Shown here one piece after another: positions 1 to 64,000 of a DNA stretch of 64,000 nt (position 1 is its first letter; every line of letters starts with the position of its first letter). Under the pieces are notes generated by a model. That model saw only the letters and a program-made list of their open reading frames with translations. It was not told the origin of the DNA and made no database searches. The translations under genes and the position numbers were made by a program. Source of the stretch: Phycisphaeraceae bacterium D3-23 (GTDB lineage Bacteria > Planctomycetota > Phycisphaerae > Phycisphaerales > Phycisphaeraceae); NCBI GenBank assembly GCA_039555135.1, contig CP114179.1:4464001-4528000 (forward strand). Reading direction: 5' to 3'.

Positions 1-39
1 GCCGCGCGTATGATCTGATGAACTCAAGGCGTTTGGCTC

Positions 40-966
40 ATGATTCAAATCTCCGATATGCGCGTGGACTACGACGGCTTCACCGCCGTGCGTGGCCTGT
101 CGCTTGAGATCGAGGCCGGACAGGTCTTCGGGCTCATCGGGCCCAACGGCGCGGGCAAAACCAGCACCATCCGCGTCCTCGCGACGCTCCAGGAACCCAC
201 CTACGGCGAGGTCCATGTCGGCGGGTTCGATGTCGCCGAGCAGCCCGACCAGGTCCACGGCATCCTCGGCTTCATGCCCGACCTCGCGCCCGTCTACGAC
301 GACCTCAAAGTCTGGGAGTTCCTCGACCTCTTCGCCTCGGCCTACTTTATCGACCGACGCGAACGCAAAAAACGCATCGACGAAGTCCTCGACATGGTCG
401 AGCTCGGCGGGAAACGCGACGTCAAGGGCGGCACCCTGTCGCGCGGGATGACACAGCGCTGCGTCCTGGCCAAAACGCTGCTGCATCGGCCCCGGGTCCT
501 GCTGCTCGACGAGCCCGCGAGCGGCGTCGACCCGATCGCGCGCATCGAGTTTCGCAAGATCCTCCGCCGACTCGCGGCCGAGGGGCGCACGGTGCTCGTC
601 TCGTCGCATATCCTCACCGAGCTGGCGGACATGTGCGACTCGATCGGCGTGATGCAGCAGGGCGAGATGATCGAGTCGGGCCGGATCGACGACATTGTCG
701 CGCGGATGCAGCCCAAGCGGGTCGTCGAGATCGACTGCCCCGGCGCGGCCGACACGGCGGTGGGGCTGCTCGCCGGTCGGCCCGGCGTCGTCGCGATCAC
801 CCACGAGGGCAAGAAGCTCTCCATCGAGTTCGAGGGCGACGAGGTCGAGCTCGCCGGGCTCCTGCGCTACCTCGTCGCCAGCGGCGTCGCGGTGACGCGC
901 TTCGTCGAGCACAAGATGAACGTCGAGGACATCATGATGGAGCTCGGCGCCAAGGAGGTCTCGTGA
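40..966 (+). CDS. ABC transporter ATP-binding protein (ABC-2 type exporter)
   Basis: Cytoplasmic ATPase that should power the membrane protein encoded immediately downstream. The 308-residue product has Walker A GPNGAGKTS at residues 34-42, the signature LSRGMTQR, Walker B LLLDEPASG followed by VDP, and a switch-region histidine in VSSHI. The C-terminal third, after about residue 215, resembles the extra domain of CcmA/NatA-like ATPases that pair with ABC-2 permeases. Its stop overlaps the GTG start of the permease (GTGA), so the two are translationally coupled. The substrate cannot be told from sequence. Family assignment is firm, transported compound unknown. Confidence 0.95.
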   Translation: MIQISDMRVDYDGFTAVRGLSLEIEAGQVFGLIGPNGAGKTSTIRVLATLQEPTYGEVHVGGFDVAEQPDQVHGILGFMPDLAPVYDDLKVWEFLDLFASAYFIDRRERKKRIDEVLDMVELGGKRDVKGGTLSRGMTQRCVLAKTLLHRPRVLLLDEPASGVDPIARIEFRKILRRLAAEGRTVLVSSHILTELADMCDSIGVMQQGEMIESGRIDDIVARMQPKRVVEIDCPGAADTAVGLLAGRPGVVAITHEGKKLSIEFEGDEVELAGLLRYLVASGVAVTRFVEHKMNVEDIMMELGAKEVS

Positions 967-2783
967 CAAACCCTCCAACGACCGCGCTGGGCCGAGTACT
1001 CAAGCTGCTGGGCGAACTCAACATCGCTGCCAACCCGCTGGTGCTGCGCGGCATCCGGACGCGCCTGCGACTGAACGCGCTGATCAGCGCGGCGCTCATC
1101 ACGATCACGATCTCGGGCTTCCTTTACATCTTTGTCTACAACGGCACGATCAATAACCTTCAGCCCGAGAACGCCACGCCAGAGGAGCTCGCGCGGCTCG
1201 GCCGCGCCGCCGCGAAGTCCGCGCTGATGCCGCTCATCTTCCTGCAGGGCATCATCCTCATGGTACTGGGCACAGGTGCCGCGGCCGGCGGGATCGCACG
1301 CGAACGCTCCGACCGCCTGCTCGACTACCACCGCGTCTCGCCCATGCCCCCGCACGCCAAGATCCTCGGGCTCCTCTTCGGGCTCCCGATCCGCGAATAC
1401 TTCATGTTCGTCCTCACGCTCCCGTTCGTCGGCTACGCCGCGTACAAGGGGCATGTCCCGTTCATCGCGCTCCTCCAGTTCTACATCGTCTTTATCACCT
1501 CCGTCTGGCTCTACCACCTCACGGGCATGGTCTCGGGCATGATCGTCGACCGGCCGTGGCGCGCGGGCTTCGTCGTGCAGGGCCTCGTCATCGGGCTCTA
1601 CATCGGGCTGCCCCAGCTTTCCGCCCTCGGGCTCACCTCCTTCGAGTTCCTCACCGCCAGGCCCGCGTTCTACGGCATCGTCCAGCAACACCTGCTTACC
1701 GACTGGAACGAGATCGACTCGATGAACCGCGGCTGGGAGGAGGCCCGACTCCGCCTCGCCGCGCTGCGCTGGAGCGAGGTCGCCTTCTTCAACGTCAAGA
1801 TGCACCCGCTGGTCTTCTCGCTCATGGTGCAGTCCTTCGTGCTCGCGATCCTCTACACCGTCATCCACCGCAAGTGGCTGGGCGAGGCGCGCCTCGCGCT
1901 GTCTAAACCCACCGGGCTCATCTTCTTCGCGCTGCTCCAGTTCTTCGTGCTCGGCTCGCTGCTCGGGCTGCTCTGGGACACCGCCTCCTTCACCGAGATG
2001 GTCGAGCGCGGGGGCAACATCGCCAACGTCGTGTCGCGCGGCGAACAGTGGGTGGTCTGGCGTTTCGCGTTCGCGGCGTTGGGCGTCTCGGGGATCGCGG
2101 GCACCATTTTGCTGCATGTCATCACGCCGACCTGGCACCAACAAGTCAACGCGCTACGCAAGGCAAGACGGCGGGGCCGACAGCACCTGCCGCTTTTGTC
2201 GGACGCCGCGTCGCCTTGGCCTGTCGCGCTGGGCGTGATCGTGATGAGTACGCTGGCCTACCTGCTGATCGTCCGCGCGATCGCCCAGGCAGGCGTGCTC
2301 GACGACGGCCCACACATGGGCGCGGCCTGGGGCGGCATCGCCTTCCTGTCGCTGGCGATCGCGACCGTGTTCCTCCTGCGTGAACAGGTCGGCGCCAAGC
2401 CCTTCACGATGGCGATGTTCCTGTTCTGGGTCGTGCCGTTCCTGGCCTGGGCGATCATGTACTTCGGGCTCAAGCGGGAGATACTCGCGGTCTTCATCTG
2501 CCTGCCGTGCCCGGTCACGACGATCTACCTCTTCACCGTGCTGCTCGTACACGACCCGGACAGCGGCGCGATGGCCTTCGATATGATGCCCGACGAGATC
2601 GGCGGCGTCGCCGAGCTGATGGGCATCCTCGGGGTCGTCGGTTATGGGGTGGTCACGGTCGCGCTGGCGGTGACATGGTACTACCGCCGTCGGCGGCTGC
2701 TGCGCAGCGCCGAAGTCGAGCCCGAACCTACCGCGTGGCCCGCACCACATCCAGAATCCCCGCCGCGCCCAGCAGCAGACTGA
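963..2783 (+). CDS. ABC-2 type transporter membrane protein
   Basis: Membrane partner of the upstream ATPase, 606 residues from a GTG start that overlaps the ATPase stop. Longer in-frame extensions upstream only reread the ATPase gene in another frame, so the GTG was chosen. Many hydrophobic segments are visible: one near the N-terminus, a cluster around residues 85-260, one after about 290, and more in the C-terminal half. The size and layout fit a large ABC-2 permease. The C-terminus is proline-rich and soluble. Its last 56 bases overlap the 3' end of the convergent prenyltransferase gene. No substrate-specific motif is recognised. Confidence 0.85.
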   Translation: MTNPPTTALGRVLKLLGELNIAANPLVLRGIRTRLRLNALISAALITITISGFLYIFVYNGTINNLQPENATPEELARLGRAAAKSALMPLIFLQGIILMVLGTGAAAGGIARERSDRLLDYHRVSPMPPHAKILGLLFGLPIREYFMFVLTLPFVGYAAYKGHVPFIALLQFYIVFITSVWLYHLTGMVSGMIVDRPWRAGFVVQGLVIGLYIGLPQLSALGLTSFEFLTARPAFYGIVQQHLLTDWNEIDSMNRGWEEARLRLAALRWSEVAFFNVKMHPLVFSLMVQSFVLAILYTVIHRKWLGEARLALSKPTGLIFFALLQFFVLGSLLGLLWDTASFTEMVERGGNIANVVSRGEQWVVWRFAFAALGVSGIAGTILLHVITPTWHQQVNALRKARRRGRQHLPLLSDAASPWPVALGVIVMSTLAYLLIVRAIAQAGVLDDGPHMGAAWGGIAFLSLAIATVFLLREQVGAKPFTMAMFLFWVVPFLAWAIMYFGLKREILAVFICLPCPVTTIYLFTVLLVHDPDSGAMAFDMMPDEIGGVAELMGILGVVGYGVVTVALAVTWYYRRRRLLRSAEVEPEPTAWPAPHPESPPRPAAD

Positions 2784-3651
2784 TCACGCCGTTGACGGTG
2801 AAGAACGCCATGTTGAGGCGGTTGGTCTTGCTGCCCCAAACCAGTGTGTGTTCGACAACGAGCAGCGCAATGGTGACCACAACCGCCGCGAGGAAAAACG
2901 CGCCCACCAGCGGGCACGCCCACCAACAGGTCAGCAGCAGCGCCGACGCGCCGAAGTGCAGCACCCGGCTCACCCAGAGGGCACGTTGGGGCCCGAGGCG
3001 CGACGGCATCGAGAACAGCCCCGCCGAGCGGTCATGCTCCGTGTCCTGCAGCGCGTAGATCACATCGAACCCCGCAACCCAGCAGAGCACCATCGCCGAC
3101 AACAACCAGACGGCCGGCGAGGCCGCAGGGAAGCCCGGCTCGATCGCGATCGCAGCGGCGACCGGGCTCAGCGCCAGCGTGCAGCCCAAAAACAGGTGGC
3201 ACAGCCACGTGAACCGTTTTGTATAGCTGTAGGTGCCCAGCACCAAAAGTACAGCCGGGGAAAGTAGGAGGGGCCAGGCATTCTTATAGAACAGCCAGAA
3301 CCCGCCCGCCGACAACACAAAGCCCAACCCGCACAGTAACGATGCGCCAAGCATCGCGCCCCGCGACACCCGGCCCGCCGGCACCGCCCGGCCCGCCGTC
3401 CGAGGGTTCGCCGCATCCAGCGCGGCGTCGGCCCAGCGATTGATCGTCATCGCGAACGTCCGCGCCATCACCATGCAGACGACGACAAGCACGAACTCGC
3501 CCCAGCCGGGCAGCCGCCCTGCCCAGCGCGCCGCCAAGAAAGCGCCCAGCAACGCGAAAGGCATCGCAAACACCGTGTGCGACAGCTTGATGTCACGGGC
3601 GATATGCCCGACCACACCCAGCGGGTTCGGCCTCGCGTCAAGTGAAGTCAA
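2728..3651 (-). CDS. UbiA-family prenyltransferase (MqnP/UbiA-like)
   Basis: Integral membrane prenyltransferase of 307 residues that attaches a polyprenyl chain to an aromatic quinone precursor. The Asp-rich motif NRWADAALDAANPRT near residues 70-85 matches the NxxxDxxxD site of UbiA enzymes, and a second acidic segment (DVIYALQDTEHD) lies near residues 190-205. About eight hydrophobic helices are visible. The start overlaps the stop of the UbiX-like gene by four bases (ATGA), so the pair is co-translated. In organisms that use the futalosine route to menaquinone, such UbiA/UbiX pairs are named MqnP and MqnM. That pathway assignment is inferred because other mqn genes are not in the window. 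Confidence 0.88.
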   Translation of the reverse strand: MTSLDARPNPLGVVGHIARDIKLSHTVFAMPFALLGAFLAARWAGRLPGWGEFVLVVVCMVMARTFAMTINRWADAALDAANPRTAGRAVPAGRVSRGAMLGASLLCGLGFVLSAGGFWLFYKNAWPLLLSPAVLLVLGTYSYTKRFTWLCHLFLGCTLALSPVAAAIAIEPGFPAASPAVWLLSAMVLCWVAGFDVIYALQDTEHDRSAGLFSMPSRLGPQRALWVSRVLHFGASALLLTCWWACPLVGAFFLAAVVVTIALLVVEHTLVWGSKTNRLNMAFFTVNGVISLLLGAAGILDVVRATR

Positions 3652-4298
3652 TCCGCCCGCTCCGTCGCCGCCGCTTCGCCCCAGCGCACATCCAGATCGT
3701 GCTCGACGCCAACCAAGTCCAGCACCCGCGCGACGACGAAGTCAACGAGGTCGTCGATCGTCTTTGGCATCATGTAGAAGCCGGGCTGGGCCGGGCATAC
3801 AACCGCCCCCGCCTCAGTCACTTGCTGCATGTTGCGGATGTCGACCAGCGAAAGCGGCATCTCGCGGTGAACAAGCACGAGCTTTCGGCGCTCCTTTAGC
3901 GTCACATGCGCAGCACGGTGGACCAGGTTCTGCGCCATGCCTGTCGCGATACAGCCCATCGTGTTTGAGGAGCAGGGGACAACAACCATGCCGTCGTGGC
4001 GGAACGAGCCCGACGCGATGGATGCGCCGACATCGCGGAAGGCGTGGAGCGTGAGATTGTCGGGCGTGGCTGAGCCCCCGGGCAGGCCCGCGAGCGCGGC
4101 GAGGTTGCCATGAGAGCCGCCCATGCCTTCGAGGCCGAGCTCGTCATGCAAGAGCCGCTGGCCCATGGGCGAGATCACGAGGTGAGTCTCGATGCCCTGC
4201 GCAACGACAAGCTGGATCAGCCGACGCGCATAGCATGCGCCGCTCGCACCGGTGATGGCGATGACCAGCCGCTTGGGTTGTGAGGAAACGAGGTCCAC
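3648..4298 (-). CDS. ubiX: UbiX-family flavin prenyltransferase
   Basis: Makes prenylated FMN from FMN and a dimethylallyl phosphate donor, the cofactor of UbiD-type decarboxylases. The 216-residue product starts with GTG, whose first base is shared with the stop of the upstream unknown gene. It opens with the typical flavin-binding ITGASGACYARRL, and has the family segments VVPCSSNTMGCIATG and KERRKLVLVHREMPLS. Length and order match UbiX/Pad1. It is translationally coupled to the UbiA-like gene downstream, suggesting quinone synthesis. No UbiD-like decarboxylase was found in the window, so the partner must be elsewhere. Confidence 0.93.
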   Translation of the reverse strand: MDLVSSQPKRLVIAITGASGACYARRLIQLVVAQGIETHLVISPMGQRLLHDELGLEGMGGSHGNLAALAGLPGGSATPDNLTLHAFRDVGASIASGSFRHDGMVVVPCSSNTMGCIATGMAQNLVHRAAHVTLKERRKLVLVHREMPLSLVDIRNMQQVTEAGAVVCPAQPGFYMMPKTIDDLVDFVVARVLDLVGVEHDLDVRWGEAAATERAD

Positions 4299-5167
4299 TA
4301 GTCGATCTCGATGTGGGGTTCGGGCGTCGCGGCGGGGGTGATTCCTGAGTTGCCTGGTCGGCGTGCGACGGTCTTACGCGTGAGGTGGATGGCGTCGTCG
4401 TGGATTTCGATGCCGGTGATCCGGCCGTTACGGCCGCTGTTGTCGCCGCTGTCGATGGGCACGTCCATCGGGCCAAACGCCTGTCCGGTGAAGAGCTTCA
4501 TCAGGCGGACCTCGCCAAACTCGCGTTCGCCGCCGACGATCTCGCCGATGCGTTCGAGCGCCTGGGCGCGGGGCAGCGTGAGTTCCCCCCCGCGCGCCGA
4601 GACGAGGTTGCTCGTGATGATCCCGGCCGGGGTCGCGGTGACATCGAGTGTCATGCTGAAGACCTGGTGCAGATTGGGCCCGTCGTATTCGAATGCGACG
4701 ATCAGCCGACCGTGCCCGTCACTGGTCACCATGATGCCCTTAACCGCATCAGGCAACGGCGTGCCCTGGCTCTCGAGGATGGCGGGCATCTCGACCTCGA
4801 GCAGGATGTTGAGATCGTCGTAGGGGATGATGATCGTGCGGGTATCACCCAGCAGTCGGGCTTCGGCGTCGGGCGACTCGATCAAGTCTTGTATCGCGTG
4901 TTCTTCGCCGAACGCGCTCCATTCATGCCCGAAGCGGGCCAGGAACGAGCCAGCACGCTCTTGCTTCTGCTCGGCAGGGAGCATCGCGAGCATCTCGCTG
5001 TTCGCCTGCCAGTAGCTGGGCTTGGCGGTCCACTGCTTGTATTTGAAGCCCGCGAGGACGAGGCCGACCACGATCAATGTGAACAACACAAAGCCGACAC
5101 GACGAAGCAACCGACGCTTGCGCGGCGGCTTGGACTTGTCACGCGATGCGGTCGTCGCCTGGCTCAT
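4298..5167 (-). CDS. Membrane-anchored protein of unknown function
   Basis: A 289-residue product with a basic N-terminus, then one hydrophobic segment (about residues 24-44) and a soluble domain of roughly 240 residues, predicted outside the membrane. The start at 5167 was chosen because its ATG overlaps the TGA of the upstream gene (ATGA); the longer open frame only rereads that gene. No family is recognised. The soluble part is acidic and mixed alpha/beta in appearance. It lies in a tightly coupled minus-strand group ending in ubiX and the ubiA-like gene, but nothing in its sequence connects it to quinone synthesis. Confidence 0.75.
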   Translation of the reverse strand: MSQATTASRDKSKPPRKRRLLRRVGFVLFTLIVVGLVLAGFKYKQWTAKPSYWQANSEMLAMLPAEQKQERAGSFLARFGHEWSAFGEEHAIQDLIESPDAEARLLGDTRTIIIPYDDLNILLEVEMPAILESQGTPLPDAVKGIMVTSDGHGRLIVAFEYDGPNLHQVFSMTLDVTATPAGIITSNLVSARGGELTLPRAQALERIGEIVGGEREFGEVRLMKLFTGQAFGPMDVPIDSGDNSGRNGRITGIEIHDDAIHLTRKTVARRPGNSGITPAATPEPHIEID

Positions 5168-5838
5168 CGGACCTCGCTGTGCTGGACCGCGCGGGCGGCG
5201 TCGGCCAGAGCCTGGTGCAAAAGCTCGTGGTCGCCGACTGCCGACAGCGCTGCCTCGATTTGCGTGACGCGCTCGACCGTGCCGGGCTCGGCGGTGATGG
5301 ACGCCAACGCGGCGTTGCCCAGCGCTTCGCTCGCCTCCATCCACCAGTGCGCGGCGGTGAGCGCCGTGCCCGAGCCGCCGGGTGTCCAATGCGATTGCCA
5401 GTCGGCCGACGGGGCGGGGCGGTCGGCGGTGTAGTCCGTGCCGGAGAGACCGCGCAGGGTCCAGATCGCGTCGCCGGCCGGCTCGGCGTAGAGGACTTCG
5501 ATCGGTTGGCCTGCTGCGTCCTGTGCGATCTGCTGCGCCTGCTCCGCAGAATGCGGCGCGGTGATGACCAGGCATCCGGCGTCGAGTCCATCGAGTAATG
5601 CGTCGGGACAGCCCGCGCAATCCGCAGTGCCCAGACGGATTTTCCCTTCGAGTGCGGCCTGCCGCATCAGCCGACGCGCCTCCTGCAACGGCAAAACAAC
5701 CCGGGCGTAGTCAGTCCAGTTGGCCGCCTCTCGCGCCAGCGCGAGGGCCTCGACACAGAGCGTTTCACAGCGCGGGTAGTCGCGGTCGGTCAACGCCTGG
5801 CTGGCGGTCTGCATCAGGGTGTCGAGCGGGTTGGCCAT
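5164..5838 (-). CDS. Unknown protein with N-terminal TPR-like helices
   Basis: A 224-residue soluble protein without signal peptide. The first 60 residues form two amphipathic helices that read like a tetratricopeptide unit (alternating Ala/Leu positions, DYPRCETLCVEALALAREA). A CxGC pair follows near residue 75, and the rest has no recognised motif. It starts the coupled group running toward the ubiX/ubiA pair, with a four-base overlap to the next gene. Function not known; similar short helical proteins are common in planctomycetes. Confidence 0.75.
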   Translation of the reverse strand: MANPLDTLMQTASQALTDRDYPRCETLCVEALALAREAANWTDYARVVLPLQEARRLMRQAALEGKIRLGTADCAGCPDALLDGLDAGCLVITAPHSAEQAQQIAQDAAGQPIEVLYAEPAGDAIWTLRGLSGTDYTADRPAPSADWQSHWTPGGSGTALTAAHWWMEASEALGNAALASITAEPGTVERVTQIEAALSAVGDHELLHQALADAARAVQHSEVR

Positions 5839-5881
5839 CCCCAGATTCTACCCGCGCCCCGGCCATCGGGAGCAGACATCT

Positions 5882-6919
5882 TTATAGCCAGCGCAGCGCA
5901 ATCAGGAGCACCGGCAGAGGGATCAGGAAAAACGCGACCGTGTTGACGGCCCAGACGCTGCTGGCCATGCGGGCGTCAAGGTGGAACAGGTTCGAGAGGA
6001 TCACCGTCTGGATCGCCGAGGGCATGAACGCGAGGAGCATGAGAGACTGCACCATCAGCGGCGGGGGCGGGTCGACGATGCCCAGGTGCATCGCGCCCAG
6101 CAGGAGCGCCCCGGCGAATAGCGGCAGGGCGAAGAACTTGATCCCGGCGAGCAGTAGGTGCGCCCTCGCGTTGGGCCTGATCTCGCTGAGGTGAAGCCGC
6201 ATGCCAACGCCAAAGTAGGCGGTGGCCGCACCGAGATAGAAGAGGATCTTCAGGAGGTGCCAGTCGTGTACGGCCTGCGGGAACGGGACCCGGAGATAGG
6301 CGAGCGCGACGCCGACCGCGGCGAGGTAGAACATCATCGCCTTCCAGTCCACAAAGCTTCGGACGATGACGGTGCGCAGCGGCGCGTCGCCTTGGCCGTG
6401 GTCTCCGAGTTTGTAGGCGATCGGGAATAGCAGGAAGACGGTGGCGGCGGACATCGTCATAACGTGGAGGACGCCGTAGGCCAGCGCGTTGTAGGCCAGG
6501 GCCTCGGCATCTGCTCCGCTGGCGATTTCGCTTGCCAGCAGGTCGGGGGAGGGCAGCAAGGTGTAGCAGAGGAAAGCCCCGAGGGTGAAGCCACTGTTAC
6601 CCGTGCCCGCCGCGAGGACGAGGACGCCGACCCGGCTTGGCTTCATCTTCAACACACGCGCCAGCCACAGCGTCAGATACGCCGGGACCGCCACGCAAAG
6701 CGGCACGACGATCAGAACCCAGAAGTTCGCGGGGTCCGGCGCAAGGTTCCACAAGCTCAGCAGGCCGCCTACGCTCCACAGCACGACGATCGTGACCCAG
6801 TGGATCCGCCGGCTGACTTCTTCGCGCAGCCACCGCCGCTCCCGCGCGACGTAGCCCGCCACGATCGCAAGCACGCTGAACACGCACAGCACCAGGAACT
6901 CGATGGCTTTGGTATCCAT
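5882..6919 (-). CDS. AEC-family transporter (auxin efflux carrier-like permease)
   Basis: Ten-helix secondary transporter of 345 residues in the family that includes plant PIN-like carriers and bacterial malonate or malate permeases. Hydrophobic helices cover nearly the whole length, with a break in the middle and the family-typical helix-breaking segment GTGNSGFTLGAF near residue 105. The ATG at 6919 was chosen because translation from it begins just before the first helix; the alternative start adds eleven residues of unlikely composition. The gene stands between aspartate kinase and the quinone-linked group with small gaps. Substrate unknown, probably an organic anion. Confidence 0.82.
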   Translation of the reverse strand: MDTKAIEFLVLCVFSVLAIVAGYVARERRWLREEVSRRIHWVTIVVLWSVGGLLSLWNLAPDPANFWVLIVVPLCVAVPAYLTLWLARVLKMKPSRVGVLVLAAGTGNSGFTLGAFLCYTLLPSPDLLASEIASGADAEALAYNALAYGVLHVMTMSAATVFLLFPIAYKLGDHGQGDAPLRTVIVRSFVDWKAMMFYLAAVGVALAYLRVPFPQAVHDWHLLKILFYLGAATAYFGVGMRLHLSEIRPNARAHLLLAGIKFFALPLFAGALLLGAMHLGIVDPPPPLMVQSLMLLAFMPSAIQTVILSNLFHLDARMASSVWAVNTVAFFLIPLPVLLIALRWL

Positions 6920-6961
6920 GCGGTCGCACCACGGCGGGCCGGTCGCCCACAACTGCTCGGC

Positions 6962-8320
6962 CTAGTCGATCACCCGCGGCGCAGTGGTCTCGGACACAAA
7001 GGCCTGGTAGATCGCAATCACCGCCCGCTCGAACTGCTCCATGTTCACGCCGACGATGATGTTCAGCTCGCTCGAGCCCTGGTCGATCATGCGGATGTTG
7101 ACCCCCGCATCCCCCAGCGCGCCAAACAGCTTCGCCGACATGCCCGGCAGGTGCGCCATGCCACGGCCGACCGTCGCGATCAACGCAAGGTTGTTGTCGA
7201 CCTCGAGCTTGTCGGGCTTCACCGCAGCCTTGATCGCGGCGACGACCTCGTCGAGTTTACCCTCAAGTTCTTCGTCGTCGACCACGACGCTTAGCGTGTC
7301 GATCCCCGAGGGCATGTGCTCGAAGCTGATCTTGTAGTCGGCGAGTACCTCCAGCACGCGCTTGCCAAAGCCGATCTCGCTGTTCATCATCGACTTCTCA
7401 ACCTGGATGATCGTGAAGTCTTTTCGGCCGGCGATGCCGGTGATCTCGTAGCTGATCTTGGCTTTGGGGTGGTCGCTGCCGACGATCATCGTCCCGGGGT
7501 GTTCGGGGTCGTTGGTGTTGCGGATATTGACGGGGATGCCCGCGTCGCGGACGGGGAAGACCGCGTCTTCGTGCAGCACACTCGCACCGGAATACGACAG
7601 CTCGCGGAGCTCGCGGTAGGTGACGACCTCAATGGTGTACGCATCCGCCACGATGCGTGGGTCGGTGATCAACAGGCCATGCACATCGGTCCAGTTCTCG
7701 TAGACATCCGCCCCGACGCCGCGTGCAATAATCGCGCCCGTCACGTCCGAGCCGCCCCGACTGAACGTCTTGACGTTGCCGTCGGGGCCCATCCCGTAGA
7801 ACCCCGGCACGACAGCGCGGCCGACGTTGCCCAGGCGTGCGTCCACCGCCGCGTAGGTGCGCGGCTCGTCGAGCCGACCGTCTGCGCCGAAGTGGATCAG
7901 GTCCACCGGCTCGATGAAGTCGCAATCCAGCAGCGCCGCGAGGATCCGGCCGTTGATCGCTTCACCCCGGCTGGCGGCGTAGTCGGCGTTGAGCCCGTGC
8001 TTGCCGTTGTAGGCGATCCGCTCGCGTGCCTCATCGAGCAGCGGGTCGAGGTCCAGCGATAAGCCCAGGGCCTCTACAATCTGCCGGAACCGCTGACATA
8101 CCGGGCCAAACGCCTCCTCGAACGTCAGGCCCCGGCTAGCTAGCTCATGGCAGAGGTACAGCAGGTCCGTGACCTTCGTGTCGTCCGCGTGCCGCTTACC
8201 CGGGGCAGAGGGAACGATGAATCGACGGCCCGGGTCGGCCTCGATGATGGCCTGCACCTTGCGGATCTGCTTCGCGTCCGCCAGCGAGGTCCCGCCGAAT
8301 TTTGAGACGATGGTCTGCAT
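6962..8320 (-). CDS. lysC: Aspartate kinase
   Basis: Phosphorylates aspartate, the first step toward lysine, threonine, methionine and diaminopimelate. The 452-residue protein has the N-terminal SKFGGTSLAD nucleotide-binding motif, the catalytic segment FSRGGSDVTGAI near residue 190 and two C-terminal ACT domains (from about residue 300), which are the usual site of feedback inhibition. The length fits monofunctional enzymes related to the ThrA/LysC class and not the short alpha/beta type. No fused homoserine dehydrogenase is present. dapF, a later step of the same pathway, lies about 6 kb away but is not in the same transcript. Confidence 0.95.
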   Translation of the reverse strand: MQTIVSKFGGTSLADAKQIRKVQAIIEADPGRRFIVPSAPGKRHADDTKVTDLLYLCHELASRGLTFEEAFGPVCQRFRQIVEALGLSLDLDPLLDEARERIAYNGKHGLNADYAASRGEAINGRILAALLDCDFIEPVDLIHFGADGRLDEPRTYAAVDARLGNVGRAVVPGFYGMGPDGNVKTFSRGGSDVTGAIIARGVGADVYENWTDVHGLLITDPRIVADAYTIEVVTYRELRELSYSGASVLHEDAVFPVRDAGIPVNIRNTNDPEHPGTMIVGSDHPKAKISYEITGIAGRKDFTIIQVEKSMMNSEIGFGKRVLEVLADYKISFEHMPSGIDTLSVVVDDEELEGKLDEVVAAIKAAVKPDKLEVDNNLALIATVGRGMAHLPGMSAKLFGALGDAGVNIRMIDQGSSELNIIVGVNMEQFERAVIAIYQAFVSETTAPRVID

Positions 8321-8608
8321 GTTTTGATCGTGTTACGGGGGGCAAACTACCCTGATACGGCGGGCCAAACGCCCGCCGCGAAGCCCGCCACCATATCGCA
8401 TCTACTGCTCAGACGCGACGCGCCGTTTTGACGCCCACCGCCCAGCCACTAGAATCATTCGCTTCGGAACGCGCTGTCAGAAGCCGTCCGAACCCGTACC
8501 CATTGCGTTTTTCCCTTATTCGCAACCACGGCGATGGACCGCCGTCAACGCATGCGAACTCGGCGGCTTCGCCGCCAACCAACCACCGCTCCCAAGGACA
8601 CACACCCG

Positions 8609-11317
8609 ATGGCCACCAAGACCAAGAAGAAGCCCGCCAACAAGAAGTCCACCGCCAAGCGCATCGCCCCCAAGAAGTGCTGCTACTCCTTTGGCAAACT
8701 CAAGACCGACGGCGACGGCACGATGAAAGAACTGCTCGGCGGCAAGGGCGCGAACCTCGCCGAGATGACCTCCATCGGCCTCCCCGTCCCCTGCGGCTTC
8801 ACCGTCACCACCGAGGTCTGCGCCGCCTACTACAAGGCCGGCCGCAAAATGACCCGCCCCGTCCTCGACGAGGTCGCCAAGAGCGTCAAGCTCATGGAGA
8901 AGGAAACCGGCAAGAAGTTCGGCGACAACAAAGACCCGCTGCTCGTCTCCGTCCGCTCCGGCGCGGCCGTCTCCATGCCCGGCATGATGAATACCATCCT
9001 CAACCTCGGACTCAACGACCAGAGCGTCCTGGGCCTGGCCAACGCCACCGACAATGAACGCTTCGCCTACGACGCCTACCGCCGACTCATCAACATGTAT
9101 GGCGACGTCGTTATGGAGGTGGACCACCACCACTTCGAAGCCGCCTTCAGCAAGATCAAGACCAAGTACGGCGTGAAGAACGACACCGATGTTCCGACCA
9201 AGGGCCTCATCGAACTCGTCGCCGCGTACAAGGCCGTCTACAAGAAGTACACCGGCAAGCCCTTCCCCCAGGACCCGATCGGCCAGCTCGAGCTCGCCGT
9301 CGAAGCGGTCTTCAAGAGCTGGATGGTCGACAAGGCCATCAGCTACCGTCGCATCGAAGGCATCACCGGCCTCGCGGGTACGGCGGTCAACGTGCAGTCC
9401 ATGGTCTTCGGCAACATGGGCCAGGACTCGGGCACCGGCGTCGGCTTTACCCGAAACCCCGCGACCGGCGAGAACAAGTTCTACGGCGAGTTCCTCGTGA
9501 ATGCCCAGGGCGAGGACGTCGTCGCCGGCATCCGCACCCCCCAGCCCGCTTCGGACATGCCCAAGTGGAAGGCCCCCAACAACAAGACGATCGGCAAGGA
9601 CTCCTATAGCCAGCTCCTCAAGATCAAGACCAAGCTCGAAAAGCACTACAAAGACGTGCAGGACATCGAGTACACGATCGAGCAGGGCAAACTCTATATG
9701 CTCCAGACGCGTAACGGCAAGCGGACCGGCGCCGCGGCCGTGAAGATCGCGTGTGACATGGCGAAGGAAAAACTGATCACCGAGAAGCAGGCCGTGCTCC
9801 GCGTGCCCGCCGGCGCGCTGACCCAACTCCTGTTCCCGTCGTTCGACCCCAAAGCGAAGAAAGACGTACTGACCATCGGGCTCAACGCTTCACCCGGCGC
9901 TGCTGTCGGCAAGCTCGCGTTCACTGCGGACGAAGCCGTGAACCGAACGCTCGACGGCGAGCAGGTCCTGCTCGTGCGTCAGGAAACAAGCCCCGAGGAT
10001 GTCGAGGGTATGCACAAGGCAGCAGGCATCCTCACCAGCACTGGCGGCCGGACGAGCCACGCGGCCGTCGTCGCCGTGGGCTGGGGCAAGTGTTGCGTCG
10101 CGGGCGCCGGCGAGATCGAGATCGACGAGAAGAAGCGGACGATCAGGGTCAAGGGACGTAAGTTCACTCATAAGGACACGCTTTCGATTGACGGCTCGAC
10201 CGGCGAGGTCATGGCTGGGGCTGTCCCGACGATCCAGCCCAAGGTGTCGGGCGACTTTGGCAAGATGATGACCTGGGCCGACAAGTACCGGAAGCTCAAG
10301 GTCCGCACCAACGCCGACTCGCCCGCTGACGCGAAGCGTGCCCGCGAGTTCGGGGCCGAGGGCATCGGGCTGTGCCGTACCGAGCACATGTTCTTCGAAG
10401 GCGACCGCATCCTCGCGATGCGTGAGATGATCCTGGTCGAGAGTGAAGCCGAGCGCCGCAAGGCCCTGGCCAAGCTCCTGCCGTTCCAGCGCAAGGACTT
10501 CGAGGGCATCTTCAAGGCGATGAACGGGCTGCCCGTCACCGTCCGGCTCCTCGACCCGCCGCTGCATGAGTTCCTCCCCCACGACGCGAAGGGACAGGCC
10601 TCCGTCGCCAAGGCGCTGGGCGTCAGCGCCGCGAAGGTCAAGACCCGTGTCCAGCAGCTCCACGAGATGAACCCGATGCTCGGCCACCGCGGCTGCCGGC
10701 TCTCGATCACCTACCCCGAGATCCTGCAGATGCAGGTCACGGCCATCACCGAGGCGACCATCAACTCGCTCAAGAAGAAGGTCAAGGCGCTGCCCGAGAT
10801 CATGATCCCGCTCGTGGGCACACTGAACGAGCTGTCCGTCCTCCGCGGGCTCGCCGAGGAGACGATCGCCGAAGTCAAGCAGAAGAAGAAGTACACCGGC
10901 AAGCTGGACATCCCGATCGGCACGATGATCGAGATCCCCCGCGCTGCGCTCACCGCCGACCAGGTCGCCGAGTCCGCCGACTTCTTCAGCTTCGGGACCA
11001 ACGACCTGACGCAGATGGCGTTCGGCTACTCGCGCGACGATGTCAACACGTTCATGCCCGACTATCTGGACCAGGAAATCCTCGCGGACGACCCGTTCCA
11101 GACGCTCGACGCGACGGGCGTGGGCCAGCTCGTGGACATGGCGGTGAAGAAGGGCCGGGCCACGAAGAAGGGCCTCAAGTGCGGCATCTGCGGCGAACAC
11201 GGCGGCGACCCACGGTCGATCGCCTTCTGCGCCGAGGTCGGGCTCGACTATGTCTCCTGCTCGCCGTTCCGCGTGCCGGTCGCCCGGCTCGCTGCGGCTC
11301 AGGCGGCGCTGCGCTAA
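8609..11317 (+). CDS. ppdK: Pyruvate, phosphate dikinase
   Basis: Interconverts ATP, phosphate and pyruvate with AMP, pyrophosphate and phosphoenolpyruvate. The 902-residue protein shows the nucleotide-binding domain (ELLGGKGANLAEM near residue 40), the swivelling domain with the phosphorylated histidine in GGRTSHAAVVA near residue 479, and the C-terminal PEP/pyruvate barrel with GTNDLTQ and the catalytic cysteine in CGICGEHGGDP. The start is the ATG giving MATKTKKK; the first 25 residues are a lysine-rich extension not usual for the family. The leader carries a small hairpin (8562-8576). A strong palindrome follows the stop. Confidence 0.97.
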   Translation: MATKTKKKPANKKSTAKRIAPKKCCYSFGKLKTDGDGTMKELLGGKGANLAEMTSIGLPVPCGFTVTTEVCAAYYKAGRKMTRPVLDEVAKSVKLMEKETGKKFGDNKDPLLVSVRSGAAVSMPGMMNTILNLGLNDQSVLGLANATDNERFAYDAYRRLINMYGDVVMEVDHHHFEAAFSKIKTKYGVKNDTDVPTKGLIELVAAYKAVYKKYTGKPFPQDPIGQLELAVEAVFKSWMVDKAISYRRIEGITGLAGTAVNVQSMVFGNMGQDSGTGVGFTRNPATGENKFYGEFLVNAQGEDVVAGIRTPQPASDMPKWKAPNNKTIGKDSYSQLLKIKTKLEKHYKDVQDIEYTIEQGKLYMLQTRNGKRTGAAAVKIACDMAKEKLITEKQAVLRVPAGALTQLLFPSFDPKAKKDVLTIGLNASPGAAVGKLAFTADEAVNRTLDGEQVLLVRQETSPEDVEGMHKAAGILTSTGGRTSHAAVVAVGWGKCCVAGAGEIEIDEKKRTIRVKGRKFTHKDTLSIDGSTGEVMAGAVPTIQPKVSGDFGKMMTWADKYRKLKVRTNADSPADAKRAREFGAEGIGLCRTEHMFFEGDRILAMREMILVESEAERRKALAKLLPFQRKDFEGIFKAMNGLPVTVRLLDPPLHEFLPHDAKGQASVAKALGVSAAKVKTRVQQLHEMNPMLGHRGCRLSITYPEILQMQVTAITEATINSLKKKVKALPEIMIPLVGTLNELSVLRGLAEETIAEVKQKKKYTGKLDIPIGTMIEIPRAALTADQVAESADFFSFGTNDLTQMAFGYSRDDVNTFMPDYLDQEILADDPFQTLDATGVGQLVDMAVKKGRATKKGLKCGICGEHGGDPRSIAFCAEVGLDYVSCSPFRVPVARLAAAQAALR

Positions 11318-11340
11318 ATCTGAATTCCAATGCAAACTTT

Positions 11341-11370
11341 ACAAGCCCCCGTCGCAAGGCGGGGGCTTGT
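11341..11370 (+). terminator. Transcription terminator-like hairpin after ppdK
   Basis: Perfect 11-bp stem (ACAAGCCCCCG with its complement) around an 8-base loop, starting 23 bases after the ppdK stop. It lacks a clear T run on the plus strand, so it may be a rho-assisted terminator or an mRNA 3' end. Confidence 0.6.
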
Positions 11371-11462
11371 CGTATCGGCTGTGCCGGTTGTAGCGAGCGT
11401 TTCGCGGGATTGATACGCCGCGCGGCGTTATCCGCTTCGCGGGACCTGTCGATGGATGGTGC

Positions 11463-12104
11463 ATGGGGTTTTGGCCTGGTAAATCCAAACAGCCCGGCGA
11501 CGCCGACTGGCGTAACCGACGCGCCGAACGCTTCGGCACCGCCTCGGTCAAGTGCCAGCTTGGCTCGGTCGTGGACATGTCCGCCACAGGCATGCGCCTG
11601 CTCTGCGACAAGAAGCCACCCGTCGCCGTCGGCAACGTCTACGCCACGAAGATCAGCTTCGATGACGGCGCGATGCCGCTGCAGGTCCAGGTCCGCTGGA
11701 TCAAACGCCGTGGACTTCGCCAGTTCGAACTCGGCCTCCAGTTTGTCGCGCTCAAGAGCGGCGCAGACCGCGTCCTCGAAGCCGTCGCAAGATTCGGGAT
11801 GGCCTCCGCCGCGAAGTCGGCCAAGGAGACCTCCGCCGGCGGTAAGCCGGGCGTGAAGAACAGCCGGGCGTCGAAGCGGCCCCACCTCAGCACGGACCTG
11901 CCCGACTACTTCGCGGTGATGAACCTGAAACGCGACGCGACCCCCCAGCAGATCAAGGTCAGCTACCGCAAGCTCGCCGTCGCCCTGCACCCCGACCGTT
12001 GCGACGCCCCGGACGCGATGGAGAAGTTCGAGCGTCTGCACGAGGCCTACGAGGTGCTCTCCGACAGCAAACGCCGTGAGACGTACCTTGAGATGACCGG
12101 GTAA
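11463..12104 (+). CDS. PilZ-DnaJ fusion protein
   Basis: A 213-residue soluble protein joining two domains. Residues about 15-105 form a PilZ-type domain, with the arginine-rich motif RNRRAER and the downstream DMSATGMRL (consensus D/NxSxxG), both of which bind cyclic di-GMP in family members. A low-complexity linker (about 110-140) leads to a J domain at 148-210 with the intact HPD signature in VALHPDRCD, which stimulates the ATPase of DnaK. Both diagnostic motifs are present, so both activities could be retained. This implies chaperone recruitment controlled by cyclic di-GMP, which is inference. It is a single gene between ppdK and a lipoprotein gene. Confidence 0.85.
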   Translation: MGFWPGKSKQPGDADWRNRRAERFGTASVKCQLGSVVDMSATGMRLLCDKKPPVAVGNVYATKISFDDGAMPLQVQVRWIKRRGLRQFELGLQFVALKSGADRVLEAVARFGMASAAKSAKETSAGGKPGVKNSRASKRPHLSTDLPDYFAVMNLKRDATPQQIKVSYRKLAVALHPDRCDAPDAMEKFERLHEAYEVLSDSKRRETYLEMTG

Positions 12105-12161
12105 CGGGTGCCGAAGAAGTATCACACTCATGGGCGATGATGCGTTGGTAGAATCTGACGT

Positions 12162-12851
12162 ATGACCAAGCTATTCACCCTTGCCCTGGCCACCACATTA
12201 CTCACCAACTGTCTCGCCGGCTGCTGTGCGCCTTCTCCCAGCGAATTGGAAGATGAGTACGACACACCGCAAGCCGATCCGCCAGCGGTTTCACTCCTCG
12301 ACTCCGACCTCACCCACTGGGACAAGCTCAACTTCGGCGCGGACGGCGAAGTCTTCGTCGAAGACGATGTCCTGCACATGGATATGGGCGGCCCGCTGAC
12401 CGGCGTTGTCTACAACGGCGACATCGCCGAGCTCCTGGGCGAACCGCTAGAAAACTACGAGATTACGCTTGAAGCTCAGCGCCTCCAGGGCAACGACTTC
12501 TTCGTCGGCCTCACCTTCCCCGTGGGCACTGTCGGCCACGTCACCCTCATCATGGGCGGCTGGGGCGGCGGGCTGGTTGGCCTCTCGTCCCTTGACCACG
12601 CCGACGCGTCGATGAACCCGACGACCCAGCTCATGCAGTTCGAGTCTGACCGCTGGTACAGCGTCCGTGTCGCTGTGACAGGCACACACATCCGCGTCTG
12701 GCTCGATGAGGACGAAGTCATCAGCGTGAACCGTGCCGACCACGAGCGCTACGACCTGCGCGGCGAAGTCATGGACACCGCGCCGCTCGGGCTGTGCTGC
12801 TTCCAGACCCACGCGGCGTATCGGGACATCGTGGTCAGGCGTTTGCCTTGA
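12162..12851 (+). CDS. Lipoprotein with a probable lectin-like beta-sandwich domain
   Basis: A 229-residue exported lipoprotein: hydrophobic signal ending in the lipobox LAGC at residues 18-21. The mature part has a pattern of beta strands with DLTHWDKLNF at the start and FESDRWYSVRVAVTGTHIRVWLDED near the end, which is typical of concanavalin-like domains such as those of the 3-keto-disaccharide hydrolase (DUF1080) group. Catalytic residues could not be placed, so it may only bind sugar. It ends with a 17-base overlap of the convergent GH130 gene, another sugar-related protein. Confidence 0.75.
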   Translation: MTKLFTLALATTLLTNCLAGCCAPSPSELEDEYDTPQADPPAVSLLDSDLTHWDKLNFGADGEVFVEDDVLHMDMGGPLTGVVYNGDIAELLGEPLENYEITLEAQRLQGNDFFVGLTFPVGTVGHVTLIMGGWGGGLVGLSSLDHADASMNPTTQLMQFESDRWYSVRVAVTGTHIRVWLDEDEVISVNRADHERYDLRGEVMDTAPLGLCCFQTHAAYRDIVVRRLP

Positions 12852-13842
12852 TCCAATCCACCAACGCACCCACCTCGCAAAACGCGATGCCCGTGACCGT
12901 GTCCGCGCAGCCGTAGTAGATCGCGATGCGCCCCGTGTCGCCATCCGCCAGTGCGGCGCAGGGGAAGGTGACGTTGGGCACGTCGCCGACGCACTCGTAG
13001 TCTTCCCAGGGCCCCATCAGATACGGCTTGGCCCGCGCGACCACCTTCCACGGCTCGTCGCGGTCAAGCAGCGCCGCGCCGATACGGTAGACATAGCCAT
13101 TGCAGGTGGTGAGTACGCCGTGGTAGATCAGCAGCCAGCCGGCGTCGGTCTCGATCGGTGCCGGGCCCGCGCCGACCTTCGTCGATTCCCACGGCTGCTC
13201 GCGCCCCATGACGTATTTGTGCCGGCCCCAGTGGATGAGGTCTTTACTGCGGCTCAGGAAGATATCGCCCATCGCCGAGTGCCCCGCGTCGCAGGGGCGC
13301 GACAGCAGCAGGTAGTCGTCGCCGCCCGCGCCGTCCTTGGCCGGGAACTTGCGCGGGAACAGGACGCCGTTGCGGTTATAGGGGAGCGTCGCGTTTTCGA
13401 TGAGGTGGAACGTCTTGAAGTCGTCGGTGTAGCCGAGCCCGACGGTGGGGCCGTGCCAGCAGTTGCACCAGATGATGTAGTACCAGTTGTCGATCTTGAC
13501 GACGCGCGGGTCGTAGCATTCGCCGACCGGATCGACGCCTTCGGGCACGATCCAGTCGATCGGCTCGGGCTTGATGTCCCACTTGAGCCCGTCGGCGGAG
13601 AATCCGGCGTGGAGTTTCATGCGCAGCTCGCGCGTATCACAGCGGAAGACGCCGGCGAAACGGGTGTCGTCCCTGCCGTCGAACGCGATCGCGGCGCTGT
13701 TGAAGATGCTGTTACACCCAGGTTTGTCGTCGCGTGAGACAATCGGGTTGTTCGTGTATCGCCAAATGGGGCCAGCACAGCCGGCGGGCCTGTCTTCCCA
13801 AGGCATGTGCGGCAGGGCTGGGGTATTGATGAGTTTGGCCAT
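12835..13842 (-). CDS. Glycoside hydrolase family 130 protein (beta-mannoside phosphorylase-like)
   Basis: A 335-residue cytoplasmic five-bladed propeller enzyme. GH130 members phosphorolyse or hydrolyse beta-1,2- or beta-1,4-mannosides. Visible family features are the N-terminal RYTNNPI, the probable proton-donor aspartate in ECYDPRVVK, and the KVGAGPAPIETDAGWLLIYHG segment in which basic residues bind phosphate in the phosphorylases. No signal peptide is present, which suits an intracellular phosphorylase. The exact substrate is not readable. No transporter or other mannan genes lie beside it. Confidence 0.85.
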   Translation of the reverse strand: MAKLINTPALPHMPWEDRPAGCAGPIWRYTNNPIVSRDDKPGCNSIFNSAAIAFDGRDDTRFAGVFRCDTRELRMKLHAGFSADGLKWDIKPEPIDWIVPEGVDPVGECYDPRVVKIDNWYYIIWCNCWHGPTVGLGYTDDFKTFHLIENATLPYNRNGVLFPRKFPAKDGAGGDDYLLLSRPCDAGHSAMGDIFLSRSKDLIHWGRHKYVMGREQPWESTKVGAGPAPIETDAGWLLIYHGVLTTCNGYVYRIGAALLDRDEPWKVVARAKPYLMGPWEDYECVGDVPNVTFPCAALADGDTGRIAIYYGCADTVTGIAFCEVGALVDWIKANA

Positions 13843-13885
13843 TTGCAGAACTCCGATGTTCGCTGTTCGGTGAGCGCCGCTGTGG

Positions 13886-14779
13886 TCAGCCCGTCCACTC
13901 GCCGGTGAAGACCTCGGCCGCGGGGCCGGTCATGAAAACGTGCCCGGTGTTGGGTCGCGTTGCCTGGACCCAATTGAGCTTGAGGTCGCCGCCGGGCAGG
14001 TGCGCGGTGATCTCGGGCTCGGTGCGCTGGGTGAGGACGCCCGCAACACATACCGCACACGCGCCGGTGCCGCAGGCGAGTGTTGGTCCGCTGCCCCGTT
14101 CCCAATGCAGTACACGCACGTGCTGCCGGTCGAGCACCTGAACAAAGTGGATGTTCATCCGGCTGGGGAATGCCTCGTGGCGTTCCAGCGCCTTGCCCCA
14201 CGCCAGCAACGCTTCGCGGCGCTCGTCATCGACTTCGTCTAGAAACACCACGGCGTGGGGGTTGCCGACCGAGACGAACGTCGCGTTAAATCGCTGCGTC
14301 GTGCCCGGCACGCTGACCTTGAATGTCTGGGGCTGGTCGGTCTGCACTAACGCATCGGCATCAATAGGGACCTGCTCAGGTTCGAGGAGGGGTGTGCCCA
14401 TATCGACCCTCACGTGCTTGACCTTGCCCACGGCATCAACCTCGTACGACACGGAAAGCACGCCCGCGCCGGTCTGGATGCTGAGCGGGTTGGCCTCCGG
14501 GTCGGGGCCGATACCGTGGTCATGCACCATCTTGCAGACGCAGCGGATGCCGTTGCCGCACATCTCGCCCTCGCTGCCATCCGCGTTGAACATGCGCATG
14601 CGGACATGCGCATCGACACCATCTTCTGCGGGGAGGATCAGGATCAGCCCGTCGCTGCCGATACCGAAGTGCCGGTCGGCCATGGCGATCGCCTGCCGCG
14701 CGGGATCATCGACCGTCTCCTCGAAGCAATTGATGTAGACGTAGTCGTTGCCGATCCCCGTCATCTTCACAAAACGCAT
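13886..14779 (-). CDS. dapF: Diaminopimelate epimerase
   Basis: Converts LL- to meso-diaminopimelate for lysine and peptidoglycan synthesis. The 297-residue product has both catalytic cysteines in their usual settings, MCGNGIRC (Cys74) and ACGTGACA in the C-terminal half, and the N-terminal KMTGIGNDYVYI. Length is slightly above the common 275. It lies 43 bases after the start codon of the GH130 gene on the same strand. Presence of DAP synthesis agrees with planctomycetes having peptidoglycan. Confidence 0.97.
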   Translation of the reverse strand: MRFVKMTGIGNDYVYINCFEETVDDPARQAIAMADRHFGIGSDGLILILPAEDGVDAHVRMRMFNADGSEGEMCGNGIRCVCKMVHDHGIGPDPEANPLSIQTGAGVLSVSYEVDAVGKVKHVRVDMGTPLLEPEQVPIDADALVQTDQPQTFKVSVPGTTQRFNATFVSVGNPHAVVFLDEVDDERREALLAWGKALERHEAFPSRMNIHFVQVLDRQHVRVLHWERGSGPTLACGTGACAVCVAGVLTQRTEPEITAHLPGGDLKLNWVQATRPNTGHVFMTGPAAEVFTGEWTG

Positions 14780-14808
14780 AGGTCTCCTCTAACCGTCGAC
14801 CGCATCGG

Positions 14809-16365
14809 TCATACCAAGCGGCGGATTATACCGGCCGCCTCGACCAGCGCCGGCGCTTCACTCCCATCGGACCACTGCAGCCAGTAGAGCACCCCGAGCA
14901 GCAGCGCCGCCGCAAGCGCCGCCGCTTTGATCCGCCACAATACCCGGTCGACCCCGGCGTCGTGGATCGGCTGGCCGATGATCGAGCGCAGGTGGTCCTG
15001 GCGCCAGCGGATCGAGCCGTGACGCCAGCTCTTGCGTTGCGTCGGGATATGGTTGAGGACGGCGACACGCTGAAGCGCGCCGATCATCGTGTGACAGGCG
15101 ACCGCATCGAACACGATCCGCCCGTGTGCATCCCGCTGCGGCTGCTCGGCCTGCTCAGCCATATGCCGCGCGGCGAAGACATCCGCCTGCCGCTCGATGC
15201 GGCGCGAGACCCAGCCGAACACCAGCAGCGCCGCCGCGAAGCTCACCAGCGCGATCGCGACAATCTGCGACTGCTCATCGCGCAGCACCGACCGCACATC
15301 GACCCCCGCGATCTGCCAGGGGCCGTAGCGGGATAGGGCGTTGTCGAGTGTGATGAAGCCGTACTGCACGAGCTGCTCGCCCAGCCCGAGTGCCGCGATC
15401 AGCACCAACAGCATCCAGAACATATGGTGCTTCCGGACATGCGCGATCTCGTGGGCCATCACCGCCTCGACCTCCTCCCGGCTGAGCTGGTCGAGCAGCG
15501 CATCGGAGAGCAGGATGAAACGAAGCTGGCCGACCATGCCCATGACAGCCGCGTTGATGAGGACACCGTACGTCCGCCAGAGCAGCAGCTCACGGACTTT
15601 GACCTTGTGCTGCCGACACAGGGCCGACATGGCGTCGCGGATCTCGCCCTCGGGTAGCGGCGCGGTGTCCCACAGGTAGCGGATGATGAGCGGCGCGAGC
15701 AGAAAGACCCCCAGCGCACCGGCCGGCGCGAGCAGGAACGCCTGCGTCTGTGACAACGGCCCATCGAAATCGGGTCCCAGCAGAACCACACTCTCGGACC
15801 ACGCGGCGATGATGAGTAGCGGCACGAACAGAAGCGCGACTTGGTGCCGGAGCTGCGCGAGGACGTACTGCCCGCGTGTCGGCAGCGGGTAGAGCGCGAG
15901 CCCCTGGTCGACCCGGCTGATCAACCCCGACTCGCGCAGACGGCGGTCGATGGGAAAATACACCAGCCACGTCAGGATGAGTGTCGACAGCGTCGGGAGC
16001 ATGACGAGGAGTTCGTCGATCAACACGGTGTGCCGAAATGGGACGCGCGCCCAGCGGAGTGCGCCGACGGTGAGGTCGCTGGCGTAGAGCGTGAGCAGGA
16101 GCAGCGGCATCAGCCCGGTGAGCTGGTCGGTTCGCCGTATCCATGCGGGCCCCGCCTTTGTACCCAGCTTGCGTAGGGTTAGCCGGCAGGTCACGGTGTA
16201 GACCATCAGGAAGATGAGCTTGGGCAGCAATACGCACGAAACGACCGGCCCGAGGCCAAGCCCGGGCCAGGCCTCGCTCGGCAGCGCTTCGGTGACACCG
16301 GGCCCCGGTGTGGAGACGTCGTGGAGGAAGACCCCGAGGAATAGACCCAACAACAGCAGGTGCAT
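14809..16365 (-). CDS. M48-family zinc metallopeptidase (HtpX/Ste24-like membrane protease)
   Basis: A 518-residue integral membrane peptidase. The zinc motif HEIAHVRKHH (HExxH) lies near residue 306, and the segment RRIERQADVFAARHMAEQ supplies the third zinc ligand region (ExxxD). Six or more hydrophobic segments surround the catalytic domain, with the first around residues 1-15 and others in the first 230 residues and around 320-380. HtpX and Ste24-like enzymes degrade misfolded membrane proteins. The extended N-terminal half is not part of HtpX and is common in planctomycete relatives. Confidence 0.88.
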   Translation of the reverse strand: MHLLLLGLFLGVFLHDVSTPGPGVTEALPSEAWPGLGLGPVVSCVLLPKLIFLMVYTVTCRLTLRKLGTKAGPAWIRRTDQLTGLMPLLLLTLYASDLTVGALRWARVPFRHTVLIDELLVMLPTLSTLILTWLVYFPIDRRLRESGLISRVDQGLALYPLPTRGQYVLAQLRHQVALLFVPLLIIAAWSESVVLLGPDFDGPLSQTQAFLLAPAGALGVFLLAPLIIRYLWDTAPLPEGEIRDAMSALCRQHKVKVRELLLWRTYGVLINAAVMGMVGQLRFILLSDALLDQLSREEVEAVMAHEIAHVRKHHMFWMLLVLIAALGLGEQLVQYGFITLDNALSRYGPWQIAGVDVRSVLRDEQSQIVAIALVSFAAALLVFGWVSRRIERQADVFAARHMAEQAEQPQRDAHGRIVFDAVACHTMIGALQRVAVLNHIPTQRKSWRHGSIRWRQDHLRSIIGQPIHDAGVDRVLWRIKAAALAAALLLGVLYWLQWSDGSEAPALVEAAGIIRRLV

Positions 16366-16397
16366 CGAAGACGGTTTCCGGGGCGGGTCGCTCGGGG

Positions 16398-17380
16398 TCA
16401 GGGATTGACGGCGTAGAACTGCTCGCGGTTCATGCGTTGGGCGAAGCGTGCAGCCTGCCGGATGAGTGGGTCGTCGCTTACGCTCGCGCGCCCGATCGCT
16501 TGTGCAATCATACGCTGGTTGCCCGGCTCACCGCACTCGAAGCGTGCATAGCCCAGCTGGTGCGTTGCGTAGACCCGGAACGACCGATCCTCGTCGTGCT
16601 CGGCCACACGGATCAGGTCCGCTACGTTGGGCTTGGCTAAAGAGATCATGTCTAGCTTCTCACGCCAGGCCGTGTCGATCGCCGTGACCGCCTGCTCCCA
16701 CGCGTCGAGGTCTTGCTCCGCGGGGTCTGGCTCGGCGGCATGCATCTCGGTCGCGTCTAGCGCTTCTTCATCCGACCTGGCCTGTGCGGCTTGCCGGGCC
16801 AGGCCCAGCCCGGCGTGCATCAGGCCCAGGCCGTGCTGCCGCGCGCGCAGGCGCGCGTGTTCTGCGTAAAGACACGCCGGCCCAGTTCGAAGTGCGCCAG
16901 CGCGAGTTGATGAGCCTTGTCGTACTCGGCCTCCTCGACCAGTCGGGCGAATCGCTGGTTCACCGCGATCATGGTCACACGGAAGAGCTGGCGCAGGTCA
17001 TCGGAGAACAGGTCGAACGGCGGCACCAAGCGGTCGACAAAGCCGTCGTTGAAAGGGACGGCCGATAGCGCATCCAGCAGCGCCGCACAAACCGCGTCCG
17101 CCTGCTCGATCTGCGCCGACTCATCGCCACTCGCGATCGGGTCCGCGGCTTCTTCGCACGCCTTGAGCAGCACGAGGAAGCCTCCGCCCGCCGCCCCGGC
17201 CTCGCCCGGAAGAAACAGCTCGGGCAGGTCATCGGCAAGCTCGCTGCGCTGGAGCTTCTCCTCAGCCGTCGCATCGGTCGCCAGATCGATCGGCTCGCGC
17301 AGCTCCAACATGAACAGGCCGGCGACGGCCGCGAGGATAAAGGCGCTGATAGCGAGGCCGGTCTTCAAAGCGCGTTCCAA
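16398..17380 (-). pseudogene. Membrane-anchored TPR-like protein, interrupted by one frameshift
   Basis: Two open frames look like one gene. The upstream part (17380 down to 16820) has a hydrophobic anchor (GLAISAFILAAVAGLFML) and a soluble helical region, and the downstream part (16820 to 16398) is helical. Before the downstream ATG, the second frame continues backward as natural helical sequence (AEHARLRARQHGLGLM) while the first frame degenerates into CARGSTAWA. Restoring one C in the GGCCGG run near 16880 would join them. The alternative is two coupled genes with a TGATG junction. Start taken as the TTG at 17380, ten bases after the larC stop; it is uncertain. Function unknown. Confidence 0.6.
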
Positions 17381-17390
17381 AGGAGTTCGT

Positions 17391-18335
17391 TCAGTGGCCG
17401 GCTGTGGCGCAGCCGGCGTTCGAGGCGGAGACCGGGCCCAGGTCGCCCGCGGCGACCGTTTCGCCCAGCAGGACGCGCAGGAGGTTAGGCACCTGCGCGT
17501 CGTCGCGGTCGCCCGCGCCGTAGCCGATCTCACCCAGCGTCATCGCCGGCGGGGGGCCAAAGTGATCGCACAGCCCGGCGACCAACGCCGCGCCCGTCGG
17601 GGTGACGAGTTCGCCCACACGATCAACGCCGATCGTCGGCAGTCCCTGCATGAGGTACGCCGTCGCCGGCGCGGGCACCGGCATCAGACCGTGGGCGCAG
17701 CGCACCATTCCCCGGCTCAGCGGCAGCGGCCCGCACGACAGCGTCTCGACGCCGAGCAGCTCCAACGCGACCACCGAGCCAAGCATATCGACGATCGAAT
17801 CGACCGCGCCGACCTCGTGGAAGTGGATCGACTCCATCGGCACGCCGTGGACCCGCGACTCGGCCTGCGCGAGGCGTGTCACGACCTCGCCGGCCCTCGC
17901 CTTGCCGCGCGGGGTGGTGTCGAGCACCGCGACCATCGCCATGATCTCGCGGTAGCCGGTGTGGTGATGGTCGTCGGAATGGCTGTGGCCGTGAGCGTGC
18001 TCATGGCTATGGGCGTGGCCATGCGTGTGGCTGTGGTCATGCCCGTGATCGTGGTCGTGGGAATGGCCATGATCGTGGCTGTGCCCGTGGTCGTGACTGT
18101 GTCCTGCCGCATCGCCCGCCGACTCAGTGCCACCCTCGACCTCCACGGTCAGGTCCACCGCGCCGATCCCCAGCTTCTGGACTCGGCGTGACCGGATCGC
18201 ATAGGGCTTCTCTACGGGGAGTTTCGCCAGCGCCGCCCGGACCGCGTCCAGGTCGGCCCCAAGATCGACGAGCGCCCCGAGAAACATATCCCCAGCGATG
18301 CCGCTGAACGGGTCGATGTGCAGATGGATCGTCAT
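17391..18335 (-). CDS. larC: LarC-family nickel insertion protein (short form)
   Basis: LarC inserts nickel into the pyridinium-type pincer cofactor of lactate racemase and related enzymes. The 314-residue product begins HLHIDPFSGIAGDMFLGAL, the family hallmark, and carries a long His/Asp/Ser-rich stretch at about residues 75-125 for metal binding. The distal segment (DMLGSVVALELLG, LTPTGAALV-like) also fits. It stops at the end of the LarC1 region: the C-terminal LarC2 domain of about 130 residues is not seen in any frame downstream. larB and larE are not in the window, and neither is a racemase, so the dependent enzyme is unknown. Confidence 0.85.
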   Translation of the reverse strand: MTIHLHIDPFSGIAGDMFLGALVDLGADLDAVRAALAKLPVEKPYAIRSRRVQKLGIGAVDLTVEVEGGTESAGDAAGHSHDHGHSHDHGHSHDHDHGHDHSHTHGHAHSHEHAHGHSHSDDHHHTGYREIMAMVAVLDTTPRGKARAGEVVTRLAQAESRVHGVPMESIHFHEVGAVDSIVDMLGSVVALELLGVETLSCGPLPLSRGMVRCAHGLMPVPAPATAYLMQGLPTIGVDRVGELVTPTGAALVAGLCDHFGPPPAMTLGEIGYGAGDRDDAQVPNLLRVLLGETVAAGDLGPVSASNAGCATAGH

Positions 18336-18451
18336 AACGCCGATCATACCCAGACGGACCAGACCGGACCAACCCCCGCCCAGCCGCGCCAGACCCACCG
18401 CGCAACGACGCACGCCCAACCGACACCCACGACGCGCCAGGAGCCCATTCC

Positions 18452-19612
18452 ATGAGCATTTCCGATAACCCGCAGCCCGCCGGCAGCCCCCAGCCCCCAA
18501 TCAATCCCGCCGGCACCTCCAGCGCGCCGCCGCCCCCGCCCGGCTACGTCCCGGCGATCTACGTCGAGCAGCCCAGCGCGTCGGGCGGCTTCAACAAGAT
18601 CCTCATCTACATCCTCCTCGTCCTGCTCCTCTTCTCCGTCACGCTGAACGTCTACCTGCGTGGCCCGATCAAGACGATCGCCAATGCACTCACCGCGACG
18701 GGGCCGAGCGAGACGGCCTACACCCCGCCCGTTGGTGATAAGCAGCCCGAAGACCGCGTCGCCGTCGTCGTCGTCTCCGGCGCGATCGACGGCCCGACCG
18801 CGGAGTACTGCCGCCAAGCCTTCGCCAAGCTCGAGCAGAACCCGCCCAAGGCCGTCGTCCTCCGCGTCGAGTCCGGCGGCGGGGGGGTGACCGCCTCGGA
18901 CCAGATCTGGCACTACATCAACAACTTCAAGGCCGAGCACCCCGACGTCCCCGTCGTCGCCAGCTTCGGCGCCGTCGCCGCCAGCGGCGGGTACTACATC
19001 GCCATGCCCTGCGACTACATCTTCCACGAGCGCACCGGCATCACCGGCAGCATCGGCGTCCTCGCGCAGGTCCCGGCCTTCGGTGGGCTCATCGAACGTC
19101 ACGGCGTCGAGATGAATATGGTCATCGCCACCAACTCCCCCAACAAAGACGACGCCAACGACCTCTTCGTCGAGTGGTACGACGAGGAAGGCAACCTGAC
19201 CGAGGACGGCACTGAGGCCGTCGCCGTGCTGAGCAACCTCGTCGACGACGCCTACGACACGTTCTTCCAGGTTGTGCTCGACGGCCGAACGACGATGGAC
19301 GCCGCGATCACCGAGGCCGAGATGCGTGCCGCCGCGACGGGCAAAATCTTCATCGGCGAAGAGGCGCTCACCGCAAAGCTGGTTGACGAGATCGGCTACC
19401 TCGACGACGCGATCGCCTACGCCGCGGCCCAAGCGAAGATGAAGGGTGACCCCGAAATTACCGTCATGCGCGAGCCCGAGGCGTTCAGCGTGCTGTCCCT
19501 GCTCGCCGAGCGCGAAGGGGCCGACTTCACCAACCTCACGGGCGAAGACCTGCATCAGCTGATCGAGGAGGCCACCGCCGTCCGCCTCGAGTACCGCTGG
19601 GCCAGCCCCTAA
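18452..19612 (+). CDS. sppA: Signal peptide peptidase SppA-like S49 serine protease
   Basis: Membrane-bound protease that cleaves leftover signal peptides. The 386-residue protein has a proline-rich cytoplasmic N-terminus, one transmembrane helix (about residues 50-70), and the S49 core: VAASGGYY with the nucleophile serine near residue 177, then GITGSIGV. The general-base lysine is probably the one in SPNKDDAND about 50 residues later, as in the short Bacillus-type SppA. Length matches a single S49 domain rather than the duplicated E. coli form. It is transcribed away from larC with an intergenic gap of 116 bases. Confidence 0.9.
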   Translation: MSISDNPQPAGSPQPPINPAGTSSAPPPPPGYVPAIYVEQPSASGGFNKILIYILLVLLLFSVTLNVYLRGPIKTIANALTATGPSETAYTPPVGDKQPEDRVAVVVVSGAIDGPTAEYCRQAFAKLEQNPPKAVVLRVESGGGGVTASDQIWHYINNFKAEHPDVPVVASFGAVAASGGYYIAMPCDYIFHERTGITGSIGVLAQVPAFGGLIERHGVEMNMVIATNSPNKDDANDLFVEWYDEEGNLTEDGTEAVAVLSNLVDDAYDTFFQVVLDGRTTMDAAITEAEMRAAATGKIFIGEEALTAKLVDEIGYLDDAIAYAAAQAKMKGDPEITVMREPEAFSVLSLLAEREGADFTNLTGEDLHQLIEEATAVRLEYRWASP

Positions 19613-19627
19613 GCTGACCGCCCATCC

Positions 19628-19744
19628 ACATCGGACTTACTACGGGCATGCCCGATTGAGAGACGACGCCAACGGCGGTACAATGCCGCCGCTCCGGGGC
19701 GATCGTTTCGTGAATCGTGTGTGCGTGTTTGGTAAGTCCGATGT
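19628..19744 (+). ncRNA. Candidate structured leader or small inverted-repeat element
   Basis: A perfect 13-bp inverted repeat (ACATCGGACTTAC at 19628-19640, its complement at 19732-19744) encloses about 90 bases that hold a GGGCATGCCC palindrome and a CGGCGG hairpin. It lies between sppA and the next gene, ending 48 bases before that start codon. A closing stem around smaller hairpins looks like a structured RNA, but a small palindromic repeat is equally possible. No known riboswitch family was recognised. Confidence 0.35.
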
Positions 19745-19792
19745 CGATCCGCCGAGTTCTCGGCAAGGCGATCCGCCTAAGGAGCTGATGCG

Positions 19793-20311
19793 ATGAGTGC
19801 TCGTGAATTCTTCAATAACAACCCCGCTATTGTGACCGGGGGTGCCGTCCTCGTCCTCGTGCTCTGCCTCGCGGCGATCGCGTGCAGCCTCTTCGGCGGG
19901 ATCGGGCCCAGCGGCAGCAACTCCGTGCAGCTCATCTACTACGACATGAGTTCCGACACGATCAAGCTGATCCCCTCCTCCGAGCGCCCCGGCAGCCCGC
20001 TCGCCGACAACGACCAGGTCTTCCGGTGTTTCGTCCTTGCCTGCGGCGAATGCGGCAAGATCAAAGACGGCATGACCAACGAAGAACTCCAGGCCGAAGG
20101 CATGTTCGTCTCCCACCTCCAGACCTTCCCCAATGTCGATCGCATGATGGAGCCCGGCGGCATGGGAGAGGATGACACCCAGGTCCTGATGCTCGCCGAC
20201 GAGACGCCGCTGTGGTTTAGCATGAGTTCTCCCGACGGGATGGAGATCATGCGGGCGGTGTCGAACTGGCAGTGCGACGATGGCACCACCGCGAAGCAAT
20301 GCCAGCCGTGA
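19793..20311 (+). CDS. Membrane-anchored protein of unknown function
   Basis: A 172-residue product with a hydrophobic anchor at residues 12-34 (AIVTGGAVLVLVLCLAAIACSL) and an extracytoplasmic domain of about 135 residues. The domain has a CGECG motif and two other cysteines, suggesting metal binding or a disulfide. AGGAGCTGATGCG precedes and includes the ATG, giving a clear ribosome site. No named family is recognised; similar small anchored proteins with this cysteine pattern occur in the Phycisphaerae as I recall, but I cannot verify it here. Confidence 0.75.
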   Translation: MSAREFFNNNPAIVTGGAVLVLVLCLAAIACSLFGGIGPSGSNSVQLIYYDMSSDTIKLIPSSERPGSPLADNDQVFRCFVLACGECGKIKDGMTNEELQAEGMFVSHLQTFPNVDRMMEPGGMGEDDTQVLMLADETPLWFSMSSPDGMEIMRAVSNWQCDDGTTAKQCQP

Positions 20312-21741
20312 TCCTGCAAGGCCGCGACGTTGCGTCCTGTACTCACCCCTTTTCTGTGCGCTCGCTCTGTGTCAGCGTGCTGATCGCGTCGACACTGACA
20401 CTCGCCGGTTGCCAACCTCGACCGATCGTGGACCCGGTCGCGACCGCGACCGACCCTGCCGTGTACACGAGTCGGCGGGTCAGCGCTGTAGCCGTCACGC
20501 CCGATGCCGTGGCCGTCGAACTGATGCCGCTTGTGCTATCGGTACGGCATCCCATCGAGGTCCGCCGCGCGGCGATGGAGCGCATGATCCAGGCCGACGC
20601 CGACCGGTTCTGGGCTACCACCGCCACGAATATCCGCCGCATTAACGACTGGCCGATGCTGGCGATGCTCTGCGAACGCGCGGCGGATGACGGCCGAGTC
20701 GACTTCATCCCCGCGCTGGTCCAGAGCTGGGCTCGACCATCAATCCAATTCATCGACGCCGACCGGCCCGAGCGCGACGCGATCGTGCGACTGCGGACGG
20801 GGCAGACGCCCGAGGACCTCCTTTGGCCATTGTTTCAGGACGCGCCGGATGACCGGGCGTCGCAGCGCGTCGCGCAGGCCGCGTGGCTCATCATGGTTCG
20901 CACGCACGACCGTGAGGCATTGCGCCACCAACTGTTGCGGTCCCAGCCGCAGCACCGGCTGCACACGGACCTGCAAAGCGCCGCCTCCGCCGTCGAGCAC
21001 CTGCCACGCAACCGCGAAGAAGTGCTGCGGCTGGGCACGCTCTGCGATGCATCCAGCGACGACCTCTGGGACCGGCGTAACCTGCTAATGCGTGCGATAG
21101 AGCCGGAGGTGGGGCGCAACGGTGTCGCGCTGCGCCACCTGCCCACGATCGACCACGCCGACGAAGCGCGGGTCCAAGCCCCGCACCGCGAGTCGCTGTC
21201 GCGTCTGATGCAGCGGCTCGCCTCGGCCCGGCAAATCCACCGCACGCCGCCGCCGGGCCGTAGCAGCGACGCGGCCGGCACGCTCACGGAACACGCCGAT
21301 GCGCTGGGCTGGGCGGACCTGCTGGTGCTTGATGCGATACTCGATGCGATCGCGGACCGTGGCGTGGCCGCCGCACTGTTCGAGCAGGCCGAGCAGGATC
21401 GGCTGGACACCACAACTGAGTTCGGCGGCGTGTTGACATGGGGCAGTGACGGCTCGCCCATCGCCCAACCCTTCGAGCCCGTGCTGCGCCGTCGCGACGA
21501 AGAGTTCATCGCCTCGGACGCCTGCGTCCGCGCGATGCACACCGGGCTCGCCCACTACCACTTCCACGCCCAGCGCTACGACAACGCCGACTGGGCCGGC
21601 CCCGGCGGCGGCGACGCAACCTTCGCCGACAACCTCCACGCCAACTGCATCGTCTTCACCTTCATCGACCGCAACACGCTCAACGCCGACGCCTACTTCC
21701 CCGGCGGCCTCGCGATCGACCTCGGATGCATCGAACGGTAG
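20299..21741 (+). CDS. Lipoprotein of unknown function
   Basis: A product of about 480 residues. A hydrophobic stretch ending in LTLAGC near residue 37 is a likely lipobox, so the mature protein is probably lipid-anchored outside the cytoplasm. The rest is helical with many Arg/Asp/Gln residues and the C-terminal part resembles no family I recognise. The start overlaps the preceding gene by 13 bases; an internal GTG just before the hydrophobic stretch is an alternative. The TAG stop falls inside the left arm of a palindromic repeat. Confidence 0.65.
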   Translation: MPAVILQGRDVASCTHPFSVRSLCVSVLIASTLTLAGCQPRPIVDPVATATDPAVYTSRRVSAVAVTPDAVAVELMPLVLSVRHPIEVRRAAMERMIQADADRFWATTATNIRRINDWPMLAMLCERAADDGRVDFIPALVQSWARPSIQFIDADRPERDAIVRLRTGQTPEDLLWPLFQDAPDDRASQRVAQAAWLIMVRTHDREALRHQLLRSQPQHRLHTDLQSAASAVEHLPRNREEVLRLGTLCDASSDDLWDRRNLLMRAIEPEVGRNGVALRHLPTIDHADEARVQAPHRESLSRLMQRLASARQIHRTPPPGRSSDAAGTLTEHADALGWADLLVLDAILDAIADRGVAAALFEQAEQDRLDTTTEFGGVLTWGSDGSPIAQPFEPVLRRRDEEFIASDACVRAMHTGLAHYHFHAQRYDNADWAGPGGGDATFADNLHANCIVFTFIDRNTLNADAYFPGGLAIDLGCIER

Positions 21742-21925
21742 GGTGGGTGGAGGAAGTCCGCGACCGATACCCACCATCGCGCTGGCGTGGGGCAGACATT
21801 CCTGTCTGCCACAGGCCGTAGGCCTGATCTCCCTGAACACCCACAGTATCTCGGCTTCGCCGACGGCAGACAGGAATGTCTGCCCACGTTGGGACTCGCT
21901 CGCGGGCTCGCTCCACCCACCCTAC
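21738..21925. repeat. Composite palindromic repeat between convergent genes
   Basis: Outer arms GTAGGGTGGGTGGAG (21738-21752) and CTCCACCCACCCTAC (21911-21925) are perfect complements. Inside lie two further hairpin-forming units, one with GGCAGACA-TTCC-TGTCTGCC near 21791-21810 and its mirrored copy near 21864-21883. Both flanking convergent genes end in a TAG codon that belongs to the arms. Related sequence (GACAGACA..TGTCTG) recurs at 43063-43160. Confidence 0.85.
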
Positions 21926-22872
21926 GCGGAACGTGCCTTCTCGCACTGCTCCACCGCGTATGCCACCGTCAGGTCGATCAGCTCCCGCGTCGCGGCGGGC
22001 ACCTCGGCCCACGGCGTGTCGATCGGCAGCGGGTTGGGGCAGTCGAACACATGTGACGCGCCGTCGATGATCTCAAGACGGCTATTGGGCGTCGCCGCGC
22101 GGTGCAGGTTGTGGGCACATTCGACGGGCACGGTCGTGTCCCCGCTGCCGTGGATGATGAGCGTCGGGCACTTCACATGCGCGGCCGCGAGGACCGGGTC
22201 GTACAACTCCGGGTCCCGATCGATCTCGTCGAGCCAGGCCTTGCCGACGTAGAGGTCCTGCCCCGTACGCCCCGACGGCGAGAGCAGCCGCCCCTCGGTA
22301 CGCAGTTGTTCCTTCGCGAGGTCGTCGAGGTTGCAGGCGTAGTCGGGGGCCGCGGCGGTGATGAGGGCGGTGGGGGGCATCGACCGCTTGAGGCCAGGCC
22401 AGTACTGCTCGTAAAACGCCGGCTCACAGTTCCGCCCTGCGGCAAGTGTGCTCGTCACCCCGCCCCGGCTGTGGCCAAAGTAGACCACCGACCAGTTGGA
22501 CTCGTCCCATGAACCGCTCCGGTCTAAGTCGCCGTAGTGGGTGGCCTGGATGACAGTATGCAGGTCATCGGCCTGGCGGCCCCAGGTGTCGATCTCGAAC
22601 AACTCGGGCCGCTCGAACAGCGCAAAGTCAGGCGTCATGCCGCTATGTGAAAAGTTGAAACGATGCGCGACTAAACCGCGCTCCGCAGCGCGGTGGCATA
22701 AGAGTGGGAAAAATCCGTAGTCTTTGTATCCCTTGAAACCATGCGAACAGATCAGGTGACCGTGACACAGGTCCGGATTTGCTTTCCAATCGGCAGGCAT
22801 GTGCGTGTCCCCGTAGATCGGATGCCCGTCGCTGCCGGGGATCTCCCATGAGATGATTTCGGGATGTTTCAT
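21922..22872 (-). CDS. Alpha/beta hydrolase
   Basis: A 316-residue soluble hydrolase of the serine alpha/beta class. The nucleophile elbow is GHSRGG near residue 135, with an arginine after the serine as in some dienelactone hydrolase-like and acyl esterase proteins. The acid is probably the Asp in HGSGDTTVP, and the catalytic His is in DGASHVF. The oxyanion region reads ICSHGFKGYKDYG. No signal peptide. Substrate cannot be assigned. It ends inside the right arm of the palindromic repeat. Confidence 0.85.
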   Translation of the reverse strand: MKHPEIISWEIPGSDGHPIYGDTHMPADWKANPDLCHGHLICSHGFKGYKDYGFFPLLCHRAAERGLVAHRFNFSHSGMTPDFALFERPELFEIDTWGRQADDLHTVIQATHYGDLDRSGSWDESNWSVVYFGHSRGGVTSTLAAGRNCEPAFYEQYWPGLKRSMPPTALITAAAPDYACNLDDLAKEQLRTEGRLLSPSGRTGQDLYVGKAWLDEIDRDPELYDPVLAAAHVKCPTLIIHGSGDTTVPVECAHNLHRAATPNSRLEIIDGASHVFDCPNPLPIDTPWAEVPAATRELIDLTVAYAVEQCEKARSA

Positions 22873-22920
22873 GGTTGGATTGTACCGAGCGCGATGTCAA
22901 ACAATGGGCGCGCGTCGGCC

Positions 22921-22936
22921 AGGGACTTAAGTCCCT
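22921..22936. repeat. Perfect 16-bp palindrome downstream of the icd gene
   Basis: AGGGACTTAAGTCCCT in the 94-base gap after the isocitrate dehydrogenase stop. It could act as an mRNA 3' hairpin, although the T run of a rho-independent terminator is missing. Confidence 0.45.
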
Positions 22937-22966
22937 AGGCCTAGACCCGTTATCCGTCAAGCAAAC

Positions 22967-23992
<1,026 letters not shown>

Positions 23993-24076
23993 GCCGCCGA
24001 GTATAGCGATCGTTGCAGTAAACGGCGGGGTGACTCAAAACGGGCGCAGCCGACTGCTTATCGACAGACGGCTTGG

Positions 24077-25207
24077 CTAGGCGTTTGATTCCTGCGAAAC
24101 GTCGTCCGCGCTGCGGGCGTGGTTATCCCCACCGCGCGAGGAGGCGGCGCGTTGGCCGGCCGCGCGTTCGCGCAGCTGGTCGAGCATGCCGCGGGCTTCG
24201 TCGGCCATGCGTGTGTTGGGGAACTCGCGGATGATGTGCTCGCCGACCGCGACCGCCCGGAGCCACTCCTTGTCGTGGATCGCGATCTTGAACTGCACGC
24301 CGAGGTTCTCCCGCTTCTTCCCGATGATCCCCCGCGCCGTCTCGCGGAACGGGCCCGCCTCCTGCTCTGAGAGGTAGCGGTCGAGCACCTTCAAGAGGTC
24401 CATCGCGCGGTCGACATCGTCAACCTTCGCGGCCTCAAGGAACTCGCGTTCGAGGTCGTGCTTGTACTGGTCGCGGGCGTGCGACACCTTGCGATGGACA
24501 TCCTTCACACGCGGCGAGTCGGAATACAGCCGCTGGATCTTCAGAGCCTCGTTGCCCGCGCTGTCGAAGTCGTGTCGGGCCAGCGTCTCGTCGAGCTTCG
24601 CCAAGGCGCGGTCGACCTTCGTCTCCATCTCGGTCGTGCGGGCGTAGATGACCTGTTCGCGGTATTCCTCGGCCTCTTCCTTGTGGCCGTAGGTCGAGCC
24701 GATCTCGTTGACCAGGACCAGCGCGGCGTCGAAATCGTGGTTCTGGATGTCGGTCTTGATCGTGCTGCGCAGCAGGTCGATGTCTTCGTGGCGGTACGCA
24801 ATGCGCTTGGCGGTCTCGCTGAGCAGGAGGCGCTCATTGATCGAATTGAGCAGCGAAAGTTCTTTGGCGTTGCCCGGGATGCCCGTCGCGTGCTTGCCGT
24901 GGACGCCCCAGCGGACGCTGCCGACCAGGAGCATGACGGTGCCCCCGATGGCGACGAGGATCGGCACGGTGTAGCCGATGTACGCGGTGAGGATCATGTC
25001 CGTACGGTCGTCGGCCGCAGTGAACTCGATCGCGGCGGCGTCTTCGACATCGGGGTTTGCTTCTTGAGTCTTGTAGATCGCGACGGTGAGCGCGCAGCTC
25101 ATCGCGAATGAGAGCACCCACAGCGCGAGCCCGCCGGCGATCAGGCCCGGCGGCGTGGAGAGGAAGGACTTGCGGCGGGCGGGCGTCGAGTCGGTTGGCT
25201 GGGCCAT
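24077..25207 (-). CDS. Membrane protein with a TPR-like helical domain, unknown function
   Basis: A 376-residue product. Two hydrophobic helices lie at about residues 20-45 and 75-105, followed by a long charged helical domain (about 115-350) that looks like tetratricopeptide repeats, e.g. the ALAKLDETLARHDFDSAGNEALKI unit, and a polar tail. The ATG at 25207 gives MAQPTDST and follows a natural gap; the longer frame is poor. It is probably a scaffold in the inner membrane. No enzyme motif was seen. Confidence 0.75.
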   Translation of the reverse strand: MAQPTDSTPARRKSFLSTPPGLIAGGLALWVLSFAMSCALTVAIYKTQEANPDVEDAAAIEFTAADDRTDMILTAYIGYTVPILVAIGGTVMLLVGSVRWGVHGKHATGIPGNAKELSLLNSINERLLLSETAKRIAYRHEDIDLLRSTIKTDIQNHDFDAALVLVNEIGSTYGHKEEAEEYREQVIYARTTEMETKVDRALAKLDETLARHDFDSAGNEALKIQRLYSDSPRVKDVHRKVSHARDQYKHDLEREFLEAAKVDDVDRAMDLLKVLDRYLSEQEAGPFRETARGIIGKKRENLGVQFKIAIHDKEWLRAVAVGEHIIREFPNTRMADEARGMLDQLRERAAGQRAASSRGGDNHARSADDVSQESNA

Positions 25208-25309
25208 GGTGTCTTCCGTTGGCACGCGAGGAGCAGGGTGGCGGCAGAACATGAGCCCACCCAGGCGGCCGCGCCCCACTGGCTCGGCCTTATTGAGGCA
25301 CGCGTCCGT

Positions 25310-25690
25310 TTACGAGCCGGGCGTCGGCTTGCAGCCCTCGGCCCCGCAGTCGAACGCGGTCGGAACCAGGCACATAAAGCGGAACGGCTTGTCGCCCGTG
25401 TTGCGGAACTGATGCACTTCGTTGGCCGGGACGAACAGCACGTCGCCCTGCTTGACCGGGTGAGGCGTGTCGCCGCTGTAGGCCTCGCCTTCGCCGGCGA
25501 GGACCATGATCTCGTGCTCGTAGTTGTGCTGGTGGTGGGGCGTCTGCCCGCCGGGCTCGACGTCGAAGATGCGCATCGCGAAGTTAGGCGCGCCGTCGTC
25601 GCGGCCGACCATCAGCCGCATCTCGACACCCTCGGCCCCGGGCATGGCCATCGTCTTCGCTTCAACATCGTCGGGGTTTCGGATCAGCAT
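25310..25690 (-). CDS. Small cupin-domain protein
   Basis: A 126-residue single-domain cupin. Metal ligands are visible: HHQHNYEHE (His, His, Glu) for the first cupin motif and the histidine in NEVHQF for the second. The closing residues contain two cysteines (FDCGAEGC). Such proteins may be isomerases, dioxygenases or sensors, and nothing in the neighbourhood decides which. Standalone gene. Confidence 0.85.
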   Translation of the reverse strand: MLIRNPDDVEAKTMAMPGAEGVEMRLMVGRDDGAPNFAMRIFDVEPGGQTPHHQHNYEHEIMVLAGEGEAYSGDTPHPVKQGDVLFVPANEVHQFRNTGDKPFRFMCLVPTAFDCGAEGCKPTPGS

Positions 25691-25764
25691 GGGCGCACCT
25701 GTTGCTTAGATTGTATCGGCCAGAAGTCTAATGGCCTAGTAGTTTCGGATGACGACACACGGCC

Positions 25765-26205
25765 TTACGACTCGTCGGCCAAAGTATCGAACGCGATAAC
25801 ATCAGCCCGGGCGTCCATCGCGAGGTTCGCGAGTTGGTCGGCCCGCTTGTTGCCCTCCCGCCGGACGTGGCCTATCTCCCATTTTTCAAAACCCGCCAAC
25901 AAGCGTACGGCCTCTTGGTACAGCGGCTTGAGATTCGGGGCCTTGACGCGGTACTTGCCCAGGACCTGCTTGACCATGAGCTCGGAGTCGCTGCGGATCG
26001 TGAGGTTCATGCAGCCGATGTGTGCGGCAGCCTTGAGCGCGTGAAGCAGCCCTTGGTACTCGGCCTCATTGTTCGTGGAGGTGCCAAGCCAGAAGCCCGC
26101 TTCGTAGAGCGGTTCGGAGCCGTCGGGCGTGGTGATTGTGACGCCGGCCGCAGCGGGGCCGGGGTTGCCGCGTGCGCCACCGTCGATGTGGATCAGGCAG
26201 TCCAT
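25765..26205 (-). CDS. Ribonuclease HI-like protein
   Basis: A 146-residue RNase H fold. It cleaves RNA in RNA/DNA hybrids in the best-studied members. Catalytic acidic residues are placed as expected: IHIDGGARGNPG (Asp), NNEAEYQGL (Glu), IRSDSELMVKQ (Asp) and REGNKRADQLANLA (the last Asp). The ATG at 26205 fits the usual N-terminus, since upstream residues are not conserved-like. The form is close to the short plant/archaeal-like RNase H group. Gene follows the zinc-ribbon gene on the same strand. Confidence 0.9.
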   Translation of the reverse strand: MDCLIHIDGGARGNPGPAAAGVTITTPDGSEPLYEAGFWLGTSTNNEAEYQGLLHALKAAAHIGCMNLTIRSDSELMVKQVLGKYRVKAPNLKPLYQEAVRLLAGFEKWEIGHVRREGNKRADQLANLAMDARADVIAFDTLADES

Positions 26206-26290
26206 ACGGGCCGGCCTTTGTGTCGGTCGGCCATCGCGAGCCGAGTGATGCAGGACTCCTGACGCAAGCCGCAATCGCGCCGCCGCGTCA

Positions 26291-27049
26291 TCAGGACTTC
26301 GCCCCCGAGAGCGAGCTTCGGATCTCGTCGGAGACGAAGAGGATACGTTCACAGTTGCTGCAGGTGATCACTTCGTCGGGCCGGGTGATGAGTGTGTTGA
26401 CGGTCTCAACGGGGATGAGCGTGAAGCAACCATCGCAGGTGTACTCCATGCGTCGCTTGTTCTGCTCTTCGATCCCGGCCATTGCTTCGCCGTCGTGGAC
26501 GACGCAGAGCCGGTCAAACTGCTTGCGTACGGCGGGGCTTAGGGGCTCGCCCGCCTCGTCGCGCTCGCGGCTGAGCGCGTCGAGCTGTTCGCCGACTTCG
26601 CTGCGGGCCTCTTCGACGTCTGTCGCTGCGGCCTTGGCGATGCGATCCTGCTCCTGGACACGAGCCTGCAGTGCTTCAAGTTCGCCGGCGAGTTCTTCGA
26701 CCTTCGTCATCGCGGCGAGCGCGAGTTCTTCCTGCTTGCTCTGCTCGAGCTTGCCCGTGTTCACCTCGACCAGCAACGCGGAGTATTCCTTGTTGCTCGT
26801 GACGGCATTCATCTTGTCACGGAGCCCGGTGATCCTGGCTTCGAGACCGCTGGCCTCGGACTCGAGCAGCGCGGCCTTGGCCTGGTGTTGTTTGTGCTGG
26901 GCCTGGAGTTCGGCAGCCTGTTGGTCGAGCTGCGACTTCTTGCGTTCTTGGGCGGCCTGTCGGTTGATCGCGGCGTCCAGGCGCGAGCGCATCGCGCGGA
27001 CGCGTTGGTCGAGCTCGTAGAACGCTCGGAGCTGGTCTTGGAGGGACAA
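26291..27049 (-). CDS. Coiled-coil protein with C-terminal zinc ribbon (C4-type)
   Basis: A 252-residue protein: residues about 1-180 form a long coiled coil, followed by a ribbon with CDGC and CSNC pairs near residues 210-240. This is the architecture of the C4-type zinc-ribbon proteins annotated as nucleic acid-binding. The start was placed at the TTG at 27049, because GGAG lies eight bases before it, while the upstream ATG gives 15 extra residues without a ribosome site. Role unknown. The RNase H gene follows on the same strand. Confidence 0.8.
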   Translation of the reverse strand: MSLQDQLRAFYELDQRVRAMRSRLDAAINRQAAQERKKSQLDQQAAELQAQHKQHQAKAALLESEASGLEARITGLRDKMNAVTSNKEYSALLVEVNTGKLEQSKQEELALAAMTKVEELAGELEALQARVQEQDRIAKAAATDVEEARSEVGEQLDALSRERDEAGEPLSPAVRKQFDRLCVVHDGEAMAGIEEQNKRRMEYTCDGCFTLIPVETVNTLITRPDEVITCSNCERILFVSDEIRSSLSGAKS

Positions 27050-27180
27050 GTGGGCGTCTCCGGGGCGGCGGTGGAAACCCTTATCGTAGCACAATCTTGG
27101 GGCCGACTACCGGCCGATTTCGGAGGGTTGCATCGCCCCGGGGCCCGGGCTATAGTGCGTCGCTCTCGATTGACCGAGTC

Positions 27181-27253
27181 GGGGCTGTAGCTCAGTTGGT
27201 AGAGCGTCTGTATGGCATACAGAAGGTCGCAGGTTCGATCCCTGTCAGCTCCA
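27181..27253 (+). tRNA. tRNA-Ala (anticodon GGC)
   Basis: Complete cloverleaf of 73 bases: acceptor stem GGGGCTG pairs with CAGCTCC, D arm GCTC-AGTTGGTA-GAGC, anticodon stem TCTGT/ACAGA with loop ATGGCAT, and T arm with TTCGATC. The G3-U70 wobble pair, the alanine identity element, is present. The 3' CCA is not encoded. Confidence 0.97.
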
Positions 27254-27415
27254 CTTCTTGTTTTCACCTGTCAGCATCTTTTCAAATGCGACGCCCGTTC
27301 CGCAGGGGGTGTTGACCAAAGTTCGGTGGTTTGCTGAAGCCGGCCAGCCACAGCACTCCCCCCCTCGGCTGCACCCGTACTCAATCAAACGGACCCCACC
27401 CTCACACCGACGCCG

Positions 27416-27432
27416 CAAGACCAGCGGTCTTG
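27416..27432 (+). terminator. Hairpin downstream of tRNA-Ala
   Basis: CAAGACC-AGC-GGTCTTG followed by TTGTTG, 160 bases after the tRNA. It could end the tRNA transcript or the antiparallel TolC gene transcript. The 252-base gap between tRNA and the TolC-like gene holds nothing else recognisable. Confidence 0.3.
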
Positions 27433-27505
27433 TTGTCGTAGACGTAAGTCGTTCACAGCGGCGTGGCCGAGTGGACCACGGTGATCGCGGAGCGATTGTT
27501 GTTGG

Positions 27506-28939
27506 TCAAGGGGCTGAGCGTGGCGGGGCGGTCGCCTCCAATGACGCGCTCGTGATGCGTTCGATTTCGAGGACGGCGGTGTGATAGGCATGGACCGCAT
27601 CGAGTCGGCGGTTTCTGATTTCGATGACAGTCCGCTCGGCTTCGATCACCATGAGGTAATCGGTAAGCCCGGAGGCATAGGACTCGAGCGCGGCGTCATG
27701 GGCACGCTGCGCAGCCGGGAGTGCGTCTTTCTCGAGTGCCGTGAGCGCGAAGTCGGCCGACTGCAACCGGGTGTAGGCACGGGTCAGCGACCTTCCAGCC
27801 TCGGCCAACGCTTGCTCGCGTTGCGCCTCGGCCTGCGACACGCGCAGCCGGGCGGCAAGGATTGCGTCCCGGTTGTCGTCGAAGATATTGAGCGGGATGC
27901 TGACCTCGGCGACGCCGGCGGCCTCGTCCGCCTCGGGAAAGTAGCGCAGGCCGATACCGGCGGTGGGGTCGGGCGTTGCGTTGGCACGTGCGAGTTGGAG
28001 CGCGGCTCGGCGTTGAGCGGTTTCGTCATCCCACCGCGCGACGGCGGGGCTTTGTGACAAGTGGCTTCGTAGCGCTTCCAGCTCGGGAATGTCGACACGG
28101 GATTCGAGGTCGCCCACGGCATGGTCAAACGCGGCGTCGGCTGCGCCCCAAGTCGCGGCAAGGTCGGCCCGCTCCGCCGCAAGCTGTTGGCTTGCCTGCT
28201 CAAGCGCGATCAGGCGGAGCGCGACGCGGGCGGTGGCCTGGTCACGTTCAAGGCCCGGGGCCGTGCCGCTGTCGGCGCGGTCGCTGGCGACGTCGTACCC
28301 GGCTTGTGCGAGGGTGAGCTGTTCTTGTGCGAGCGCGACGCGCTGCTGGGCCGTGACCACCGCGACGTAGTGTGTCCCCGCCGACGCGGCGATGTCGATG
28401 CGCTGCTGCTCGTAGTCCCAGGCCCGCAGCCGCTGGGTCGCCTCGCCCAACGCCTGGCGGCGGGCGCGTTTGTCCATCAACTCGATCACTTGGCTGATAC
28501 GCAGCGTGTGGCGTTCGAGCGTGTCGCCACGCTCGGGGCCGGAGAAGTTTTCGGATGCGAAACTCACGCGGGGGTTGGGGGCCCGGCCCATCTGCCGGGC
28601 GTCCGCTTCGGCGGCGGCGTTTGCCCAGCCTGCGGCGGCGAGCGCGGGGCTGTGGCGCAACGACAAAGCAACCGCTTCGCGCAGCGTGAGCTCGCCCGTC
28701 GGGTTGGGCGCTGCTGAGGAGGGCGCGTCGCCATCAACCGTATCGCCATCGAGGGCGGACACCGGCGGACGCGCGGCCACCGCCTCGTCGTGATACGGCC
28801 GCGTTTCGACCCACAAGTCGTCGTACGGCCGGTGCTGGACACAGCCGGCCAGCGTCAGGAGGCCGAGCACCAGCACCGGCCGCGCCCAGGGGCGGCGGGC
28901 CGGCTGCCGGGTCCGGGGTTTGCGAGGAGTGCGCGGCAT
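27506..28939 (-). CDS. TolC-like outer membrane efflux factor
   Basis: Outer-membrane channel component of a tripartite exporter. The 477-residue product has a basic N-terminus, a lipobox LAGC near residue 32 and the two long helical repeats of outer membrane efflux proteins. LREAVALSLRHSPAL near residue 90 and ESYASGLTDYLMVIEAERT near 430 match the family's conserved helices. The start codon shares one base with the stop of the upstream lipoprotein gene. It is the last gene of the exporter operon. Confidence 0.9.
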   Translation of the reverse strand: MPRTPRKPRTRQPARRPWARPVLVLGLLTLAGCVQHRPYDDLWVETRPYHDEAVAARPPVSALDGDTVDGDAPSSAAPNPTGELTLREAVALSLRHSPALAAAGWANAAAEADARQMGRAPNPRVSFASENFSGPERGDTLERHTLRISQVIELMDKRARRQALGEATQRLRAWDYEQQRIDIAASAGTHYVAVVTAQQRVALAQEQLTLAQAGYDVASDRADSGTAPGLERDQATARVALRLIALEQASQQLAAERADLAATWGAADAAFDHAVGDLESRVDIPELEALRSHLSQSPAVARWDDETAQRRAALQLARANATPDPTAGIGLRYFPEADEAAGVAEVSIPLNIFDDNRDAILAARLRVSQAEAQREQALAEAGRSLTRAYTRLQSADFALTALEKDALPAAQRAHDAALESYASGLTDYLMVIEAERTVIEIRNRRLDAVHAYHTAVLEIERITSASLEATAPPRSAP

Positions 28940-29499
28940 CAATGCGTATCCGGTGCGATGTAGATGCCGGTCGCGTTGATCGTCAACACCTGCGGGTCGG
29001 GCCGAGCGCCGACGACGCCGCGCACGGTCAGCACGGCCATCGGCTGGAACATGTCGGAGAGGTCTGCGGCAAGCACTCGGCCCTCGGCGTCGACAACCTG
29101 CAGCGTCGCGAGGTTCGCCGTGATGTCTTCCGGTGGTGTGCAGCAGTAGTCCCAAGGCGTCTGGCAGTGGTCGTCTTCTCCGGTGCACGGGTTGTCGAGC
29201 CCGGCGTCGATGATCGCGGCGGACGCGCGGCCTGCGACCAGCGGGTCCATCCGTCCACCGACGACGACGTGGACGACGACCTCGTCGCCCTCGCTCGCGT
29301 TCTCTTTGAGCGACGCGATCGTCTGCGCGCCTTCGGGGGCGCTCGCGAGGAACAACCCGTCGGGCAACGAGGCGGTATCGCCTGTGTCCGAGCCGGGGCC
29401 TGTCTTGCCAGCGTCGGTTTTACCACAGCCCGCCGCGAGAACGAGGGACAGCGTCAAGAGCACGGAGAAGAGGAACGGTTTGTGGACGAATCGTCGCAT
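28939..29499 (-). CDS. Exported lipoprotein of the exporter operon
   Basis: A 186-residue lipoprotein: signal with lipobox LAAGC near residue 25, Gly/Asp-rich linker and a beta-rich domain with six cysteines in the segment NPCTGEDDHCQTPWDYCC. The start at 29499 is supported by AAAGGAAAC in front of ATG. Domain function unknown; the cysteine-rich segment could coordinate metal. It is between the second permease and the TolC-like gene. A similar small protein accompanies exporters of this kind in planctomycetes as I recall, though I cannot check it. Confidence 0.75.
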   Translation of the reverse strand: MRRFVHKPFLFSVLLTLSLVLAAGCGKTDAGKTGPGSDTGDTASLPDGLFLASAPEGAQTIASLKENASEGDEVVVHVVVGGRMDPLVAGRASAAIIDAGLDNPCTGEDDHCQTPWDYCCTPPEDITANLATLQVVDAEGRVLAADLSDMFQPMAVLTVRGVVGARPDPQVLTINATGIYIAPDTH

Positions 29500-29546
29500 G
29501 AGGTTTCCTTTCAAGGAAGTGGAGGAAGGTCGAAGATCGATACAGG

Positions 29547-30713
29547 TTACGCCGCCTTGAGCGACTCGGCGATGGGCATGCGCAGGCAGCGTATCGTCGG
29601 CGGGATCGACCCGAACAAGCCGAGCAGGAGGCCCGCGGAGATGCCGAAGCCGACGGTGGGCCCGTCGAGCAGCAGGCCGAACGCGCCCATCGAGAATTTG
29701 ATCGAGACGCCGTCGAGCAGCAGCAGCGCCAGCAGCGCGCCCAGCACCGCCCCGGCTGCTGCTGCAAGCATGGACTCCTGTACAAAACTCAGCATCACCG
29801 CGCGGCGCGGATAGCCCAGGGATTGCAGCGTCCCGACTTCACGGATGCGCGAGGCAAAAGCGGCGTACATCGTGTTGAGCCCGCCGAGCAATCCGCCGAC
29901 ACCGATCAGGATTGCGGTGACCCAGATCATCATCTTGACCGGCTTGTAGAACGCGCTGAGCTGGCGGTAGTACTCGGCTTCGGTGATCGCGGCGAGCTCC
30001 AGATCGACCCGGCTCTTCACAAACACGTCGACATCCGCGAACTCGCCTTGGTCAAGTGTAAGCACGACGCACGACACGCCGTCGCGCTTGGTCAGGATCT
30101 GTAGGTTGGTCAGAGGGGCCCAGACCTCGGCGTTCATGACGGTGTTGGGCGCGGCGAATCGGCCAACGATCGTGAACGGGCGGTCGTCGAGGTAAAGCAC
30201 CTGCCCGACGGCGAGGCGTTCGCTGGGGACGCCCAGCCGAGTGGATGCGAGCTCACCGACGATCACCTCGTCGGCGCCGGTATTGAACGATCGGCCCTCG
30301 ATCATGCGGACCTGCGGGTGGACCTGGAACGCTGCGGGCACCACGCCGCGAAACACGGCCTGGCCCGCGGGCTCGGCGTCGGGCTCGAGCGCAACGCCCA
30401 GCGCGGCGTGGACCTCGGGTGAGACAAAGGCCTGGCCCGCCTCCGACTTGATGCCGAAGATACTCGCCTGCGCCTGGCCTGCGACCGAAGCGCTGACCTC
30501 GCTGCGCTCGATCGACTCCTCGCTGCCCGCGCCCATCAGGATGATGTTTTTCTCGGAGCCCGAGTCGGCCAATGACCTGTCCATACCCCGCACAAACGCA
30601 AACGCGGCGATGGCGAGCACAACAACGAGTGTGCTGCCCAGCACGCTGATCGCGAGCCGGAGTGGCGACCGGCCGAGATTCCGTGCGGCGTATTCAAACG
30701 GGAGTAAACGCAT
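29547..30713 (-). CDS. ABC transporter permease, FtsX/MacB type (second)
   Basis: A 388-residue permease: one N-terminal helix (about 25-48), a large extracytoplasmic domain (about 50-255) and three C-terminal helices with the FtsX core (SRIREVGTLQSLGY near residue 285). The ATG with AAGGAAGG ahead of it was chosen over the TTG three codons upstream. It partners the first permease, so the exporter is probably a heterodimer. Extracytoplasmic domains of this type bind the adaptor protein in MacB-like systems. Confidence 0.88.
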   Translation of the reverse strand: MRLLPFEYAARNLGRSPLRLAISVLGSTLVVVLAIAAFAFVRGMDRSLADSGSEKNIILMGAGSEESIERSEVSASVAGQAQASIFGIKSEAGQAFVSPEVHAALGVALEPDAEPAGQAVFRGVVPAAFQVHPQVRMIEGRSFNTGADEVIVGELASTRLGVPSERLAVGQVLYLDDRPFTIVGRFAAPNTVMNAEVWAPLTNLQILTKRDGVSCVVLTLDQGEFADVDVFVKSRVDLELAAITEAEYYRQLSAFYKPVKMMIWVTAILIGVGGLLGGLNTMYAAFASRIREVGTLQSLGYPRRAVMLSFVQESMLAAAAGAVLGALLALLLLDGVSIKFSMGAFGLLLDGPTVGFGISAGLLLGLFGSIPPTIRCLRMPIAESLKAA

Positions 30714-30728
30714 CGTGATCAACCTTCC

Positions 30729-31880
30729 TTAGACCGCACGGAAACAAGTCGCGATCGGGCGACGCCCCGCCTGGATCGCGGGGACCATCCCCGCCAGGAC
30801 GCCCAGCGTCACAGCAATCAAAAGCCCCATGCCCAGCAGCTTCGCGTCCGCATGGATCGGGAAGCTCAGCCCGTCGACCGAGAAGCTCACACGTGTCAGG
30901 CGGATGGTGATAAGCGCACCCGCCGCGCCGACCATGCCGCCGAGCACGCCGAGCACGACCGCTTCGGTCACGATCAGCCGACCGATCAATGAGCCGGAGT
31001 AGCCCAGCGTCTGGAGGATCGCGTGCTCCTTGATGCGGTCCTGCACGGAGAGGATGATCGCGTTGCCCACCAGCGCGAGGACCGCGATCAGGCAGCCCCA
31101 GCCGAGGTAGCGCGTGAAGCCGATCAGCTCGATCATGTCGCCGGCCACCTGCGCGACGAAGGCCTTCTCCGAGCGGGTCGTCGTCGGCTGCTCGGCCGCG
31201 CCGAAGAGCGCATCGATGTCGGCAGAGACACGCTCGATGTTGGCGGGGTCGTCAACCTTGACGTTGAACTGCGTGACCGTACCCAGCTTCTTGTCGGTCT
31301 GCTGCTGGAGGTAGTCGAGGTGGACGTAGGCGACGTTCTGGTCCTGGGGCTGGTCGGAGGCGATGATGCCGGCGACGTAGGCGGTGATGCCGGCGGCGTC
31401 GAACTGGTCGCCGACCTTGAGCCCGCGTCGCGCAGCGAGCGTCTCGCCCAGCAGCGCCGCGTCTGAGCGGCGCTGCCAGCCCGCGAGGTCGCCGTCGATG
31501 ATGTCGGCGTCGCGACCGATCGTGCCGGCGAAGCGGTCGCTGGGCACGCCGCGGAACGTGACGACGTCCAGCGACGCGCGGCAGTTGTTCACGACTACAC
31601 GCACCGGCACCGCCGACGTCACGCCCTCGATCCGCTCGATCTGCGGCAGGTAATACTCGGGCAGCCGGCTGGTGAACGGGCAAAAGCGGTCCTCGCGGTA
31701 GACGACCAGCGTTGTGTCGGCCGCGCTGGCCTGGGTGGCCTCGGCGACACCCCGCTGCATCGCCTGGATCGCCACGAAGAGGTACATCGCCGTCGCGACC
31801 CCCGCGATGGTGAGCAGCGTACGGATGCGGTGGCGCAGCACCTGTTTCAAAACAAAAGGCCAATACTTCAAGCCGATCAT
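30729..31880 (-). CDS. ABC transporter permease, FtsX/MacB type (first)
   Basis: A 383-residue permease with the same plan as the downstream one: helix near 20-40, extracytoplasmic domain, then three helices with RIKEHAILQTLGYSGS near residue 285. The start overlaps the ATPase stop by four bases. Its two cysteines (CPFTS, NNCRAS) lie in the extracytoplasmic domain. Together with the ATPase it forms the inner-membrane engine. Neither permease carries a fused ATPase, unlike MacB itself. Confidence 0.88.
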   Translation of the reverse strand: MIGLKYWPFVLKQVLRHRIRTLLTIAGVATAMYLFVAIQAMQRGVAEATQASAADTTLVVYREDRFCPFTSRLPEYYLPQIERIEGVTSAVPVRVVVNNCRASLDVVTFRGVPSDRFAGTIGRDADIIDGDLAGWQRRSDAALLGETLAARRGLKVGDQFDAAGITAYVAGIIASDQPQDQNVAYVHLDYLQQQTDKKLGTVTQFNVKVDDPANIERVSADIDALFGAAEQPTTTRSEKAFVAQVAGDMIELIGFTRYLGWGCLIAVLALVGNAIILSVQDRIKEHAILQTLGYSGSLIGRLIVTEAVVLGVLGGMVGAAGALITIRLTRVSFSVDGLSFPIHADAKLLGMGLLIAVTLGVLAGMVPAIQAGRRPIATCFRAV

Positions 31881-32605
31881 GCGTGGGCTCCTTGTGTCGT
31901 CGCGGTCTCGCCAGAGAACGCGGTCTTGACCGAGTCGTCGGCGAGACGGCCCTTGTCCAGATGTAGCGTGCGGCCGGCGTACTCGGCGGTCTGGGCATCG
32001 TGTGTGACCATGATGAGCGTCTTGCCAAGCTCCTCGTTGAGGCGCGTCAGCAGCTCCATCACCGCCAGCGCGGAGGGTTTGTCCAGGTCGCCGGTCGGTT
32101 CGTCCGCGACGAGGATGGCCGGGTCGGTGACGATCGCGCGGGCGATGGCGACGCGCTGCTCCTGGCCGCCCGAGAGCTGGCGGGGGTAATGGTCGTGTCG
32201 GTCGGCAAGCCCCACGAGCGAGAGCGCGGTCGCGACACGCTCGTGTCGTTGCTTGCGTGAGATCGAGTGCAGCAGCATCGGCAGCTCGACGTTCTCATAC
32301 GCGGTGAGCACGGGCACGAGGTTATAGAGCTGGAAGACGTAGCCGACGTTGTCGCTGCGCCACGCCGCGAGCTTGCTGCGCGAGAGTTTGGCGATGTCCT
32401 GACCGCCGATGGTGAGCGAGCCGGTGGTGGGGTGGTCGATCCCGGCGATGAGGTTGAGCAGCGTTGTCTTACCGCTGCCGCTGGGGCCCATGAGCGCGAG
32501 GAAGCTGCCCTGCTCGACATCGAGGTCGAGACCATCAAGCGGCTTGATCGTGCTGTCGCCCTTACGGTAGGTCTTGGTGAGTTGTCGGCATTCGATGAGT
32601 GCCAT
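31877..32605 (-). CDS. ABC transporter ATPase, LolD/MacB type
   Basis: A 242-residue ATPase: Walker A GPSGSGKTT near residue 40, signature LSGGQEQR, Walker B ILVADEPTGDLD, and the H-loop in VTHDAQTAEYAGR. These features place it in the LolD/MacB group, which pairs with FtsX-type permeases. It couples by four-base overlap to the first permease. Substrate not deducible; the group transports lipoproteins, peptides, macrolides or heme-like compounds. Confidence 0.95.
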   Translation of the reverse strand: MALIECRQLTKTYRKGDSTIKPLDGLDLDVEQGSFLALMGPSGSGKTTLLNLIAGIDHPTTGSLTIGGQDIAKLSRSKLAAWRSDNVGYVFQLYNLVPVLTAYENVELPMLLHSISRKQRHERVATALSLVGLADRHDHYPRQLSGGQEQRVAIARAIVTDPAILVADEPTGDLDKPSALAVMELLTRLNEELGKTLIMVTHDAQTAEYAGRTLHLDKGRLADDSVKTAFSGETATTQGAHA

Positions 32606-32674
32606 GAGGTTGTCTCGGCTGGAGGTTGTTGTTTTGGGTTTGTTTCAAGCGTGATTCGGCCAACCACCTGGCGG

Positions 32675-34285
32675 TCAGGTGGCGCCGCGGATGCGTACGC
32701 GTTGGCCTTCATGCAAGGCCGGGTCGGGGTTGTCGACAACCGCGTCGCCGGGGTTAAGGCCCGTCCGGATTTCGATCGTGCCGTCGCCGCGCTGGGTGCC
32801 GAGGGTGACGGGCTTTTTGACCAGCCGGCTATCAGTCGGCGAGACCCACCACACAAACGATGCGCCGTCCAGCTCGACAATCGCGGTATCGCGCAGCGCG
32901 ACCGGGCCGCCGCTGCCGACGTCCGAGTTGCCGCCTGCGGTGCTCGGTGTCGATGCTCCGCCGCCGCCGGCCCGGCCCAGGAACTTCACACGCGCCAGCA
33001 TATCGGGCGTCAGCAGCGGCGAGGGGTCGGTGATCGCCACCTTGAACTGCACCGTGTTTTTGCCGATGTCTGCCTGATGCACCAGCCGGGTGACGACGCC
33101 GCGGAACTCGACGTCCGGCAACACGTCGACGACGATCACCGCTTCCTGCCCGACACCGACGGACGCGGCATCGGCGAGCGGGACGTCGACCCGTACCTGT
33201 AGAGAACCGGGGTCGTACAGGTGGATCGCGTGGGCGGTATGCATGCCGTCGGCGTTCAGCCGGAGCTTATCACCGGGCGCGACCAGGCGGTTCATCACCA
33301 CGCCGTCCACCGGGCTGCGCAGTGTCATCCGCTCAAGACGCAGCTGGGCCTCGGCCAAACGCACCTGCGCCAAAACGACCTGGGCTGCCGCCTCGTCGCG
33401 CACCCGGCGCAGTGATGTTTTCAACTCCAGGTCCCGCAAAGCGGCGGTGCGCTCCGCCTGCGCCCGCTCGACGCCCGCCTCCAACCCGGGCCGGAACTGG
33501 CGTGTCGCATCGACTACGGCCTGCTGGCTCTGCACCTGATACATCGCCGCTTCGACCTGCTGGGCCGACGCCGAGCGCTCGCCCAATCCCGCGAGCCGGT
33601 CATACGCGGCTGTGAGTTCTGCGAGTTTTGCCTCCTCCTGCGCTACCCGCGCATCGAGACGCACAAGGTCCGCCTCCGCCTGCGCCAGCATTGCCGAAGT
33701 GACATCCGCGATGCGCTGTAACGCAACTGGCTCGTCGTAGTCCGCCTCCGCTGCGGTGAGCACCGCCTGCTGCCGGGTCAGCGCCGCCTGCGCCTGCGCC
33801 AAAGCCAGTTCGGCATCGTCCCGCACCAGTTCGACAAGCGTCTGGCCGGCCGACACCATCTCGCCTTCCAGCACGAGCATCCGTGACACGACGCCATCGG
33901 CCAGCGCGGTCACATACGCCGGATACGGATCAGGCTCGACCCAGCCCGGCGCTTGCGCGACCACGGATGTTGAACTCACGGCGACATGACCCGCCCCGTC
34001 GGTTTCGTCTCCTGCGTCGTTGACGTTGCCGGCACTCGACCGTGATGTCAGCGCTGTCGCGCGGACTACGTCCACCGGCGTCGCGGGCAGCAGAACGTCC
34101 CGCGCCGCGTAGGCGATAAGCGCTAACGTCGCTAGCAGGATTGTGAGCGGCAGCACCACCCGCGTCGCCCAGCGCCGGTGTGGTGCCGGGACTTGGCGTG
34201 CGGCGTCTGGCCTTGCAAACGACGGGGCTTGTTGGTCCTTAGCCGAATCGTCGGCCGGGGTCCGTGATAACGTGCGGAGGTCCAT
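32675..34285 (-). CDS. Periplasmic adaptor (HlyD/MacA-like)
   Basis: A 536-residue membrane-fusion protein: N-terminal hydrophobic anchor at about residues 50-70, lipoyl-like halves, a long coiled-coil hairpin (about residues 155-290) and a beta-barrel domain. LRSPVDGVVMNRLVAPGDKL follows the hairpin in the usual lipoyl position. GGAGGGG six bases ahead of ATG supports the start at 34285. It would link the permeases to the TolC-like channel. An unusually long N-terminal cytoplasmic part is present. Confidence 0.9.
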   Translation of the reverse strand: MDLRTLSRTPADDSAKDQQAPSFARPDAARQVPAPHRRWATRVVLPLTILLATLALIAYAARDVLLPATPVDVVRATALTSRSSAGNVNDAGDETDGAGHVAVSSTSVVAQAPGWVEPDPYPAYVTALADGVVSRMLVLEGEMVSAGQTLVELVRDDAELALAQAQAALTRQQAVLTAAEADYDEPVALQRIADVTSAMLAQAEADLVRLDARVAQEEAKLAELTAAYDRLAGLGERSASAQQVEAAMYQVQSQQAVVDATRQFRPGLEAGVERAQAERTAALRDLELKTSLRRVRDEAAAQVVLAQVRLAEAQLRLERMTLRSPVDGVVMNRLVAPGDKLRLNADGMHTAHAIHLYDPGSLQVRVDVPLADAASVGVGQEAVIVVDVLPDVEFRGVVTRLVHQADIGKNTVQFKVAITDPSPLLTPDMLARVKFLGRAGGGGASTPSTAGGNSDVGSGGPVALRDTAIVELDGASFVWWVSPTDSRLVKKPVTLGTQRGDGTIEIRTGLNPGDAVVDNPDPALHEGQRVRIRGAT

Positions 34286-34420
34286 ATTGAACCCCTCCGA
34301 TCTGATTGCTGGAATGAGCGGAATCACGGCTAGCCCGATGCACGCAGCGGGCCAACCCTAGACATGACCCTGCGCAGACAAACACCACGCGAAGCGCGCA
34401 GCATCACTACGGGGCCGGGC

Positions 34421-34837
34421 TCAAACGATCGGGGGCTGGATATCGACACACACCGCCGCGCTTTTGGGGCAGGCGATGTGCGGGGTCCAACTCGGGGTGG
34501 GCGACGGGTCCCAGAACAGGCCCAGCGCGGGGAGGGGTGAGATCATCGAGACGGCTGGGAGTACCTTGCCACAGCACGGGCAATCGCACGGCGGGCCATC
34601 GCATGGCGCGGGGGACTCGGGCTGGTCGCTGTCACCGCAGCAGGCCGAGCCCGCGTCGAGGGCCTGCCCCGGGCAGCAGCCACAGAGGTCTACCTCGCAC
34701 ATGTCTGCGGCCGAATCCGCCTGGCTCGCAGCCGCAGCACTTCCGGTATGCATCAGCGGCAATACCGCCACCGCAGCGATGAGGAACACTGCGGCGAGCC
34801 GGCTTAGTATCGGATTGACATCAAACCCTGCCATCAT
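34421..34837 (-). CDS. Cysteine-rich exported protein
   Basis: About 138 residues. A hydrophobic signal (LAAVFLIAAVAVLPLM) precedes a mature region with clustered cysteines (CEVDLCGCC, SACCGD, CDGPPCDCPCC) and later single cysteines. This is a likely metal- or thiol-binding protein outside the cytoplasm. The start is uncertain; the two ATG codons at 34834-34837 just before the signal were chosen. It is read in the same direction as the exporter operon, 135 bases upstream of the adaptor, so it may sense or supply the exported compound. No named family. Confidence 0.6.
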   Translation of the reverse strand: MMAGFDVNPILSRLAAVFLIAAVAVLPLMHTGSAAAASQADSAADMCEVDLCGCCPGQALDAGSACCGDSDQPESPAPCDGPPCDCPCCGKVLPAVSMISPLPALGLFWDPSPTPSWTPHIACPKSAAVCVDIQPPIV

Positions 34838-35007
34838 TTCAGCGTACGCCTCATCGGCCGCGATGTCAAGGTATTGGCATCGGGTATCTATCATTCTGCA
34901 TCCGGGCACCGTCTCATGGCTCACAGTGCGGACAAACAGCACATCCCACAGGCGGGGGCAGCAGGCAGTCGCAGGTTCACCGCATGTCAGCTACACTCTT
35001 CGCTCTG

Positions 35008-35034
35008 GACCCGTGGCTGACCGGCCACGGGTTC
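35008..35034 (+). terminator. Terminator-like hairpin in the gap between divergent genes
   Basis: GACCCGTGGC and GCCACGGGTT pair around a six-base loop, then CTTTGATT. It sits in the 297-base region between the cysteine-rich gene (minus) and the kinase-family gene (plus), about 100 bases before the latter start. It could be an attenuator or the end of an unannotated small RNA. Nothing else was seen in the gap. Confidence 0.35.
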
Positions 35035-35134
35035 TTTGATTCCCCAGCCGGCCCGCCCTTGGCAGGGGTGCCTCCGACCCGCCGCCCGACCCCGGTACAC
35101 GCACGCCTTTTGACGCCCACGCCGGACCCCCGTG

Positions 35135-36088
35135 ATGAACATCAACTACAACCGCGGCATGTCCGAGCGCGGCGAGTTCGTCACACCCGAGCTCGCGACA
35201 CGGCTGATTCAGAAGCACCTCGACGCCGACACAACCGTCACCGCCGTCCGCAAGCTCTACGGTGGGAGCAACAATCGTGTGCTCGAGCTGGTCCTCGACC
35301 GCGACCGGGGCTCGATCGTCGCGAAAGTCAACGACCGTGCCGTGGCGCATCAGCTCGAATCGGAGCGCGACGCGCTGGCACACTTCCGTGAACACACGTC
35401 GCTCCCCGTCCCCGAGCCACTAGGCGTCATCCTCGACGACCCCGGGTTCGCAGGCGTCATGCTATTGATGGAAAAGGTCCCGGGCACGACGCTCGAACGC
35501 GCGAAGATCAACGCCGGCGGGATGCAGCGCTTCGAGTACCAGCTCGGCCACCACATCGCCGACCTGCACCGCCACAAATCCGACCACTTCGGCCCCGCCG
35601 CGGGCGACGCCGCGACACCGCGCTACGACAACTGGATCGACCTCTACGGCCCGATCGTCGAGCGTGAAGCCAGCGGCGCACGCTCCATGCTCGAATCGTC
35701 CTGCCGCGATGTCGTCGACCATGTCGCCAAGCACCTGTCGCACTGGCTCGACCACCGCCCCTCGCCGACACTCATCCACGGCGACCTGTGGGCCAACAAC
35801 ATCCTGGTCGATGATGGCAACCCCGGCCGACCCCGGATCAACGCCTACATCGACGGCCACGCGAGCTTCGCCGACCGCGAGTACGAGCTGTCGTACCTCC
35901 GCCTGTTCAAGACGGCCGGGCCCTACTTCTTTGGCATCTACAGCCAACACCACCGCGAGCGCGACGGGTTCGAGCGCCGCTGCCGGGTGTACTGGCTGAC
36001 GACGATGCTCCAGCACTGCCGTGTCTTCGGCGGGAAGTACATCCCCACGTGCGAGCGCATCGCGCACGAGCTTCGGCGCATGCGGTAG
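35135..36088 (+). CDS. Fructosamine kinase-family / aminoglycoside phosphotransferase-like protein
   Basis: A 317-residue small-molecule kinase fold. The catalytic loop LIHGDLWANNIL near residue 225 and the DFG-like IDGHASFADREYEL motif fit the fructosamine-3-kinase/APH group, and ALTHFREHTSLPVPEPLG-like N-lobe features agree. Members phosphorylate fructosamines, choline or other small alcohols. The IDG in place of the usual DPA is a small deviation. Start between two adjacent candidates (35132 GTG, 35135 ATG). Substrate unknown. Confidence 0.82.
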   Translation: MNINYNRGMSERGEFVTPELATRLIQKHLDADTTVTAVRKLYGGSNNRVLELVLDRDRGSIVAKVNDRAVAHQLESERDALAHFREHTSLPVPEPLGVILDDPGFAGVMLLMEKVPGTTLERAKINAGGMQRFEYQLGHHIADLHRHKSDHFGPAAGDAATPRYDNWIDLYGPIVEREASGARSMLESSCRDVVDHVAKHLSHWLDHRPSPTLIHGDLWANNILVDDGNPGRPRINAYIDGHASFADREYELSYLRLFKTAGPYFFGIYSQHHRERDGFERRCRVYWLTTMLQHCRVFGGKYIPTCERIAHELRRMR

Positions 36089-36325
36089 CTATGCCGGGTC
36101 TGTGATTAGGCGGGAGTACTGCCAGAAGTAATGCGACCCTTTATCTGCCTTAATTTCATTCAGCCGTTTCACTTCTGCTTCGGCTTCTGCTTGGGCGAAG
36201 TGGACTTGCTTGACTGCGACAAGAGATTCCAAACTCGGGTTGTCTGGGTCGCGGAGTGCTAAGTCTGCAAGATATGTATCGATCCGTAGCACTGCATAGA
36301 CCGGGCGATAAGGTTTGCGAGTCAA
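36089..36325 (-). CDS. Small hypothetical protein
   Basis: A 78-residue product, acidic and helical with an EAEAEAEVKRLNEIKA segment. Its stop abuts the stop of the convergent kinase gene. The stretch is visibly more AT-rich than its neighbours, hinting at later acquisition. No family recognised, and it might not be a real gene. Confidence 0.45.
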   Translation of the reverse strand: MTRKPYRPVYAVLRIDTYLADLALRDPDNPSLESLVAVKQVHFAQAEAEAEVKRLNEIKADKGSHYFWQYSRLITDPA

Positions 36326-36352
36326 GTCTGATTTCCTTTGCGAATATGACGA

Positions 36353-36589
36353 TCACGCCGGGTCGTGCCCGCTCCCGCCCCAGGGGTGGCAGCGGGCGAT
36401 GCGTTTGAGGCCGCGCCAGCCGCCGCGCCACGGGCCGTACTTCGCCACGGCGTCGAGCATGTACTGGCTGCACGTGGGCTGGTACCGGCAGTGCCCGCCC
36501 ATCACCCAGCCCAGCGTCACCCGATACAGCCAGACCCCCGCAACGAGCAGGGCGGAGGCGAGCGCGTTGGCCCAGCGTGCTACGATCAT
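36353..36589 (-). CDS. yidD: Membrane protein insertion efficiency factor YidD
   Basis: A 78-residue protein that helps insertion of inner membrane proteins by YidC. The family signature is complete: CRYQPTCSQYMLDAV in the middle and RCHPWGGSGHDP at the C-terminus. The ATG at 36589 gives the normal length. It is usually found beside rnpA and yidC, but here it is alone. Confidence 0.95.
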   Translation of the reverse strand: MIVARWANALASALLVAGVWLYRVTLGWVMGGHCRYQPTCSQYMLDAVAKYGPWRGGWRGLKRIARCHPWGGSGHDPA

Positions 36590-36623
36590 GCGGGAATCAT
36601 ACCCTTGCCGATGAGAACTCAAC

Positions 36624-37922
36624 ATGACCACGCCGACCCTGATGCTCCTGCTCGTCACGCTGCTCACAAGTTCGGGCCTGGCGTGGGTGATCCAGCCCAG
36701 CTACGACGAGTCGGCGGTGCCGGACTACACCCTGCCCGACCCGCTGGTCACGGCAAGTGGCGAGCCGGTGGCCTCGGCCGAGCAGTGGCCCGCGCGTCGC
36801 GCTGAGCTGCTTGAAATTTTCCGCGACCAGATGTTCGGCCGGATGGATAACGCAACGCGAGCGGCCGAGGTGCGTTTCGAACTGATCGAGTCCGATGAAC
36901 ATGCTCTCGACGGCAGCGCGACACGCAGGCAGGTGCGCATCCATTTCACCGCCGAGGACGACGGGCCCGCAATGGACCTGCTGCTGTTCCTGCCCAACGT
37001 TGCGCAAGGCCCGATGCCGGTGTTCTTCGGGATGAACTTCGATGGCAACCACACGGTCCACGCCGACCCGGCGATCGCGCTGCCACGCGGCTGGGTGCGG
37101 GACAACGACTCGGTCGGCGCAGCAGAGAATCGCGCCTCCGACAGGGGGCGCGGCGTCAAAGCCGGCCGCTGGCCGATCGAGACGATCCTTGCCCGCGGCT
37201 ACGGCTTCGCGACGGCGTACTACGGCGATCTGGACCCGGACTTTGACGACGGGTTCAACAACGGCGTGCATGCGCTGGTTGCTGGCGAATACGAGCTGGG
37301 TCGGCCGCGCGATGCGGGTGGGGCGGTTGCGGCGTGGGCGTGGGGCTATAGCCGGGCGCTGGACTATCTCGAAACCGATGCGGCCATCGACGCAACGCGC
37401 GTGATCGCGATCGGCCACTCGCGCCTTGGCAAGACCGCGCTCTGGGCGGGCGCCAACGACGCGCGTTTCGCGATGGCGATCTCGAACAACTCGGGCTGCG
37501 GCGGGGCCGCGCTGTCGCGCCGGCGCTTCGGCGAAACCGTCTTCGCGATCAACAGCCGGTTCCCGCACTGGTTCTGCGGCAACTATCACGCCTACAACGA
37601 CAATGAAAGCGCGATGCCGTTCGACCAACACCAATTGCTCGCGCTCATGGCGCCCCGGCCGGTGTATGTCGCCAGCGCCGAAGACGACCGCTGGGCCGAT
37701 CCGCGCGGCGAGTTTCTGGCGTGCGTCCATGCCTCTCCGGTCTACGATCTGCTCGGGCACGCGGGGGTCGCGGCCGACACGATGCCCGCGGTGAACACGC
37801 CGCTGCACGGGGGCAGGGTCGGCTATCACGTCCGCACAGGCGGGCACGACGTCACCGCGTACGACTGGGCGCAGTACCTCGACTTCGCCGACCGGCACTT
37901 GGAGGAGACGCGCAGTGAGTGA
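36624..37922 (+). CDS. CE15-like carbohydrate esterase (glucuronoyl esterase family)
   Basis: A 432-residue exported alpha/beta hydrolase with an N-terminal signal (MLLLVTLLTSSGLAWV). The nucleophile motif is GHSRLGKTALW; the CE15 family has GCSRxGK or a close variant. Acidic and histidine partners are likely in SAEDDRWADPRGE and RTGGHDVTAYDW. CE15 enzymes cut glucuronate esters that bind lignin to xylan, but broader acyl hydrolases exist, so the plant-polymer role is provisional. Its stop overlaps the next gene by eight bases. Confidence 0.8.
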   Translation: MTTPTLMLLLVTLLTSSGLAWVIQPSYDESAVPDYTLPDPLVTASGEPVASAEQWPARRAELLEIFRDQMFGRMDNATRAAEVRFELIESDEHALDGSATRRQVRIHFTAEDDGPAMDLLLFLPNVAQGPMPVFFGMNFDGNHTVHADPAIALPRGWVRDNDSVGAAENRASDRGRGVKAGRWPIETILARGYGFATAYYGDLDPDFDDGFNNGVHALVAGEYELGRPRDAGGAVAAWAWGYSRALDYLETDAAIDATRVIAIGHSRLGKTALWAGANDARFAMAISNNSGCGGAALSRRRFGETVFAINSRFPHWFCGNYHAYNDNESAMPFDQHQLLALMAPRPVYVASAEDDRWADPRGEFLACVHASPVYDLLGHAGVAADTMPAVNTPLHGGRVGYHVRTGGHDVTAYDWAQYLDFADRHLEETRSE

Positions 37923-39171
37923 CGCCGAGACAGACACCGAAACGCAGGGCGGCGCTGCGGGCGACCGGCTCGCCGACGCACGGCGCTGGGCGGCGATGAC
38001 GCTCGCGTTCGTCGGTCTGTGCATCTCGGGCTACCTCGCGTGGCTGACGCTGACGGGCCGGGTCGCGCCGGGCTGCGGCAGCGGCGCGGGCTGTGGCCAA
38101 GTGCTTAGCAGCCGATGGTCGGCGATCGGGCCCGTGCCGGTGAGTGTGCTCGCGTCGGCGGGGTATGTGGCGATCCTCGCGCTGCTGGCAATGCAGCCGG
38201 GGGCTGCGGCGTTTCGACGCGTGGCGCTTGCCGTGATGGGCGTCGCGCTGATCGGCGCGGCGGCGTGGTACATCGCGCTGCAGGCAACGCTGATCGGCGC
38301 GTGGTGCCCGTACTGCCTGGCCGGGCACGGCGTCGGGATCGTGCTCGGGGGGGTGCTGCTCAGCGCGCTGTCATGGAACAAGATGACCGTGCCGTTCGGG
38401 CTCGGCGTCCCCGCCGTGTTGCTGCTGATCGGGCTACAGGTCATGTTCCCCGCATCGCAGGATTACCGAGTCGCCATGCCCGGCGACCGGGACTACGACA
38501 TGGCCGACGACACCGGCCGACACCTCGGAGTGCTCGGCGGCCGCCTTGAACTCGACGCGGCCGACACGCCGCACACCGGGCCCACCGATGGCGAAGACGT
38601 GGTCGTGCTCTTCCTCGACTACGCCTGCCCGCACTGCCGCGAAGCGCACGAGATGATCGACAAAGAACGCGGCAAGCACCCGGGGCTCGTCGTCTTTGCG
38701 CTCCCGCTGTCGCTCCATGAGACGCACAACCCACACATCGCGCTGGACAACGCACGGTTCGAACACAGCTACGAGTTGGCGCTGCTGTCGATGGCGGTGT
38801 GGCGCGATGCGCCGGAGGAATGGCCCGAGTTTGATGGATGGCTGTTCCGTGGGAGCGAGTCGCTCGACGGGGAGTACATGTGGCCACGGAACTTGGCTGC
38901 GGCCGAGCACCGCGCCGGGGTGTCGATCGGGCACGATCGAGTGACCGGCATCTACGACGACGCCGAACTGATCGCGCAGTATCAACGGAACCTCGATGCG
39001 TTGGGTGACGTCTTGACCCTGTCGCCCGGCGCGATCCCGGGGCTGCCGATCGCGGTTGCGCCGTTCGCGAGCGGCGCGATCTATGGCCGATTCGACGAGC
39101 CGAACCTACTCGATGCGATCCTAGACGATGCGCGTCATGGGCGGCCCCAGGACGGATCGCAGTCGGACTAG
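37915..39171 (+). CDS. VKOR-thioredoxin fusion for disulfide bond formation
   Basis: A 418-residue membrane oxidase that re-oxidises a thioredoxin-like partner with a quinone. Residues about 25-175 are the vitamin K epoxide reductase domain: a loop cysteine pair (CGSGAGC) and the active CxxC in GAWCPYCLAGHG, within four or more hydrophobic helices. The C-terminal half carries a DsbA-like domain with LFLDYACPHCREAHEM and the cis-proline region GAIPGLPIAV. Start is a GTG with GGAGGAG just upstream. Fusions of this plan occur in cyanobacteria and other phyla, where they take over the DsbB/DsbA roles. It would supply the oxidative end of extracytoplasmic thiol chemistry here. Confidence 0.92.
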   Translation: MSDAETDTETQGGAAGDRLADARRWAAMTLAFVGLCISGYLAWLTLTGRVAPGCGSGAGCGQVLSSRWSAIGPVPVSVLASAGYVAILALLAMQPGAAAFRRVALAVMGVALIGAAAWYIALQATLIGAWCPYCLAGHGVGIVLGGVLLSALSWNKMTVPFGLGVPAVLLLIGLQVMFPASQDYRVAMPGDRDYDMADDTGRHLGVLGGRLELDAADTPHTGPTDGEDVVVLFLDYACPHCREAHEMIDKERGKHPGLVVFALPLSLHETHNPHIALDNARFEHSYELALLSMAVWRDAPEEWPEFDGWLFRGSESLDGEYMWPRNLAAAEHRAGVSIGHDRVTGIYDDAELIAQYQRNLDALGDVLTLSPGAIPGLPIAVAPFASGAIYGRFDEPNLLDAILDDARHGRPQDGSQSD

Positions 39172-39192
39172 GGTCTGTCTGAAAACCCATCG

Positions 39193-39283
39193 GTGGGGCG
39201 GGCATCTTGCCCGCCATCACGGCGCAGCCGTGAAACAACACATTCAGGCCTACGCCCTGACGGCGGGCTGGAAGCCCGCCCCA
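39193..39283. repeat. Palindromic repeat between convergent genes
   Basis: Arms GTGGGGCGGGCA-TCT-TGCCCGCC (39193-39215) and GGCGGGCT-GGA-AGCCCGCCCCAC (39261-39283) each form a local hairpin and are complementary to each other at the ends. It lies between the convergent VKOR and epimerase genes. Same plan as the repeats at 21738 and 43063. Confidence 0.8.
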
Positions 39284-39327
39284 CTTGGCCGACAATCCCT
39301 AGTTGCGCGCGTGGGGTTGTGTCAGCT

Positions 39328-40296
39328 CTAACGCATCTCGATGCCGAGCCCGTACGGGTCGGCGGGGTCGATGACCAGCGTCGCCTCGGCGTTGACGAAT
39401 GCGCGGCCGGTGATCGACGGGATGACGCGGTCGCCGGCCGCCTCGTAACGGGCCTCGAACACGCTGCCGATGATGCTCTGCTGACGCCAGACTTCGCCGG
39501 GCGCGAGCTTGCCGTCCGCCGCGAGGCACGCGATCTTCGCGCTGGTGCCCGTGCCGCAGGGCGATCGGTCGTACGCGCCGCCGGGGCAGAGGACGAAGCC
39601 GCGCGCATCCGCCACACCCGGGTCGCTCGACGGGCCGAGCAGTTCGATGTGGTCGATCTCGCCGCCATCCGGGTCGGTGATCCCCGCCGCGAGCAGAGCC
39701 CGCCGGATCGACCACGACAGACGGGTGAGGGTTTCGATGTTGACGGGATCGACGCGTTGACCGTGGTCGCTGACCAGGAAGAACCAGTTGCCGCCCCAGG
39801 CGAGGTCGCCGTGGATCGTGCCCAGGCCCTCGACGTCGATGGCCAAGCCCGACTGCGCCCGGTAACTCGGCACGTTGCGGACGGTGACGCATTGGCCGTC
39901 GGGGTCGAGCGTGATGCGCACGTCGCCGACCGGTGTTTCCAGCGTGTGGTCGCCCGGCGTGATTCGGCCGAGCCGGGCGAGCGTGACGGCGACGCCCATC
40001 GCGCCGTGGCCGCACATGTTGAGGTAGCCGACGTTGTTGAAAAAAACAACGCCCGCCGCCGCGTCGGGCGACGCCGGCTCGCAAAGCAGCGCCCCAACCA
40101 CCGTGTCGCTCCCGCGCGGCTCGGTGCAGCAGACCCGCCGCACCCAGTCGTGCTCATCCCGCAACACCCGTAGACACTCGGAGATCGTCCCGCCACCCAG
40201 GTCCGGAGCGCCAGCAACCACGACACGTGTCGGCTCGCCGGCGGTGTGTGAGTCGATCACACGGAGTGTTCGGTCTGACATCGGCGCGTCGGGCAT
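39328..40296 (-). CDS. 4-hydroxyproline 2-epimerase (proline racemase family)
   Basis: Cofactor-independent epimerase of 322 residues that turns trans-4-hydroxy-L-proline into cis-4-hydroxy-D-proline. Both catalytic cysteines are in place, MCGHGAMG near residue 93 and PCGTGTSAK near residue 240. This distinguishes it from the Thr-containing 3-hydroxyproline dehydratases of the family. It ends the minus-strand operon with the aldehyde dehydrogenase and DHDPS-like lyase of the hydroxyproline route. The start has weak ribosome sites; an ATG five codons in is an alternative. Confidence 0.9.
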
Positions 40297-40305
40297 CGGA
40301 ACAAC

Positions 40306-41409
40306 CTAGTGGATATCGAGGACGGGTTCGCCCAGCACTTCACGCTTCGGCGTGCAGCCAAGCCCCGGCGTCGCGGGCGCAACGATCCGGCCGTTGTCGC
40401 GCTGCGGGGCGTCGTCGGCCAAGCTGACCGTGACGTAGCTGTTGAAGTCGGTCGAGGTAAAACGCAGCGGCTCGGGCGTGCTGTGCGCGAAATGCGCAAT
40501 CGCGGCGGTGACGAGATCGCCGCCCCAGGCGTCTTCGAGCGTCATCGCGATGCCGTGCGTCACACACAGGTCGCGTGCCTGCTTGGCGCGGGTGAGCCCG
40601 CCCAGCTTGCTGATCTTGAGGTTGACGACGTCCATCGCCAGATCACCCAGCGCCTTGCCGAGCATCGCGACACTATCGACACACTCGTCAAGCACGAACG
40701 GCCGATTCGTATGCCGTCGTACCGACAAGCACTCTTCATAACTCAGGCACGGCTGCTCGATGTAAACATCGACGCCGCGCACCGCATCGACCACGCGCAT
40801 CGCCTCGTGCCGAAGCCACCCGGTATTCGCGTCGGCGACGAGTTTTTCGCCGGGTTTCATCTCGGCGGCGACGGCGTGGATGCGTTCGATGTCGGTGTCC
40901 GGGTCGCCGCCGACCTTGAGCTGGAACCGCTCGTAACCCTGCGCCCGGTAGCCCGCGACATTCGCCGCCATGTCGGCGGGGGCTTCCTGCGAGATTGCGC
41001 GGTAGAGCGTGACTGTGTCGCCGTAGCGCCCGCCCAGCAGCGTACAGATCGGCAGCCCGGCGACCTGGCCGAGGATATCCCAGCAGGCGATGTCGATGGG
41101 CGACTTGACGTAAGGGTGGCCCTTGAGCGCGCGGTCCATCGTGCGGTTGAGCTTGCCGAGTTCGCGCGGGTCTTCGCCGATCAGCGAAGGGGCGAGCTCG
41201 GCGATCCCGGCACGCACGCCGCCTGCATACGACGGCAGGTAGGCCGGCCCCAGCGGGCAGACCTCGCCGAAACCCGTGACGCCTTCGTCGGTGTTGATCT
41301 CGACGACGGTCGAGTCGAAGACCTCGACGGACTTGCCGCCCGACCACTTGTAGCTGCCTTCGTGTAGCGGGAGTTCGACCTGGTACGCCTGGATGCCGGT
41401 GATACGCAT
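40306..41409 (-). CDS. Enolase-superfamily protein, candidate cis-3-hydroxyproline dehydratase
   Basis: A 367-residue mandelate racemase/muconate lactonizing-like enzyme. Visible are the lysine pair in QLKVGGD (KxK-like), metal-binding DANTGW, EQPC and DECVDS acids, and the second lysine in LKISKLGG. Enolase-superfamily members in hydroxyproline clusters dehydrate cis-3-hydroxy-L-proline or epimerise proline betaines, so this gene could widen the operon to a second hydroxyproline isomer. That assignment relies on context. The 20-base gap to the epimerase indicates co-transcription. Confidence 0.75.
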
Positions 41410-41450
41410 GCGGTTCTCGAACGGGTGGGTCGCGTGTGTTTGCGGTGTCG

Positions 41451-43037
41451 CTAGGCCGTGACGCCGGCGTCGGCGGTCGTCCATGTGTTATCGACCATGC
41501 GCATCGTGCCTGTCGGGTTTTCGTCCTGGAGCAGCGCAGGCAGACGGTGGGGGCGGACGTTGTCGTAGCAGTGCAGCGCGGCGAATCGGCGGACCGAGGC
41601 GGGGAAGCCCACGGCCGTGAAGCCGGGGTGGCCCGTCGCGGGGTAGGGGCCGCCGTGGTTCTGCGACGCGACGACGGCGACGCCCGTAGGCATCTTGTCG
41701 TTGATGAGTCGGCCCACGCGCTGGCGCAGCGCGGGTTCGATCGTGTCGTAGGCGTCATCATCCGCGCCGTCGTTGGCAGAGTACACGCAACCTGTGAGCT
41801 GGCCTTCGAGCGTCTTGACCACCGCCAATGCTTGCGCGGTATCGTCCACGACGACGACGAGCGAGCTGTTGCCGAAGGCCTCCTGCTGGAGCTGCTTCGC
41901 GTGGTCGAGGAAGGTCTGGCCATCGACGCGCATCAGCGTGTTGGCGACGCTGCAGCCCGTGCCCGCGCCCTTCTTGCCGCCGGTGAGCAGCGTGGCCCCC
42001 GCGTCTTGCAGGGCCTGGATCCCCTTGGCCAGCCCGGTTTCGCCGGCCTCGTTGAGCAGCGTGCCGACCGGCGCCTGCTCGAATTTCTCAACAACGCTAC
42101 TGATGAACGTCTCGGTGTCGTCGCCCTTAAGCGCGACGACTAGGCCCGGGTTCGTGCAGAACTGGCCCACGCCGAGCAGGCACGAGCCGACGAAGTCGTC
42201 GACGATCTCCGCACCGCGTTCGGCGAGCGCCCCGGGCAGCAGCACGACGGGGTTGACCGACGACATCTCGAGGTACGCGAGCTTGCCGTTATCCTCGCAG
42301 GCCTTCTTGAGCGCGAGCCCCGCCTTGCGCGAGCCGGTGTAGCCCAGCGCGGCGTTGCGTTCATCGGCCATGAGGTAGAGCCCGTCATCGTTGCCCATGT
42401 GGTAGACCATCTGCACCAACGCCTTGGGCATATCCGTCGCCTGGATCGCTTCGAGGCAGAGCTCGGCGAGAAGCTGCGTGGTCTTGGGGTGGCTGGGGTG
42501 GGCCTTGGCGATGACGGGGTTGCCCGCGGCGATGGCGGAGGCGAAGTCGCCGCCGGCGATGCCGTTGTAGGCGAACGGGAAGTTGTTGGGGCCGAAGACG
42601 CAGACGACGCCGAGCGCCCCGAGCTTGCTGCGCAGGCCGCTGCCGGTGTCGATCGTGGGCATGGACCACCCGCCGTCGCGTGCGGCGGCGGCGGCCTGCT
42701 GGAGTTGGTTGACGGTACGGGGGATCTCACCGCCGACGAATCGCGTCGGCGCGGGCAGGGCGGTTTCTTCGTTCGCCTTGGCCGCGAGTTTCTCGGCGTT
42801 TTGCTCGATGCGCGATGCGTATGCTTCGAGGAAACCGGCGAGTTTTTCGCCGGGCAGCGAGCGCGAGACTTCGTACGCCTCGCTGGCGGCGGCGAGCGCG
42901 GCGTCCAGGTCGGACCACTTGCTCACGGGGAAGACATCCGGCAGCGGCTCGCGCGTCGCGGGGTTCTTGGCTTGGAAGGTGTCGGCGGCGTCGGCTTGCC
43001 GCCAGTCGCCGGCGATCAGGATGGGTTGGGTGGCCAC
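41451..43037 (-). CDS. Alpha-ketoglutaric semialdehyde dehydrogenase (2,5-dioxovalerate dehydrogenase)
   Basis: Oxidises the semialdehyde end product of hydroxyproline (or pentose) breakdown to 2-oxoglutarate with NAD(P). The 528-residue ALDH starts with GTG at 43037 preceded by AAGGAG; longer extension is not homologous-looking. The catalytic cysteine is in GQFCTNPG near residue 300, and the cofactor-binding [11 protein letters not shown] is near residue 155. The length and the CTNPG motif fit the KGSADH branch of the superfamily. The operon context (deaminase, epimerase) fits a hydroxyproline role. Confidence 0.88.
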
Positions 43038-43062
43038 GGGGGCTCCTTGGTTATGTTTTTTA

Positions 43063-43160
43063 GTGGGACAGACAATCCTGTCTGCCTTCCGCAAAGCCGA
43101 ATCGAGTGAGCGGTCCATCTCGGCCTTTGGCCGATAGCAGACAAGCATGTCTGCCCCACG
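43063..43160. repeat. Palindromic repeat inside the hydroxyproline operon
   Basis: GTGGGACAGACAATCCTGTCTGCC (43063-43086) and its imperfect mirrored partner ending in GTCTGCCCCAC (43160) bracket a 50-base centre. Each arm folds as a local hairpin. It fills the 125-base gap between the lyase stop and the dehydrogenase start. Confidence 0.8.
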
Positions 43161-43162
43161 AC

Positions 43163-44071
43163 TTATGCCTTCGCGGGGATCGCGGGGCGGGTCTTGATCG
43201 CGTCGTGGATGATCGCGAGGACTTCCTCGCGTTCTTTGCCTTCGATGTTGAGGCGCGGCGCCCGGCAGCGTTCGTTGCCGTAGCCGCACTCCTGCGACGC
43301 GAGCTTGATGTACTGCACCAGCTTGGGCAGGGTGTCCAGGTGCAAGAGCGGGGTATACCACTGATACACCTTCTGGGCTTCCTTAAAGTCGCCCGCTTCG
43401 CACAGGTCCCAGATCAGCGCGTTTTCTGCGGGGAAGGCGTTGACCAGCCCGCTGATCCAGCCCTCCGCGCCGAGGATGTACGACTCGAGGAACAGGTCGT
43501 CGACGCCGCAGAACAGTGTGAACCGGTCGCCCACCGCGTTGCGCAGGTCGGTGATCCGGCGGGGGTCTTCGCTGCTCTCCTTGATCGCGACGATGTTGTC
43601 GATGTGCGTCAGTTTCTTGAACGTCTCGGGCATGATGTCGATGCCGTACGAGACGGGGTTGTTGTAGATCATGATCGGCAGCGCCGTCGCGGCGGCCACG
43701 GCCTCGAAGTGCGCGAGCGTCTCGCGCTCATCGCTTTTGTAGACCATCGCGGGCAGGACCATCAGCCCGTCGACGCCGGCCTGCGCCGCATCCTTCGCGA
43801 ACTGGCAGGCCTGCGCGGTGGTGTACTCGGCGACACCCGTCAACACCGGCACCTTGCCGCCGATGCGTTCGACGGTGGCCTTGAGGACCGCGATCTTCTC
43901 GTCGTGGGTCAGTGAGCAGTTCTCGCCGACCGTGCCGAGCATGACCATGCCGTGGACGCCGGCGTCGAGCATCGCGTCGAGGTGGTCCATCGTCGTAGGC
44001 AGGTCGAGCGAGCCGCATTCGTTGAATTGGGTGCAGGCGGCGGGGAAGACGCCTTTCCAGTCGGTGTTCAT
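43163..44071 (-). CDS. DHDPS-family lyase, candidate pyrroline-4-hydroxy-2-carboxylate deaminase (HypD type)
   Basis: A class I aldolase-fold enzyme of 302 residues. The Schiff-base lysine is in NIVAIKESS and the catalytic tyrosine in PIMIYNNPVSYG, typical of the dihydrodipicolinate synthase/NAL family. In hydroxyproline operons this family supplies the deaminase/decyclase that makes 2-oxoglutaric semialdehyde. The downstream KGSADH supports that role over lysine synthesis. The intergenic region to the regulator is 93 bases and may hold its operator. Confidence 0.82.
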   Translation of the reverse strand: MNTDWKGVFPAACTQFNECGSLDLPTTMDHLDAMLDAGVHGMVMLGTVGENCSLTHDEKIAVLKATVERIGGKVPVLTGVAEYTTAQACQFAKDAAQAGVDGLMVLPAMVYKSDERETLAHFEAVAAATALPIMIYNNPVSYGIDIMPETFKKLTHIDNIVAIKESSEDPRRITDLRNAVGDRFTLFCGVDDLFLESYILGAEGWISGLVNAFPAENALIWDLCEAGDFKEAQKVYQWYTPLLHLDTLPKLVQYIKLASQECGYGNERCRAPRLNIEGKEREEVLAIIHDAIKTRPAIPAKA

Positions 44072-44164
44072 CGCGGTTTCTCAAATGGGTTGGAGTGGGT
44101 CGGCCAGGTGGGCGACCCATGATACTGATTTAGCGTGCAATGTCAATTTTGGCATGCCGACCGC

Positions 44165-45037
44165 CTAGGGCTCCCGATGCGCAAGGTGGTCGATCATCTT
44201 GGCCGTGTTGGGCTGCTGGGCTCGGATGTGGCGGGTGAGGGCCTTGGCCGCCCCGCGTAGGTCACTGGCGATCAAAGCCTCGAGGATCTCGATGTGCTGA
44301 CGGGCCATAGCTTGGGTCGCGTTGGGCTCGAGCGCTGCGTAGTCGAAGAGCGCGTTGTAGAACGTGCCGTGGTTGGCGAAGAAGTCGATGATGTAGCGGT
44401 TGTTGGACTGCTCGATCCAGTAGGCGTGCAGCCGGTTGTCGAGCTGGACCGTTCGGCCGCGCCCGCCGGGGTCGTTGCCTTCGAGGTAGGTCTGGAGCAC
44501 GGCCGGGTCGAGCCGATCACGCGCCAGGCGCATCGCCTTGACCTCGAGTGTCTCGCGGATGTCGAGGTAGTCGAGCATGTCTTTTTCGCGGTAGGGCCGG
44601 ACCAGCCAGCCGCAGCGCGGGACGCGGGTGAGGAGCCCCTGGCCCGCGAGCTGGCCGAAGACCCGACGGACGACCGTGCGGCCGATGCCGAACTGCTCGG
44701 CCGCCTCCGCCTCGCGCAGGTAGTGCTCGTCCCGCGTCAGGCTTCGCACGACCACAGCGTCGGTGATGCGCTGCTCGATCGAGCCGTCGGGCTCGCCGAT
44801 GAGATCGACATCCACGCTGTCGAGCGCCGCGACGGCGACGAGATCGACCTCGATCCGGCCGTTGGCCTGCTTGCGCAGAAGCCCCTGGTCGATGAGCTCG
44901 CCGACCGCCTGACGCACAGGCATCGGGCTGACGCCGAAGTGGCTGGAGATCGCGGTCAGCGTCAGCTTGAACGGCAGTGGGTCCGAGCCGGCGAGCAGGA
45001 CGACGAGTTCGCGCTGGATACGATCCGAAAGGGTCAT
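44165..45037 (-). CDS. GntR/FadR-type regulator with two winged-helix domains
   Basis: A 290-residue repressor-like protein that probably controls the hydroxyproline operon. A first winged helix spans about residues 1-62 and a second about residues 72-135, then an FCD-type ligand domain runs to the C-terminus with histidines (HAYW, RQHIE, TRHIR) that can bind metal. ATG at 45037 was chosen because AGGAG lies seven bases ahead of it. Two DNA-binding domains in one FCD regulator is unusual. It reads in the same direction as the operon it precedes. Confidence 0.85.
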   Translation of the reverse strand: MTLSDRIQRELVVLLAGSDPLPFKLTLTAISSHFGVSPMPVRQAVGELIDQGLLRKQANGRIEVDLVAVAALDSVDVDLIGEPDGSIEQRITDAVVVRSLTRDEHYLREAEAAEQFGIGRTVVRRVFGQLAGQGLLTRVPRCGWLVRPYREKDMLDYLDIRETLEVKAMRLARDRLDPAVLQTYLEGNDPGGRGRTVQLDNRLHAYWIEQSNNRYIIDFFANHGTFYNALFDYAALEPNATQAMARQHIEILEALIASDLRGAAKALTRHIRAQQPNTAKMIDHLAHREP

Positions 45038-45092
45038 GGGCTGCTCCTGTGGGTACATGATAGCCCCGTGGGCCGGCCGGTAAGATGGTGCG

Positions 45093-47276
45093 ATGGCATC
45101 CAAGCCGAACCCCGCTATTGAGCCCCCGGAACGCGTCAGCCCGGGGTCGTCTGTGACGCTGCTGCCGGGGGTCGGCCCGGCCCGCGCGGCGGCGCTCCAT
45201 CGGCTGGGCATCCAGACCCTCGCGGACCTGCTGCGCCACCGCCCGACGCGCTACGAGAAGCTCGACGCCGAGGGGCGGATCGCGGACCTGCCGGTGTTTG
45301 AAGATGTCGTCGCCACGGCGCGCGGGACGCTCAATGCGGTGCGCTGGGTCCCCGCGCAGGGCCGGGGCAAGAAGGGACGGTTCCAGGCCACGCTCGAAGA
45401 CGACTCGGGCACGCTCGCCCTGGTCTGGTTCCACGCGGGCTACCTCCGCGACACGCTACACGCCGGGCAGATGCTCCGCGTGCAGGGCAAGGTCAAACGC
45501 TTCGATGGCTATCCGCAGATGGTCAACCCCAAGTGGGAAAAACTAAAGGGTGAAGACGACACGCCGGTGCAGGGCGACCGCCTGCGGCCGGTCTACCCCT
45601 CGACCGAAGGGCTGCCCAGCCACGCGATCGAGAAGCTCGTGTACGAAGCGCTCGACCGCGTCCTGCCCGGCATGGTCGACCCGCTGCCCGAATCACTCAC
45701 CCAGGCGCACAACCTGCTGCCGCTCGCCGAAGCGTTCGAGAAGCTGCATCGGCCGACGGAGCCCGATGGCCACAAGGAGGCCCGGCGTCGCCTGGCGTAC
45801 AACGAGTTGCTGCTGCTCCAACTCGGCATCGCGATGAAACGCGCCTACGTCGCCAAACGCCAGGCGGCACCCACGCTCACTCACAACGACGCGATCGACC
45901 AGCGCATCCGCAAGCGTTTCCCGTTCGAGTTGACGCCGTCTCAGGACAAGGTCATCGCCGAGGTCGCTGCCGACCTCGTCACCGAGACGCCGATGAATCG
46001 GCTGGTGCAGGGGGACGTCGGCTCGGGCAAGACAGTGGTCGCGCTCTACGCGATGCTGCTCGCGGTCAGCGGCCGCAAACAGGCGGCGATGATGGCACCG
46101 ACCGAGCTCTTAGCCGAGCAGCACTTCCGATCGATCAGTGACCTGCTGGAAGGTTCGGATGTCACGGTCCGGCTGCTCACCGGCGGGGCGTCCACGTCGC
46201 GTTCCAAGGCACGCAAGGCACTGCTCGCCGAGATCGCGGACGGCAGCGCCGACATCGTGGTCGGTACGCAGGCGCTGGTCACCGATGCGGTCGTGTTCAA
46301 AGACCTCGGCGTTGCGGTGGTCGATGAGCAGCACCGCTTCGGCGTCATGCAGCGCGCCCGCCTGCGCTCGGCGGGTGAAACCACCGACGACGGCAGGCTG
46401 CGCGTCCCGCACCACCTGGTGATGACCGCGACGCCGATCCCGCGCACGCTGTCGCTCACGATCTTTGGCGACCTGGACGTCTCGACTATCACCGGCAAGC
46501 CGCCGGGCCGGGTGCCCATCGAGAGCCGCGTCGTCGCCGAGTTCCAGACCGAAACGGTCTATGAGTACCTCTCCACCCGGCTTGAGCGCGGCGAGCAGGC
46601 ATACATCGTCGTGCCCGCGATCGATGGGCCCGGTGATGACGACGACGCGGCGGGTGGGACGGCACTTAAGAGCGTGGCCGAACACGCCAAGCTGCTGCGC
46701 GAGAAGCTGGGCAGCACCTACGAAGTCGCGGAGGTGCACGGCCGGCTGTCGCGCGACGAGCGTGAGCATGTCATGGAGCGGTTTCGTGACGGCAGCGCGC
46801 ACGTGCTGGTGGCGACGACCGTGATCGAGGTCGGGGTCGATGTGCCCAACGCGAGTGTTATGGTCATCGAGCACGCCGAGCGGTTTGGGCTCGCGCAGCT
46901 CCACCAGTTGCGCGGCCGGATCGGGCGCGGAGCGTCGGAGCGCGTCCCGCTGTGCGTGTTTGTGGCCGAGCCGACCACGGACGACGCGATCGACAGGATC
47001 AACGCGATCGCGGCAACGAACGACGGGTTCAAGATCGCGGAGGAAGACTTGCGTATCCGCGGGATGGGGGAGTTCTTCGGAACCAAACAGTCCGGGATGC
47101 CGCCGCTGCGCGTCGCGGATATCCCGGGGGACTTGGACCTGCTTCAGCTCGCGCGCCTCGATGCGCAGCGACTCATTGAAACGGACTGGCTGCTAAAGCA
47201 GCCAGTCCATGGGTTACTGCGTCGGGTATTGCTGCACCAGTACGGCGAGTCGCTTGGGTTGATCGACGTCGGCTAG
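45093..47276 (+). CDS. recG: ATP-dependent DNA helicase RecG
   Basis: Remodels stalled replication forks and Holliday junctions. The 727-residue protein has the N-terminal wedge domain, Walker A GDVGSGKTVVA near residue 310, the DEQH motif (VVDEQHRFG), TATPIPRTL, and the C-terminal motif VI QLRGRIGRGA. The length and order are typical. A 26-bp perfect palindrome with a two-base centre lies in the last 100 bases of the gene at 47183-47208. It is divergent from the GntR gene with a 55-base gap. Confidence 0.96.
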   Translation: MASKPNPAIEPPERVSPGSSVTLLPGVGPARAAALHRLGIQTLADLLRHRPTRYEKLDAEGRIADLPVFEDVVATARGTLNAVRWVPAQGRGKKGRFQATLEDDSGTLALVWFHAGYLRDTLHAGQMLRVQGKVKRFDGYPQMVNPKWEKLKGEDDTPVQGDRLRPVYPSTEGLPSHAIEKLVYEALDRVLPGMVDPLPESLTQAHNLLPLAEAFEKLHRPTEPDGHKEARRRLAYNELLLLQLGIAMKRAYVAKRQAAPTLTHNDAIDQRIRKRFPFELTPSQDKVIAEVAADLVTETPMNRLVQGDVGSGKTVVALYAMLLAVSGRKQAAMMAPTELLAEQHFRSISDLLEGSDVTVRLLTGGASTSRSKARKALLAEIADGSADIVVGTQALVTDAVVFKDLGVAVVDEQHRFGVMQRARLRSAGETTDDGRLRVPHHLVMTATPIPRTLSLTIFGDLDVSTITGKPPGRVPIESRVVAEFQTETVYEYLSTRLERGEQAYIVVPAIDGPGDDDDAAGGTALKSVAEHAKLLREKLGSTYEVAEVHGRLSRDEREHVMERFRDGSAHVLVATTVIEVGVDVPNASVMVIEHAERFGLAQLHQLRGRIGRGASERVPLCVFVAEPTTDDAIDRINAIAATNDGFKIAEEDLRIRGMGEFFGTKQSGMPPLRVADIPGDLDLLQLARLDAQRLIETDWLLKQPVHGLLRRVLLHQYGESLGLIDVG
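47183..47208. repeat. Perfect 26-bp palindrome inside recG
   Basis: Two 12-bp arms around an AA centre, in the coding region near the C-terminus (TDWLLKQPVH). Not seen elsewhere in the gene. Confidence 0.85.
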
Positions 47277-47287
47277 ACACGATCGGC

Positions 47288-48820
47288 CTAGAACGGTGCG
47301 GTGATCTGGATGCGGCCGACGACCAGGCCGTCTTCGCCGCGCCAGAGCTGCATCTTCATCAAGCTGTACTGGTCGAGCATCTGGATCATCTCGCCCAGCT
47401 CGCCGCCGACGACGGGGACGTCGATCCCCAGGGCCGGGCCTTCGTCTTCGATGAAGCTGCGCCAGGTCCGGAGCAGGTCCGCGAAGCCGTCGGGCCGGAC
47501 GGTGACGGCGAGGATCGGCGTCTGGGCAAGTTCATGCACCGGGCCTTCGAGCCGCATCTGGAACGGCTCGCCCGCGCGCTCGGCGTCGATGCACTGCTGG
47601 AAGAACAGCTCCTGCGTGCAGACGACGTAGTAGTCGCCGACCCGGCCGTAGACGACCTGCATCGCTTCGAGCTCGGGCCAGCCCGACTGCTGGGCGAGCG
47701 GCTTGCCGATCTGCGCGACGCGGTAGGTCGTGTCTTCGTAGGTATTGCGTTCGAAGCGGATCGGATCGACACCCCACTGCGCCGTCGCGAGGTTCGCGAG
47801 CAGCATGGTCTTGTCCATCATCCCGGTAAGGTCGTTGGTCACCAGCACGTCGTCCATCTTCACCGCGAGCCCAACGACGGGGATGTCCAGGCCGACGGCC
47901 GGATCGACGTCGTCGCCATCGACCGAGCCCATGAACAGGACGGTCGGCGTGCCGAGCTTAGGCAGGATGTCTTCGGTGAAGGATGCGGGCGCGGCGAGCA
48001 TGTTCAGCCCGGCCATCAGCTCGGGCTGGTCCGCACCGTCGGGCGCCACGAGGTTGAACGTCGCGGCGGCAAGCGTCGCCGCGGGCAGCGGGCCGAAGTC
48101 TGCGACCTCGGTCTCGCCGAGCATGCTCAACAGGTCCTCGAACCCGGCGGACTTGCCGAAGTACGCGACGTCCATGCCGTTGCCCACGCGGGTCACACCC
48201 ATCGCGTGAGACTCTTCTTCGCCGGCCGCGACGTACATCGTGACCGTGCGCTCGACCGGCAGCAGCCCGGTCCAGTGCGCGTAGCCCGCAGTGTCGGCGA
48301 GGGAGGAGGCGTCCCCGAGGTCGGCGAGGACGACCCGCATGTAGTCGAGGGCCTGGATGTCGCAGAGCCCGACCCAGCCGTCGGTGATCGCGATGCAACC
48401 GCCGCCGTCAGCCGTGCGGTAGAGCGTCGCGTCGCCGATGTTTTCGATCGCTTCAAGGAAAAGCCGGCCGCGCGCAAATGCCGCGTCGTCGTTGGCGACC
48501 TGCGTAAACACGACACCCTGGCTGTTCTCCTGCGCCCGCGGGCCGAAGAGTACGACGTCCCCGCCGAAGTAGGTGGCGAGGAAGGTGTCCATGTCCATGT
48601 CGAGCAGCGTGAGCAGGCCTTGCCACTGCGGCGAGTCTTCGACTTCGGCGAGCATCTCCTCGCCGCGCGGGCCTTCGGTCAGCGCGCCCAGCCAGTCGTT
48701 GAAGCCGTCGATGTGGACGTAGACCTGCGTGTCGGCGGGGGCGAGCTCGGCCGGTGCCTGCGCAGCGGCGGGCGACGCAAGGGCGGCGAGCAGCACGATG
48801 GGAAGCAGTAGGCGTTTCAT
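47288..48820 (-). CDS. Secreted protein of unknown function (DUF3352-like)
   Basis: A 510-residue exported protein: clear signal (LLLPIVLLAALASPAAAQA) and a soluble domain with many Asp/Glu and short beta segments. Features such as the opening APADTQVYVHIDGFNDWL recall planctomycete DUF3352 proteins, but I cannot confirm this. No catalytic motif seen. It follows an anti-sigma-like gene by 78 bases on the same strand, so it may be under that sigma factor. Confidence 0.7.
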   Translation of the reverse strand: MKRLLLPIVLLAALASPAAAQAPAELAPADTQVYVHIDGFNDWLGALTEGPRGEEMLAEVEDSPQWQGLLTLLDMDMDTFLATYFGGDVVLFGPRAQENSQGVVFTQVANDDAAFARGRLFLEAIENIGDATLYRTADGGGCIAITDGWVGLCDIQALDYMRVVLADLGDASSLADTAGYAHWTGLLPVERTVTMYVAAGEEESHAMGVTRVGNGMDVAYFGKSAGFEDLLSMLGETEVADFGPLPAATLAAATFNLVAPDGADQPELMAGLNMLAAPASFTEDILPKLGTPTVLFMGSVDGDDVDPAVGLDIPVVGLAVKMDDVLVTNDLTGMMDKTMLLANLATAQWGVDPIRFERNTYEDTTYRVAQIGKPLAQQSGWPELEAMQVVYGRVGDYYVVCTQELFFQQCIDAERAGEPFQMRLEGPVHELAQTPILAVTVRPDGFADLLRTWRSFIEDEGPALGIDVPVVGGELGEMIQMLDQYSLMKMQLWRGEDGLVVGRIQITAPF

Positions 48821-48898
48821 GATCTAACTCCGGAAAACGGATTGGTGGAATGTGGCTCGGGCGTGATTGCGTACCGCGATCGGGCGCGTAGGTTGCAG

Positions 48899-49516
48899 CT
48901 ACCCGCGCGGCCGATCTCGGCGGGGCGGCAAGACCTCGGCCGGGTCGGGCACGGGGTTGGCGATCCCCTGCGTGAGTGATTTGAGCGTCAGCTGGTCGCT
49001 GGTGTCGCTGATCGTCTTGGGGAAGGAAGCGGCGGGCCGGCTGAAGGTCGACGAGGTGTCGGCGATCAGCGTGCCAAGCTGGAGCGACTGGGCCAGGGCA
49101 CGGCGTTCGGCCTCGGTGCGAGGGGTTTGCAGCGGCGCGGGCACATCGGTTTCGCCCGTGTTGTTGTCCGCGTCAGGCGACTCGACCGCGAGTTTGGGCG
49201 ATGGTGTGGGCTGCTCGGCGATCGGTGTCGGGTCGGCCGTGTTGCCGTGACTGAAGAACACCGCCCAGCAAACCGCCCCGACGAGCAGCACCGCCGCGGC
49301 CGCAACGAGCGGGGCCCAGCCGATGCGCGCGAGCACAGGCGGCACGGCTGACGTCTCTTCCGCACGATCCAATACGCCGCGCACAAACACATCTCCACTC
49401 GCGGCGATATCGGCGTCGGGCTGGCGCAGGGTCTCCACCCACCGGCGCTCGAAGGCGTCCAACGGCTCCACCTGCTCAGCCGACACGTTGTTGTTTTTCC
49501 GTTGCGATTCGCTCAT
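48899..49516 (-). CDS. Anti-sigma-like membrane protein
   Basis: A 205-residue protein with a short N-terminal cytoplasmic part (about residues 1-68), one hydrophobic helix (about 69-90) and a Pro/Thr-rich extracytoplasmic tail. Its start overlaps the sigma factor stop by four bases, the layout of sigma/anti-sigma pairs. A zinc-binding HxxxCxxC motif is not present, so it is not a ZAS-type anti-sigma factor. Regulatory role is inferred from position. Confidence 0.65.
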   Translation of the reverse strand: MSESQRKNNNVSAEQVEPLDAFERRWVETLRQPDADIAASGDVFVRGVLDRAEETSAVPPVLARIGWAPLVAAAAVLLVGAVCWAVFFSHGNTADPTPIAEQPTPSPKLAVESPDADNNTGETDVPAPLQTPRTEAERRALAQSLQLGTLIADTSSTFSRPAASFPKTISDTSDQLTLKSLTQGIANPVPDPAEVLPPRRDRPRG

Positions 49517-50184
49517 GGCATCACGTCCTTCTCGCGCGGCTCGAGCAGCTCGCGCATCCGTTTGCGCCCGCGGTGCAGGTGGCTCTTCACCGTGCCCACG
49601 GGCATGTCCAGTGCTTTCCCGATTTCATCCAGCGGCATCGACTGCTGGTAGTGCATCACAATGGCTAACCGCTGGGGCTCGCTCAACCGTTGCAGCGCCG
49701 CAGCGAGGAGCTCGCTGCTCAGCACCGCGCGTTCGGCCCGCTCGGTCTCCACCGGCGGGGCGAGGGCCTTGGGGTCTTCGAGCCGGACCGTCTCAACACC
49801 CGCCACGCCGCGCCGACGCTTCGCTTTTTGGCCGTGGTTGATCGACAGACGCCTGGCGATCGTCAGCAGCCAGGTCCGCATCGGGTACTTCGGATCGAAA
49901 CGGTGCGCGTACTTCAGTGCCCGGACGAAGGTCTCCTGCGACAGGTCCTCGGCCGCGTCCCGGTCGAAGCAGACCTTCCGCAGGAACCCACGCACCATCG
50001 CGTGGTACCGGCGGATCAGCTCGCCGCCGGCGGCACGGTCGCCCGACGCGATCCGCCGGGCCAGCGCGCCGTCGTCACACCCGGCGACGTCGGACCCGTC
50101 GGCCGAGCCGTCCAGCGCAGGCACGTTCGTCGCGGGGAGGGCGGTCACGTCCTCATCTACCGATTTCTCGCCGGGCGGTTGCAT
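49513..50184 (-). CDS. RNA polymerase sigma factor, ECF type
   Basis: A 223-residue sigma70 group 4 factor. Region 2 is visible with EDLSQETFVRALKYAHRFD and YPMRTWLLTIARRLSINH, and region 4 with LPLDEIGKALDMPVGTVKSHLHRGRKRM. A disordered N-terminus of about 40 residues comes first. It is co-translated with the anti-sigma-like protein. Target promoters not known. Confidence 0.92.
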   Translation of the reverse strand: MQPPGEKSVDEDVTALPATNVPALDGSADGSDVAGCDDGALARRIASGDRAAGGELIRRYHAMVRGFLRKVCFDRDAAEDLSQETFVRALKYAHRFDPKYPMRTWLLTIARRLSINHGQKAKRRRGVAGVETVRLEDPKALAPPVETERAERAVLSSELLAAALQRLSEPQRLAIVMHYQQSMPLDEIGKALDMPVGTVKSHLHRGRKRMRELLEPREKDVMP

Positions 50185-50265
50185 GATTGCAGCGTAACCG
50201 ACACGCTTGGGGGGCGTTTGAGCTGCTTCAATCGCTACATCCGCTCCAGCCCTCTAGCCGCACCG

Positions 50266-50781
50266 CTACGCGGTGCCGGTCCCCCTCAGCCCCGGCCCGG
50301 GCTTGGGCGGACGGTTCGCCGGGCCACGGCGGGCCTTGAAGAAGGTCCGCAGCACCTCCGCGCACTCGTCCGCCAGCACGCCCCCGGCCCACTGCACCCG
50401 GTGGTTAAACGCCTCGGTATCCAGCAGGTGATGCAGCGTCTCGACACAGCCCATCTTCGGGTCGGTCGCGCCGTACACCACCGCCTCCAGACGGCTGTTC
50501 ACCAGCGCCCCTGCGCACATCGGGCACGGCTCCAGCGTCACCGCCAGCCGGCAGCCGTCCAGCCGCCACGTCCCGAGCTTCCCCGCAGCGATCCGCAGCG
50601 CGAGCACCTCGGCGTGGGCGGTGGGGTCGGCCTCGGTCTCCCGCAGGTTGTACGCCGACGCCAGCACCTCTTCGCCCCGGTACACCACCGCGCCGACGGG
50701 TACTTCGCCCCGCTTGGCCGCGAGCCCTGCCTGCTCAAGGGCCAGCCGCATCATCGCGATGTCCGTGTCCGTCGGCTCCAT
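50266..50781 (-). CDS. tadA: tRNA-specific adenosine deaminase
   Basis: Turns the wobble adenosine of tRNA-Arg(ACG) into inosine. The 171-residue zinc enzyme has the HAE catalytic motif (PTAHAEVLAL) and the PCPMCAGAL zinc ligands. The ATG at 50781 gives the normal length; the longer frame runs into the divergent fumC promoter region. A proline-rich C-terminal tail is a small extra. Essential in most bacteria. Confidence 0.95.
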   Translation of the reverse strand: MEPTDTDIAMMRLALEQAGLAAKRGEVPVGAVVYRGEEVLASAYNLRETEADPTAHAEVLALRIAAGKLGTWRLDGCRLAVTLEPCPMCAGALVNSRLEAVVYGATDPKMGCVETLHHLLDTEAFNHRVQWAGGVLADECAEVLRTFFKARRGPANRPPKPGPGLRGTGTA

Positions 50782-50959
50782 GCCGGGCAGTGTAGAGCAC
50801 CCTCCCCGCGTCGTGCCATCGCGTGTGCGGATAGCCGCCGCGTCACATGCGGCGGGGCCCCCAGATCTCACGTGTTCCGGGGACCACAACGCCCCTGCGC
50901 TGTGGTATCGTGCGTGGTTCCGAATCCCTCGCAATACCCACCAAAACCCCGAGCCCGCC

Positions 50960-52393
50960 ATGCCCGACACTCCCGGCCAAACCCGCATCGAAAAAGACTC
51001 CATGGGCGAGATGCCCGTCCCCGCCGATGCGCTCTACGGCGCGAGCACCGCCCGGGCCGTCGCCAACTTCCCGATCGCCAATAGACCCCTTCCGGGGGCC
51101 GTGATCCACGCGTTTGGCCACCTTAAGGCCGCCTGCGCAAAGGCCAACAAGGACTTGGGCAAGCTCGACGCCAAGCTCGCCGACGCCATCATCGCCGCCG
51201 CGGATGAAGTCGCCCAGGGCAAGCACGACGCGCACTTCCCCGTGGATGTGTACCAGACCGGCTCCGGTACCAGCACCAACATGAACGCCAACGAGGTCAT
51301 CGCCACCCTCGCCAACCGCCGTTTAGCGGGCGGCCCGAAGGGCCCCGCGTCGGACAACAAGGTCCACCCCAACGACCACGTCAACATGGGGCAATCCAGC
51401 AACGACACCTTCCCGACGGCGATGTGTATAGCGGCGACAGTTGCCCTTGACTTTGAGCTTGCACCTGCCGTTGACCGGATGCGTGAATCTTTGTCTGCAA
51501 AAGCCAAAGAATGGGATGCGATCATTAAGACTGGTCGTACACACCTGATGGATGCAACGCCGATACGTATGGGACAAGTCTTTGCAGGATTTGCTGCGGA
51601 GCTGAAGTCAGGGTCTCAACATGTCGGCTATGCGCAAAATGAGATATCGCGCACGATGCCGATCGGCGGTACAGCAGTTGGTACTGGGATTAATGCTCAC
51701 CCCGAGTTTGCGAAACGTGTTTGTGAAACTCTAAAAGAAAAGTTCCCGAAAATTGTTACGCCATTCATCGAAGCGGAGGATCACGTTGAGGCACAAGCAG
51801 GTAAGAGTGCTTTTGTAACGGCTCACGGACAGCTAAAAGCCGTTGCGGTTGCGCTAAGCAAGATCGCCAACGACATCCGCCACCTCGGCAGTGGCCCGCG
51901 CTGCGGGATCGGGGAACTCATCCTCCCCGCGATCCAGCCGGGGTCGTCCATCATGCCCGGCAAGGTCAACCCCGTCGTCTGCGAGTCCGTCATGCAGGTC
52001 TGCTGCCGGGTCGTCGGCAACGACGCGACGGTCACCATGGCCGGCATGGGCGGCGTCGGATCGATCTTCGAGCTCAACGTCGCGATGCCCGTCATGATCG
52101 ACGCGTTCCTCGAATCGGTCACGCTGCTCTCGAACGTCTGCAATGTTTTCGTCGATAAGCTGCTCGTCGGCCTCGAGGTCAACGAAGAACGCTGCGCCGA
52201 ACTACTCGACGCCTCGCTCATGACCATCACCGCGCTCGCCCCCGAGATCGGCTACGACAAGTGCAGCGCCCTGGCCAAGCAGGCCCACAAAGAAGGCAAG
52301 ACCATCAAGCAGATCGTCAGCGAACAGAACCTCATGCCCGAAGAACGCCTCAACGAGCTGATGGACTACGACAGCATGACCCGGCCGGGGTAA
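50960..52393 (+). CDS. fumC: Fumarate hydratase, class II
   Basis: Interconverts fumarate and malate without an iron-sulfur cluster. The 477-residue protein has GSGTSTNMN near residue 105, GRTHLMDATPI near residue 195, and the signature GSSIMPGKVNPV near residue 330. Start at 50960 fits the family (MPDTPGQTRIEKDSMG). About residues 154-297 are coded by distinctly AT-richer DNA with A/T third positions, unlike both ends of the gene. The reading frame is intact throughout. It is divergent to tadA with a 178-base gap. Confidence 0.95.
   Translation: MPDTPGQTRIEKDSMGEMPVPADALYGASTARAVANFPIANRPLPGAVIHAFGHLKAACAKANKDLGKLDAKLADAIIAAADEVAQGKHDAHFPVDVYQTGSGTSTNMNANEVIATLANRRLAGGPKGPASDNKVHPNDHVNMGQSSNDTFPTAMCIAATVALDFELAPAVDRMRESLSAKAKEWDAIIKTGRTHLMDATPIRMGQVFAGFAAELKSGSQHVGYAQNEISRTMPIGGTAVGTGINAHPEFAKRVCETLKEKFPKIVTPFIEAEDHVEAQAGKSAFVTAHGQLKAVAVALSKIANDIRHLGSGPRCGIGELILPAIQPGSSIMPGKVNPVVCESVMQVCCRVVGNDATVTMAGMGGVGSIFELNVAMPVMIDAFLESVTLLSNVCNVFVDKLLVGLEVNEERCAELLDASLMTITALAPEIGYDKCSALAKQAHKEGKTIKQIVSEQNLMPEERLNELMDYDSMTRPG
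51421..51855 (+). other. AT-rich mosaic segment inside fumC
   Basis: From about 51421 to 51855 codons turn to A/T-ending forms (GCA, GTT, AAA, CTA, ATT), while codons before 51415 and after 51860 end mostly in C or G. The protein stays homologous to fumarases across both borders. This looks like replacement of an internal gene piece by DNA from a lower-GC relative, or codon optimisation pressure; borders are approximate. Confidence 0.75.
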
Positions 52394-52468
52394 GGTGAGT
52401 TGCGTCTCCCATCCGGTATAGCGGGCGATGCGACGCGTCCTGCGGCCTTGCTTACCCGATCCGCCCTC

Positions 52469-52489
52469 GCGGGACGTTGCGAGTCCCGC
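52469..52489 (+). terminator. Hairpin after fumC
   Basis: GCGGGAC-GTTGCGA-GTCCCGC, 76 bases after the fumC stop. No T run, so a weak candidate for an mRNA end. The rest of the 213-base gap contains no gene. Confidence 0.35.
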
Positions 52490-52606
52490 TGAACACGATC
52501 GCTTGCCAACCCGCCGTTTTCGGGTACCTTTTAGGAGTGGTGGGGTTTCGCTGCCGCTGCATGTCTTTTCCGACTCGCTGTTCTGCGCCTCGCTTGGGGA
52601 TCCTGC

Positions 52607-55258
52607 ATGTCGGTCCGCTGCCCGCATTGTGAGCACAAGTTTGCGCTGAAAGCCGCGCCGGGGGTGTACGAGCCCAAGTGCCCGGACTGCGGCGAGGCGT
52701 TCGCGTTGGTGATCCCGCGCGAAAGCGGCGGGCGGATCGTGGTGGGCAAATCGATCGAGCACCTCAAGCGTCGGCAGGCCAAACGCAAGGCGTCGCAGCA
52801 GACGCAGGCCTCCGCGGCCGATGCGCCGACGGTCGCGTCGAATGCGGACGACATGCGGACCGTCGCGTCGGCGGCCGACATGCGGACGGTGGCTTCATCA
52901 CCGGCAGAGATGCCGACGATGGCTGCGCCGGGAGCGGACCCATACGACGCGGGGCCTAACGCCGACGGGGGCGGTGCGGAGACGCCGATGGGCCGGCTCG
53001 ACGGGTACGAGCTCTTGCGCGAGCTGGGCAAGGGCGGCATGGGCTGTGTCTACCTCGCGCGGCAGGTCGCGCTGGACCGGCATGTCGCGGTCAAGACGAT
53101 CGCGCCCCAGCTCTCGCGCAGCCCCGCGTTCCTGGCGCGCTTTGTCCGCGAGGCCTTCGCCGTCGCCCAGCTGTCGCACCACAACGTCGTCCAGATCCAC
53201 GACGTCGGCCACGACGACGACCAGCACTACTTCAGCATGGAGTATGTCCACGGCCGATCGCTCGCGGACGTGATGAAGCAGCACGGCAAGCTCGACCCGG
53301 CCCAGGCCGCGACGCACATACTCCACGCCGCGCGTGGGCTCGCTTACGCCCACGAGCATCACATGGTGCACCGTGATGTGAAGCCCGCCAACCTGCTGGT
53401 CAACGATCAGGGGCTGGTGAAGGTCGTCGACTTGGGCCTGGTCAAAACCGCCGACGGCGAATCGGATACCGCGGCAGAGCTTGGTGGAGCCGACACGGCT
53501 GGCGGCGACCAACCCCACACCACACGCGTCGCAGCGACCCTCGGGACGCCCGCGTTTATGCCGCCCGAGCAGGCCAAAGACGCCGCGTCCGTCGATGCGC
53601 GGGCCGACATCTACGCGCTGGGCGCGACGTTCTACTACCTCGTCACGGGCCGGCCGCCTTTCGAAGCACGGACCGCCGATGAAGTCCTCAAGATGCACGC
53701 CACCAAGACCGTCAAGCCGCCCGAGCAGCGCGTCAAGCGTGTGCCCGCCGAGCTTTCGGCCGTGATGATGAAGATGCTCGCCAAGCGACCGGCCGACCGC
53801 TACGCCACAATGGGCGAGGTCGTCTCGGCCCTGGAGGGCTACCTCGGGATCGGCAAGGGCGCGTTCACGCCGCGGCCCGAGCACGCGACGGCGCTTGAAG
53901 ACGCGGTCGACGGATTCATCAGCGCCCCGGCCGTTAAAGTGCGGCGCGGAATGTACATCGCGTTCCACCTGGCCGCGTTGCTGGCCACGGTCGCCGGCAT
54001 CCTCCTTGGCAACTACACACTGACCGGGACGACTGTCTGGCTGTGGCTGTGTACCACAGGGAGTTACCTGGCCCTGTCGAACATGCGCTCGCGCAGCACG
54101 CTGGGCCGGCGGGTCCGCCAGTACCTGCACGCGCTGAGCTGGACGCAGTGGTTCATGCTTGGTGGCGGGCTGGTCACCGTGACCGCGATGGTGTTCGTGC
54201 TGGGGCTGGTGCTGTACTACCTCGCGGTGGTCGTGGTCGGGCTCGGGCTCGCGGCCGGGTTCTACTTCGTGATCGACAAGTGGGTCGCCAAGCAGCGGGG
54301 GCCGATCATCGACGGCGTGCGTCGGATGTTGCGCGACATGCGGCTTCGCGGGCTGGACGAAAAGGCCCTGCGGCGGTTTGTCTGCGCCTACAGCGGCCGG
54401 CGGTGGGAGCCGCTCTACGAAGCGCTCTTCGGCTACGAGGCGAAACGCGAGGCCCGCATGCACTGGGGCTTCGACGCCGAGGGCAACCCACGCCCCCGGC
54501 ACGCCGGCTGGCGCGACGGGCTGATCGATTGGCTTGAGCAACACCAGGAAGAACGCGAGGAAGACCGGCGGCGTCACCAGCTCCAGCGGGCCGAGATGCA
54601 GCGGCTTCGGGCCGAGGGCGTGAGTGATATGGAGGCGATGGCAAAGTCGCGTCAGATGTCGCGCGACTGGTTCGACGATGTCGCTAGATACCGCGCAACC
54701 CGCGAGTGCAGCGCACTCGCGCAGGTCTACCTGAACCAGCCCGTGACGGTCGAGGAGGCCCCGGCCTCGCAAACCGATGAGCCGATCCCGGACTCGTGGA
54801 AGCTCCGCCGAACCCCGCTTTCGACGACGCTGGCATACTGGTTCTTCGCGGGGCGGGCGCGGGCGCTGGCGGGGGCGACACTGCTCGTGGTGTGGGCGCT
54901 GTGGGCGACAAAGCGCGAGAAGCTGCCGTCACTGCCCGAGGACGGCGGGTACCTGCAGCACATCCGCAGCTACCTCATGGCCGACCGTCAGCCGCTTCGC
55001 TATCAGCCGATCCCGGACGCGGTGTTCGACGTGCTGTGCAGCCAGCCCGCGCTCCTGGCCGGGCTGATCCTCGTATGGTCGGGGCTGTACCAGGGCATCC
55101 GGATGACGGTGTTCCTGCTGCCGATCGTGGTGATCCTGCTGCGTGCGCCGTTCCTGGGCGACACGATGTGGGGGCCGATGACCCACCAGGAGTGGGCGAT
55201 CATTGGTGCCCTCGCGCTGACGCCACCCGCGATTTTCTTCGGGAAGTCGGAGTACTAA
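52607..55258 (+). CDS. Membrane-bound Ser/Thr protein kinase with N-terminal zinc ribbon
   Basis: An 883-residue kinase. The N-terminus has a zinc ribbon (CPHC...CPDC, residues 4-28), then a linker with three degenerate MRTVAS-like repeats (about residues 68-105). The kinase domain spans about 128-410: GKGGMGCVYLARQ, the VAVK lysine, HRDVKPANLLV and LGTPAFMPPEQA. Hydrophobic helices cluster around 450-560 and again near 745-880, so the C-terminal half is membrane-embedded. Pkn2-like kinases of this plan are common in planctomycetes. The repeats carry threonines that could be self-phosphorylated. Standalone gene. Confidence 0.93.
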   Translation: MSVRCPHCEHKFALKAAPGVYEPKCPDCGEAFALVIPRESGGRIVVGKSIEHLKRRQAKRKASQQTQASAADAPTVASNADDMRTVASAADMRTVASSPAEMPTMAAPGADPYDAGPNADGGGAETPMGRLDGYELLRELGKGGMGCVYLARQVALDRHVAVKTIAPQLSRSPAFLARFVREAFAVAQLSHHNVVQIHDVGHDDDQHYFSMEYVHGRSLADVMKQHGKLDPAQAATHILHAARGLAYAHEHHMVHRDVKPANLLVNDQGLVKVVDLGLVKTADGESDTAAELGGADTAGGDQPHTTRVAATLGTPAFMPPEQAKDAASVDARADIYALGATFYYLVTGRPPFEARTADEVLKMHATKTVKPPEQRVKRVPAELSAVMMKMLAKRPADRYATMGEVVSALEGYLGIGKGAFTPRPEHATALEDAVDGFISAPAVKVRRGMYIAFHLAALLATVAGILLGNYTLTGTTVWLWLCTTGSYLALSNMRSRSTLGRRVRQYLHALSWTQWFMLGGGLVTVTAMVFVLGLVLYYLAVVVVGLGLAAGFYFVIDKWVAKQRGPIIDGVRRMLRDMRLRGLDEKALRRFVCAYSGRRWEPLYEALFGYEAKREARMHWGFDAEGNPRPRHAGWRDGLIDWLEQHQEEREEDRRRHQLQRAEMQRLRAEGVSDMEAMAKSRQMSRDWFDDVARYRATRECSALAQVYLNQPVTVEEAPASQTDEPIPDSWKLRRTPLSTTLAYWFFAGRARALAGATLLVVWALWATKREKLPSLPEDGGYLQHIRSYLMADRQPLRYQPIPDAVFDVLCSQPALLAGLILVWSGLYQGIRMTVFLLPIVVILLRAPFLGDTMWGPMTHQEWAIIGALALTPPAIFFGKSEY

Positions 55259-55294
55259 GCGGCCCCGCGGTGCCGGCCGGATTCACTGCCGCGT

Positions 55295-55780
55295 CTACGC
55301 ATCCAAACGGATCTTGACGACGGCCTTGGTCACGGGCTGCGGTGTGCCCGCCATCGGGCACAAGCCCGGGGCGTGGAGATCGCCGGGGAGGAAGAGCGCG
55401 AACGTGCCGGGCGTCAGCGCCAAGTAGCTCGGCGCTGGCGAATGCCCGACCTCAGGCGCTTGGTAAAAACATACGTCGCGCTCGGGGTCATAAGGCGTCT
55501 TCACAGGCGGGCCGGCGGACGCAGGCAGCCAACCGAAGCGTTCTTCGCCGACGACCATCAATTGCAAGTCCGCAAACTGCCGGTGCGTCTCCCACACAAC
55601 CGGCCGATCCTGCGACGGCGTGTAGCGATCAATGATGAGGTCCGCGCGATCGGGCAAGAGCGTCTCACGTCCGGTGGGGCGGCTGGCGAGATCAAGCAGT
55701 GACAGCGCGTGAAGCACATCGCCCATCGCGGGCAGCACGCCGCGGTAGCAGGCCGCCTGGGCAAAGAGGTCATAGATCAT
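55295..55780 (-). CDS. YhcH/YjgK/YiaL family protein
   Basis: A 161-residue cupin-like protein of the beta-galactosidase-subunit/YhcH group. The family features WETHRQFADLQLMVVGEE and LFLPGDLHAPGL are visible, with histidines that bind metal. Members are linked to sialic acid and sugar metabolism as anomerases, but no such genes are nearby. Convergent with the kinase gene. Confidence 0.88.
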   Translation of the reverse strand: MIYDLFAQAACYRGVLPAMGDVLHALSLLDLASRPTGRETLLPDRADLIIDRYTPSQDRPVVWETHRQFADLQLMVVGEERFGWLPASAGPPVKTPYDPERDVCFYQAPEVGHSPAPSYLALTPGTFALFLPGDLHAPGLCPMAGTPQPVTKAVVKIRLDA

Positions 55781-55992
55781 AGGCAGAGTGTATCGGCAAG
55801 CCCATCACGATTTGCGTAAGGGCCGGCGGGCTGGTGCGTCTCTGATACGTATGTAAACCCGATACGCTACAAGTGCGCGAGATTTTGGAACAACTGACCC
55901 CGCTCGCGGGTATTATTCGAGAGAGCCCGCGAACCGGGCTGGCGTCTGACCGGGCACTGTGCCCAATCCCACCCCCCCCCAGGAGACTCGTG

Positions 55993-56508
55993 ATGAATCT
56001 TATGAAATGGACGGCATCCGCGGCTGTGATCGCCGCGCTTGCCACACTGGCCCCGCTGCCCTCCGCCCAGGCGGATGACCCCGAGGCGGGCGATGACGCG
56101 CTGGAGTTCAGCGTTGAAGAGACGATCGCCAACGTCCCTGAAGGCACCGAGTTTTCGCTCGAAGCCTTCGAGGGCAAGGTCGTGATGGTCGAATTCTTCG
56201 CCACGTGGTGAGGCCCTTGCCGGGCTTCCATACCCCACCTCAACGAGTTCGTTGAGACATTTGAAGGCGAAGACTTCGTGGTCATGATGATTTCCAAAGA
56301 AGAGGCCGGGCTCCTTAGCGACTACGCCGAGAACAACGACCTTGACATGTGGCTCGTGCGCGACGCCGACGGCGACATGTTCACCGACTACGGTGTCCGC
56401 GGCATCCCCAACTCCCTGCTCATCGGCAAGGACGGCAAGATCGCCTACCGCGGCCACCCCATGCGGATCACCGAAGAAATGATCCAGGAACAACTCGACA
56501 CAGAGTAA
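55993..56508 (+). CDS. TlpA/thioredoxin-like selenoprotein (UGA read as selenocysteine)
   Basis: Extracytoplasmic thiol-disulfide oxidoreductase of 171 residues when UGA at 56209-56211 is read through. A signal sequence (residues 1-28) is followed by a TlpA-type thioredoxin fold. The active site reads FFATW-U-GPC with U at residue 73, where homologues have W-C-x-x-C. Downstream sequence continues in frame as normal TlpA, including the cis-proline GVRGIPNSLLI and GKDGKIAYRG. AGGAGACTCGTG precedes the ATG. A seven-base-pair hairpin begins at the UGA itself. A real stop TAA ends the gene, followed by a strong terminator. The alternative, a pseudogene with a Cys-to-stop change, is possible but unlikely, because no other damage is present. 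Confidence 0.88.
56209..56228 (+). promoter_or_regulatory. Candidate bacterial SECIS of the TlpA-like selenoprotein
   Basis: GAGGCCC and GGGCTTC pair (one G-U) around TTGCC, starting at the UGA. A longer TGAGG/CCTCA pairing (56209-56242) can enclose it. The loop G is only eight bases past UGA, nearer than the common bacterial pattern, so the fold is uncertain. Confidence 0.35.
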
Positions 56509-56586
56509 GTCCCAACTGTTGATGGGCCCGTCATCTCTTGCGGTCGCGTACCGCTGGACGATGATGGGCTTGCCAAACGACGATCG

Positions 56587-56616
56587 CCGCCACCGCTCAC
56601 CCGGTGGCGGTTTTTT
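56587..56616 (+). terminator. Rho-independent terminator of the selenoprotein gene
   Basis: CCGCCACC pairs with GGTGGCGG and is followed by TTTTTT. It lies 79 bases after the TAA, supporting that transcription runs through the internal UGA. Confidence 0.9.
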
Positions 56617-56691
56617 GCTTGCACAGGCATTTCAACCGCCAAGATAGCAATCGGTAATACGCACCCCAGTTGATTCACGCGCGTATCTTAC

Positions 56692-56798
56692 GGGGTGCCA
56701 CACAACTGCCCGTAGGGCTGCTGTGTGCGACTACCCGATGCCATTTTTCGTCCCGGCACACAGCAGGCCTACGGACAGGCCAGTTTGTGTGGCACCCC
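56692..56798. repeat. 107-base palindromic repeat
   Basis: Outer arms GGGGTGCCACACAACTG (56692-56708) and CAGTTTGTGTGGCACCCC (56781-56798) and inner arms near 56709-56728 and 56756-56774 pair. It lies between convergent genes like the other palindromes of the window but belongs to a different sequence family. Confidence 0.8.
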
Positions 56799-56878
56799 AG
56801 AGCGCGTGTTCTTTCTGGGATGCGAATAAACGCTGCACGTATCAACTGCGTTGCCATGAGATGCGGAGACTACAAACA

Positions 56879-56905
56879 AAAACCCCGGCAATTCGCCGGG
56901 GTTTT
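56879..56905 (-). terminator. Rho-independent terminator of the PEP-CTERM gene
   Basis: Eleven-base-pair stem (AAAACCCCGGC with GCCGGGGTTTT) around AATTC. Read on the minus strand it is followed by TTTGTTTG, 40 bases after the PEP-CTERM stop. Confidence 0.85.
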
Positions 56906-56944
56906 GGGGAAAGTCTGGAGTGGACCGCCGGAATGCTGTCGCGA

Positions 56945-57601
56945 TCAGCGGCGTCGGCGGAGCAGCGCGAGGCCGCCTAGGCCGAGCAGCGCCAGCGAGC
57001 CGGGCTCGGGGATCTGCGAGAAGGTCTGATCGACGAAAGAGAGCGTGGTCGCGACGGCATCATCGTCGGCGAACAGGGTGATGTTCTTCTGCACGCTGAG
57101 GGTCGCGGTGGGGGTGTCGAAGAAGACCCAGTCCGCGAGGACCGACGAGTCTTCGGTGGCGAAGATCGACAGGTCGTCGTTTGTGTTGGCGGTGAGGAAG
57201 GTCTCGGTGATGCCACCGAAGGAGCTTCCGCCGCTGCCACCGAGCACATCAAGGTTGCCGGCGAGGTGGGCGTCGGAGATCAGGAAGTTGGGGTCCAGCA
57301 CGGTCACGTCGAAGGTGATCAATGCGTCCGAGGCACCGCCGCCGGGCAGGTCGAAGAAGGCGGCCTGGAATCGGATGCCGAAGTTGCCTGCGGCATCGGT
57401 GTGCTCGATGACGTTGATGCGGTCGGCATCCGGCATGTCGCCGGTGGACGCGTAATCAAAGTTGCTGAAGAGTTTATCGCCCACCTGCACGGTGCCATCA
57501 TTGGCGATGAGGTCGGCGAGGTTGCTGATGTGAGCAGCGGACGCAGCCCCAGCCAGTCCGGCCATTACAATAGCGGTCGTCGCGATTTTGAGGTGATTCA
57601 T
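56945..57601 (-). CDS. PEP-CTERM sorting domain protein
   Basis: A 218-residue exported protein with an N-terminal signal (IATTAIVMAGLAGAASA) and a C-terminal IPEPGSLALLGLGGLALLRRRR: the Pro-Glu-Pro motif, hydrophobic helix and basic end of the PEP-CTERM signal that an exosortase recognises. The mature domain is beta-rich and unknown. The ATG at 57601 is preferred over the one 14 codons upstream because it opens with the signal. Exosortase genes are not in the window. Confidence 0.9.
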   Translation of the reverse strand: MNHLKIATTAIVMAGLAGAASAAHISNLADLIANDGTVQVGDKLFSNFDYASTGDMPDADRINVIEHTDAAGNFGIRFQAAFFDLPGGGASDALITFDVTVLDPNFLISDAHLAGNLDVLGGSGGSSFGGITETFLTANTNDDLSIFATEDSSVLADWVFFDTPTATLSVQKNITLFADDDAVATTLSFVDQTFSQIPEPGSLALLGLGGLALLRRRR

Positions 57602-57923
57602 GGTCTTTTTCTGTCCTCTCCACATCATTCCGGCTGGAATCAACGTGATTCTGTGCTTTCGAAACGATGCTGGGTGCCGTGGTCGTTCCTTGACCTAGAT
57701 AAACTTTACCAGAATGAAGGATGCCGTCAAGACACTGCCCGTTGAAAATCACAACATTCTCACATGGTAAAATGGGTAGTTTTGCCATGCCGCAGGCAGC
57801 CCAGACACCCGGAACCCGCCCGGCTGAGATGTGGAAAACGATGCTGACCCTGCGAAGACATCGAGCCCGTTTGAGGCAGGCATATCCCCCTCAGCTCCGC
57901 AAGCACCGGCTACAATCCCACCC
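57602..57923. other. Divergent intergenic region
   Basis: 322 bases between the PEP-CTERM and mnmG starts. The left part is AT-richer, with a TTGAAA...TAAAAT pair near 57740-57770 spaced too widely for a confident sigma70 promoter. No gene or RNA is recognised. Confidence 0.5.
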
Positions 57924-59948
<2,025 letters not shown>

Positions 59949-59979
59949 TCCCACCGCCCCCAGCGTGTCTACTGTCCCG

Positions 59980-61494
59980 ATGCCTGAAACCCCTCCGCCC
60001 GCGCGTTGCCTCGTCGTCATCTTCGGTGCCTCCGGCGACCTGACCAAACGCAAGCTCCTGCCCGCGCTCTACCACCTCTGGGAATCGGGTGAAGCGCCCA
60101 AGGACCTCGCCGTCGTCGGCGTCAGCCGGACCAAGTACACCGATTCCGCCTACCGCGAAGAGCTCTACGACTTCGTCCCCGACGCGTACGACAAAGACAA
60201 GTGGGCCGAGTTCTCCAAGCGGGTCCACTACCACGCCGCCGACGCGACCAAGCAGGGCGACTGGGACAGCATCAAGGACCGCATGTCCGCCCTGGCCAAG
60301 GAGCACGACACGGGCGACAACGTCCTGTTCTACCTCTCGGTCTCGCCCCAGTTTTTCGAGCCCATCATCAAGAACATCGGCAGCGCCGAGATCGTCACCG
60401 AAGGCCGCAAGTACTGCTCCATCGAGCCCAACAAGTGCTGGCAGCGCATCGTTGTCGAGAAGCCCTTCGGCTCGGACCCGTCCTCGGCCGCGCACCTCAA
60501 CCGTGTGCTGGCGGGTGTGTTCGACGAAGACTCGATCTACCGCATCGACCACTACCTCGGTAAAGAGCTCGTACAGAACATGCTCGTGTTGCGGTTTGCC
60601 AACACGATCTTCGAGCCGTTGTGGAACCGCGACTACATCGACCACGTGCAGATCACCGCGAGCGAGACCGTCGCCGTCGAAGGGCGGGGCAGCTACTACG
60701 ACAGCCCGGCCGGCGGCGCGATGCGCGACATGGTGCAGAGCCACCTCTTGCAGGTGCTCTCGGTGGTCGCGATGGAGCCGCCGGTGAGCATGGACGCGGC
60801 CGACATCCGCACGGAGAAGATCAAGGTTTTCAAGGCCCTGCGCGTGCCCAAGGCCGACAACGTCCCCGACATCGCGGTGCGTGGCCAATACTCGGCGGGC
60901 ACGGTCGATGGCAAATCCGTCAAGGCGTATCGCGAGAACGACGGCGTCGCCGACGACAGCCAGGCCGACACCTACGCCGCGATGCGGTTCCAGGTCGACA
61001 CCTGGCGGTGGGGCGGCGTGCCGTTCTTCCTACGCTCGGGCAAGGCGATGGCGGAAAAAAAGACCGAAGTCGTGATCTACTTCAAGCCCACGCCGCACTG
61101 CCTGTTCCTCGACAAGACCCAGGACATGAAGGCCAATCAGATCGTCATCAACATCCAGCCCGACGAAGGCATCCGAATCCGCTTCGAGGGCAAGGTGCCC
61201 GGCTCGGGGCTCAAGATGAAAGAAGTCGTCATGGACTTCGACTATGTCGAGCAGTGGAAGACAGACCCGCCCGACGGCTACGCGACACTGCTCAACGAGG
61301 CGATGAAGGGCGACCAGACCCTCTTCAAGCACCGCGACGAGATCGAGAGCGCGTGGGACGCCGTGCAGCCGGTGCTCGATTACTGGAAGGCCCATCCGCA
61401 GAGCGACCTGCCCAACTACGCGGCCGGGACATGGGGCCCGCCGGCGTCGGATTTGATGATGCAGCGCGAGGGGCGGTACTGGCGTAACGGGTAG
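59980..61494 (+). CDS. zwf: Glucose-6-phosphate 1-dehydrogenase
   Basis: First step of the oxidative pentose phosphate pathway, yielding NADPH. The 504-residue protein has the nucleotide-binding GASGDLTKRKLLPALY near its N-terminus and the catalytic RIDHYLGKELVQN near residue 190. ATG at 59980 gives MPETPPPARC, and the longer TTG frame adds 19 unconserved residues. It is followed by the double-UGA gene and then pgl on the same strand, so the three are probably one transcript. Confidence 0.97.
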   Translation: MPETPPPARCLVVIFGASGDLTKRKLLPALYHLWESGEAPKDLAVVGVSRTKYTDSAYREELYDFVPDAYDKDKWAEFSKRVHYHAADATKQGDWDSIKDRMSALAKEHDTGDNVLFYLSVSPQFFEPIIKNIGSAEIVTEGRKYCSIEPNKCWQRIVVEKPFGSDPSSAAHLNRVLAGVFDEDSIYRIDHYLGKELVQNMLVLRFANTIFEPLWNRDYIDHVQITASETVAVEGRGSYYDSPAGGAMRDMVQSHLLQVLSVVAMEPPVSMDAADIRTEKIKVFKALRVPKADNVPDIAVRGQYSAGTVDGKSVKAYRENDGVADDSQADTYAAMRFQVDTWRWGGVPFFLRSGKAMAEKKTEVVIYFKPTPHCLFLDKTQDMKANQIVINIQPDEGIRIRFEGKVPGSGLKMKEVVMDFDYVEQWKTDPPDGYATLLNEAMKGDQTLFKHRDEIESAWDAVQPVLDYWKAHPQSDLPNYAAGTWGPPASDLMMQREGRYWRNG

Positions 61495-61555
61495 GGCAGT
61501 GGAACAATTCTGCGTTTGGCCGCGTAGACTTGGTAAGACCTTCACGGAGTTCCCC

Positions 61556-62712
61556 ATGCGACAACGCCCCCAACGGATGTCCGCCGCCCTGCGACGCCGG
61601 CTCGCGCTCGCGGGGTTTGTGATGGGCGGCGTGCTTGCGGTGCTCGTCAACCAGGACGCGACGGGCCAGGCCGAGCAGGAGCCGCCGGTGGTCAACGCAC
61701 AACACGATGGGCCCATTGAGCTGGGCCGGGTCGATTGGATCCGCAACTACGAAGAAGGCGTCGCGCAGGCCGAGGAGACCGGCAAGCCGATGCTATTGCT
61801 GTTCCAAGAGGTGCCCGGGTGACAGGGCTGCCGGGTCTTCGGTTCGGAGACCTTGTCGCACCCCCTGATCGTTGAGGCGGCCGAGGATTTGTTCGTCCCT
61901 GTCGCGATCCACAACAACAAGGACGGCCACGACGGCGAGGTCCGCGAGCGCTTCGACGAGCCCGCGTGGAACTACCCCGTCGCGCTACGTCGATGCGGCG
62001 GGCAGTGACTTCATCGAGCGGCGCGACCGTGTGTACACCGTGCACGCCACGGCTGCACGCATGATCGAGGCGCTCGACGCGGCGGGGCAGGACGTTCCCG
62101 ATTACCTCGACCTGCTCGCGCTGGAACAGTCCGACCAACTCTCCCGCGCGACGTTCGCGATGTTCTGATTCTGGGAAGGCCAGGCCCAGTTGGGCCGGAT
62201 CGAAGGCGTTGTCACCGCCCGCGCCGCTTGGAAGGGCCGCGTCGAAGTCGTCGAACTCACCTTCGACCCGGACATCGTCGGCTACGACGACCTGGTCCGT
62301 GCCGCCGACACGATGGACTGTGCCACGGCCGTGTATACCCACGACGACGAACAGCTCGCTAGCGCCCCGCGCGCGTGTGGGCGAACGCGCGCAACCCATC
62401 GGCGAAGCCAGCGCGGATATCGCAAACACCGACGCCCACCAGTTCCGCCACCTCCGCGCAACACCGATGATCCACCTGCCGCTGACCGAGGCGCAGGCGA
62501 ACAAGGTCAACGCCGCACTACAACAAAACCAAAACCCCTCGATGTGGCTGAGCCCGCTTCAACGGGCGTTGCTCACGAAGATCGAGTCCGCGCTCACCGC
62601 CAATGCCGACGCCCTGGACGGATTGATCTTCCCAAGCGACCCGGCAGCGCTCCGCGGCTACGCCGACCGACTCGACGCAAAGCTCGCCGAGTTCGTCGCG
62701 CCGGGACAGTAA
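61556..62712 (+). CDS. Thioredoxin-like and MsrA-like double selenoprotein (two UGA codons, two frameshifts)
   Basis: Predicted 384-residue exported redox protein. A signal or anchor (residues about 14-36) leads to a thioredoxin-like domain with LLLFQEVPG-U-QGCRVFG, U at residue 89 (UGA 61820-61822). A second domain has ATFAMF-U-FWEGQAQLG, U at residue 204 (UGA 62166-62168), resembling the GCFW active site of methionine sulfoxide reductase A and the later VEVVELTFDPD. The MsrA-like part is short and lacks the usual TGHAE segment. A C-terminal region (about 255-384) follows with no recognised domain. The frame shifts by +1 near 61975-61978 and 62365-62368, both in CCCC runs. Decay, sequencing error or programmed shift are alternatives. 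It lies between zwf and pgl. Confidence 0.72.
61821..61857 (+). promoter_or_regulatory. Candidate SECIS after the first UGA of the double selenoprotein
   Basis: GACAGG pairs with CTTGTC (one G-U) and encloses GTCT/AGAC closing a TCGGTTCGG loop. An apical G is 19 bases after the UGA, within the common bacterial range. Confidence 0.5.
62183..62196 (+). promoter_or_regulatory. Candidate SECIS after the second UGA of the double selenoprotein
   Basis: GGCCC-AGTT-GGGCC, a strong five-base-pair hairpin with its loop G 21 bases after the UGA. Confidence 0.45.
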
Positions 62713-62737
62713 CGCGTCGCCGGGTTATCCTCTGCCC

Positions 62738-63496
62738 ATGCTCAAACTCACCGGCACCGTCCACGTCGCCCCCGACACGCACCAGCTCTTCGACGACCTG
62801 GGGTCGGCTCTCGTCGGCGCGGCGCAGAGAGCCATCCAGGAACGCGGCGTCTTCCACCTCGCGCTCTCCGGCGGCGGTACGCCCGAGCCGTTCTACATGT
62901 CGCTCGTCACCGACCCGCGCTACCGCCTGTTTCCCTGGCAGCAGACCCACCTCTGGATCGTCGACGAGCGCCGCGTGCCCGAGGACGATGAGAAGTCGAA
63001 CATCAAGATGATCCGCGAGTCGCTGGTGTACCAGGTGCCGATCCCCGAGCTGTCGGTCCACCCGATGCCCGTCCTGGCCGACGACCCAGCCCTCGACTAC
63101 GAGGCCGCGCTGAGCGCGGCGTTCGGCGGGATGGTCCACCCACAAGTCCCCCGGCTGGACTTTATCCTCCTGGGCATGGGCGGCGACGCGCACACCGCCA
63201 GCTTGTTCCCCCAGTCGCCCGCGCTCGGGGTGGCCGACCGCTGGATCGCGTGCAACGACGGCGAGCGCGTTGTCCCGCCGCCGCGCGTGACAATGACCTA
63301 CCCCCTGATCAACGCGGCACGCGAGGTGGCGGTCCTGCTGGTCGGTGCCGGTAAGCACGCGACGCTGAAACAGATCGAGGCCCAGCTCGCCGACGGCGGG
63401 CCCGACATCGCCGAACTCCCCATCACCGGGATCGACCCCGCGCCCCAAGGCGGCGAGCTGACGTGGTTCCTCGACCACGCTGCGGCGAATGGGTAG
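62738..63496 (+). CDS. pgl: 6-phosphogluconolactonase
   Basis: Hydrolyses the lactone made by Zwf. The 252-residue DevB-type enzyme has LALSGGGTPEPFYMSL near residue 45 and WIVDERRVPEDDEKSN near residue 80, then LLGMGGDAHTASLFP. It begins 25 bases after the selenoprotein stop on the same strand. Together with zwf it supplies NADPH-linked flux. Confidence 0.95.
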   Translation: MLKLTGTVHVAPDTHQLFDDLGSALVGAAQRAIQERGVFHLALSGGGTPEPFYMSLVTDPRYRLFPWQQTHLWIVDERRVPEDDEKSNIKMIRESLVYQVPIPELSVHPMPVLADDPALDYEAALSAAFGGMVHPQVPRLDFILLGMGGDAHTASLFPQSPALGVADRWIACNDGERVVPPPRVTMTYPLINAAREVAVLLVGAGKHATLKQIEAQLADGGPDIAELPITGIDPAPQGGELTWFLDHAAANG

Positions 63497-63500
63497 CACG

Positions 63501-63588
63501 TTTAGCCCGAGCCCCAACGGGGCCGGCGTTCGGACACGTCGGTCTTGCCCAACCGAACGACGCGCCGCCCGTTGGGCGACGGCTAAAC
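63501..63588. repeat. Imperfect inverted repeat after pgl
   Basis: Arms TTTAGCCCGAGCCCCAACGG and CCCGTTGGGCGACGGCTAAA are largely complementary, with an inner TTCGG/CCGAA pair. It lies between the convergent pgl and PPOX-family genes. Confidence 0.75.
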
Positions 63589-63600
63589 AGCGTCCGACGA

Positions 63601-64000
63601 TCAGTCCAACGACTTCAGCCCCGGCAGCCCGTCCAAACTCTGCGCGTTCTTCGCACGCTGATACGTCGCGATCCCGTCGGCCCCCTTCTTCGCGGCCCAG
63701 TCCGTCAGCGTATCGCGTTGGCCCTTGTACTCATAGAAAGGCACGCCGAAGCCGCAGGTGTCCGACACACGCTGGGCCGTGACCTTAATGATCGACCGCA
63801 CACCCGGCATGTCGGGGAAGTGCGCCGCCAGTTCCGCATACCCCGCGTCGCCCGGCTCAACGGCCTCGCCCTTGCCCTGGATCCGCAGGATGTTGGGCGG
63901 GCCCTCGAACGCATTGAACATGAGCACGATCCGCCCGTTCTCCCGCAGGTGCGCAACGGTCTCGATCCCCGAGCCGGTCAGGTCGAGGTACCCAACGGTC
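63601..64000 (-). CDS. Pyridoxamine 5'-phosphate oxidase-family protein, 5' end outside the window
   Basis: Partial gene: the frame stays open to the right edge, reading VGYLDLTGSGIETV then ENGRIVLMFNAFEGPPNILRI, the typical PPOX split-barrel pattern that binds FMN or F420. The visible part is 132 residues ending YQRAKNAQSLDGLPGL. The N-terminus is cut off. Role beyond the fold is not known. Confidence 0.8.
   Translation of the reverse strand, partial: TVGYLDLTGSGIETVAHLRENGRIVLMFNAFEGPPNILRIQGKGEAVEPGDAGYAELAAHFPDMPGVRSIIKVTAQRVSDTCGFGVPFYEYKGQRDTLTDWAAKKGADGIATYQRAKNAQSLDGLPGLKSLD

Follow-up and report, generated by a model that had tools for sequence, protein, structure and literature searches.

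Selenoproteins with the motif VPGU, formerly listed as hypothetical protein OS_HP5, have been catalogued in a 2026 review as the VPGUxxT family of thioredoxin-like (seleno)proteins, type 2 (NCBIfam NF041383, Trx_VPGUxxT_two), with one selenocysteine (Sec) per protein (PMC13188914, Table 1); a further article cites PMC1976440 for OS_HP5 (PMC9312934). As far as the accessible text of the catalogue goes, the great majority of the prokaryotic selenoprotein families that have been catalogued contain one Sec, and among the two-Sec and three-Sec entries of its Table 1 none is, judged by its name, a thioredoxin-MsrA protein (PMC13188914). The MsrA of Clostridium oremlandii occurs naturally as a selenoprotein and belongs to the 1-Cys type; according to the accessible sections of its description, it has no Cys besides the Sec site, needs its helical domain for the active site and is reduced by glutaredoxin, whereas thioredoxin does not reduce it (PMC4479559). 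In proteins of the PilB type, an attached thioredoxin-like domain is described as recycling MsrA outside the cytoplasm, with electrons arriving via DsbD or CcdA (PMC12288474, in part).

The gene studied here lies on the forward strand of a 64,000-nucleotide stretch of the genome of Phycisphaeraceae bacterium D3-23 (contig CP114179.1), which as a whole is referred to as the window. The gene starts with an ATG at 61556 and extends, in three pieces, to 62712. The 5' part (61556-61984), read in the first frame, encodes an export- or anchor-like N terminus, hydrophobic over approximately residues 17-31 (15-mer mean 2.47), and a thioredoxin-like domain with a UxxC motif, where the first UGA (61820-61822) can be read from the sequence within VPG-U-QGC. 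The MsrA-like catalytic part (61986-62363), identified through NF041383 and Pfam PMSR matches, is read in a second frame and contains the second UGA (62166-62168) in the context AMF-U-FWEGQ, followed by the codon for a third conserved Cys (62319-62321; C256 of the protein of the congener G019), which was placed by alignment, its codon being read from the sequence, and is a candidate resolving Cys. The C-terminal part, including the stop codon (62374-62712), lies in a third frame and was assigned by its NF041383 match and by the fold of the homologue L051. Comparison with G019 locates the two changes of frame at 61975-61990 and 62360-62375. A preliminary description of this DNA had placed two in-frame UGA codons in one gene, and both TGAs are present in the motifs that it gave; in the window copy, however, they lie in different frames, the first in that of 61556 and the second in another.

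All three window pieces match NF041383, in order, with positions 1-88 at 153.7 bits, 92-217 (61986-62360) at 126.9 bits and 234-286 at 37.5 bits; scored apart, each is below the family cut-off of 275 bits because the frame is broken. The G019 protein matches the same model over its whole length at 346.7 bits, and it shares with the family the VPG-U/C motif and the order of the domains. The thioredoxin-like half is also related to NCBIfam NF041382 (VPGUxxT type 1; 95.8 bits), though this window match covers the thioredoxin half only and is far under the cut-off of 350. The VPG(U/C) motif of the thioredoxin-like domain reads VPGUQGC in the window and in G019, and residue +3 after Sec is thus Cys, as opposed to the Thr in the name of the family. 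This residue is Cys in 124 of the 130 aligned rows, Ser in 2, Val in 1 and a gap in 3, with Val in seven more rows, and members with Cys or Val at +3 still score above the NF041383 cut-off. The view that the enzyme was not one already described can therefore not be upheld at the level of the family, which is catalogued as NF041383/OS_HP5 with one Sec (PMC13188914, Table 1). The proteins of the window and of G019 differ from the family as listed there by a second Sec in the MsrA-like motif and, as far as our literature searches reach, the double-Sec form is new.

The states of the two sites were followed in a class sample of 397 genomes and a phylum sample of 392, with loci L026, L030 and L031 occurring in both. 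Members above the NF041383 cut-off were found in 20 genomes of the class sample, where only G019 has two TGAs and where the window copy, being in pieces, scores under the cut-off, and in 31 genomes of the phylum sample, with two TGAs in 15, one in 8 and none in 8. Neither TAA nor TAG is present inside the 31 members of the phylum sample; in the class sample, G002 has a TAG. Cys or Sec was found at both sites in 20 of the 20 class-sample members and in 30 of the 30 phylum-sample members having a locus (G587 is without one), that is, in all readable members above the cut-off, so that homologues with neither residue, which the preliminary description had named as a refutation, were not found among them; 46 of these loci were checked by script and L130 was read separately. 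The second TGA replaces the catalytic Cys within MxU(F/Y)W. Since the alignment rows were picked by the Cys/Sec-aromatic-Trp motif at site 2, the invariance of that site in them is partly due to construction, and it is the set of members above the family cut-off that provides the unpicked check. Site 2 was left unread in L065, L101, L120 and L208, the family ORF of L120 having VPGC.

The 132 typed loci, which include duplicates, comprise 95 Cys/Cys, 15 Sec/Cys and 15 Sec/Sec loci (one locus twice) and no Cys/Sec locus, with site 1 unread in 7, the window piece being one of them. There are 16 distinct double-Sec sequences, including that of the window and that of L130, which was missed by the motif search, and all are from Planctomycetota. 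No double-Sec member was present in a sample of 337 genomes from the phylum of G787, where 8 members were above the cut-off, 2 of them with one TGA, or in a sample of 329 genomes from the phylum of G785, where 15 were above the cut-off, none of them with a TGA. A scan of genome contigs with two peptide patterns gave 482 loci, 80 of which were kept (64 Cys/Cys, 8 Sec/Cys, 0 Cys/Sec and 8 others that are incompletely typed or have Ser for the second thioredoxin Cys). As both patterns contain Cys, the scan was unable to find double-Sec members, and their absence from it is no evidence.

The UGAs at 61820-61822 and 62166-62168 almost certainly encode Sec. A genome-wide check for sel genes, as suggested at the outset, found tRNA-Sec (65.3 bits), selA just before it, selB and selD in the organism's own genome, all above their cut-offs. 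A tRNA-Sec was also found in 15 of 16 double-Sec genomes, in 6 of 8 genomes with one TGA and in 21 of 24 genomes with a TGA-free member, and its presence alone does not separate the states because it is common in the last group too; the genomes without a tRNA-Sec match, G595, G494 and G587, are 77 to 84% complete. Within the genus of the window, both the gene and tRNA-Sec were found in G000 and G019 and neither was found in G016, G017 and G018, in a comparison that used the MsrA half for the search and genomes of 70 to 100% completeness.

Further support comes from the RNA downstream of the two codons. The first UGA is followed by a SECIS-like hairpin with the apical loop GUU (61833-61853) and the second by a SECIS-type hairpin (62181-62198) with the apical loop AGUU, which starts 22 nt past the U of the UGA. 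In a test of the bacterial SECIS position only, with 12 shuffles per row and without the window and L130, the best hairpin at site 2 had a lower energy than the mean of the synonymous shuffles in 14 of 14 UGA rows (mean difference -4.18 kcal/mol) versus 60 of 114 Cys rows (-0.60), and that at site 1 in 27 of 29 UGA rows versus 57 of 94 Cys rows. A seven-pair stem after the second UGA has 91.9% of its cells paired in the 16 double-Sec sequences; its covariation score was reached by none of 500 shuffles and its two-sided changes at four of the seven pairs by 10 of 500, and RNAalifold found five of the seven pairs. The innermost pair is kept with Glu-Phe codons in most members and with Arg-Leu or Gln-Leu codons in others. 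This covariation is the main new evidence for decoding of the second UGA. In addition, 11 of 12 synonymous codons after this UGA are identical between the window and G019, compared with 156 of 253 in the whole gene; after the first UGA the number is 6 of 11, which is no excess over the whole gene for these two copies. At site 1, 75.0% of cells pair; none of 500 shuffles attained the covariation score, but 207 of 500 attained the count of pairs changed on both sides, and the structure tested there misfits the window and G019, whose hairpin sits elsewhere. Folds of single 50-nt stretches after the UGAs gave z values of -2.15 for the first UGA of the window and of -0.43, -1.04 and -0.17 for the others, and because such single folds are weak the case for SECIS elements rests on the family tests, the rows of which are related and partly identical. 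Their weakness outside the first UGA of the window would be in keeping with the UGAs being ordinary stops that resemble Sec positions by chance. We regard this as highly improbable, in view of the Cys or Sec found at the same two positions in the readable members above the cut-off, of TGA being the only stop triplet inside the members on the phylum-sample list, and of the hairpin statistics, the covariation and the complete Sec machinery, which also bear out the initial reading of both UGAs as Sec. Outside the window, at G000:C1:3621249-3629622, a selD gene with an in-frame TGA of its own is followed by selB, selA and tRNA-Sec within approximately 8.4 kb.

In G019 the gene is read in a single frame of 386 residues that contains two TGAs and no more, and the order mnmG-zwf-gene-pgl is common to G019 and the window. 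When 44 G019 ORFs of at least 150 amino acids with an orthologue in the window were compared, only one was split between frames in the window, and this one is itself part of the selenoprotein gene; with the direction of the test turned round, 2 of 44 were split, of which one is the selenoprotein gene and the other an ORF that the window has intact. Indels are therefore not widespread in the window, and its copy of the gene has been disrupted either by recent decay or by a local sequence error. In our judgement there is an even chance that the frame changes arose in sequencing or assembly and that the gene in the living cell is intact and encodes both Sec residues, as in G019. Such an error would agree with the intact G019 copy in the same gene order and with the purifying selection on all three pieces, whose dN/dS values relative to G019 (0.23, 0.27 and 0.44, the C-terminal piece being highest) are near those of the neighbours zwf (0.13), mnmG (0.17) and pgl (0.30), from which we conclude that purifying selection acted on the gene over most of the period after the divergence from G019. 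On the other hand, the remaining 43 G019 ORFs of the comparison are all unbroken in the window, which is less easily reconciled with sequence errors than with the possibility, to which we give somewhat less than even weight, that the copy is a recent pseudogene in which two frameshifts ended the function, leaving the thioredoxin half as the only part that the cell could make. The presence of two frame changes in a single gene and the dN/dS of the C-terminal piece, the highest of the three, would fit such a pseudogene as well, but the similarity of the dN/dS values to those of the neighbours, the intact state of both Sec codons and of the second hairpin, and the fact that both frame-change sites are GC-rich with a run of four C speak against it; at GC-rich sites with C runs, sequence errors are common. 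The functional reading of the window gene rests on its intact homologues. In the same comparison, the window ORF at 40739-41923 on the reverse strand matches G019 in two frames; it is whole in the window, and the G019 counterpart is broken or has an indel.

The preliminary description had also proposed that the protein has two halves, one thioredoxin-like and one MsrA-like, that both are exported, and that the second UGA stands at the catalytic Cys of MsrA. The two halves are recovered in the window across the frame break, the 5' piece matching Pfam Thioredoxin_7 at 44.9 bits (gathering threshold 27) and the MsrA-like piece matching Pfam PMSR (PF01625) at 24.5 bits (gathering threshold 23.7), over 30 positions only. 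They are both present in an AlphaFold2 model of L051, a Cys/Cys homologue from a Phycisphaera sp. whose row is identical to L026, which was computed from a 46-row alignment (pLDDT 90.1, pTM 0.84). Residues 56-177 of this model have a thioredoxin fold (best match 3f9u, Z 16.3; DsbH and DsbD-gamma at Z about 14), and residues 193-342 match C. oremlandii MsrA (4u66) with Z 15.5 over 149 aligned residues at 2.5 A, covering the catalytic as well as the helical domain. The window has the Cys/Sec-aromatic-Trp motif and the catalytic Glu, as aligned to MsrA. This Glu, which was not used for picking rows, is found in 128 of the 130 rows, and Cys or Sec together with Trp at site 2 in all 130, which had been picked by that motif; the motif and the homologue states agree with the second UGA being at the catalytic Cys position. 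By a crude count of 124 rows, 112 carry a hydrophobic segment ahead of the domains and 17 a lipobox-like motif, and along with the N terminus of the window protein this makes it likely that the protein is exported. The term abbreviated MsrA was only partly appropriate, since the loop that lies between the catalytic motif and the catalytic Glu in solved MsrAs is indeed absent from the MsrA half, but a helical C-terminal domain like that of C. oremlandii MsrA is present in the L051 model.

C. oremlandii MsrA (4u66, 4lwj) is thus the best match of the MsrA half of L051 and resembles the family in the Sec at the catalytic site, the catalytic Glu and the helical C-terminal domain; the window-family protein differs from it by the fused thioredoxin domain, the shorter loop and the third Cys. 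PilB of Neisseria and MsrAB1 of Fusobacterium, as far as their descriptions were available, are alike in being exported fusions of a thioredoxin-like domain with MsrA, in which the reductase is recycled by the thioredoxin domain. PilB has an MsrB domain, for which the three window pieces gave no match, the MsrB/A model PRK05550 matching in the MsrA part only. The active sites of PilB are Cys. The combination of domains had been put forward as one not known from any described enzyme; thioredoxin-MsrA recycling in cis is known in principle from PilB, there with MsrB, and it is the double-Sec form that is absent from the literature searched.

On the basis of sequence, model and analogy, we consider it probable that the protein is an exported sulfoxide reductase of the MsrA type which is recycled by its own thioredoxin domain and works like PilB without MsrB. 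The self-recycling reductase suggested in the preliminary description would accordingly be a plausible design, for which the accessible account of PilB-type proteins offers a precedent (PMC12288474). We infer the following reaction and order of the relay. As a periplasmic or membrane-anchored two-domain oxidoreductase, the protein would turn the Sec of its MsrA-type domain on a sulfoxide, for which methionine-S-sulfoxide in exported proteins is the most likely candidate. Once oxidised, this Sec would be resolved by the third conserved Cys (C256 in G019) or directly by the thioredoxin-like half, whose UxxC motif (Sec89, Cys92) would regenerate the enzyme in cis and would itself receive electrons from a membrane carrier of the DsbD/CcdA type. 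It counts against recycling by thioredoxin that the nearest structure, C. oremlandii MsrA, belongs to an enzyme that, in the accessible part of its description, is not reduced by thioredoxin (PMC4479559).

The substrate may also differ from that of MsrA because the loop between the catalytic motif and the Glu is missing. The double-Sec protein would then not be a methionine sulfoxide reductase at all, and its MsrA-like domain would reduce something else, for instance a peroxide, other sulfoxides, or proteins that are sulfenylated or disulfide-bonded, and would draw its electrons from the thioredoxin half. Such a function could also explain the narrow PMSR match, the score of only 20.1 bits of the window piece with the NCBIfam msrA equivalog TIGR00401 (cut-off 108.1), and the weak metal-binding or HMA-type side matches that the window pieces gave in profile searches. 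We nevertheless think it unlikely, as the catalytic Glu is near invariant and as the best structural match, which takes in the catalytic domain and the helical one, is an enzyme proven to be an MsrA. The surroundings of the gene bear on this question too. An ordinary MsrA or MsrB gene directly adjoins the family gene in 6 of 121 loci, namely a fused MsrB/MsrA in L091 (7020-8075), MsrB and MsrA in L120 (4435-5692), MsrA in L111 (2265-2939), L125 (1877-2578) and L127 (5911-6585) and MsrB in L180 (5446-5814), the 121 loci including duplicates and L111 and L127 sharing a neighbourhood. In L065 an MsrB gene is located farther off, which brings the loci with an Msr gene in the flank to 7 of 121, and no ordinary Msr gene was present in the examined flanks of the other 114. 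These neighbours would point to methionine sulfoxide as the substrate and do so for a minority of loci. Among the family loci examined there is no generally conserved operon partner, the synteny being local to clades. Several of the adjoining Msr genes encode an export-signal-like N terminus.

The reading as a self-recycling sulfoxide reductase also draws on the joint occurrence of Cys92 and the third Cys. In 149 rows, CxxC and the third Cys are both present in 123, CxxC only in 13, neither in 12 and the third Cys without CxxC in 1 (L069), a count that leaves out L037 and L113 (truncated), L204 and L215 (duplicates) and L208 (not extracted). The 12 rows with neither are L217 and L220-L225, which have Val for the second thioredoxin Cys, L109 and L118, which have Ser there, and L038, L040 and L041, in which the thioredoxin motif or domain is gone. 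The association gives a Fisher p of 3.9e-10, a value that ignores relatedness and in which L041, which has a Cys near the third-Cys column, was set to absent by hand. When relatedness is allowed for, there are 4 independent pairs, with 2.4 changing the same way and 0 against (median p 0.5), which is not significant on a quick tree of 133 different rows out of 147 (genomes being duplicated) with weak deep branches. The joint loss is compatible with, but only suggestive of, a relay that has the third Cys as resolving residue for the catalytic one and the thioredoxin pair as reductant. Five Sec-containing rows (L136, L142, L144, L151 and L154) have CxxC without the third Cys. The thioredoxin half is not obligatory, since L040 and L041 consist of the MsrA-like and C-terminal parts without a thioredoxin domain and L038 has lost the thioredoxin motif. 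In L217 and L220-L225, from the sample of the phylum of G785, the motif is VPGCxTV, the second thioredoxin Cys being replaced by Val, and the third Cys is also gone; these proteins may work by a 1-Cys mechanism.

We tentatively propose, while giving this proposal somewhat less than an even chance, that in a class of exported, self-recycling sulfoxide reductases of Planctomycetota Sec came to stand at both ends of an intramolecular relay, at the catalytic MsrA site and at the thioredoxin site regenerating it, at least twice independently and, in the cases seen, always together with Sec at the thioredoxin site; the relay would pass through a selenenyl-sulfide or directly through a diselenide between the two domains. 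In a tree of site states (126 rows, L130 left out; a quick tree with many weak deep branches), double Sec is found in an unstarred group of 14 rows with support 90 (13 Sec/Sec, one Sec/Cys) and a second time in the window and G019, two rows placed within a starred group of 63 that otherwise lacks Sec at site 2. The tree requires a minimum of 3 changes at site 2 and of 11 at site 1, and a correlated change to Sec at both sites is represented by two starred independent pairs only. The simplest reading of this distribution is that one and the same residue became Sec more than once, in at least two places; transfer of the gene, or its Sec being lost repeatedly, may also account for it. As no Cys/Sec form is seen among the 132 typed loci, Sec seems to enter the thioredoxin half first. 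A fusion with Sec in both redox partners, together with single-Sec and all-Cys homologues in several phyla, offers a natural series from Cys/Cys through Sec/Cys to Sec/Sec, which lets one ask what the second selenium adds, and our findings suggest a job, the repair of sulfoxides in exported proteins, for a family still named hypothetical protein. In four genomes (G634, G476, G119 and G785), two tRNA-Sec matches above the cut-off were found.
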